Shown here: positions 1 to 35,465 of the stretch, piece by piece
Position numbering within the stretch: position 1 is the stretch's first letter
Layout of the letters: every line of letters starts with the position of its first letter
Assembly (NCBI GenBank): GCA_003153975.1
Contig: PMBZ01000020.1
Location: 22,490 to 57,954, forward strand
Direction of reading: 5' to 3'
Source of the DNA: Hyphomicrobiales bacterium
GTDB lineage: Bacteria; Pseudomonadota; Alphaproteobacteria; Rhizobiales; Rhodomicrobiaceae
Length of the DNA stretch: 35,465 nt
Position numbers and translations under genes: made by a program
Notes under the pieces: generated by a model
The model's database searches: none
What the model was told of the DNA's origin: nothing
The model's input: the letters and a program-made list of their open reading frames with translations, nothing else

Positions 1-517
1 ACGCATAGCCAAATTTCATAACAGTATCCTACATCCGCACTCGCAAGACCTTGCGCCGCAATATCCCGGCACGCGCTTCTTGTCGCTAGCGCTTCTTTGT
101 TCCTTTATCGTTCACATGGTAGGCTTGCATGCACCTTGTCTCGCCGCGCCTGCACGGTTTGCTTGCGCATCATGTCAACACCTCCCGGTAAAGGCGTGGA
201 CAAATTCACGTTCCGGTTGTGTTCCTGGTTGGCTGCTGCCATCTTTGGGTCGGCCGCAAAGCGGTTTCGAATTGCAGAGTATAGCAACCGTATGTCTGCG
301 GGATCTTTTAAAAGAGCGTTCGCGTAGTTGTGGTCTTTATGGGATACTGGATGATACCGGAGGCAGATTTGCTGCTTAAATGTCATTGTAGTGTTGAGTT
401 GTATTTGGCATTGGAGATGGAGAACCTATCGCTGACGGATGGCTACCCGGTCCAGCCTGCTTTATGGCGGCAAAGCGTAAATGCGCGCGATGCCGGCCGC
501 TTGAAAAGCCAATTTAT
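1..517. other. Leading non-coding stretch, no supported gene
   Basis: I see no gene I can defend here. Open frames exist on both strands, but none has a Shine-Dalgarno sequence before its start, a signal peptide or a recognisable family motif, and their composition looks like translated non-coding DNA. The only local structure I noted is a perfect 12-bp palindrome, TCTTTTAAAAGA, at 304-315. A gene truncated by the left edge cannot be excluded. Confidence 0.5.
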
Positions 518-660
518 GAGGAGCGCTAAACTGCCGGTAAGAGACGGTGCCGCCGGCAGCCCGCAAGTTCGCTTCCGGGCTTTAGCCCGGCAATCGGCCG
601 GAGGGCACCGCGGAAGCGGGCGAGGTTACGAAGCCGTTGGCGCCGCGGATAGAAAATCGC
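518..660 (+). ncRNA. Candidate structured RNA element, copy A
   Basis: Starts GAGGAGCGCTAAACT and has a nearly identical inverted copy at the right end of the window (35 kb away). Visible structure: stem CTGCCGG (531-537) with CCGGCAG (553-559) enclosing the conserved loop TAAGAGACGGT; hairpin CCGGGC-TTTA-GCCCGG (575-590); CGCTTCC and GGAAGCG arms around that hairpin; and a TACGAAG motif at 627-633 followed by CCGT, which could pair with ACGG of the first loop. I do not recognise a known RNA family. It ends roughly 130 bases before the TTG start at 793, so it could be a leader of that gene or an independent element. Strand and right boundary are inferred from shared sequence only. Confidence 0.45.
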
Positions 661-792
661 TCCCCTTACCCAAGCGCAGCAATAAAAAGCTGGCTAAGTC
701 ACAAGACTTTTTCCCTGCTCTCTTGCCCCCTCCGCGGAACGAGGCGTTGAGGATTTCCCGCTACGGTCGCAGCCGTTGCGGAGGATTGCGAA

Positions 793-1271
793 TTGAGCGT
801 CGAAGCAAGGTTCCGGCTGGGTCTGACCCTCTTGATAATCGGCTTGGCGATGCCCAGCGGCGTCTTTCTCGTGCCGCTGACGGATTGGCCGGCGGAGGTA
901 AAGGCGGCCGTGGCGGGGATACTGTTTTTCGGCTTCGAGATCATGGCGCTTCCGGCGGCGGCGGTGATGGGCAAGGAGAACTTCGAAAGAATCCTTGCGA
1001 AATTGGGTGGCCTGCTGGGCTGCCTGAAACCTTCCGGCGAGCCTGGGCCGGTGCGCCATGCCATCGGCGTCGCCCTGTTTCTGCTGCCCATCGTCCCAAC
1101 CTACATCATGGCCTACGTGCCCTCATGGCTCCCGGACAGCTCTCCCTGGCGGCTGTGAATTTGGCCGCCGACGCTATGTTCTTGACGAGCCTTTTCGTGC
1201 TGGGCGGAGACTTTTGGGACAAGCTCCGGGCGCTGTTCGTAAGGAGGGCGCGCGCGGCGTTCCCGGAGTAG
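793..1271 (+). pseudogene. Frameshifted small membrane protein (transporter suffix domain-like)
   Basis: The TTG start at 793 has a strong GGAGG eight bases upstream (780-784) and opens a hydrophobic protein with membrane segments near residues 7-27, 37-58 and 88-108. This frame stops at 1156-1158, directly after ..DSSPWRL. A continuation typical of the family lies in another frame from about 1140 to 1271 (AAVNLAADAMFLTSLF.. then GGDFWDKLRALF). I remember the GGDFWDKLRALF ending from small proteins annotated as transporter suffix domain-containing. The simplest reading is one gene of about 158 residues with a one- or two-base indel near 1130-1150, either a real mutation or a sequence error. 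The alternative is a shorter intact 121-residue protein. Function unknown; a membrane location is clear. Confidence 0.6.
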
Positions 1272-1351
1272 ACTTTAACCGATAGTCCGCCAGCACGGAG
1301 CGCAGAAGGAATCCATTCCTGGCGTTGCCATGATGAATTTTGCTTCGGTCC

Positions 1352-2245
1352 TCAATAATTGCCCGATGCGCCGCCGCCTCCAAAATCTCCACCGCCGCCG
1401 CTGGAGCTGCTGCTACTGCCACCGCTGCTGCTTCCGCTTCTCCTGCTGCTGCCGCCAAAGGCGTCCACCAGGGTGAGGCCGAAGGCAGCGAAAAAGTCGC
1501 GTAAGGTGCCTAGAAAACCGCCTGTGCCGCCCTGGCCTTCAGCATGGGTCTTGCGCGAACCGCGTTTTAAGCGGGCCGAACGGAGCGTGCGCCAGTTCAC
1601 ATAGAACCGGTAGAAGAAAAAGAGGATCAGGCCCGACACAACGGCGAGCGCGATAATCTCGCTCCACGTGAGCGGGCGCATCTGGCTGGCGTACGCTTGG
1701 GCGCGCTGCTTCACGGCCTCCGCATCGCCCAGCAGAACGGCCGAGATATCCTGGACGCCGTTCGATATGCCCTCCGCGATGTCGCCTTTGCGGAAGGCTG
1801 GCAGGATCGTGTTCTCGATGATGAGCGTGGACAGGGTATCGGTGAGCTGCGGCTCCAGCCCGCGCCCCACTTCGATGCGGACCTTGTGCTCGCTGGGCAC
1901 GGCGATGAGCAGGACGCCGTTGTTGAGATCCTTTTGGCCAACGCCCCAGGCGCGGCCAAGCTGGTAGCCGTAATCCTCGATGGCGTAACCCTGCAGCGAT
2001 TTGGCGACGAATACGACAAGCTGATCTGAGGATTTATCTTCCAGCGCCTTCAGCTTGGCCGCGATTTCTGCAGCCGATTGGGGAGATAGGACTTGCGCCT
2101 CATCGACGACGCGCCCTGTCATGGGCGGGAAGGCTGGGGTGGCGAGACCCGCGCCTGGCAGCGCAAGCGCTAACGGCAGCGCGATAGACCAGGTGAGGAT
2201 AAGCCCACGCAATAAGGAAACCGGCAAAGCAATTGCTTTCTTCAT
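1352..2245 (-). CDS. TPM domain / YgcG-family membrane protein
   Basis: 297 residues from the ATG at 2245, preceded by GGGGGCGGAAG; an in-frame extension to 2320 has no better start. Order: an N-terminal signal-like hydrophobic segment (about 7-30, ending near GLATPAF), a TPM domain (about 35-180) opening with MTGRVVDEAQVLSP and containing DQLVVFV and GRGLEPQLTD, a membrane segment (about 200-220, IIALAVVSGLILFFFYRF), and a low-complexity Ser/Gly tail ending GGGGASGNY, as in YgcG-type proteins. TPM proteins are periplasmic-facing and have been linked to photosystem repair, acid phosphatase-like activity or envelope upkeep; the bacterial YgcG role is not settled. It lies 139 bases downstream of the response regulator on the same strand, so it may be co-transcribed with or controlled by that two-component system (inference). 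Confidence 0.85.
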   Translation of the reverse strand: MKKAIALPVSLLRGLILTWSIALPLALALPGAGLATPAFPPMTGRVVDEAQVLSPQSAAEIAAKLKALEDKSSDQLVVFVAKSLQGYAIEDYGYQLGRAWGVGQKDLNNGVLLIAVPSEHKVRIEVGRGLEPQLTDTLSTLIIENTILPAFRKGDIAEGISNGVQDISAVLLGDAEAVKQRAQAYASQMRPLTWSEIIALAVVSGLILFFFYRFYVNWRTLRSARLKRGSRKTHAEGQGGTGGFLGTLRDFFAAFGLTLVDAFGGSSRRSGSSSGGSSSSSSGGGGDFGGGGASGNY

Positions 2246-2384
2246 GTTCTTCCGCCCCCATTCATCCATTGTGCCTTTGTCGAGAAAAGCCTGCCCCGGG
2301 TTCATCCGGCTCATGGACAATCGTTGCCCGCGTTTGCGAGGCCGTTACACGCGTGAATTGAGAAGGGGCTCCAGGCCACGGGCA

Positions 2385-3065
2385 TTAGGGCTCGCCTGGG
2401 AAGTCCGTTGTCCCAGCCTCTGGCGCGGCGAGCAATCCCTGCCGCAGCGCCAGCCGCACAAGCTCGATGTCCGTGGCGACGCCCAGCTTGCTCTTGACGA
2501 GATAGCGCGTATTGGCCACGGTCTTGGGGCTGACGTTAAGTGTGGCGGCAATCTCCCCGGCGGACCTCTCCGCCAGCAGCATGCGCAGGATTTCGAACTC
2601 GCGCGGCGTCAGAATATCCACGGCGGAGGGCTGGCCCGCGACATGGCTTTGTGCAAGCTCGCGATCGATATCCGCGCTAAGCGCGATGCGGCCCTTGAAA
2701 ACGTCGAAGACAGCGGCAATCAGCGCCTCTGGCGGGCTGCTCTTGGTAACGAAACCCTTGGCGCCGGCCTTGATCGCTTGCACCGCGTAGGCTGCATTCT
2801 GGTGCATGGTGAAGACGAGGATGCGCGCTTTGGGGTCCCACTGCTTGATGCGCTTGATGGCTTCGATGCCGCCCAGCCCCGGCATGGTCAAATCCATGAT
2901 GACGAGATCGGGCATGAGCTGCTTGTACAGCCGGTAGGCTTCCGCGCCATCGCCCGCCTCGGCGGCAACCTGTAAGCCCGGCTGCTTGCCGAGAAGCGAG
3001 CGGTAGCCCTCGCGGACGATCGCGTGATCGTCCACCAACATGATTTTCTTGGCGCTTGTTGTCAT
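2385..3065 (-). CDS. NarL/UhpA-type response regulator
   Basis: 226 residues. The receiver domain (about 7-125) has the acidic pair in MLVDDH near residues 12-13, the phospho-acceptor Asp58 in LVIMDLTMPG, and a conserved Lys in GFVTKSSPPEAL. A LuxR-type helix-turn-helix (about 150-212) follows, with LTPREFEILRMLL and AGEIAATLNVSPKTVANTR. It therefore works as a phosphorylation-dependent DNA-binding regulator. Its start lies 14 bases after the stop of the sensor kinase on the same strand, so the two are a cognate pair in one transcript. Targets cannot be read from sequence; the TPM gene downstream and the divergent DUF2380-like gene are the nearest candidates. Alternative labels (MoxX, UvrY-like) would need phylogeny. 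Confidence 0.93.
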   Translation of the reverse strand: MTTSAKKIMLVDDHAIVREGYRSLLGKQPGLQVAAEAGDGAEAYRLYKQLMPDLVIMDLTMPGLGGIEAIKRIKQWDPKARILVFTMHQNAAYAVQAIKAGAKGFVTKSSPPEALIAAVFDVFKGRIALSADIDRELAQSHVAGQPSAVDILTPREFEILRMLLAERSAGEIAATLNVSPKTVANTRYLVKSKLGVATDIELVRLALRQGLLAAPEAGTTDFPGEP

Positions 3066-3079
3066 GCCATCCTCCGCGC

Positions 3080-4516
3080 TTAAGCTTCGCTGCTCGCCAG
3101 CGGCGGCGCGGGGATCGTGGCATGCAGAATCAAACCGGCTGGATGCCTGGCTTCGAAACTCAACCGCCCGCCCAAAGCAGCGATGCGCTCGCGCATGCCG
3201 ATAAGGCCCATTCCGGATTTGGTTGCGAGATCGATGCCGCTGGCCTTGCCGTCATCCGTTACCGAAAGCTCGATTTCCGGCGCGACGCCATTCGCTGCGG
3301 CGTTTGTTTCGCGCATACGGAGGCGCAGGCAAACCCGTGCCGCCTCCGCATGTTTGGCGGCATTGGTGATCGCCTCCTGGGCGATCCTATAGAGGCTTGC
3401 TCCGAATGAGGCGGGCAGGGCCTCGAAGCTGCCGCTGGCCTCGAACTCGAAGCGCGTCCGCCCGCTGCCGCGGCTGTTCCAGCCCGCAACCAGGCTTTCA
3501 AGGCTTGCGGCAAGGCCAAGCTCTTCCACGTCTGGCGGGCGCAGCCGCGTCAGCGCACCGCGCAGGGTCTCCATCATATGAGCCGCGGTCTGCGAAATGG
3601 TCCGGCATTCGGGGAGGAGCGAGGGGCATTCCGCCCGCGCGGTCTGCGAGGCGGAAGCCGCAACCGCGCCGATGGCGGCGAGGCATTGGCCGAACTCGTC
3701 GTGAAGCTCGCGGGCCAGATGCAGCCTTTCCTCGTCTTGCACGGCGATCAGCCGCCTCGTCAGCTCGGCGCGCTCGGCGAGGGTGGTTTGCAGCGTTCCG
3801 GCGAGGCTGTTGAAGACATCGCGGATTTCCGACAGCTCGGCCAGGTCGAAGGCGGGCAGGCGGGCCGAGAGGTCGTTCGCGGCAAGGCGCTTGAGACCGG
3901 CCAGAACCGTCCTTGTGGGGCGCAAGGCGCGGGCAAGCGCGGCATAGACCAGGACGCAGAGGGCCGACAAGGTAACCGCCATGAGGGTGAGCAGGCGGCT
4001 GGTCTCGCGCCAGCTTTGTGCAATCAGGTTCGCCGGATCGAGCGTCACGGCGGCGGCGCCCTCGATCCTGTTCTCGAAGACGATGGGGCGCGTGACTTCG
4101 CCGCCGGGATCGAAGATGCTTCGATAGAGGCTGGCGAAAAGGGCCGGAGCGCCGGTCTCGCCGGCTTGCGCGCCGCTGCACAGGCGTTGAAGCGTCTCGC
4201 CGTCCTTGGACCGGAAGGCGATGCAAAGGCCGGGCGTCATGAGCGGCGTCGCGATCCTTTGCAGATCGGGAAACGGATTAACCGGGGACTTCACCCAGCG
4301 GTGCTGGTTTAGCTGCAGTTCCAGATCCTTCCCGGCGATTTCAGCGATTGCCTGCGCTTTCGCCCGCGCCGTTCTGTCGAAGTCGAAGACGGCATAGGCC
4401 GAAGCTGCCAGGAAGCAAAAGGCCGCCAGCGCCACGACGCGAAGCGCCAGCCTGAGCTTGAGATCGATTGTACCCGGTATCCGCATCGTATTTCTTGGTT
4501 GTTGCCGCGTCCGCAA
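3080..4516 (-). CDS. Sensor histidine kinase, MoxY/NarX-like (HisKA_3)
   Basis: 478 residues from a TTG at 4516 preceded by GGAGG with a nine-base gap; an ATG at 4486 is the alternative but has a poorer ribosome site. Order: membrane segment 1 (about 22-43); a periplasmic domain (about 44-170) with CIAFRSKDGETLQRLCSG, resembling the LapD/MoxY N-terminal sensor; membrane segment 2 (about 174-195); a HAMP-like linker (about 196-255); a dimerisation box with phospho-acceptor His272 in LARELHDEFGQ; and an HATPase domain with Asn385 in ITNAAKHA and the GMGLIGMRERI box. It phosphorylates the regulator encoded 14 bases downstream. MoxY-type kinases often accompany methanol/PQQ-alcohol oxidation genes, but none are in view, so the stimulus is unknown. 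Confidence 0.9.
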   Translation of the reverse strand: MRTRQQPRNTMRIPGTIDLKLRLALRVVALAAFCFLAASAYAVFDFDRTARAKAQAIAEIAGKDLELQLNQHRWVKSPVNPFPDLQRIATPLMTPGLCIAFRSKDGETLQRLCSGAQAGETGAPALFASLYRSIFDPGGEVTRPIVFENRIEGAAAVTLDPANLIAQSWRETSRLLTLMAVTLSALCVLVYAALARALRPTRTVLAGLKRLAANDLSARLPAFDLAELSEIRDVFNSLAGTLQTTLAERAELTRRLIAVQDEERLHLARELHDEFGQCLAAIGAVAASASQTARAECPSLLPECRTISQTAAHMMETLRGALTRLRPPDVEELGLAASLESLVAGWNSRGSGRTRFEFEASGSFEALPASFGASLYRIAQEAITNAAKHAEAARVCLRLRMRETNAAANGVAPEIELSVTDDGKASGIDLATKSGMGLIGMRERIAALGGRLSFEARHPAGLILHATIPAPPLASSEA

Positions 4517-4687
4517 ACGGCGCGTCCTCCAACGCCATTAAGCGCCAGAACTGCGCCTGCGGGAAGCCCGGGACCAAAAATCGGGAAATTTGCCCGGCCT
4601 TCTCCGGGTGAGGCGCCCTTCCGGCCTGCGCATACAAAGCGCACACTTCCCCATCTGGCCCATCGCTTCCGAAGGAGATACGCCGCC

Positions 4688-5671
4688 ATGCGCCGTTCCA
4701 CGCTTACGATCGCCGCCGCTGCTTTTTGCCAGGCTGGTTGCCTGGGTGGTGCCTGGGCCGAAGCCGGAAGCGCCGCGCCGCCGCCCGTCACGCTGGCGAT
4801 CGCCGGTTTCGATTACGCCGACACGTCGGGCGAGATGAACGATCAAAGGGCGGCGCACGAAGCGCGCTTGCAGGACTTTGCCAAAGCCTTGCAAGGCAGC
4901 CTCGCGGCAAGCGGGAAATATCGCATTGTTCCCATTAGCTGCGGGCCGGTGCCGTGCGAGGCGCGCACCGATCCTTTCGATCTGCAAAAGGCGGCGCGCG
5001 CGGCGGGCATCAAGCTCGTGGCCGTTGGCGGCGTCCACAAAGTCAGCACGCTCGTGCAAATGGGGAAGTTCCAGATCGTGGACGAGGACGGGGGCCGCAT
5101 CGTTTTCGACCGCCTGCTGACCTTTCGCGGCGACAACGATCTGGCTTGGCGGAGGGCGGAAGAATTCCTTGCACGCGCAATCCTGGAAGCATCGCCAGGG
5201 TACGGCGCGGTAGCCGGCGCGCCGCCGCGGGTTAACGTCGCCATCTTCGATTTCGAGCTTGAAGACTTCAGCGCCGCCGCCTCGCTGATCGCGATGAGCA
5301 GCGGCGACATCGAGCAGCTGAAGCGCGCCACGGACGAGGTGAGGAGCCTCATCGCGCAATCGCCAGGCTACAGCGTGGCCGATATCAGCAGCGCGGACGC
5401 GGCGCCCGTCAAGGCGCACGAGCTGCGCAATTGCGATGGCTGCGACGCCGCCATCGCGCTGAGCCTTGGCGCGGACAGGTCGCTTGTGGGGTTCGTGACG
5501 CGGCTGAGCCAGACCGAATACACGGTGGCTTTCAAGCTCCGCGATGCACGGACCGGCGCTCTCATCGCCATCGAGCAGACGGACTTGCGCATGGGGGCCA
5601 ACCACTCGTGGAACCGGGGTGCGGCCTGGCTGATCGAGAACCGCCTGCTGGAAACCGGAAGCCGGCGGTAA
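4688..5671 (+). CDS. Secreted tandem DUF2380/DUF3280-like protein
   Basis: 327 residues from the ATG at 4688, preceded by AAGGAGA; upstream in-frame codons lack a ribosome site. A signal peptide (about 1-26, cleavage near AWAEA) points to the periplasm. The mature part has two related halves. Half one (about 33-170) begins VTLAIAGFDY, has YRIVPISCGPVPC, and ends DLAWRRAEEFLARAIL. Half two (about 182-325) begins VNVAIFDFEL, has YSVADIS and NCDGCDAA, and ends NHSWNRGAAWLIENRLL. The match to DUF2380/DUF3280-type proteins is from memory. It is divergent from the kinase (171 bases between starts), suggesting shared control. Such proteins are seen near quinoprotein dehydrogenase clusters; their function is not established. 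Confidence 0.75.
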   Translation: MRRSTLTIAAAAFCQAGCLGGAWAEAGSAAPPPVTLAIAGFDYADTSGEMNDQRAAHEARLQDFAKALQGSLAASGKYRIVPISCGPVPCEARTDPFDLQKAARAAGIKLVAVGGVHKVSTLVQMGKFQIVDEDGGRIVFDRLLTFRGDNDLAWRRAEEFLARAILEASPGYGAVAGAPPRVNVAIFDFELEDFSAAASLIAMSSGDIEQLKRATDEVRSLIAQSPGYSVADISSADAAPVKAHELRNCDGCDAAIALSLGADRSLVGFVTRLSQTEYTVAFKLRDARTGALIAIEQTDLRMGANHSWNRGAAWLIENRLLETGSRR

Positions 5672-5683
5672 AAGGCTCAGGCA

Positions 5684-7237
5684 TCACCGTCGCGACATGG
5701 CACGGCGAAGCATCGACGGCCGTACCGCGCCGGTCAGCACCGTCGCTGCCGCGTAGGCGAGAACGCCGGCCGTCACCAGCGCGCCGAGCGCCGCCGCGTG
5801 TATCAGGTTGCTCCTGCCGTCCGCGAAGAATGGGGCAAGGCGCAGATTGGCCGCGTAGAGTGCCGCGCCCATCAAGGCGCTCGACAGCACCAGCAGCGGA
5901 AGGCGCCGCGCCAGTGCGGCGTCGAAGCGGAAGTGTCCGCGCCGCATGAGCGTGAACGAAAGCTGAAGCGCGTTGGTCCAGCCGGAAAGCGAGGTGGCAA
6001 TCGCGATACCGGCGTGGCCGAATACCGGAAAGAGGATGAGCGAGCCCGCGATATTCACGGCCACCGACACGGCCGCGAACCACATGGGCGTGGACGTATC
6101 CTCGCGCGCGAAATAGCCCGGCAGGAACACCTTGTTCATGACATAGGCCGGCAGCCCGCAGGCGTAAGCCGCAAGCGCGATGGAGACCTGGGCTGTATCG
6201 GCGGCGGAGAACGTGCCGTGCTGGTACAGCACTTGGATGATCGGCGTTGGAATGATGACCAGGGCGACGGCAGCCGGCAGCGTAAGGAGGAGCGCGAATT
6301 CGAGGCTGCGGTTCTGGCTTGCCATGGCGCCCGCCTCGTCGTGTTCCGCGAGATGCCGCGTCAGCGTTGGCAGCAGCACGACGCCGATGGCGATGCCGAC
6401 CATGCCCAGCGGAAGCTGGTTGATCCGGTCCGCAAAGTACAGGAACGAGAGCGCTCCAGCCTGGAGCGAGGCGATGGTCGTGCCGATAAAGAGGTTCACC
6501 TGGTTGATGCCGCCGGTGATGATGCCGGGTACTGCGAGGGCGAGAAGCCGGCGCGTGCTGGGCGTCAGGCGCGGCCGGCGGAAGCCCAAATCCATGCCCG
6601 CCTTGCGCGCGGCGTAGGCCACGTAGACAAGCTGGGCAAAGCCCGCGACGGTCACGCCCCAGGCCTGGATGATTCCGGCCTCGGGCTGAGCGTAGAAGCC
6701 GCAGGCCGCGGCGAACAGCGTCACCGCGATCAGAACGAGATTGAGGAGGATGGGGGTAGCGGCCGGCGCGCTGAATCTGCCGAGCGCGTTCAAAATGCCC
6801 GCCGAGAGCGCCACGAACGCCATGCAGCCGAGATAGGGGAAGGTGATGCGCGTGAGGAGAACGGCAAGCTCGAATTTCTCGCCCTCGAAGCCCATGGCCA
6901 GGCCCCTGACGAGATAGGGCATGTAAATTTCGGCCAGGATCGTGGTTATGAGCACGCCCGCGAACAGGACCGCCAGCGCCTCCTCGGCAAAGCGGCGCGC
7001 GCTTTCCTGCCCCTCGCTGCGGAGCCGCTTGGTGAACATCGGCACGAAGGCCGAGTTGAACGCGCCTTCCGCGAACAGCGAGCGGAACAGGTTCGGGAAG
7101 CGGAAGCAGACGACAAAGGCGTCGGTGACCCAGCCCGCGCCCATGACGTAGGCGAGCAGCACGTCGCGCAGGAAGCCGAACACCCGGCTCAAGGCCGTCA
7201 GCCCCCCAACCGTTATGAATCCGCGATAGAGGCTCAT
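5684..7237 (-). CDS. murJ: Lipid II flippase MurJ
   Basis: 517 residues, the usual MurJ length. It moves lipid-linked peptidoglycan precursor (lipid II) across the inner membrane. The N-terminus matches the family closely: SRVFGFLRDVLLAYVMGAG and then RFPNLFRSLFAEGAFNSAFVP, placing Arg18, Arg24 and Arg52 at the functionally important Arg positions known from E. coli MurJ. About 14 hydrophobic segments run through the rest, including GIAIGVVLLPTLTRHL and LPAYVMNKVFLPGYFAREDTSTP. The gene is convergent with the DUF2380-like gene (12 bases between stops). The ATG start overlaps the TGA of a short upstream minus-strand frame as ATGA, but I do not trust that frame as a gene. Confidence 0.97.
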   Translation of the reverse strand: MSLYRGFITVGGLTALSRVFGFLRDVLLAYVMGAGWVTDAFVVCFRFPNLFRSLFAEGAFNSAFVPMFTKRLRSEGQESARRFAEEALAVLFAGVLITTILAEIYMPYLVRGLAMGFEGEKFELAVLLTRITFPYLGCMAFVALSAGILNALGRFSAPAATPILLNLVLIAVTLFAAACGFYAQPEAGIIQAWGVTVAGFAQLVYVAYAARKAGMDLGFRRPRLTPSTRRLLALAVPGIITGGINQVNLFIGTTIASLQAGALSFLYFADRINQLPLGMVGIAIGVVLLPTLTRHLAEHDEAGAMASQNRSLEFALLLTLPAAVALVIIPTPIIQVLYQHGTFSAADTAQVSIALAAYACGLPAYVMNKVFLPGYFAREDTSTPMWFAAVSVAVNIAGSLILFPVFGHAGIAIATSLSGWTNALQLSFTLMRRGHFRFDAALARRLPLLVLSSALMGAALYAANLRLAPFFADGRSNLIHAAALGALVTAGVLAYAAATVLTGAVRPSMLRRAMSRR

Positions 7238-7405
7238 GCGTCACCGGAAATGGGATTGCGCGAACCTATGAGCAGGGTTCGCAGCCTGTTGCAAGCTTGG
7301 AGTTCCGCCTTGAGGGCGGGCACATAGGCGCAGGCCGAGCTGACGGCTTCCGGCCAGGATAGGTGTGGGCAGTGCCGGAGCGCGTGCCCTAACGATACGG
7401 AATCT
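7238..7405. other. Intergenic stretch upstream of murJ, no gene seen
   Basis: Together with the adjoining repeat this makes about 360 bases without a supported gene. One minus-strand frame reads through it and ends by overlapping the murJ start codon (ATGA), but its product is rich in Cys and His, it would have to start inside the palindromic repeat, and it matches nothing I know. I found no terminator or clear promoter. Confidence 0.5.
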
Positions 7406-7562
7406 CCCCTCACCCTGTCCCTCTCCCACGCAAGCTCGCCTTGGCGAGCTTGCCACTCAAGAGTGTCCATATCCGCAAGCGGATATGGACGGGAGAGGGG
7501 ACGCCCTGACAGCGGGCACGGCCGGACTCCCTCTCCCATGGGGAGAGGGCTGGGGTGAGGGG
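7406..7562. repeat. GGGTGAGGGG-type palindromic repeat E1 with nested triple hairpin
   Basis: Bounded by inverted ends CCCCTCACCC (7406-7415) and GGGTGAGGGG (7553-7562), with inner CCCTCTCCC-type arms. A 60-base insert at 7430-7489 is built of three adjacent perfect hairpins with two-base centres: GCAAGCTCGCC-tt-GGCGAGCTTGC, CACTC-aa-GAGTG, and TCCATATCCGC-aa-GCGGATATGGA. It is related to the elements at 14202-14311 and 20333-20464. No coding capacity; it resembles the dispersed REP/RPE-like repeats common in alphaproteobacterial genomes. Confidence 0.85.
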
Positions 7563-7597
7563 AGGGGAGCATGGAATGGAGCACAGCTTCCAGCAGC

Positions 7598-8005
7598 CTA
7601 ATATCGCCCGCGGCGCCAATCGCCGCGCTCCTCGTCGAAATCGCCCATGCGGTCGAAGCACTGCTGCAGGTCCATGCCGCGGCCCCTGAGTTCGCCCCGG
7701 ACCGCCTCGCGGCTGACATAGCGGCACCACTCGAAATGGGTGTGCCCGCTTACATCCCAGCGCGGGCCGCCATAGCCGCAATTGTAGCGGCGGTTGGCCT
7801 CTGCCTGCACCGCCGAGAGCTGGGCGTAAACCTCGCAAGCCGCCCGCTTGCCGTCGGTGCCTCTCCGGTCGCCGCGCTCAAAACGGTAGTCGCCGGCTCC
7901 GAATTCTTCCCTGACCCCCTGCGCACGGCCGGAAACAGGGGCGGCCGCTATTGCCGCAAGCGCGGCGGTCAGTAGTATTTTTTTCGATTTCGCTGCGATT
8001 TTCAC
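7598..8005 (-). CDS. Small secreted protein of unknown function
   Basis: 135 residues from a GTG at 8005, chosen because GGAG stands seven bases upstream; the ATG at 8020 would add five residues but has no ribosome site. The N-terminus is a clear Sec signal peptide (KIAAKSKKILLTAALAAIAAA, cleavage near SGRAQG). The mature protein is charged and has four Cys (in AACEVY, YNCGY, EWCRY and QQCFD), probably two disulfides, and ends in an Arg-rich DWRRGRY tail. I do not recognise a domain. The next gene upstream on the strand is another small secreted Cys-containing protein. Location inferred as periplasmic or extracellular. Confidence 0.72.
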   Translation of the reverse strand: MKIAAKSKKILLTAALAAIAAAPVSGRAQGVREEFGAGDYRFERGDRRGTDGKRAACEVYAQLSAVQAEANRRYNCGYGGPRWDVSGHTHFEWCRYVSREAVRGELRGRGMDLQQCFDRMGDFDEERGDWRRGRY

Positions 8006-8152
8006 AGGCTTGCTCCGCATTGGAAAAAGGGGAACGGCCGGCCAGGGAGACGGAACCGGCCTCCTTCACAGCGGCTTCGCATAGGGGTGAAACTAAGGCG
8101 CGATTGGGGTGTTCCATGCCGCAATTTTGCGTGGAATTCATGGTGCCAAGCT

Positions 8153-8578
8153 TCACTTGCCGGGCAGCGGCCAAGGTGTCGTGGAGCCCATCTTTTGGGC
8201 TTGCTCGTAGTCGGCGCGCAATTGGCGCGTCAACTCGCCGAGTGCCGGGTAATCCGCCGGCAGGTGCCCGGCGACGCAGGCCCCGAGGCAGATTTTGGTT
8301 TCGGCGACGGTCCGGTCCGCCACCGCACGGTTGGGGAACGTCATGTTGGCGTATTTGTCCGCGCAGAGGAATTGGCAGAAACCGCGAACGCGGCCGAAGA
8401 CCGTTTGCCGCTGCCCGTCTGTCCATTGGCTGAACGGTGCCTTGGGCAGTCCAGAAACAGGAGCCCTGACCGCATAAGCGTTGATCTCGGCCTGCGGGCT
8501 TTGCGCTATCGCGGGCGCGCAAAAGCCCGCGGCCAGCACCGCAAGCATGAACCGGACCATGCCCTTGTACGACAACAT
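8153..8578 (-). CDS. Small secreted Cys-containing protein of unknown function
   Basis: 141 residues from the ATG at 8578, supported by GGGAG seven bases upstream; the longer frame to 8785 has no such site and would run through the promoter area of the divergent alpha-2-macroglobulin gene. It has a signal peptide (MVRFMLAVLAAGFCAPAIAQS, cleavage after AIA). The mature part has about four Cys (GFCQFLCADK, KICLGACVAG), consistent with two disulfides and a helical fold, and ends PWPLPGK. No family recognised. It is divergent from the alpha-2-macroglobulin gene with about 200 bases between starts, so the two might share regulation, but that is inference. Confidence 0.75.
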   Translation of the reverse strand: MLSYKGMVRFMLAVLAAGFCAPAIAQSPQAEINAYAVRAPVSGLPKAPFSQWTDGQRQTVFGRVRGFCQFLCADKYANMTFPNRAVADRTVAETKICLGACVAGHLPADYPALGELTRQLRADYEQAQKMGSTTPWPLPGK

Positions 8579-8778
8579 TCCAATGCTCCCATCGCGCCCG
8601 CGCTTCGCTCGCGGGATTAAGGAATTGCAAAGTGCCCCGCCAAATTGAAGCCTCCGCTCAAGCCTTTGTATACCAAGAAAAGTTTTTAGTCCCTTTTGTG
8701 CCCAAAGACCGGGGGGCAACACTTTTTCCGCCGTGCGGGAGCCCCAATTCCGCCACCAACCTGATGGGGCATGAGGAC

Positions 8779-11700
8779 ATGTCAAATTTTAGCCGGGTTC
8801 GCGCTATGTTCAAATCGTTGCGCCTTTTCTTCACAATCCTCCTCACCGTTGCCTTCGCGGGCGCCGCCGCCGCGCAGAGCAAGCCCACGGTGGACGAGTC
8901 CATCGTCAGCGAGGCGCAAGCGTTCGAGAACACGCTGCAAACCACTTGGCCCACCAAGGGCAAGGATGCGAAAGGCTGGCTTGCCGAGGCGGGCAAGGCC
9001 GCCGGGAAAGAGGATCACAGGGCGGCGACCGGCTATTATGCCTCGTCCGCGCTTCTCGACAAGCATAACGCGGGAACCTGGCTCAAGCTTGCGCGCGAAT
9101 ATCTGGCTATCGACACCGATAAATATGGGGAGAAGAACACCTTCGCGCGCAACGCCGGCTCCTCCGCGTACATAGCCTACACCCACGGCAAGGCGCCGGC
9201 GGATCAGGCGGCGGCGCTCGCGGTTCTGGCCGATAGCCTCGGGCTCCGCGAGCAATGGCGGCCGGCGCTGCGCATCTACAAGATGAGCCTGGCGCTGGCG
9301 GCCAGCGAAGAGGTGCAGAAGGCCTATGACGAGGCCTTCAACGAGCACGGCTTCCGCATGCTCAACTACACCTCCGACAACGAGTCGAACGCCCCGCGAA
9401 TTTGCGTGCAGTTTTCCGATCCCCTCGCCAAGGGCAAGATCGATTTCGCGAACTACGTGACCGTCAACGGCGAGAAGGCGGCGTCCGTACGCGCGCAGGG
9501 CTCCCAGCTTTGCGTGGAGGATCTGCTGCATGGCAAGCGCTATGAGGTGAAGGTGCGCAGCGGCATCCCCTCGACCGAGGGCGACCAGTTGCCGAGCCCC
9601 GTCGAGCTGACCGTCTACATGCGCGACCGCTCGCCCTCCGTGCGGATCTCGGGCCGCAACTACGTGCTGCCGCGCATCGGCCAGCAGGGTATTCCGATCG
9701 TCAGCATCAACACCAAGCTGGTGAAGGCCTCGATCTACCGCATCGGCGACCGCCGCATCGCGACCGAGGTGCTGGACGGTGATTTCGAGCGCCAGCTTCA
9801 GGCTTACGAGCTGAAGCAGATCGCGGACACGAAGGGCGAGAAGCTTTGGACGGGCGAGATGCCGGTTACCTCCAAGCTCAACGAGGAGGTCACCACCGCG
9901 TTTCCGGTCGATACGCTGATGCCGAACCTCAAGCCCGGCCTCTATATTATCGCGGCAAGCGCTGCCGACGAAGCCGCGAAGCCTTCCGAGGACGGCGAGA
10001 ACGGCAGCGAGGATTCCAGCGCGAAGGCGACGCAGTGGTTCGTCGTCTCCGACCTGGGCCTGACGGCATTTTCGGGCGCGGACGGCGTGCATGTCTATGT
10101 GCGCTCGCTGGCCAGTGCTGCGCCGGTCCCGAACGCGGAAATCCGGCTGATCGCGCGCAATAACGAGGTTCTCGGCACCCTCAAGACCAACGAGGAAGGG
10201 GCCGCGGCGTTCGAGGCAGGGCTCAGCCACGGCACGGGCGGGCTTGCTCCCGCACTCGTGGTCGCGCGCGGCGCGGACAACGATTACGGCTTCCTGGATA
10301 TCACGAAGCAGGCGTTCGACCTGTCGGATCGCGGCGTCGGCGGGCGCACGCCTCCAGGGCCGCTCGATGCGATGGTGTTCACCGAGCGCGGCGTCTACCG
10401 GCCGGGCGAAAAGGTCTATGCGACCGCGCTCCTGCGCGACGCGGCGGCCAACGCCGTTACCGGCACGCCGCTTATTCTCAAGCTCTTCCGCCCCGATGGC
10501 GTCGAGGACCGGCGCCAGGCGCTGGCCGACGAAGGCAATGGCGGCCGGAGCTGGGAGATCGCCTTGCCCGAGACCGCTATGACGGGCTCGTGGCGGCTTG
10601 CGGCCTTCGCCGATCCGAAGGGCGCTTCGCTTTATGAGAAGACCTTCCTGGTCGAGGATTACGTGCCCGAGCGGCTGGAGATGAAGCTTAGCGCCTCGCA
10701 GCCAACGATCTCGGCGGCGGCCCCTGGCGTCATCGATCTTACGAGCCGCTACCTTTACGGCGCGCCGGCCGCCGATCTCGGCCTCGAAGGTGAGATCACG
10801 GTCTCGGTCAGCGACGAGCTGACGGGGTTTCCAGGCTTCCGCGCGGGCCAGCAGGACGAGAAGTTCACGACCGTCCGCAAGGAACTGGAGGCGCTGCCGA
10901 ACACCGACGAGAGCGGCGCGGCAAGGCTTTCCATAGCGCTGCCGGAGCTGCCGCAAACCTCGAAGCCGCTGAGGGCGGACGTTGCGATCCGCCTGCGCGA
11001 GCCGAGCGGGCGCGCGCTCACCGACAAGATCGCGATGAAAATAAACACAGGCAAGAGCTTCATCGGCGTGAAGCAGCTCTTCGACGGCTCCGTCGACCAG
11101 GGCGCGCCGGCCGAGTTCGAGCTGGTGGGCATTGGCCCGGATGGCAAGCAGGCCGCGCTCAATGGCGTGAAATGGGAGCTGCAGCGGATCGAGCATCAGT
11201 TCCAGTGGTATTCCCGCGACAGCCGCTGGGCCTACGAACTGGTTACGATCGAGAGCCGGGCCGGCGGCGGCACGGTGGACATCCCGGCCGGGGGAACAGT
11301 CAAGATCGCGGCGCCGGTGGAAGGCGGCCGCTACCGCCTCGATGTTTCCACCGCCACGCCGCAGGGGCCTTCGACGAGCGTTTCCTTCTACGCGGGCTGG
11401 TATGCCACCGAGGCTTCGGACACGCCGGAAATCCTGAACCTGGCGCTCGACCGCGCCTCTTATAAGCCGGGCGACGAGTTGAAGGTACAGGTCGCGCCGC
11501 GCATGGCGGGCGAGGCTCTGGTCGCCATCGTGAGCGACCGGGTGCTGGCGACGCAACTAATCAAGGTGGCCGCGTCCGGCGGCACGGCGAGCTTCAAGGT
11601 CGATCCGTCCTGGGGGCCTGGCGCCTACGCCACGGCCATCGCCTACCGGCCCATGGACAGCGCGGCCAAGCGCATGCCGAGCCGCGCGGTCGGCGCCAAG

Positions 11701-14181
11701 TGGATTCCGCTCGACACCAAGGCGCGCACGCTGTCCGTGGCGCTCGACACGCCGGCCAACGTCCGCCCCGCCGGCCCCGTCACGGTCTCCGCGAACGTTT
11801 CGGGCCTCGACGCCGGCGAGAAGGCGACCCTTGTGATCTCGGGCGTCGATCTGGGCATCCTCAACATCACGCGCTATAAGACGCCGCAGCCGGGCGCCTA
11901 CTTCTTCGCGCAGCGCCGACTGGGGCTGGAGATGCGCGACCTTTACGGCAAGCTGATCGACGGCATGCAGGGCGTGCGCGGGGCGGTGCGCTCCGGCGGC
12001 GACGAGGGCGGCTTCAGCATGGCGGGCAGGCCGCTGGCCGAAGTGCCGCTCGCGGTCTATTCCGGCCCCTTGCAAACCGATGCCAATGGCAATGCGCAGG
12101 TGACGTTCACGCTGCCTGCCTTCAACGGCACGATGCGGCTTGCGGCGCAGGTGTGGTCCGCGTCCAAGCTGGGCCATGGCGAGAAGGATGTGATCGTGCG
12201 CGACACGGTGGTGGCGCAGGCGACCCCGCCCAAGTTCCTGATGCTTGGCGATACATCCTCGCTGCATTTGAGCATCGAAAATGTCGAAGCGCAGGCTGGC
12301 ACGTACAAGCTGACGGCGAAAGCCGATGGCGGCGTCGAGGTTACCGGCCCGGCCGAGCGCGAGCTGACGCTCGGGCTCAACAAGCGCATCAGCCAGACCG
12401 TCGGCCTCAAGGGCGCCTCGGTTGGCGATGGACATGTCTCCTTCGCGCTCACCGGGCCAGGCGTGTCCATCGAGCGGAACTACGCGATCCCGGTCGAGCC
12501 GCCGGCACCCAATGTGCGCCGCCAGACGAACGAGGTTCTGGCCGCGTCCACGGGCTCGCTCAAGGTTGGCGCCGAGTTGATCCGCGATCTGGTTCCGGCA
12601 TCCGCGAAGGTCTCGGTGACGGCGAGCCGCACCGCTTCCTTCGACGTGCCCGGCCTGCTCCTGGGCCTCGACCGCTACCCCTTCGGCTGCGCCGAGCAGA
12701 CAACGAGCCGCGCGCTGCCGCTGCTCTACTACGATGAGGTGGCTTCTCGCGCGCATATCAGCAAGGAACCGAAGGCGAAGCCTGCCATCGAGAAGGCGAT
12801 TACGCGCCTCTACGAGATGCAGTCCTCGACCGGCGGCTTCGGGCTTTGGGGGCCGTCCTACGAGGATATCTGGCTTACGGCTTACGTGGCCGAGTTCCTG
12901 ACCCGCGCCAAGGAGAAGGGCTTCGCCGTTCGCGAGGTGAACTACGAGCTGGCCATCGACCGGCTGAAGAATACCGTCAACAACACGCGCGACTTCAAGT
13001 CCGGCGGCGAGACGCTTGCCTATTCGCTCTATGTGCTGGCGCGCTCCGGGCGCGGCGTGCTGGGCGATTTGCGCTACTACGCGGATACGAAGATCGATGC
13101 GTTCTCGACGCCGATCGCCAAGGCGCAACTCGCCGCTGGGCTAGCCATGCTCGGCGACAAGGAGCGCTCGGCGGTCGCGTTCAACTCAGCCCTTGCTTCG
13201 CTTGTGAAGCCCGACGCCCAAGTGCCGCTGGCACGCCGCGCCGGCGCCGATACGCCGGTGGCGCACGCAAGCCGTTCGGACTACGGCACGGAGCTTCGCG
13301 ACGCGGCGGCCGTGCTCGCACTGATGGGCGAGGGCGGCGCCAGCACGGCCCAACTCCAGAAGGCGTTCGAGATCGTCACCGCGCTCAGGGCGCAGCACAG
13401 GGATACCACGACGCAGGAAAGCCTCTGGCTCCTGCTCGCGGCCCGCACGCTCGACGCTCAGAACAGGGATCTGACGCTTGAGGTGAACGGGGCGGCCGTC
13501 AAGGGTGCGTTCCAGACGGTGCTTTCCGGCAGCGACCTTGCCGCCCCCTCGATCCCGATTATCAATGTAAGCGCCATCCTGCCGAATTCCTCCTCGCAGA
13601 AGTTCGAGGCGGCCATCAGCCAGGAGCAGTTCGCCAAGGACGGGCTGGTGGTCAAGAACACGGGCCGCGACGCCGTGCCCGCCACCGTGCTCGTCAGCGG
13701 CGAAGGTCTTGAGCTTGAGCCATCGGCGGAGAGCGGTTTCAAGATCGAGCGCAAGACCTACACGCCGGACGGCCGCGAGATCGACCCCGGCAAGGTGAAG
13801 CAGAACGACCGCATTGTCGTTGTGCTGACGGTCACCGAGGTGGAACCGAAGGCGGCGCAGATCGTTGTCGAGGACAGGCTTGCCGCCGGCTTCGATATCG
13901 AGAACCCGGCGCTGCTCAAGGGGACCGACTTGAAGAGCTTCGCGTGGCTGCCTTCGACTTACTCGCCGGTCTTCTCGGCCTTCCGCGACGACCGCTTCGT
14001 GGCGGCCTATTCGGTGGAAGGCTCGCGCAAGGTGCCCGCGGCAATAACCATGGCCTATGTCATGCGCGCGGTAACGCCGGGCGTCTACACCCACGCCGGC
14101 GCCCGCGCCGAGGATATGTACCGGCCCGGCCGCTTCGCGCGCACCGCTGGAGCCAAGGTCGAGATCGGCGGGGCGCAGTAA
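8779..14181 (+). CDS. Bacterial alpha-2-macroglobulin (YfhM-like)
   Basis: 1800 residues from the ATG at 8779; an ATG at 8806 would put the signal peptide (MFKSLRLFFTILLTVAFAGA) right at the N-terminus and is equally possible. There is no lipobox, so the protein looks soluble and periplasmic, unlike lipidated E. coli YfhM. A helical N-terminal region (about 35-170) precedes a long run of beta-sandwich MG domains, including VYRPGEKVYATALLRD and FNGTMRLAAQVW. The thioester motif CAEQ begins at Cys1304 (12688) in YPFGCAEQTTSR, followed by an alpha/alpha-toroid thioester domain and a C-terminal receptor-like domain. The intact thioester predicts covalent trapping of attacking proteases. pbpC follows 138 bases downstream, the known A2M-PbpC partnership proposed to guard and repair the cell wall. 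Confidence 0.95.
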   Translation: MSNFSRVRAMFKSLRLFFTILLTVAFAGAAAAQSKPTVDESIVSEAQAFENTLQTTWPTKGKDAKGWLAEAGKAAGKEDHRAATGYYASSALLDKHNAGTWLKLAREYLAIDTDKYGEKNTFARNAGSSAYIAYTHGKAPADQAAALAVLADSLGLREQWRPALRIYKMSLALAASEEVQKAYDEAFNEHGFRMLNYTSDNESNAPRICVQFSDPLAKGKIDFANYVTVNGEKAASVRAQGSQLCVEDLLHGKRYEVKVRSGIPSTEGDQLPSPVELTVYMRDRSPSVRISGRNYVLPRIGQQGIPIVSINTKLVKASIYRIGDRRIATEVLDGDFERQLQAYELKQIADTKGEKLWTGEMPVTSKLNEEVTTAFPVDTLMPNLKPGLYIIAASAADEAAKPSEDGENGSEDSSAKATQWFVVSDLGLTAFSGADGVHVYVRSLASAAPVPNAEIRLIARNNEVLGTLKTNEEGAAAFEAGLSHGTGGLAPALVVARGADNDYGFLDITKQAFDLSDRGVGGRTPPGPLDAMVFTERGVYRPGEKVYATALLRDAAANAVTGTPLILKLFRPDGVEDRRQALADEGNGGRSWEIALPETAMTGSWRLAAFADPKGASLYEKTFLVEDYVPERLEMKLSASQPTISAAAPGVIDLTSRYLYGAPAADLGLEGEITVSVSDELTGFPGFRAGQQDEKFTTVRKELEALPNTDESGAARLSIALPELPQTSKPLRADVAIRLREPSGRALTDKIAMKINTGKSFIGVKQLFDGSVDQGAPAEFELVGIGPDGKQAALNGVKWELQRIEHQFQWYSRDSRWAYELVTIESRAGGGTVDIPAGGTVKIAAPVEGGRYRLDVSTATPQGPSTSVSFYAGWYATEASDTPEILNLALDRASYKPGDELKVQVAPRMAGEALVAIVSDRVLATQLIKVAASGGTASFKVDPSWGPGAYATAIAYRPMDSAAKRMPSRAVGAKWIPLDTKARTLSVALDTPANVRPAGPVTVSANVSGLDAGEKATLVISGVDLGILNITRYKTPQPGAYFFAQRRLGLEMRDLYGKLIDGMQGVRGAVRSGGDEGGFSMAGRPLAEVPLAVYSGPLQTDANGNAQVTFTLPAFNGTMRLAAQVWSASKLGHGEKDVIVRDTVVAQATPPKFLMLGDTSSLHLSIENVEAQAGTYKLTAKADGGVEVTGPAERELTLGLNKRISQTVGLKGASVGDGHVSFALTGPGVSIERNYAIPVEPPAPNVRRQTNEVLAASTGSLKVGAELIRDLVPASAKVSVTASRTASFDVPGLLLGLDRYPFGCAEQTTSRALPLLYYDEVASRAHISKEPKAKPAIEKAITRLYEMQSSTGGFGLWGPSYEDIWLTAYVAEFLTRAKEKGFAVREVNYELAIDRLKNTVNNTRDFKSGGETLAYSLYVLARSGRGVLGDLRYYADTKIDAFSTPIAKAQLAAGLAMLGDKERSAVAFNSALASLVKPDAQVPLARRAGADTPVAHASRSDYGTELRDAAAVLALMGEGGASTAQLQKAFEIVTALRAQHRDTTTQESLWLLLAARTLDAQNRDLTLEVNGAAVKGAFQTVLSGSDLAAPSIPIINVSAILPNSSSQKFEAAISQEQFAKDGLVVKNTGRDAVPATVLVSGEGLELEPSAESGFKIERKTYTPDGREIDPGKVKQNDRIVVVLTVTEVEPKAAQIVVEDRLAAGFDIENPALLKGTDLKSFAWLPSTYSPVFSAFRDDRFVAAYSVEGSRKVPAAITMAYVMRAVTPGVYTHAGARAEDMYRPGRFARTAGAKVEIGGAQ

Positions 14182-14201
14182 TATGATCCCGATGCCTGCA
14201 A

Positions 14202-14311
14202 CCCCTCACCCGGCCGCTTCGCGGCCACCCTCTCCCGCAAGGGGAGAGGGTACTTGCGCTGTTGCGAGGGTTTCCCCTCTCCCCTTGCGGGAGAGGGGCA
14301 GGGGTGAGGGG
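14202..14311. repeat. GGGTGAGGGG-type palindromic repeat E2
   Basis: About 110 bases filling the gap between the alpha-2-macroglobulin gene and pbpC. Ends are CCCCTCACCC (14202-14211) and GGGTGAGGGG (14302-14311). Inside are GGCCGC-ttc-GCGGCC and two long CCCTCTCCC/GGGAGAGGG-type hairpins. It lacks the nested triple hairpin of E1. Its right end sits directly at the pbpC start region and its GAGGGG could serve as the Shine-Dalgarno sequence. Confidence 0.85.
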
Positions 14312-14319
14312 TGGCAACT

Positions 14320-16419
14320 GTGAAAACGCGAGCATTTGTCCTGCGTTCTTGCTGTGCTGCCGCGGCTGTCATCCTGCTCGCACTCGCCGCGTATAGCCTG
14401 AAGCTCTTCGAACCGCTGCCGCTCGACGCCGCAGCCTCCTCCTCGCGGCTGGTGCTCGACCGCGACGGCCACCTGCTGCGCGCCTTCACCACGCCGGACG
14501 GGCGCTGGCGGCTCGACGCAAAGCCCGAGGATGTGAGCGCGACCTATCTTTCGCTGCTCATGGCCTTCGAGGACCGGCGCTTCTGGACGCATCCGGGCGT
14601 GGACCCGCTGGCCTTTGTCCGGGCAGTCTCGCAGGGCGTCCGGCATGCGCGTCCCGTTTCTGGCGGCTCGACGCTGACCATGCAGGTCGCGCGGCTGCTG
14701 CGCGGCTCGCCAACGCATTCGATCCCCGCCAAGTTCCAGCAGATCGCGGATGCCGTCCGGCTGGAGGCAACGCTTTCCAAGCGCGAGATCCTGTCGCTCT
14801 ATCTGAAACTCGCTCCCTATGGCGGCAACCTCGAAGGTGTACGCGCCGCCTCGCTCGCCTATTTCGGCAAGGAGCCGCACCGGCTCAACATCGCCGAGGC
14901 AGCGCTCCTGGTGGCGATCCCGCAATCGCCGGAGATGCGCCGGCTCGACCGCGGCGAGGATGAGCACCGTTACGCAAACCTCGTGCAGGCGCGCAACCGC
15001 GTCATCATGCGAGCCGCCGCCGCGCATGCCATCACGCTAGCCGACGCGAAGGCCGCCACCCTGCAGGCGGCGCCGCGCGGCAGGCGGGAATTTCCAGCGC
15101 TTGCCCCGCATCTTTCCGACCGGCTGATCGCGGGCATGCCGGACGCGCTTGCAATCCAGACCTCCATCGACGGCAAGCTGCAAGAGGCCGCCGAGCAGAT
15201 CGCGCGGCGGAATGCGCAAGGCTTCGGCGAGAAGGTTTCCATCGCCGCCCTCGTGGTCAGCAACCGCACGGGCGAGGTGCTGGCGCATGTGGGCTCGGCG
15301 GGATATTTCGACGAGACGCGGCTCGGCGCCATCGACATGACGGCCGCGATCCGCTCGCCGGGCTCGGCGCTGAAGCCGTTCATCTATGGGCTCGCCTTCG
15401 AGGACGGGCTCGCGCACCCCGAGACGCTGATCGAGGACCGGCCCGTGCGCTTCGATACCTACGCGCCAGTGAATTTCGACGGTGCGTTCCACGGCACGGT
15501 GACGGTGCGCACCGCGCTGCAACTCTCGCTGAATGTGCCTGCGGTGAAGGTGTTGAACGAGGTTGGTTCCGTGAAACTCGCGGCCCGCTTCCGCGATGCC
15601 GGCATGCCGTTCCAGGTGCCCCGCAATTTGACGGTGGCGCTGGGTGGTGTGGGGCTGACCCTGGAAAATCTGACCGGGCTATATCTGGCGCTGGCCAGAG
15701 GCGGAAGCGTGATCCCTATCCGCTATCGGAAGGATAATTCCGGGCCGGTCTGGAACGCGCCCGATGCGCCTGCGCTGCTTCAGCCGGCGGCGGCGTGGTA
15801 CGTGACCGATATTCTGCGGGGCGCGCCGGTACCGGCAAGCGCGACACCCGGTGCGATCGCTTTCAAAACCGGCACGTCCTACGGGTTCCGCGACGCGTGG
15901 GCGGCGGGCTTCGACGGTGAATACACCGTCGCGGTTTGGGTCGGCCGGCCGGATGCCAGCTCGGTGCCGGGCCTCGTGGGTTTGCGGGTTGCGGCGCCCG
16001 TGCTGTTTGAACTGTTCGCCGCCTTGGGTCCGCACCGCGCGCCTTTCAGCGCGGCCCCCGCCAACGTGATCGGCCTGCGCAAGAACGCGGAGCTGCCGCC
16101 GCCGCTGCGTGTGTTCCACGAGCAAAGGCGCGACGCGCCGGCGGGGCCGGGACAGGAGGCGCCTTTGCGCATTGCCTATCCGCCGGCGAATGCGGAGGTC
16201 GAGATGGCGGCTGCGGAAGGCGACGCGGAAAAACTTCCTGTCGCGCTCAAGGCCGAGGGCGGGACGCTGCCGCTCACCTGGCTTGTGGACGGCATCCCCT
16301 TGCAATCCTCGCCGCACCGGCGCGATGCGTTCCTGAAGCCCGCCGGGCCGGGCTTCGTGCAGATCACCGTCGTCGATGCGGACGGCCGCTCGGACCGCAC
16401 GCATATCCGGCTGCGCTAA
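14320..16419 (+). CDS. pbpC: Penicillin-binding protein 1C (PbpC)
   Basis: 699 residues from a GTG at 14320 with GAGGGG eight bases upstream; a GTG at 14311 would add three residues. Bifunctional peptidoglycan synthase of the inner membrane. Order: a membrane anchor (about 11-28); a GT51 glycosyltransferase domain (about 55-230) with catalytic Glu84 in AFEDRRFWTHPGVD; a transpeptidase domain with active Ser349 in SALK, SLN in LQLSLNVPAV, and the KTG triad at Lys516 in FKTGTSYGFRDAW; and a C-terminal BiPBP_C-like domain (about 620-699) with GTLPLTWLVDG. It follows the alpha-2-macroglobulin gene on the same strand across repeat E2, the order seen for yfhM-pbpC in other Gram-negative bacteria. 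Predicted to repair peptidoglycan after envelope damage. Confidence 0.96.
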   Translation: MKTRAFVLRSCCAAAAVILLALAAYSLKLFEPLPLDAAASSSRLVLDRDGHLLRAFTTPDGRWRLDAKPEDVSATYLSLLMAFEDRRFWTHPGVDPLAFVRAVSQGVRHARPVSGGSTLTMQVARLLRGSPTHSIPAKFQQIADAVRLEATLSKREILSLYLKLAPYGGNLEGVRAASLAYFGKEPHRLNIAEAALLVAIPQSPEMRRLDRGEDEHRYANLVQARNRVIMRAAAAHAITLADAKAATLQAAPRGRREFPALAPHLSDRLIAGMPDALAIQTSIDGKLQEAAEQIARRNAQGFGEKVSIAALVVSNRTGEVLAHVGSAGYFDETRLGAIDMTAAIRSPGSALKPFIYGLAFEDGLAHPETLIEDRPVRFDTYAPVNFDGAFHGTVTVRTALQLSLNVPAVKVLNEVGSVKLAARFRDAGMPFQVPRNLTVALGGVGLTLENLTGLYLALARGGSVIPIRYRKDNSGPVWNAPDAPALLQPAAAWYVTDILRGAPVPASATPGAIAFKTGTSYGFRDAWAAGFDGEYTVAVWVGRPDASSVPGLVGLRVAAPVLFELFAALGPHRAPFSAAPANVIGLRKNAELPPPLRVFHEQRRDAPAGPGQEAPLRIAYPPANAEVEMAAAEGDAEKLPVALKAEGGTLPLTWLVDGIPLQSSPHRRDAFLKPAGPGFVQITVVDADGRSDRTHIRLR

Positions 16420-16456
16420 GAGCTTACCAGATCGCGGCGGTCCGGGGCAGGCGCGC

Positions 16457-16723
16457 CTATGGGGCGCTACATGCGAACACCGATGGCATGTAATCGAGAC
16501 TGAAGCAGGAATTGTCCCAGCCTATTGTGCCCGACCGGAGCCGCCAGCCATTGCAGTCTATCAGGTTCCCTGCAGCGTTGCGGTGTATCGGGCAGCGGTA
16601 TGCTTCTCTCTCGACCACAGGATGATAGGCTGCGGCCCTGCCCTGGGCGGGGTTAGCGTAGGGAGGAGCGGCTGAAAGCGCCAGGCACGCAGCGATGGTC
16701 ATCAACGTGCTGTATCTGGTCAT
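16457..16723 (-). CDS. Very small secreted protein of unknown function
   Basis: 88 residues. The ATG at 16723 has an excellent AGGAGG seven bases upstream, which makes this a convincing gene despite its size. It has a signal peptide (MTRYSTLMTIAACLALSAAPP, cleavage near AAPPYA). The mature protein, about 65 residues, contains four Cys (YRCPIH, DCNGW, SCFSL, FACSAP) and aromatic residues, suggesting a compact disulfide-bonded fold. No family recognised. Convergent with pbpC (37 bases between stops). Upstream lies about 200 bases with several inverted repeats before the zinc-finger gene, so it probably has its own promoter. Confidence 0.8.
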   Translation of the reverse strand: MTRYSTLMTIAACLALSAAPPYANPAQGRAAAYHPVVEREAYRCPIHRNAAGNLIDCNGWRLRSGTIGWDNSCFSLDYMPSVFACSAP

Positions 16724-16759
16724 GGTTCGCCTCCTAGCGTGAGTGCTATCGGAGATAGT

Positions 16760-16771
16760 ATCTAGCTAGAT
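16760..16771. promoter_or_regulatory. 12-bp perfect palindrome upstream of small secreted gene
   Basis: ATCTAGCTAGAT, 37-48 bases before the ATG at 16723, next to CTATC-gga-GATAG (16747-16759 area). Position fits an operator for the gene at 16457-16723; no known regulator motif is recognised. Confidence 0.3.
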
Positions 16772-16845
16772 GGTGAGATTCTACTATCGCTCACGTCAAA
16801 GTAGAACTCACAAAATATCACTATCTCTTGTTCCAGCGCCGCGCC

Positions 16846-16875
16846 TCAGCTTTGTCATTGCACAGCCAAAGCTGA
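16846..16875. promoter_or_regulatory. 9-bp inverted repeat between two minus-strand genes
   Basis: TCAGCTTTG (16846-16854) and CAAAGCTGA (16867-16875) match perfectly with a 12-base centre. It lies downstream of the zinc-finger/HTH gene and upstream of the small secreted gene. There is no T-run on either strand, so an operator is as likely as a terminator. Confidence 0.35.
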
Positions 16876-16929
16876 CAAAATGCATGCTTATATGCCGCAT
16901 TATTACAATCAGGGTGCGCCTGGACCGTC

Positions 16930-17274
16930 CTAAGCAAATCGCTCCCACGCGGCCTGGCGCGAGATGCCGAGCGTCTTGCCGATTGCCTCCCAGCTTACGC
17001 TGCGGCGCCGCAACTCGTCGATCATGGCCTGAAGTACGGTGCGCGTTGCCTCCACGGTCGCCTCGGCGGTCTTGAGGCCTGCCAGCAGCTCCTCGTTGGT
17101 CATTTCGCCCCAGCCGCCGGCCGTGGCCGGGGTTGCTTCAAGGATTTTGTTGCAGGTTCCGACGCAGCCGCCGCAGATGTAGACGCTGGGGCCTCCGATC
17201 AGCCGTGCAAGCTCCTTCTCGCTTTTGCCGCAGAACGAGCATTTGAGGGGCGATTTCCGTATGATCGAGAGCAT
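16930..17274 (-). CDS. ClpX-type C4 zinc finger / HTH protein
   Basis: 114 residues from the ATG at 17274, with GGAAGGA eight bases upstream; an ATG at 17283 sits directly against that site, and a longer frame to 17352 would run over the operator region. The N-terminal zinc finger (about 10-42) has [10 protein letters not shown] and [10 protein letters not shown], the four-Cys ligand pattern of the ClpX N-terminal domain, which binds substrates and adaptors. There is no AAA+ ATPase domain, so this is not ClpX. The C-terminus (about 85-114) contains [21 protein letters not shown], a helix-turn-helix. Likely a small DNA-binding regulator. It is divergent from hpnB, and the intergenic region holds two identical-spacing inverted repeats, which makes autoregulation or control of hpnB a reasonable inference. 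Confidence 0.85.
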
Positions 17275-17307
17275 TTCGAGCATCCTTCCGGTTACGGATA
17301 CTGCTGT

Positions 17308-17326
17308 TGTCAGGGAAAGATTGACA
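17308..17326. promoter_or_regulatory. Operator candidate 1, TGTCA-N9-TGACA
   Basis: TGTCA (17308-17312) and TGACA (17322-17326) with nine bases between. The same design recurs 33 bp away (17341-17359). It lies 34 bases upstream of the zinc-finger/HTH gene start and about 107 upstream of hpnB. Confidence 0.5.
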
Positions 17327-17340
17327 CCGCCGGCGCAGGC

Positions 17341-17359
17341 TGTCAAGCGCATCCTGACA
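17341..17359. promoter_or_regulatory. Operator candidate 2, TGTCA-N9-TGACA
   Basis: TGTCA (17341-17345) and TGACA (17355-17359), again with nine bases between, exactly 33 bp (about three helical turns) from copy 1. The central nine bases differ from copy 1, so the half-sites and spacing are what is shared. A second palindrome, CGGGT-tt-ACCCG, follows at 17388-17399 before hpnB. Confidence 0.5.
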
Positions 17360-17432
17360 AGGGGCGCGCCATCGAAACTTGCTTGAGCGGGTTTACCCGG
17401 CTAAGGGTTTGGCTGGATGGAAAAGACGTGCG

Positions 17433-18599
17433 ATGACATTTGAGTTGGCCCTGAGCGCAGCGGGCCTGGCTGCTTGGTTGTATCTGCTTGCGGCGCGGGG
17501 GGGATTCTGGCGCGCGAATATCCGCGACGAGGCGGATTTGGCGCCCGCTCCGCCAGTGTGGCCGCCGGTTGCGGCCGTTGTGCCGGCGCGCAACGAAGCC
17601 GATACGATCGGCGCGTGCGTGGGCAGCTTGCTGACGCAGGACTATCCGGAGCCGCTCGCCGTCGTTGTCACCGACGATCAAAGCGATGACGGGACCGCGG
17701 ATGCGGCACGCTCTGCCGCGCGGGCCGCGGGCGCTTCCGGCCGCTTGACGGTTCTTCCAGGCAAGCCCTTGCCGCCCGGATGGACGGGCAAGCTGTGGGC
17801 GCAAGCCCAAGGCGTGGCGCGGGCCGTGTCGCTGACGAAGCCGCCGCACTATCTTCTGCTCACCGATGCGGACATCGCCTACGATCCGGGCGTGGTGCGC
17901 TGCCTCGTCGCGCGCGCGGAGGCGCGGAGGCTCGTGCTGACATCGCTCATGGCCAAGCTGCGCTGCGAGAGCCTGGCGGAGCGCGCGCTGATCCCGGCCT
18001 TCGTGTTCTTCTTCCAGATGCTCTATCCCTTCGCCTGGGTGAACCGGAAAGAGAATGCCACGGCTGGAGCGGCGGGCGGCTGCATGCTCGTGCGGGCCGA
18101 TGCGCTCGAAGCCGCCGGCGGTATCGAGGCCATCCGCTCCTCGCTCATCGACGATTGCGCGCTGGGCCGCGCCATGAAGCGGCAGGGGCCGCTGTGGCTG
18201 GGGCTCACGGACAGCGTGCACAGCCTGCGCCCCTATCCTGGCTTCGGAGACATCCGGCGCATGGTCGCGCGCTCGGCTTACGACCAGCTCAACTACTCGC
18301 CGCTGCTGCTGGCGGGAACCGTTATCGGGATGACGCTGACCTACCTTTTGCCGCCGGCGCTGGCGGTATGGGGGACTGGACTGGCGCAGGCCGCCGGGGC
18401 GTTGACTTGGGCGCTGATGACGGCGGCTTTCTACCCCATCGTGCGCTTCTACAAACTGCCGGCCCTTTGGGCTATGGCGCTGCCTGCCATAGCCTGTTTT
18501 TATATGCTATTCACGCTCGACTCTGCGATTCAGCATTGGCGAGGCAGGGGCGGGCTTTGGAAAGGGCGCGTGCAGGCGCGCCGTGCGGAGGCATCATGA
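17433..18599 (+). CDS. hpnB: Hopanoid-associated glycosyltransferase HpnB
   Basis: 388 residues from the ATG at 17433. An inner-membrane family 2 glycosyltransferase of the hopanoid cluster. A membrane segment (about 5-21) is followed by the GT-A domain: AAVVPARNEADTIG, Asp81-Asp82 in VVVTDDQSDDGT, and the metal-binding Asp145/Asp147 in LLLTDADIAY. Further family marks are NRKENATAGAAGGCMLV and SSLIDDCALG. Two or three membrane segments (about 290-370) precede the basic ending QHWRGRGGLWKGR. The gene opens the hpn operon; its last four bases (ATGA) overlap the start of hpnC. Its acceptor in hopanoid side-chain chemistry is not firmly established. Confidence 0.94.
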   Translation: MTFELALSAAGLAAWLYLLAARGGFWRANIRDEADLAPAPPVWPPVAAVVPARNEADTIGACVGSLLTQDYPEPLAVVVTDDQSDDGTADAARSAARAAGASGRLTVLPGKPLPPGWTGKLWAQAQGVARAVSLTKPPHYLLLTDADIAYDPGVVRCLVARAEARRLVLTSLMAKLRCESLAERALIPAFVFFFQMLYPFAWVNRKENATAGAAGGCMLVRADALEAAGGIEAIRSSLIDDCALGRAMKRQGPLWLGLTDSVHSLRPYPGFGDIRRMVARSAYDQLNYSPLLLAGTVIGMTLTYLLPPALAVWGTGLAQAAGALTWALMTAAFYPIVRFYKLPALWAMALPAIACFYMLFTLDSAIQHWRGRGGLWKGRVQARRAEAS

Positions 18600-19465
18600 C
18601 AACGGGGCCGGTTTGGGACCCAGGCGAGAAGACGCATCGGGACGAGAATTTTCCCGTCGCGTCCAGTATTGTTTCCGAGAAGCACCGGCCGGTTATCCTC
18701 GCCTTCTATCGGTTCGCGCGCGCCGCCGACGACATAGCGGACGACCCGGATCTTCCGGAGGCGGAGAAGATCCGCAAGCTCGACGCTTTCGAGGATACCC
18801 TTATGGGGTGGAACGACAATGTGCCGGAAGCGCTGCCGCTGCGGGCGGCGATCGCGGAGCGCGGGCTTTCGCCCCAGCACGCGCAGGATTTGCTGATCGC
18901 CTTCCGCATGGACGCGAGCAAGAACCGCTACGCCAATTGGGACGAACTCATTCACTATTGCAACTACTCCGCCTGTCCGGTCGGGCGCTTCGTGCTGGAT
19001 GTACATGGCGAGAGCCGCGACACCTGGCCCGCGAACGATGCGCTGTGCACGGCACTTCAGATCAACAATCATTTGCAGGACTGCGGCGCCGACTACCGGC
19101 GGCTGAATCGCGTCTATATTCCGCAGGATACGCTCGCCGCGCGGAACGTACCCACCGAGGCACTGGCCTGCGCCAAGTCCTCGCCGGACCTTCTGGCGTG
19201 CATTCGCGAACTTGCGCAAAAGACGGACGAGGTGCTCGATGCGGCGGATCTTTCCCGGCGAATCGGGGATCTTCGCCTGAGCCTTGAGGTGGGTGCGATC
19301 GAGGGGCTTGCGCGCAAGATTACGGCCATGCTTAAGAAGCGCGATCCGTTAAGCGAGCGCGTCCATCTTAGCAAATACGGATTCGCGCTTATTTTGACGA
19401 GCGCGGTTTGCATCGGCCTTGGACGGCGCATTTTTGGCCGCGCATATCGAGCGCAACCGTGCTAG
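18596..19465 (+). CDS. hpnC: Hydroxysqualene synthase HpnC
   Basis: 289 residues from the ATG at 18596, translationally coupled to hpnB by ATGA overlap. In the three-enzyme bacterial route HpnD makes presqualene diphosphate, HpnC converts it to hydroxysqualene, and HpnE reduces that to squalene. Family marks: EKHRPVILAFYRFARAADDIADDPDLP with the first Asp-rich motif, CNYSACPVGRFVLDVHGE, and the second motif region INNHLQDCGADYRRLNRVYIPQD. The C-terminus (LILTSAVCIGLGRRIF) is hydrophobic, perhaps a membrane contact. hpnD starts nine bases after its stop. Confidence 0.96.
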   Translation: MTTGPVWDPGEKTHRDENFPVASSIVSEKHRPVILAFYRFARAADDIADDPDLPEAEKIRKLDAFEDTLMGWNDNVPEALPLRAAIAERGLSPQHAQDLLIAFRMDASKNRYANWDELIHYCNYSACPVGRFVLDVHGESRDTWPANDALCTALQINNHLQDCGADYRRLNRVYIPQDTLAARNVPTEALACAKSSPDLLACIRELAQKTDEVLDAADLSRRIGDLRLSLEVGAIEGLARKITAMLKKRDPLSERVHLSKYGFALILTSAVCIGLGRRIFGRAYRAQPC

Positions 19466-19474
19466 GGGGAACGG

Positions 19475-20323
19475 ATGACCGGCGAAGCCATTGAAATCCA
19501 AGAAACTAGCGAAGTTGCCGCCCAGCGCTCGCGCAGCAGTTCCTTCTACGCCGCCATGCGGATCATGCCGCACGGCCAGCGCGAGGCGATGTACGAGATT
19601 TATTCCTTCTGCCGCGCGGTCGACGATATCGCCGACGACCCCGGAGAGGCCGATGGGCGGCTGCAGAAGCTGGAGGAGTGGCGGCGGAATATCGACGCCA
19701 TCTATATGGGCCAGAAACGCGAGGGACTAGCTGGCCTTGCAAGCGCGGTGCTGGAATTCGATCTCGATAGCAACGACTTCCGCGCCATCATCAACGGCAT
19801 GGAGATGGATGTTAAGCAAAGCATCCAGGCCCCGCCCTTTGTGGAACTCGATCTCTATTGCGACCGCGTGGCAAGTGCGGTTGGACGGCTGTCGGCGCGT
19901 GTGTTCGGGCTTCCGCTCGAAGACGGCAGGCAGCTTTCGGAGCATCTGGGACGCGCGCTGCAGCTCACCAACATCCTGCGCGACCTGGATGAGGACGCGG
20001 GCATCGGCCGGCTTTACCTGCCGCGCGAGTTTTTGATCGAGGCTGGCATTACCAGCACCGATCCCGCCGCCGTGCTTGCGCATCCCGCGCTGTCACAGGT
20101 CTGCGAACGGATCGTTTCGCTTGCGCGCTGGCATTTCGCGGAGGCCGATAAGATCATGAACCGGCATCCGCGCGGCATGGTGCGCACGCCGCGCGTCATG
20201 GGCGAGGCTTACAAGAGTATCCTGCGCGGGCTCGTGAGCCGCGGCTGGACGGCGCCCCGCGCGTGCGTGAAGCTCGGCAAGCCGCGCCTCGTATTCATCC
20301 TCCTGCGCCACTTCATTTTCTAG
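19475..20323 (+). CDS. hpnD: Presqualene diphosphate synthase HpnD
   Basis: 282 residues; the ATG follows AGGGGGAACGG. It condenses two farnesyl diphosphates to presqualene diphosphate. The first Asp motif is Asp50-Asp51-x-x-Asp54 in FCRAVDDIADD, after SRSSSFYAAMRIMP; the second is in QLTNILRDLDEDAGIGRLYLP, with MEMDV and CDRVASAVGRLSARVFG between them. Length and motifs match the trans-isoprenyl synthase (HH) family and the HpnD branch. Third gene of the hpn operon; palindromic repeat E3 separates it from hpnE. Confidence 0.97.
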   Translation: MTGEAIEIQETSEVAAQRSRSSSFYAAMRIMPHGQREAMYEIYSFCRAVDDIADDPGEADGRLQKLEEWRRNIDAIYMGQKREGLAGLASAVLEFDLDSNDFRAIINGMEMDVKQSIQAPPFVELDLYCDRVASAVGRLSARVFGLPLEDGRQLSEHLGRALQLTNILRDLDEDAGIGRLYLPREFLIEAGITSTDPAAVLAHPALSQVCERIVSLARWHFAEADKIMNRHPRGMVRTPRVMGEAYKSILRGLVSRGWTAPRACVKLGKPRLVFILLRHFIF

Positions 20324-20332
20324 CGATGCAAG

Positions 20333-20464
20333 CCCCCCTTACCCCAACCCTTTCCCCAAGGGGAGCGGGGGTTAGGCCTCGGCCGCATCCGCTTGCCGAT
20401 GCGGGCATGCAAAGAGGCAAGCTCGCCAAGGCGGGCTTGCGGGGAGAAGGGCAGGATGAGGGGG
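20333..20464. repeat. GGGTGAGGGG-type palindromic repeat E3
   Basis: Lies between hpnD and hpnE, with C-rich left end CCCCCCTTACCCC and right end GGATGAGGGGG. It contains a diverged version of the nested insert of E1 in the opposite orientation: CCGCATC..GATGCGG around CGCTTGCC, a 12-base linker, then GCAAGCTCGCC-aa-GGCGGGCTTGC (one wobble). Its end GAGGGGG sits five bases before the hpnE ATG and can act as Shine-Dalgarno. Confidence 0.8.
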
Positions 20465-20468
20465 TCTC

Positions 20469-21716
20469 ATGCCGTCTGTAACTCACATCGTAGGTGCGGG
20501 GCTCGCGGGCCTGTCGGCGGCGATGCGTCTAGCGGAGCGCGGGCGCAAGGTTGCCGTCCACGAAGCTGCCGGACAGGCGGGCGGACGCTGCCGCTCTTAC
20601 TATGACAGCGGCTTCGGCGCCGTCATCGACAACGGCAACCACCTGCTCTTGTCGGGCAACGATGCCGCCATGCGCTATCTCAAACTTGCCGGCGGGGCGG
20701 ATAAGCTCCAGGACCCTGGACGGGCCGAGTTCGCCTTTGCCGATCTGGGCACCGGAGAGCATTGGAAGCTGAGCATTGACGAGGGCCTCTGGCCGTCATG
20801 GCTGTTCGATCCCGCGCGCCGCGTGCCCGGAACCAAGCCGGCGGACTATTTGGGCGCCTTGCCGCTGATGTGGGCCGGAAGCCGCAAGACCGTGACGGAT
20901 GTGATCCGGGGCGAAGGCGCGCTCTATAAGCGCCTGTGGGAGCCTTTGTTCCTGGCCGCGCTCAATACCGATCCGCGCGAGGGCTCGGCCAAGCTTGCGG
21001 GCGCTGTCATGCGGAAAACACTGGCAAAGGGCGGAGCCGCCTGCCATCCACTGGTCGCCGAAGGACTTTCAGCCGCCTTTATCGAGCCTGCGCTCGCCTA
21101 CATCGAGGCGAGGGGCGGCAGCGTAGCCCTTGGCCGGCGCTTGCGCGGGATTGCGTTCGAGGAAGGAAGGGCGGCCGCCCTCGATTTCGGCGACGGAAGG
21201 ATCGCGGTTGAGGAAGGCGCCACAGTCATCCTTGCCGTTCCTCCGTGGGTTGCGCAAACACTTGTCCCCGGCCTCGATGCGCCGGACGAATTCCGCTCCA
21301 TCGTCAACGCCCATTACCGCATCGAGCTGCCGCCGTCGTTCCCGCCCATTCTGGGTGTCGTGGGCGGAACGGTGGAGTGGATCTTCGCCTTTCCCGGCAG
21401 ACTATCCATCACCATAAGCGGGGCCGACCGTTTGACCGGCCTGCCGCGCGAAGAGCTTGCCGCCAGATTATGGGCCGAGATTTCGGCGGTAACCGGGCTT
21501 CCGGAGAGCTTGCCGCACTGGCAGATCGTGAACGAGAAGCGCGCCACGATGGTGGCAACCCCGGCGCAGGACGCCAGGCGCCCAGGCCCCCAGACAGGAT
21601 GGCGCAATTTCTTTCTGGCGGGCGATTGGACGCAAACCGGCCTGCCCGCGACCATCGAGGGGGCGATTCTCTCGGGCGAGCGGGCCGCGGTTTTGGCCGC
21701 GCGCGCAGGAGCTTAG
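20469..21716 (+). CDS. hpnE: Hydroxysqualene dehydroxylase HpnE
   Basis: 415 residues. An FAD-dependent oxidoreductase that reduces hydroxysqualene to squalene, the last step before cyclisation. The FAD-binding GAGLAG is at residues 9-14 in THIVGAGLAGLSAAMRLAERG, followed by the expected AGGRCRSYYDSGFG and DNGNHLLLSGN. The C-terminal flavin motif is FLAGDWTQTGLPATIEGAILSGERAA. The ribosome site (GAGGGGG) comes from repeat E3. It closes the operon: squalene-hopene cyclase and other hpn genes are not in the window and must lie elsewhere. Confidence 0.95.
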   Translation: MPSVTHIVGAGLAGLSAAMRLAERGRKVAVHEAAGQAGGRCRSYYDSGFGAVIDNGNHLLLSGNDAAMRYLKLAGGADKLQDPGRAEFAFADLGTGEHWKLSIDEGLWPSWLFDPARRVPGTKPADYLGALPLMWAGSRKTVTDVIRGEGALYKRLWEPLFLAALNTDPREGSAKLAGAVMRKTLAKGGAACHPLVAEGLSAAFIEPALAYIEARGGSVALGRRLRGIAFEEGRAAALDFGDGRIAVEEGATVILAVPPWVAQTLVPGLDAPDEFRSIVNAHYRIELPPSFPPILGVVGGTVEWIFAFPGRLSITISGADRLTGLPREELAARLWAEISAVTGLPESLPHWQIVNEKRATMVATPAQDARRPGPQTGWRNFFLAGDWTQTGLPATIEGAILSGERAAVLAARAGA

Positions 21717-21732
21717 GCACAAGCGGCGTAAG

Positions 21733-21784
21733 AGGGGCAGCACAGCGGGCAAGCGATTGCCGATGAACCGCGGATGCCGCCCCT
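21733..21784 (+). terminator. Weak terminator-like inverted repeat after hpnE
   Basis: AGGGGC (21733-21738) and GCCCCT (21779-21784) can pair around a GC-rich centre that itself includes GGCAAGCGATTGCC. No T-run follows, so an intrinsic terminator is only a possibility. Confidence 0.25.
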
Positions 21785-21876
21785 GTACGTGCGCCCGCGA
21801 CGCCAAGACCGTCAAGCCGGACAGCCCCCGGGAAGGCGCGATTGTAAGGGCTTGACTCGCAGCCCCGTAGCCATTA

Positions 21877-21891
21877 GAACGTATAGTGAAC
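21877..21891. promoter_or_regulatory. LexA (SOS) box upstream of ssb
   Basis: GAACGTATAGTGAAC is exactly GAAC-N7-GAAC, the reverse complement form of the alphaproteobacterial LexA site GTTC-N7-GTTC. It ends 106 bases before the ssb ATG, and a TTGACT lies just upstream (21852-21857), consistent with an overlapped promoter. Predicts DNA-damage induction of ssb. Confidence 0.7.
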
Positions 21892-21997
21892 ACATGGCGC
21901 TGCCTTCCGGTGTGGAAAAATGCGCGGGCTTGGTCGTCGAAGGCTTGAGCTGGTGTAAGCTAAGGCAGCGAATCACCATCCTATGAAAGGGGCTCTC

Positions 21998-22507
21998 ATG
22001 GCGGGCTCGGTCAATAAAGTAATTCTAATCGGTAATCTTGGAGCGGACCCAGAGGTCCGTCACACTCAAGATGGCCGCGCGATCTGCAATATGAGGGTGG
22101 CGACAACCGAAAGCTGGCGCGACAAGCAGTCGGGCGAACGGCGCGAAAAGACCGAGTGGCACAGCGTTGTGGTTTTCAGCGAGCCGCTTGCCAAGATCGC
22201 TCAGCAGTATCTGAAAAAGGGCTCGAAGGTCTATATCGAAGGGCAGCTTCAGACGCGCAAGTGGCAGGACAACACTGGTAACGACAGGTACACAACGGAA
22301 ATTGTGCTCCAGAATTATGCCGGTCAGTTGACCATGCTCGATGGGCGGAATGCCAGCTCCGGGTTCAACGATGGCGGAAGCAGCGACTACGATGCGGGTT
22401 CTGGAGGCTCGGGCCGGGATAATGGCAATTTCCGGGCCGCGAAACCCCGCGTGAGCGAGGCGCCCAAGACCTTCGAAAAGGCGCTCGACGACGAGATACC
22501 CTTCTGA
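21998..22507 (+). CDS. ssb: Single-stranded DNA-binding protein
   Basis: 169 residues from the ATG at 21998 ([15 protein letters not shown]). AAAGGGG lies five bases upstream, whereas the ATG at 21983 precedes that site and is rejected. The OB-fold (about 5-112) includes [27 protein letters not shown] and [11 protein letters not shown] Gly/Ser-rich linker leads to the acidic tip DDEIPF, the C-terminal motif that recruits replication and repair partners. It binds ssDNA in replication, recombination and repair. A LexA box upstream suggests SOS control. gyrA follows 123 bases downstream on the same strand, the common alphaproteobacterial order. Confidence 0.97.
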
Positions 22508-22579
22508 TTTACGCGCCCGCCTGAGGGCAAGGGGCTCCAATTTTACAATAGCTTCCCTATATATTCGCGCAGGGGCACA

Positions 22580-22599
22580 CAGCACCGTATAAGGTGCTG
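22580..22599. promoter_or_regulatory. 7-bp inverted repeat upstream of gyrA
   Basis: CAGCACC (22580-22586) and GGTGCTG (22593-22599) pair perfectly around GTATAA, 31 bases before the gyrA start. It may be an operator overlapping the promoter or a leader hairpin; there is no T-run. Confidence 0.35.
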
Positions 22600-22630
22600 A
22601 AGCTGCATAATAGAAGCCAAGGACAGCATT

Positions 22631-25441
22631 TTGGCAGGGACTTCCGATAACGGTCAGGGCGATCGGGGTGCGGGCGATGTCCGGCCCGTTTTGATCACCG
22701 ATGAAATGAAGCGCTCCTATCTCGATTACGCGATGAGCGTGATCGTTTCGCGTGCGCTTCCCGATGTCCGGGACGGGCTGAAACCTGTGCACCGCCGCAT
22801 CCTATACTCGATGCACGAGACGGGGTACCAGTGGAATAAGCCCTACCGCAAATCGGCTCGCGTCGTCGGCGACGTGATCGGTAAGTATCATCCGCATGGC
22901 GACCAATCCGTCTACGATGCGCTCGTACGCATGGTGCAGACCTTCTCCATGCGCGAGCCGCTGATCGACGGCCAAGGAAACTTCGGCTCGGTGGATGGCG
23001 ATCCGCCCGCGGCAATGCGCTATACCGAGGTCAGGCTTCAAAAGATCACGGATGCGCTCCTGAACGACCTGGAGAACGATACCGTCGATTTCCAGGACAA
23101 CTACGACAATTCCGAGCACGAGCCCAAGGTCCTTCCGGCCCGTTTTCCCAATCTGCTCGTCAATGGCGCCGGCGGCATCGCTGTCGGCATGGCCACAAAC
23201 ATTCCCCCTCATAATCTCGGCGAAGTTATCGACGCATGCCTGTCATGCCTGGAGAACCCGGAGATTACCGCCGAGCAGCTTATGGAGCACGTGCCTGGCC
23301 CGGATTTCCCGACTGGCGGCATCATCATGGGACGCGCGGGAATCCGGAGCGCCTATCTTAAAGGGCGTGGCTCCATCGCGGTCAGGGCCAAGATCCATGT
23401 GGAGACCATCCGCAAGGATCGCGACGCGCTGATCGTCACCGAAATCCCCTATCAAGTTAACAAGGCGGTGCTGCAAGAGCGCATCGCCGAACTCGTCCGC
23501 GAGAAGCGGGTCGAGGGCATCGCCGAAGTGCGCGACGAATCCGACCGGGATGGCTATCGCGTCGTCATCGAGCTTAAGCGCGATGCCATGCCGGATGTCG
23601 TTCTGAACCAGCTCTACCGCTTCACGTCATTGCAATCGATGTTCGCCGCGAACATGGTCGCATTGAACGGCGGCCGGCCGGAACAGCATAACCTGCGCGA
23701 TTTCGTCGTGGCGTTCACGCAATTCCGCGAAACGGTCGTCACCCGCAGAACCAAGTTCCTTCTCTCGAAGGCGCGGGACCGGGCGCATGTCCTCGTGGGC
23801 CTGGCAACCGCGGTCGCAAATATCGACGAGATCATCAAGCTCATCCGCACCGCGCCCGATCCCGCGACAGCGCGGGAGCAGTTGATGACCCGCGACTGGC
23901 CCGCCGAGGACGTGGCGCCGCTGCTGGCGCTCATCAGCGATCCTCGCTCGGTAATTCTCGAAGGGAATGTGTACCGGCTATCCGCCGATCAAGCGAAGGC
24001 CATTCTCGACCTGCGTTTGCAAAGATTGACGGCTTTGGGCAGGGACGAGATCGGCGACGAGTTGAAGGGCTTGGCCGACAAGATCCGCGACTATCTTGAT
24101 ATTCTCAGCTCGCGCATCCGGGTTGTGGGGATCGTTCGCGATGAGCTGCTTGCGATCAAGGAAGAATTCGCGACCCCGCGCCGCACCGAAATCCTGGATA
24201 TCGAAGGCGAGGTAGAGGACGAGGACCTGATCCAAAAAGAGGATATGGTCGTCACCGTCAGCCATCGCGGCTACATCAAGCGCGTGCCTCTTTCGACCTA
24301 CCGCGCGCAACGGCGCGGAGGCAAAGGCCGCTCCGGCATGACCACGCGCGACGAGGACTTCGTAACGAGGCTGTTCGTCGCCAATACGCATGTGCCGGTG
24401 CTGTTCCTATCCTCCCGCGGCATGGCCTACAAGATGAAGGTCTGGCGCCTTCCGCTGTCGGCGCCGCAAGCGCGTGGCAAGGCGCTCATCAACCTTCTGC
24501 CCCTCCAGCAGGACGAGACGATTACCTCGATCTTGCCGCTGCCGGAGGAGGAGCGGGGTGAGACGGGCGTCTTCATTCTGTTTGCGACGCGCTCCGGCAA
24601 TGTCCGCCGGAACGAGCTGGCCGACTTCGCCGAGGTCCGGCAAAACGGCAAGATCGCGATGAAGCTCGATGAAGGCGACGCGATCGCTGGCGCGCAGCTT
24701 TGCCGGGACACAGACAATATCTTGCTGACGACGGCCGAAGGGCAGGCGATCCGGTTTCCTGTCACCGATGTCCGGATCTTCAAAGGCCGCGAGTCGACGG
24801 GTGTGCGCGGCATAAAGCTTGAGGGTGACGACCGGGTTATTTCGCTCGCGATCCTGAGGCACATGGATGCGACGCCGGCTGAACGGGCCGCTTATCTGAA
24901 ACAGGCGAATGCCATGCGCCGCGCGGCCGCGGGTGAGCGGGCGGGCGCGGAGAACGGCGATGCGGCGGGTGCGTTCGGCGAAACGGAGGAGGGCGCTATC
25001 GACGATGGCGAGGCCATCGAGAGCGGCGACATCGCCGATTTGACGCAGTCCCGCTATGCGGAGATGGGCGCGGCCGAGCAGTACGTGCTTACGGTCTCGG
25101 AGCGGGGCTTTGGCAAGCGCACCTCGTCCTACGAGTACCGCACGTCCGGCCGGGGCGGCAAAGGCATAATCGCGATGGCCGTGAACGAGCGCAACGGCCC
25201 CCTGATCGCGTCGTTCCCAGTGGAAGATAGCGATCAGATCATGCTCGTCACCAACGGCGGTAAGCTCATTCGCTGCCCGATAGAAGGTATTTCCGTCATC
25301 GGGCGTTCCGCGCAAGGCGTAACCATTTTCAGGACCGAGCCGGATGAGCGTGTAGTTTCCGCCGAGCCCGTAACCGACGACGGAAGCGGCGGCGGAAATG
25401 GCGCGAGCGGCGCCGATGGCGGCGAGGAGCCAATCGATTAA
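22631..25441 (+). CDS. gyrA: DNA gyrase subunit A
   Basis: 936 residues from a TTG at 22631 with AAGGA seven bases upstream. It is the DNA-cleaving subunit of gyrase, which introduces negative supercoils with GyrB. The breakage-reunion domain holds catalytic Tyr131 in [11 protein letters not shown]. The quinolone-determining stretch reads [15 protein letters not shown]: Gln92 occupies E. coli Ser83, while Asp96 keeps Asp87. The GyrA box QRRGGKG marks the C-terminal DNA-wrapping beta-pinwheel. An acidic Ala/Gly/Glu-rich insert (about residues 757-805) sits between pinwheel blades, and the tail is Gly-rich and acidic ([11 protein letters not shown]). coaD follows 34 bases downstream. Confidence 0.98.
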
Positions 25442-25475
25442 GGTTGCATCGGCTTCGAAGACTTAAGGGGCCTTC

Positions 25476-25967
25476 ATGCGCTGCGGATTTTATCCAGGAA
25501 GCTTCGATCCTCCGACCTTGGGCCATCGGGACATTATGTGCCGCGCGCTCAAAATATTCGACCGCTTGGCGGTGGGGATTGGGGTCCACCCGACGAAAGC
25601 TCCCATGTTCGCGGACAGCGAGCGGGTGGCTATGTTGGAGGAGGAACTCGATAGTCTCGGGGCGGGGGACCGCGCCGAGGTCTTGCTATTCCAGGGCCTG
25701 ACCGTGAATGCCGCCCGCAAACTTGGGGCGCAATGTATCGTACGGGGCTTGCGCGATGGGGGCGACTTCAACTACGAGATGCAGATGTCCGGCATGAATG
25801 CCCAGATGTCGCCGGATATCGAAACGGTCTTCGTCGCCGCATCGCCCGGAACCGCACATATTACAGGAACGCTGGTGCGGCAGATTGCAAGCCTTGGAGG
25901 CGATGTTTCTTCCTTTGTTTCCCCAGCGGTCCTTTACCGTATCAGGCAGAAATTCCAGGTTTCGTAG
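25476..25967 (+). CDS. coaD: Phosphopantetheine adenylyltransferase
   Basis: 163 residues, usual length. It catalyses the penultimate step of coenzyme A synthesis (4'-phosphopantetheine plus ATP to dephospho-CoA). The nucleotidyl-transferase signature is GSFDPPTLGH with Thr14-x-Gly-His17; further marks are IVRGLRDGGDFNYEMQMSGMN and, near the end, TLVRQIASLGGDVSSFV. The usual ISSS preceding LVR is replaced by HITG, a mild departure. The start has AAGGGG upstream. Short spacing suggests co-transcription with gyrA and the cyclophilins. Confidence 0.97.
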   Translation: MRCGFYPGSFDPPTLGHRDIMCRALKIFDRLAVGIGVHPTKAPMFADSERVAMLEEELDSLGAGDRAEVLLFQGLTVNAARKLGAQCIVRGLRDGGDFNYEMQMSGMNAQMSPDIETVFVAASPGTAHITGTLVRQIASLGGDVSSFVSPAVLYRIRQKFQVS

Positions 25968-26040
25968 CCGTGGCCGCATTCCCGCCGCGATAGGGCATTA
26001 CGCGCTCAAAGTGTGTAATCAACCTCTACAAAGGTTTTCA

Positions 26041-26589
26041 ATGCCGCATTTCCGCTTTCTAGCGGCGCTGCTGGTGTCATTGCTTGCCCTGGCAAGCTTT
26101 GGCGCCAATGCCGCCAGCCCCGAAAACACACTCTATCTCGATTTGAAGGACGGCCGCGTCGTCATCGAGCTGCGTCCCGATCTTGCGCCGAAACATGTGG
26201 AGCGGGTCAAGCAGCTCGTGCGAGAAGGCTTCTACAACGGTTTGACATTTCATCGGGTGATCGGCGGGTTCATGGCCCAGACGGGCGATCCGAATGGAGA
26301 CGGGACAGGAAGCTCGAAATATCCAGATTTGCCCGCCGAATTTTCGCAAGCCCCGTTCAAGCGGGGAACCGTTGGCGCGGCCCGCACCGGCAACCCGAAT
26401 TCGGCCAACAGCCAGTTCTTTATCTGTTTCGAGGTTGCCTCCAACCTGGATGGCCAATACACGGTTTGGGGACAAGTTATCGAAGGAATGCAGTTCGTCG
26501 ACGGCGTCAAGAAGGGGCAGGGGGCGAATGGACGAGTGGCTAATCCGGACAAGATTATAAAAATGCAACTTGCATCGGACGCCCGTTAA
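26041..26589 (+). CDS. Periplasmic cyclophilin-type peptidyl-prolyl isomerase
   Basis: 182 residues from the ATG at 26041; the frame extends upstream into coaD without a better start. A signal peptide (MPHFRFLAALLVSLLALASF, cleavage after GANA) sends it to the periplasm. The cyclophilin domain has the active-site run LTFHRVIGGFMAQTGDP, then GTVGAARTGNPNSANSQFFICF and YTVWGQVIEGM. It catalyses cis-trans isomerisation of prolyl bonds in exported proteins. A cytoplasmic paralogue follows 87 bases downstream, so the pair looks like an ancient tandem duplication with one copy secreted. Confidence 0.95.
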   Translation: MPHFRFLAALLVSLLALASFGANAASPENTLYLDLKDGRVVIELRPDLAPKHVERVKQLVREGFYNGLTFHRVIGGFMAQTGDPNGDGTGSSKYPDLPAEFSQAPFKRGTVGAARTGNPNSANSQFFICFEVASNLDGQYTVWGQVIEGMQFVDGVKKGQGANGRVANPDKIIKMQLASDAR

Positions 26590-26676
26590 TCACCACATTC
26601 CTAATCGGAATTGAAATGTCAGCCGCCGCATAGTCTTGGGAGTTTTCTGGCTAGCGGAGCGAGGAAAGAGCATAAC

Positions 26677-27144
26677 ATGGCATCTGCGAATAGCGAAAAC
26701 ACATTGGTCCTGGAAACAACTCAAGGCCGCGTAACGATTGAAATGCGGGCGGATCTTGCGCCGAATCACGTAGCGCGGATCAAGGAGCTGGCTCAGCAGG
26801 GCTTTTACGACGGCGTGGTCTTTCATCGCGTAATCGATGGCTTCATGGCGCAAACCGGCGATCCGACGGGAACGGGGCGCGGCGGGTCCGGAAAGAACCT
26901 GAAGGCCGAATTCAGCAAGGCGCCGCATGAGCGCGGAACCGTCTCGATGGCCCGCGCAAATCATCCCGACAGCGCCGACAGCCAATTTTTCATCTGCTTC
27001 GACGATGCCCGCTTCCTGGACGGCAAATATACCGTCTGGGGCCAGGTCACCGAAGGGATGGAGAACGTGGATAAGATCAAGCGCGGCGAGCCGGTAAAGG
27101 ACCCGGACAAGATCGTTTCCATGCGGGTTGGAACAGCCAGCTAG
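26677..27144 (+). CDS. Cytoplasmic cyclophilin-type peptidyl-prolyl isomerase
   Basis: 155 residues from the ATG at 26677, preceded by GAGGAAAGAG; the frame extends upstream to 26611 but without a ribosome site. It has no signal peptide. The cyclophilin domain fills the protein: VVFHRVIDGFMAQTGDPTGTG, GTVSMARANHPDSADSQFFICFDD and YTVWGQVTEGM, close to PpiB. Paralogue of the secreted cyclophilin just upstream; the pair between coaD and queA is a familiar alphaproteobacterial arrangement. Confidence 0.96.
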   Translation: MASANSENTLVLETTQGRVTIEMRADLAPNHVARIKELAQQGFYDGVVFHRVIDGFMAQTGDPTGTGRGGSGKNLKAEFSKAPHERGTVSMARANHPDSADSQFFICFDDARFLDGKYTVWGQVTEGMENVDKIKRGEPVKDPDKIVSMRVGTAS

Positions 27145-27195
27145 CAGGAAAGCTGGTTTATGTAGCGCGATTGCAATCCGGCACCGGAATTAGCA

Positions 27196-28275
27196 GTGCT
27201 CCTCAAGGACTTCGATTTCGAGTTGCCGAAGACGGCAATCGCGCTAAGGCCCGCCGCGCCCAGGGACGCGGCAAGGCTGCTTGGCGTCGACCCGCGTGGC
27301 GGCAATCCCTTCCTGGAAGCGCGAGTCCGGGACTTGCCGGCCTATCTAAGGCCCGGAGATGTCATGGTATTCAACAATACCAAGGTGCTCCCGGCTGTGC
27401 TTAGCGGGGTCCGGCCGCCCAGGAGCGATGACGCACCGGCGGTAGAAGTCTCCCTGACGCTTCTCGAAAGACAGGCGGATGGCGCGTGGCAGGCATTCGC
27501 ACGCCCCGCCCGGCGATTGCGAGTTGGGGATGCCGTAATTCTGGGGGCCGGGGAAGAGCAGGCGGCGCTCAGGATAACGGGGAAAGAGCCGGACGGAGCA
27601 GTAACGGTTGTGGCCGCCGGCGCCGGGCAGAGCGTTGAAGCCCTGATGGCAAGGTTCGGGGCGATGCCCCTTCCGCCATATATCGCCCGCGAGGCCGATG
27701 ACCGCGACTTTACGGATTATCAAACCGTATACGCGAGCAGGGAAGGTGCTGTCGCGGCGCCTACGGCCGGGCTTCATTTCACGCCGGAACTCCTTGAGCG
27801 TCTGACGGCAAGGGGCGTGCGTTCAGCCTTCGTGACCCTGCATGTCGGCGCGGGCACGTTCCTTCCCGTAAAGACCGAAAATGTCGCCAGTCACCACATG
27901 CACGCGGAGCATTGCGACATCGGGGCCGAGACCGCGGGCCTTATCAACGAATGCCGCGAGCGCGGCGGCCGGGTCGTGGCGGTGGGGACAACCTCGCTGA
28001 GGCTGTTGGAGACGGCGGCGCGAGAGGATGGCTTCATTGGTCCCTATCGCGGCGAAACCCGGATTTTCATAAAGCCTGGCCATCGTTTCCGCATAACGGA
28101 CCTGCTCCTGACGAACTTCCACCTGCCAAAGTCCACGCTCTTCATGCTTGTTTGCGCTTTCGCTGGAACAGCGCTGATGAAAAATGCCTATGCTCTCGCC
28201 GTGGCAGGCGGTTTCCGGTTTTATTCATATGGCGACGCTTGCCTGCTCCACCGCGCGGAAAGTGAAATAGTGTGA
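27196..28275 (+). CDS. queA: tRNA preQ1(34) S-adenosylmethionine ribosyltransferase-isomerase
   Basis: 359 residues from a GTG at 27196 with only a weak GGAA before it. It transfers and isomerises the ribosyl part of SAM onto preQ1 at position 34 of tRNA, giving epoxyqueuosine. Family marks: [62 protein letters not shown], and the C-terminal [19 protein letters not shown]. The stop overlaps the tgt GTG start by four bases (GTGA), so the two queuosine enzymes are translationally coupled. Confidence 0.97.
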
Positions 28276-29426
28276 CATCTGCATTTTCATTCAAGCTACT
28301 GGCGACCGATGGCGGTGCGCGCCTGGGCGAGATCGGCACGCCGAGGGGCACGATCCGTACACCCGCCTTCATGCCGGTGGGCACAGCCGCGACCGTGAAG
28401 GCCGTTTTCCTCGACGATGTGAGGAGAACCGGCGCCGATGTTATTCTCGGCAACACCTATCACCTGATGTTGCGGCCAGGGGCGGAACGCGTCGCCCGGC
28501 TTGGCGGCCTGCATCGCTTCATGCGGTGGGACGGGCCGATCCTCACGGATTCCGGCGGCTTTCAGGTCATGTCGCTCAGCCAGCTCCGCACCGTGACAGA
28601 GCAAGGCGTCAGCTTCCGCTCGCATATCGACGGCGCGCTTTACGATCTAAGTCCGGAGCGCTCGATCGAGGTGCAGAACCTGCTTGGCGCGGACATTCAG
28701 ATGCAGTTCGACGAATGCACGCCGTTCCCCGCGACCTTCGAGGAAGCTGCCCGCTCGATGGAGCTTTCCTTGCGTTGGGGCGAGCGTTCGCTGGCTGCAT
28801 TTCGTGAGCGGGCGCCGGCTGGCCGTGCGCTGTTCGGCATCGTACAAGGCAGCGTCTATCCGGAACTTCGCACACAATCGGCGCAGGCGCTCGTGGCCAT
28901 GAATTTCGATGGATACTCCATCGGCGGTCTTGCGGTTGGCGAAGGGCAGAACGCGATGTTCGAGACGCTTTCCCATACCACCCCGCTGCTTCCCGAGGGC
29001 AAGCCTCGTTATCTGATGGGAGTGGGAACGCCGGCGGACATTATTGGCGCGGTCGAGCGCGGTGTCGATATGTTCGATTGCGTGATGCCTACGCGCTCAG
29101 GCCGGCACGGTCAGGCCTTCACGTGGAGTGGCAAGTTAAACATGCGCAATGCCGTCCATATGGAAGACATGCGGCCGCTCGACGAAACCAGCGAATGCCC
29201 CGCCGCGCGCGACTACTCGCGAGCCTATATTCATCATCTCCTGCGCGCGGGCGAGTATCTTGCGCCCATGATCCTGAGCTGGGCCAATACGAATTTTTAT
29301 CAGGAATTGATGGCCGCGATCCGGCAATCGATACGCGAAGGCAATTTTGCAGAGCTTGCGGCCCGTGTCCGCGGCGCCTATCCCTCTGCGGAAAGCCATA
29401 CACATGCCGCCACCTCGAAGGGCTGA
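28272..29426 (+). CDS. tgt: tRNA-guanine transglycosylase with degenerate zinc site
   Basis: 384 residues from a GTG at 28272 overlapping the queA stop. It exchanges guanine-34 for preQ1 in Asn, Asp, His and Tyr tRNAs. Core motifs are intact: [35 protein letters not shown] and [17 protein letters not shown]. The zinc site is not: aligned to Zymomonas TGT (Cys318, Cys320, Cys323, His349), this protein has Ser307, Cys309, Ala312 and Ala338 with identical spacing (2, 3 and 26). Only one of four ligands survives, while flanking [14 protein letters not shown] and NFYQELM stay conserved, so this looks like lineage-level loss of zinc rather than decay. Confidence 0.96.
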
Positions 29427-29431
29427 GGTGT

Positions 29432-29446
29432 AGCGCCACGGGCGCT
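29432..29446 (+). terminator. Short hairpin after tgt
   Basis: AGCGCC-acg-GGCGCT lies six bases after the tgt stop. It lacks a T-run, so intrinsic termination is uncertain. Confidence 0.25.
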
Positions 29447-29552
29447 GGCAGTGCAGGCAAATCCCGCGACTATCGCTTCAACTTGTCCATGCGGATGGCT
29501 GCATGAACGCTGGCCTGAGCCGGCGCCATGCAGCCCCATCGCGTGTCCTATT

Positions 29553-30674
29553 CTATTTGACTTCCGTACCCGCCGGGTTGTTTTTCTGGGCAATCAGCAA
29601 ATTCGACGGCTTGCCCCAGTGATATCCGACCGAGAAGTCGAGCGGTGCCGGGTGTTCTTTGCGGTAGAGTTCCCACAGCTTGGGCTGATCCGCGTGCCAG
29701 AATTGACGGATCGGGTGCAAGTAGGTTCCATAGGGCCGGAGCTTCCAGTCCGCATCGCCCAAGTACTTGACCGGGATGCCGGTGTCGTCTTGCAGGATCG
29801 CGACGCTGTTCTTGAGCAGAAAGTCCCGGACATCCGAAAATCCAGGGTTATGCAGGAGATAGGAGGCACTCTTTACAAGGCTGTCGCCCGTGCCGAACTC
29901 CTGGCAGAATTTCAGGTAGCCGCTCGCGGCCACACCTTTGTTTGAAAGGTCGGTCCTGAAATAATACAGCGTGCGTTCCTGGCCGTCGCTTCCCGCGTAA
30001 ACGATCTTTACGCCCGATGCGTAGCTTTTCACGCCGGCTTCGTCTTGAGGGTGCGGCTTGCCCTCCGTGTCCAGCGCGATCAGGCTCACGTCATGGATCG
30101 TCTTTCCGGACCGTGCCAGGAACAGATAGATCACGGGCAACGTGCCGTAGAGCCTGCTGCGGGAAAGCTGGGAGCCCATCTCGCTGGTGATGAAATAGCC
30201 GTGCTTCAGCAGGTTGCCGAGCGAAGCGCGGATGCCGCCAAGCTGGCCGCTCATGGCGCGCGCGTTGATGTCGCCAGCCTGCGGTATCGGGCCGGGGGGC
30301 TCAAGGCCGCTCATGATGATGGTCTTCGCATTGGGGAAGAATGCGTCGGCGTACAAAATATCGGGGCCGCTGAACATGTAGTAGAGGGTAGCCTGCGACT
30401 GCTTGACGTTTTCGGTGGACCAGGCTCTGACCTTGGAAAGGTTCTTGTCCTCAAACTCTTTCCAGCTCGTGTTAAAGAAGGCCTCGTGCCGTTTCCATTC
30501 GGCGTCGGCCGTAAGTGCCGCGAGCGGTGAATCGGCCGAGGGACGCATGCCCGCGATGAAATGCGCGATGTCGTCCGCCGTCTTGCCGTCAGCCGCGAAG
30601 GCGCCACTTGCAGCTAGAATCAGAATCGCAAAAGCGAGCGCGAGATGTTTCGCGAGTGAATTCACTAAGGTCAT
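29553..30674 (-). CDS. Exported protein of unknown function
   Basis: 373 residues. A clean signal peptide (about 1-27, LALAFAILILAASGAFA then ADGK) predicts a periplasmic protein. The mature part has no domain I recognise. Visible marks: DDIAHFIAGMRPSADSPL, ATLYYMFSGPDILYADAFFPN, IIMSGLEPPGPIPQ, LPVIYLFLARSGKTIHDV, ERTLYYFRTDLSNKGV, and HPIRQFWHADQPKLWELYRK near the C-terminus. There is no lipobox and no later membrane segment. The start lies 15 bases after the stop of the APC permease on the same strand, and its AGGAG overlaps that stop, so the two form an operon. Function unknown; a role tied to the transported amine or amino acid is only a guess. Confidence 0.8.
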   Translation of the reverse strand: MTLVNSLAKHLALAFAILILAASGAFAADGKTADDIAHFIAGMRPSADSPLAALTADAEWKRHEAFFNTSWKEFEDKNLSKVRAWSTENVKQSQATLYYMFSGPDILYADAFFPNAKTIIMSGLEPPGPIPQAGDINARAMSGQLGGIRASLGNLLKHGYFITSEMGSQLSRSRLYGTLPVIYLFLARSGKTIHDVSLIALDTEGKPHPQDEAGVKSYASGVKIVYAGSDGQERTLYYFRTDLSNKGVAASGYLKFCQEFGTGDSLVKSASYLLHNPGFSDVRDFLLKNSVAILQDDTGIPVKYLGDADWKLRPYGTYLHPIRQFWHADQPKLWELYRKEHPAPLDFSVGYHWGKPSNLLIAQKNNPAGTEVK

Positions 30675-30689
30675 TGGCCAGGAAGTCTC

Positions 30690-32060
30690 CTATGGCGCCT
30701 TGCGCCCGTGTCTTACCGAGATCGCGTATAAAAGAAAACCCGCAAGCATGGTGCAGAAGCTGGCCAGGGATTGCAGCGGCCGCACCGTGGCGAGGTGAGT
30801 AAGCACAAAAAGCGTTACAGCCAAAAAGATAAATGGAGTCGCCGGGTAGCCCCAAGCCTTGTATGGCCTTGGCAGATCCGGCTGGCGGAATCTTAGCACG
30901 ATTACGCCAAGAACGGTAAGGAAGGAGCTGAATGTCAAGGCGAACTGAATAAAGTCGAGCACTGCCTCGAAATTTTGCATCAGCAAGAGAGCCGCCACGA
31001 CGGCGAGCTGAGATAAAAGGGCTACGGCCGGCACGCCGTTTCCGGTTTTCCTCGCGAAAACCCGCAGCAAGGGGATGTCCTCGCCCATCACCATGGTGAC
31101 ACGCGGCCCAATCCACATCATTGCGCTGATGGATGAAACAAGCCCGATGCAGATAAATGCCGCGACCACACGGCCGCCCGCCTCGCCGAATATGTGCCGC
31201 CCGGCAATCAGTCCCACATCGATCTGCCCTTTCAACTCGTCGATAGGCGTGGTGTACAGGAACACGGCGTTCAGCAGTACATAGAGGCCGGTGACGATCA
31301 CAAGGGATGCGATGATGGAGCGCGGCAGGCTCTTGTGGGGCTCGTGGATTTCACCCGCGATGTAGGTTGCCGCGTTCCAGCCGGAATAGGCGTAGAGCAC
31401 GAAAACGAGGCCGATCGCGAATGGCGTGCCCGTGATGTATCCAAAATCAGCGGCCGACGGAACGAATGAAATGTTTTGCGGCTGTCCCCAAACCAAGCCG
31501 GCAATAATCAAGACCGCGATCAGGCCGAGCTTCATGAACGTCGATATGTTCTGAAGTATGCTTCCCCGGTGAGTGCCCGACAGGTGAACGAGCGAGACCA
31601 GGATCGTAACCCCAAGGCCCAAAACGAGCGGAGGGGAGCCTGGCACCACCCCGGCGAAATATTGGCCGAAAGCCATGGCCGCGAGTGCGACCGGCGCCGC
31701 GAATCCAACCGTTGCCGAAATCCAGCCGGCAAGAAAGCCGATGGCTGGATGGAAGGTGCGGGATAGAAAATTATATTCACCGCCCGAGCGGGGAAAAGCC
31801 GCCGCCAGCTCGGAGTAGGAGAGTGCGCCGCACATCGCGACCACGCCTCCCACCACCCATAACATCAATAGGGCAAAGCCGGAGGGGATGTCCCGGACCT
31901 GGAAGCCCAGGCTGGTGAATACGCCGGTACCGATCATGTCGGCCACGGCCAGCGCTAGCGCCGTGACCGCGGAAACCCTCGGAATCTCGAACAGCCGGGC
32001 GCCGGCGGTGTTTACACCATCGGGGGCCGGCTCCTGAATAGCAGCTGATGCGTCGCTCAT
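30690..32060 (-). CDS. APC-family amino acid/polyamine permease
   Basis: 456 residues with about 12 hydrophobic segments. An inner-membrane secondary transporter of the amino acid-polyamine-organocation superfamily. The family start is present: SAVTALALAVADMIGTGVFTSLGF, with the substrate-binding GTG in helix 1, then ALSYSELAAAFPRSGGEYNFL and FAIGLVFVLYAYSGWNAATYIAGEIHEPHKSLP. The C-terminal part includes RFRQPDLPRPYKAWGYP. The substrate cannot be read from sequence. It is co-directional with, and 15 bases upstream of, the unknown exported protein. The 227-base upstream region is shared with a divergent hydrolase gene. Confidence 0.92.
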   Translation of the reverse strand: MSDASAAIQEPAPDGVNTAGARLFEIPRVSAVTALALAVADMIGTGVFTSLGFQVRDIPSGFALLMLWVVGGVVAMCGALSYSELAAAFPRSGGEYNFLSRTFHPAIGFLAGWISATVGFAAPVALAAMAFGQYFAGVVPGSPPLVLGLGVTILVSLVHLSGTHRGSILQNISTFMKLGLIAVLIIAGLVWGQPQNISFVPSAADFGYITGTPFAIGLVFVLYAYSGWNAATYIAGEIHEPHKSLPRSIIASLVIVTGLYVLLNAVFLYTTPIDELKGQIDVGLIAGRHIFGEAGGRVVAAFICIGLVSSISAMMWIGPRVTMVMGEDIPLLRVFARKTGNGVPAVALLSQLAVVAALLLMQNFEAVLDFIQFALTFSSFLTVLGVIVLRFRQPDLPRPYKAWGYPATPFIFLAVTLFVLTHLATVRPLQSLASFCTMLAGFLLYAISVRHGRKAP

Positions 32061-32120
32061 GCAGAGGTCTTACCAAGCCTTCGTGTTTTCAACAATACCG
32101 GGCGCTCTTAGTGTTCCGGT

Positions 32121-32138
32121 AGTTGCCCAATGGCAACT
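32121..32138. promoter_or_regulatory. 7-bp inverted repeat in permease/hydrolase divergent region
   Basis: AGTTGCC-caat-GGCAACT, about 60 bases upstream of the permease start. It may be an operator or a leader hairpin. A repeated CCTGTAAAA (near 32178 and 32251) lies between it and the hydrolase gene. Confidence 0.3.
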
Positions 32139-32287
32139 TGGACTGGGCGAGCCCTCGGTGCTATGGTAGCGCGCGTTTCCTGTAAAAAGCCCTTCGCGGT
32201 CAGCGCCCAGTATCCGGCGCTCATGATATGGACACGATTCCCCTGTAAAAGCGGCGCAATATCCGATGACGGGGCGGGCTGGCTTGA

Positions 32288-33484
32288 GTGAATGAATTGA
32301 TGCAAGCAGCAGCGGATTGCTGGTGGATGATTCAAAATAGGTTACACTTACTTCGCTATCCGGCGGTCATCTTGCTTAGCGTTTTAGCTTGTGCGTGCAG
32401 AAATGACGCCAATAGCTTAGAATTCGTCCAAGAGAACGCGCGGCCAAGCGCAAGCGTTGGCGGAGAAGGCGTGCCGGTTGCCGACCGGCTCAACAGAATG
32501 GCAAAACAGGGTTTCCAGAAACCGGCCCCCGCCCCAGAAGCGGTGGAAGCCGGGTTTATACCTGTGAAGATGGTCAAGAAGGCGGCTACGATAAAAGCCG
32601 AGCCCCCTCTCGCTCCGCTGCGGCATACACGGACCAAGCTGGCGGAGTTAGAGAATGGGCCGTTTCCCTATCATGGCACGGTTCCAAGCACAGGGCGGCC
32701 TTTTCTGGACGTAAACGAGGACGGCCGGCGCGGCCATCGCACATTCAGCGGTACTGTCTACTGGGAAGACAAGACCTATGGCGACAGCAAGACCCTCCTG
32801 CATATACCGAAAGGCTTCGACGTACGGCGTCCGTCGCTCATGGTTGTCTTTCTCCATGGCCACGGGGCGACGCTTCAGCGGGATGTAATCAGCCGCCAGC
32901 GGGTGCCCGAGCAGGTTTCCGAATCGGGGGTGAATGCAGTTCTGGTGGCGCCCCAGCTTGCATCCGATGCGGCGGACTCGAGCGCCGGCAAACTTTGGGA
33001 GCAGGGCGGCTTCCGCCGCTACCTGGAGGAAGCGAGCGCCGAGCTGGTCAAGCTGCACGGCGATCCGCGCTCCAAGCGGGTGTTCGACACGATGCCCATC
33101 GTGATCGTCGCCTATAGCGGGGGGTATATGACCGCGGCCTCTTGCATCAAGCAGGGCAACGTTGGGGAGCGGGTGCGCGGCATCGTGCTGCTCGATGCTC
33201 TTTATGGAGACGTCGACACCTTCGCGAGCTGGATTTCGTCGCGGCAAAAGGCCTTCTTCGTGAGCGCCTTCGCGAATTCGACGAGGGCCCACAACTCGGA
33301 GCTTCAGGAAATCCTCAAAGGCCGCGACGTGTCCTACAATACCTCGCTGAAGGGACAGCTCAGGGGCACGGTCAGCTTCATCTCGACGGCGCCCGAGACC
33401 GAGCACAGGGACTTCGTGACCCGCGCATGGGCGCATCATCCGGTGAAGGATTTGCTGCTAAGGCTGAAGGCCGAAGCGCGCTAG
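32288..33484 (+). CDS. Lipoprotein-like alpha/beta hydrolase
   Basis: 398 residues from a GTG at 32288; ATGs at 32300 and 32327 are alternatives and none has a strong ribosome site. The segment after 32327 (LHLLRYPAVILLSVLACAC) looks like a lipoprotein signal with lipobox VLAC. A Pro/Ala-rich low-complexity stretch (about 60-120) leads to a hydrolase fold: MVVFLHGHGATLQRD (oxyanion-hole region), the nucleophile elbow AYSGGY with Ser277, LLDALYGD, and a late His in TEHRDFVTRAWAHH. These suggest a serine esterase or peptidase anchored in the envelope; the substrate is unknown. Convergent with the aminotransferase (16 bases between stops). Confidence 0.75.
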   Translation: MNELMQAAADCWWMIQNRLHLLRYPAVILLSVLACACRNDANSLEFVQENARPSASVGGEGVPVADRLNRMAKQGFQKPAPAPEAVEAGFIPVKMVKKAATIKAEPPLAPLRHTRTKLAELENGPFPYHGTVPSTGRPFLDVNEDGRRGHRTFSGTVYWEDKTYGDSKTLLHIPKGFDVRRPSLMVVFLHGHGATLQRDVISRQRVPEQVSESGVNAVLVAPQLASDAADSSAGKLWEQGGFRRYLEEASAELVKLHGDPRSKRVFDTMPIVIVAYSGGYMTAASCIKQGNVGERVRGIVLLDALYGDVDTFASWISSRQKAFFVSAFANSTRAHNSELQEILKGRDVSYNTSLKGQLRGTVSFISTAPETEHRDFVTRAWAHHPVKDLLLRLKAEAR

Positions 33485-33500
33485 GGCGAAGCTTGGCCTC

Positions 33501-34685
33501 CTATGCTGTCCGGGTCCACGCTTTAAGCCTGCGGGCCGCCTCGCGCATATTCTCGAAGGTGCCCGCATAGCTGAAGCGCACGAAATGCCGCCCCTCGGCC
33601 TCGTCGAAATCGATGCCGGGCGTGGCGGCGACGCCGGTCTCACTCAGCATCCGCCGCACGAAGCCTTCGCTGCCGTCCGTCAGGTGCGCGACGTTGGCAT
33701 AGAGATAGAACGCACCGTCGGCGGGCGCGAGGCTGCCGAAGCCCGTTTCTGGCAGCTCGTTGAGCAGCATTTCCCGGTTCCTGGCATACGCGGCCTTATA
33801 TGCCTCCAGCTCTTCCGTGGCGTCGAAGGCGGCGATGGCGCCAAGCTGCGAGACGGTGGGCGGCGCGATATAGAGGTTTTGAGCGAGGCGCTCGAAAACG
33901 CGCGTCAGCCGCTCCGGCACCACCATCCAGCCCACGCGCCACCCCGTCATCGAATAATATTTCGAGAAACTGTTGATGACGACGGCGTCATCCCAGTAGG
34001 AGAGGGCAGTGGCGGCTGGACCCGAATAGGTGAGGCCGTGGTAGATTTCATCCGAGATGAACCAGGAGCGGGTTTCCCGCGCCGCCTTCACCAGGTTTTC
34101 AAGCTCCGCCGGCCGAAACATCGTGCCCGTGGGGTTGGCGGGGCTGGCCAGGAGCACAGCGCTTGCCTCGCCGCTGTCGAGCACCAGGCGTGCATCCTCC
34201 GCGCGTGGCAGGAAGCGGCTTTCCGCCCGAGCCGGCAAATGAACTGGCCGCAGCCCCAGCACCCGCGCGATTTGGCGGTAGCAGGGATAGCCTGGGGCTG
34301 GAAGCGCGATCCCCTGGCCTGGATCGAGCAGGGCAAGAAAGGCGAGGATGAAGCCCGCCGAAGATCCAGTGGTTACGACGATCCGCGATGGCGCGATCTC
34401 GAGTCCGTAGGTGTCGCGGTAATGCCCGGCAATCCGCTCGCGCAAGCCAGGGTGGCCGAGCGCGTCGGTATAGCCCAGCGGGGCGCCCGCTATGGCCTTC
34501 ATCGCCGCTTCGCGCACAAGCCGGGGCGCCGGTGTTCCAGGCTGGCCAACCTCCATGTGGACAGTGTCCTCGCCGGCAGCCTGGCGGGCGTTCGCATCCC
34601 TCATGAAATCCATTGCGACGAAGGCGCTGATAGCGCTCCGCAGCGACGGCGGGATCGTTCCGCGATCCGTAGCGCGCTCTGTCAT
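33501..34685 (-). CDS. PLP-dependent class I/II aminotransferase
   Basis: 394 residues; the ATG has AGGAG five bases upstream. Fold-type I aminotransferase of the aspartate aminotransferase-like branch. Residues seen: EVGQPGTPAPRLVREAA, GSSAGFILAF, SPANPTGTMF (Asn184), the cofactor-binding Asp212 in FISDEIYHGLTY (Tyr215), the PLP-binding Lys242 in NSFSKYYSMTGWRVGW (Arg250), and the carboxylate Arg in FVRFSYAGT. The substrate cannot be assigned from sequence alone. A hairpin (34733-34762) stands about 50 bases upstream in its leader. Confidence 0.93.
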   Translation of the reverse strand: MTERATDRGTIPPSLRSAISAFVAMDFMRDANARQAAGEDTVHMEVGQPGTPAPRLVREAAMKAIAGAPLGYTDALGHPGLRERIAGHYRDTYGLEIAPSRIVVTTGSSAGFILAFLALLDPGQGIALPAPGYPCYRQIARVLGLRPVHLPARAESRFLPRAEDARLVLDSGEASAVLLASPANPTGTMFRPAELENLVKAARETRSWFISDEIYHGLTYSGPAATALSYWDDAVVINSFSKYYSMTGWRVGWMVVPERLTRVFERLAQNLYIAPPTVSQLGAIAAFDATEELEAYKAAYARNREMLLNELPETGFGSLAPADGAFYLYANVAHLTDGSEGFVRRMLSETGVAATPGIDFDEAEGRHFVRFSYAGTFENMREAARRLKAWTRTA

Positions 34686-34732
34686 TCAGGCTCCTGGTAT
34701 GCTGCGCGGCGGGGTCCGCGGGAAACGATCCG

Positions 34733-34762
34733 GCGCAAGCGCTTTCCCGTGGGAACTTGCGC
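34733..34762 (-). promoter_or_regulatory. Leader hairpin upstream of aminotransferase
   Basis: GCGCAAG (34733-34739) pairs with CTTGCGC (34756-34762); inside, TTCCC and GGGAA pair around GT, giving a long, slightly bulged stem. It lies 48-77 bases before the ATG at 34685. Possible attenuator or mRNA-stabilising element; no T-run is adjacent. Confidence 0.35.
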
Positions 34763-35130
34763 GGCGAGCTGGCGGGCCGCCTGGCGGTAACGTCCGGCTA
34801 ACTCTACCATAGCTCTTTTTGCCACTTTTCGGCTACTCCAGGATGATGCCCGCTTTCGAAGCAATATAGCAGAAAAAGCCGAGGTAGTCGTTAAGTGCGC
34901 CATGCTATTAATATATCGTGCAAAACAGTGTCCTAAGGGGTTTGGCTGCTAGCCCGGTCTTGTTAAGAGCCAATATTAGACTATATTTAACGGGGTTTTG
35001 AACTGCGGAAATCGGCCGCCCAAAACAAGAAAAAATCAGCAGAAATGCGCGTCTGGAACACATGTGGCCCGTGCGTTTACCGCGTGCGTATTTACCATGA
35101 TAAGCTCCCACCCGAAATCAACCCTTCGTT
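34763..35130. other. Intergenic region, no gene seen
   Basis: A relatively AT-rich stretch (for example around 34905-34995, with TATTAATATATC and ATATTTAACG) contrasts with the GC-rich surroundings. Short frames occur on both strands but lack family motifs. On the minus strand an ATG at 35100 has GGGAG six bases upstream but stops after about 20 codons. Confidence 0.45.
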
Positions 35131-35339
35131 AATGCGGCGGCGGAAGCCGCGGAGCACCGTTCTTCGTCGCTGGCGGCCGTTTGGCCGCGGCGGCACTGCA
35201 TGCCCCGGTTTGGCCGGGAGGCCGAATTCGCCCAGCCGGATGGCGGACGCAAGAGCGCGCGGCTGCGCGCTTGGCACGGCTCCCTTATTGCCGCAATCCG
35301 CGGACGGATGAAAACAGAGCTGCCAAGCTTCGCCAGCGT

Positions 35340-35465
35340 TTGGGCTTCCCCCTCACTGGTACTTCGTAGCCCTGGCAGCAATGACCAATGGGGGGCGCTC
35401 AAGGCCGGGACCGGACTTACGGACCGCCGGCGATACCGTCTCTTACCGGGAGTTTAGCGCTCCTC
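35340..35465 (-). ncRNA. Candidate structured RNA element, copy B
   Basis: Read on the minus strand from the window edge: GAGGAGCGCTAAACT, then CCGGTAAGAGACGGT and CGCCGGC, differing from copy A at only about three of the first 40 positions. The TACGAAG motif recurs at 35368-35362, followed by TACC, which could pair with GGTA of the first loop; in copy A the corresponding bases are CCGT and ACGG, a hint of compensating change. Sequence between these blocks differs. The true 5' end may lie beyond 35465. Strand and extent are inferred from the shared blocks. Confidence 0.45.

What the first reader, a model, noticed from the sequence alone, without database searches (positions are those of the whole stretch)
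518..660. Conserved RNA-like element present twice, inverted, 35 kb apart (copy A)
The first ~40 bases from 518 match the reverse complement of the last ~40 bases of the window with about three differences, although flanking DNA is unrelated. A second block, TACGAAG, is conserved at similar distance (about 110 vs 98 bases). Stems CTGCCGG/CCGGCAG and CCGGGC/GCCCGG are visible, and the bases after TACGAAG can pair with the first loop in both copies using different bases (CCGT with ACGG; TACC with GGTA). I recognise no riboswitch, RNase P, tmRNA, SRP or 6S signature. It may be an undescribed alphaproteobacterial ncRNA, leader or mobile RNA element.
Basis: partly seen in the sequence, partly recalled or inferred. 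Interest (0 to 1): 0.68.

Follow-up and report, generated by a model that had tools for sequence, protein, structure and literature searches.

The report
Species-specific dispersed intergenic DNA repeat
The matching block is one end of a roughly 750-base non-coding DNA repeat scattered through about 30 sites of one Rhodomicrobium-like bacterium; nothing tested shows it to be an RNA, so it looks like an ordinary, undescribed family of a known kind of repeat.

Summary
The sequence match is real: 518-557 recurs at the window's end with few differences. It is not two copies of an RNA. The window's end is also its contig's end, so copy B is only the last ~70 bp of a longer unit. The block is the right end of a ~748-bp non-coding repeat ("E") at about 31 loci of this genome, in subfamilies mostly 92-98% alike inside and ~75% between. 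Copy A fills window 1-583 and starts ~163 bp upstream. TACGAAG (627-633) lies outside E and is not shared by other copies. The proposed stems are broken in other copies, show no covariation above shuffles and fold no better than shuffled sequence. Rfam gives nothing. E was not found in four same-genus genomes, ~145 other relatives, phages, plasmids, or (exact right-end patterns) 84,980 species genomes and viral contigs. It has no conserved reading frame, terminal inverted repeats or clear target duplications. Best reading: a species-specific, non-autonomous dispersed repeat, comparable to CIR or RIME elements. A second repeat, X, beside both copies, has 141 matches here and none in 11 relatives. 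Where X lies near E it always points toward E; this is unexplained.

The parts
1..583 (+). Copy A of repeat E (subfamily A), right ~580 bp; the left end lies ~163 bp before the window (C229:22327)
   Evidence: 88-89% identity over 749-828 bp to the C118 and C149 copies; left end at C229:22327; alignment of all copies
518..583 (+).
   Evidence: Pattern search, alignment A3, model R1 in own genome
35396..35465 (-). Copy B of E: only the last ~70 bp, cut off by the end of the contig
   Evidence: C229:57886-57954, minus; contig length 57,954

Best explanation
Shown: the block is the right end of a ~748-bp non-coding interspersed repeat (E) with about 31 full or partial copies in one genome, in at least two subfamilies. 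Inferred: E is a non-autonomous mobile element that was copied several times in this lineage, probably by an enzyme acting in trans that was not identified, and then decayed by deletion and point mutation. Its two copies in the window are independent insertions, not a paired functional unit. No cellular function is needed to explain it.
For: 13 pattern matches with none for the control; body, left-end and right-end searches give ~31 loci (list). Shared left and right ends, with internal deletions and truncations. Subfamilies mostly 92-98% identical inside, ~75% between. No shared reading frame, indels of 1 and 4 bases between subfamilies, no codon periodicity. About 17 of 536 contig ends lie inside E, expected ~1.6. 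Not found in congeners or other relatives. For 14 right-end copies with flanks read, neighbouring predicted genes lie outside E in nearly all.
Against: Insertion is not proven: no empty site was seen, no significant terminal inverted repeats or consistent target duplications, and no transposase beside the truncated copies read. One mid-element window folds better than column shuffles (z -3.9), so some role as RNA or DNA structure is not excluded.
Confidence: 0.8

Rival explanations
1. E, or part of it, is a multi-copy small RNA or leader that folds and acts as RNA.
For: Non-coding and conserved; one of 22 sliding windows, mid-element on the plus strand, folds better than column shuffles (z -3.9), with one C-G to G-C swap between subfamilies.
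Against: No covariation or stability in the block named; no Rfam match; no promoter-like match in window 1-800 and only as many terminator-like sites as in shuffles; the swap is a single event shared by a subfamily.
Confidence: 0.08
2. E is the non-coding remnant of one known insertion sequence or MITE family, and still carries recognisable ends.
For: Dispersed, deletion derivatives, fixed ends.
Against: TIR scores are not above shuffles, flanking duplications are inconclusive; no transposase with the same ends was found in the loci read.
Confidence: 0.1
3. The two copies in the window form an inverted pair that bounds a 35-kb mobile island.
For: Two copies in opposite orientation bound the window.
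Against: About 31 loci lie on many contigs in both orientations. The spacing is set by where the window was cut and where the contig ends. Genes identified between are ordinary, such as gyrase A, squalene/phytoene synthase, an amino acid permease and an aminotransferase.
Confidence: 0.02

Closest known systems
CIR elements, intergenic repeats of Caulobacter and Brucella (reviewed in PMC2229807)
   Same: Intergenic, multi-copy, non-coding, no terminal inverted repeats, target duplication unknown, alphaproteobacterial
   Different: CIRs are ~110 bp, carry conserved GANTC sites, have two long RNA arms and are shared between species; E is ~748 bp, GANTC-poor, without supported arms and was found in one species only
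RIME, Rhizobium-specific intergenic mosaic elements (Osteras et al. 1995, cited in PMC2245857)
   Same: Dispersed intergenic repeats of Hyphomicrobiales that can be mistaken for small RNA candidates
   Different: No sequence comparison with RIME was made
Bacterial MITEs and TIMEs (PMC4133298, PMC2229807)
   Same: Non-autonomous, non-coding, multi-copy
   Different: No significant terminal inverted repeats or target duplications; about 2.5 times the upper size given for MITEs in PMC4133298

Membership tests
MITE | Terminal inverted repeats | tested here: not met
   Local alignment of left end with reverse complement of right end, 5 copies: 32-172 of 200 shuffles score at least as high
MITE | Short target duplications at both ends | tested here: inconclusive
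   4-6 base shared words in 5 copies, not at a fixed place
MITE | Multi-copy, no transposase gene inside | tested here: met
   ~31 loci; no shared frame, no Pfam match
MITE | Size about 30-300 bp (PMC4133298) | tested here: not met
   748-bp consensus matched end to end by two copies
CIR element | Conserved GANTC sites in a ~110-bp repeat | tested here: not met
   0-2 GANTC per copy, fewer than expected by chance; length ~748 bp
CIR element | Conserved across alphaproteobacterial species | tested here: not met
   No copy found in four congeners or other relatives
RIME | Sequence similarity to RIME1 or RIME2 | not tested
   No reference RIME sequence was compared
Structured ncRNA family (Rfam) | Match to a known family | tested here: not met
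   No match at gathering score; only chance-level hits below it
Structured ncRNA family (new) | Covarying base pairs across copies | tested here: not met
   Stems of 518-583: no measure above shuffles; RNAalifold covariation term +0.37
Structured ncRNA family (new) | Transcribed as a discrete RNA | not testable with these tools
   No transcript data available here

The most novel reading that the evidence does not exclude
E and X form a linked pair: X, a rigid, nearly gap-free ~170-bp site present about 140 times, attracts or directs insertion of E on its ACCATGAT side, so that X is a species-specific chromosomal landmark and E a repeat that targets it.
Probability: 0.12. Interest if true: 0.55.

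Novelty: new member of a known kind. Interest (0 to 1): 0.3.

Why it matters
It removes a false small-RNA candidate and replaces it with a repeat family that would confound assembly and RNA searches in this genome. The family, together with the far more abundant repeat X, was found in only one species of its genus among the genomes held, so it could show how intergenic repeats arise and spread when no transposase is visible. The one-sided placement of X next to E is a concrete, testable oddity.

Tried and rejected
Rfam at gathering score and at a permissive E-value: nothing. tRNA/tmRNA: none. Coding test on both strands: none. Inverted repeats around copy A: only weak 12-17 nt pairs. TIR and TSD tests: negative or inconclusive. 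A tail module beyond +65: strong in only 4 loci, not significant in copy A or B. Truncated copies at C149 and C193, read for a transposase near the break: none recognised among the open frames (not scanned against Pfam). X as an RNA: zero consensus pairs. X as a promoter of one flanking gene: no orientation bias relative to neighbouring predicted genes.

Full report
What was checked. The window is G000:C229:22490-57954, and the last window base is the last base of that contig. The match between 518 onward and the reverse complement of the window's end is real. A 29-base pattern built from it (up to 3 mismatches) gives 13 matches in the own genome and none for the reversed control.

What it belongs to. 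Aligning the copies in one orientation shows that the block is the right end of a longer unit. Copy A is 88% identical to the C118 copy over 828 bp and 89% identical to the C149 copy over 749 bp. The consensus of subfamily B is 748 bp long and is matched end to end at about 96-97% by two copies, C104 fully and C242 over 742 of the 748 bases. The left end begins near GGGTCGCAACCCGCCG and the right end stops near AGTCAGCTCCCGGCCT. Copy A therefore fills window 1-583 and begins about 163 bp before the window (C229:22327). Copy B is only the last ~70 bp, because the contig stops there.

How many copies. Whole-genome searches with the right end, the body and the left end give about 31 loci, full or partial (list); the weakest of these are short fragments at contig ends. 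Subfamilies A and B are mostly 92-98% identical inside (some A pairs 83-89%) and about 75% between. A third, more diverged group includes copies with an extra ~165 bp near the left end. About 17 of 536 contig ends fall inside the repeat, against about 1.6 expected from its share of the genome (the 17 was counted by hand from the listed loci), which is what short-read assembly does at true repeats.

Is it an RNA? The evidence is against it for the region named. Folding is no better than dinucleotide shuffles for 518-585, 518-660, copy B and two other copies. The two stems show no covariation above shuffles in 13 copies, and the third pair of the first stem is broken in 8 of 12. RNAalifold over 190 bp of the right end gives no covariation support. 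Rfam has nothing. TACGAAG lies outside the conserved unit, so the proposed pairing with the bases after it uses flank that other copies do not share. One of 22 sliding windows over the whole element, in its middle, folds better than column shuffles (z = -3.9), but with a single double change shared by one subfamily. This is noted and not claimed.

Is it a gene? No frame is shared by the subfamilies. A/B indels include 1- and 4-base changes, differences show no codon periodicity, and two of the longest frames have no Pfam match.

Is it a classical transposable element? It behaves like a dispersed element, but the hallmarks are missing: no significant terminal inverted repeats and no consistent target duplication, and no recognised transposase beside the truncated copies read. 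Membership among MITEs is therefore not claimed. It works like a non-autonomous dispersed repeat; the mechanism of spread is inferred, not shown.

Where it occurs. It was not found in four same-genus genomes, nor in about 145 other relatives (one 27-bp hit in a distant genome at E = 9e-4 is taken as chance). Exact right-end patterns give nothing in 84,980 species genomes or in viral contigs, and BLAST of window 1-600 gives nothing in plasmids or phages. These collections may leave out the window's own genome or very near ones. The nearest named relatives of one window gene are Rhodomicrobium species at 70% protein identity, so the host is probably a Rhodomicrobium-like bacterium (inferred).

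The neighbour X. Next to both copies lies another repeat, X (window 34960-35133 and C229:22017-22160). A sequence-only model of its 90-bp core gives 141 matches at E <= 0.01 in this genome and none in 11 relatives including four of the same genus (only 150 candidates per genome were scored, so 141 is a lower bound). Thirty copies align over ~170 bp almost without gaps, have no common RNA fold, and show no orientation bias relative to flanking predicted genes. Thirteen of 31 E loci have an X within 800 bp, and in all 13 X points toward E. The number near X is not significant if insertion is confined to intergenic DNA, under a rough seven-fold correction (p = 0.26). The one-sided orientation (13 of 13) is the odder fact and is unexplained.

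Closest known kinds. CIR repeats of Caulobacter and Brucella likewise lack terminal inverted repeats and reading frames (PMC2229807), but are ~110 bp, carry GANTC and are shared between species. RIME repeats of rhizobia were excluded among false small-RNA candidates in PMC2245857. MITEs are defined as small (about 30-300 bp) elements with terminal inverted repeats (PMC4133298). E is a new, apparently species-specific family of this general kind.

Verdict. Observation partly confirmed; RNA reading not supported; an ordinary but undescribed dispersed repeat, with a modestly interesting companion repeat.

Noticed in passing
window 34960-35133 (+); C229:22017-22160; 141 matches in the own genome: Repeat X: ~170-bp, nearly gap-free intergenic DNA repeat (core TATATTTAACGG...TTTTGAA...AAATGCGC...GTTTACC...ATTWACCATGAT), 141 matches here and none in 11 relatives including four congeners; no RNA fold and no gene-orientation bias.
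   Followed up: partly
13 E loci listed, among them C229:22041, C229:57470, C104:40448, C149:26224: Wherever X lies within 800 bp of an E copy it points toward E (13 of 13), whichever way E is turned. Unexplained.
   Followed up: partly
E alignment columns 480-600 (mid-element), plus strand: One of 22 sliding windows folds better than column shuffles (z = -3.9), with one C-G to G-C swap between subfamilies.
   Followed up: partly
L052 about 6969-7065, L049, C240 and C192 right flanks: A tail module (...AAAGCGTCGAAGTGTTGGGAAAGCCGG...) follows the right end in four loci, one of them a deletion derivative that keeps the left end.
   Followed up: partly
L121 3916-4083, L125 285-450, L126 start: A diverged subfamily of E carries an extra ~165 bp near its left end and always runs into contig ends, so longer copies may exist.
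   Followed up: no
L057 5116-5145 (C168): An isolated 30-bp fragment of the E right end (93% identical) without the rest of the element.
   Followed up: no
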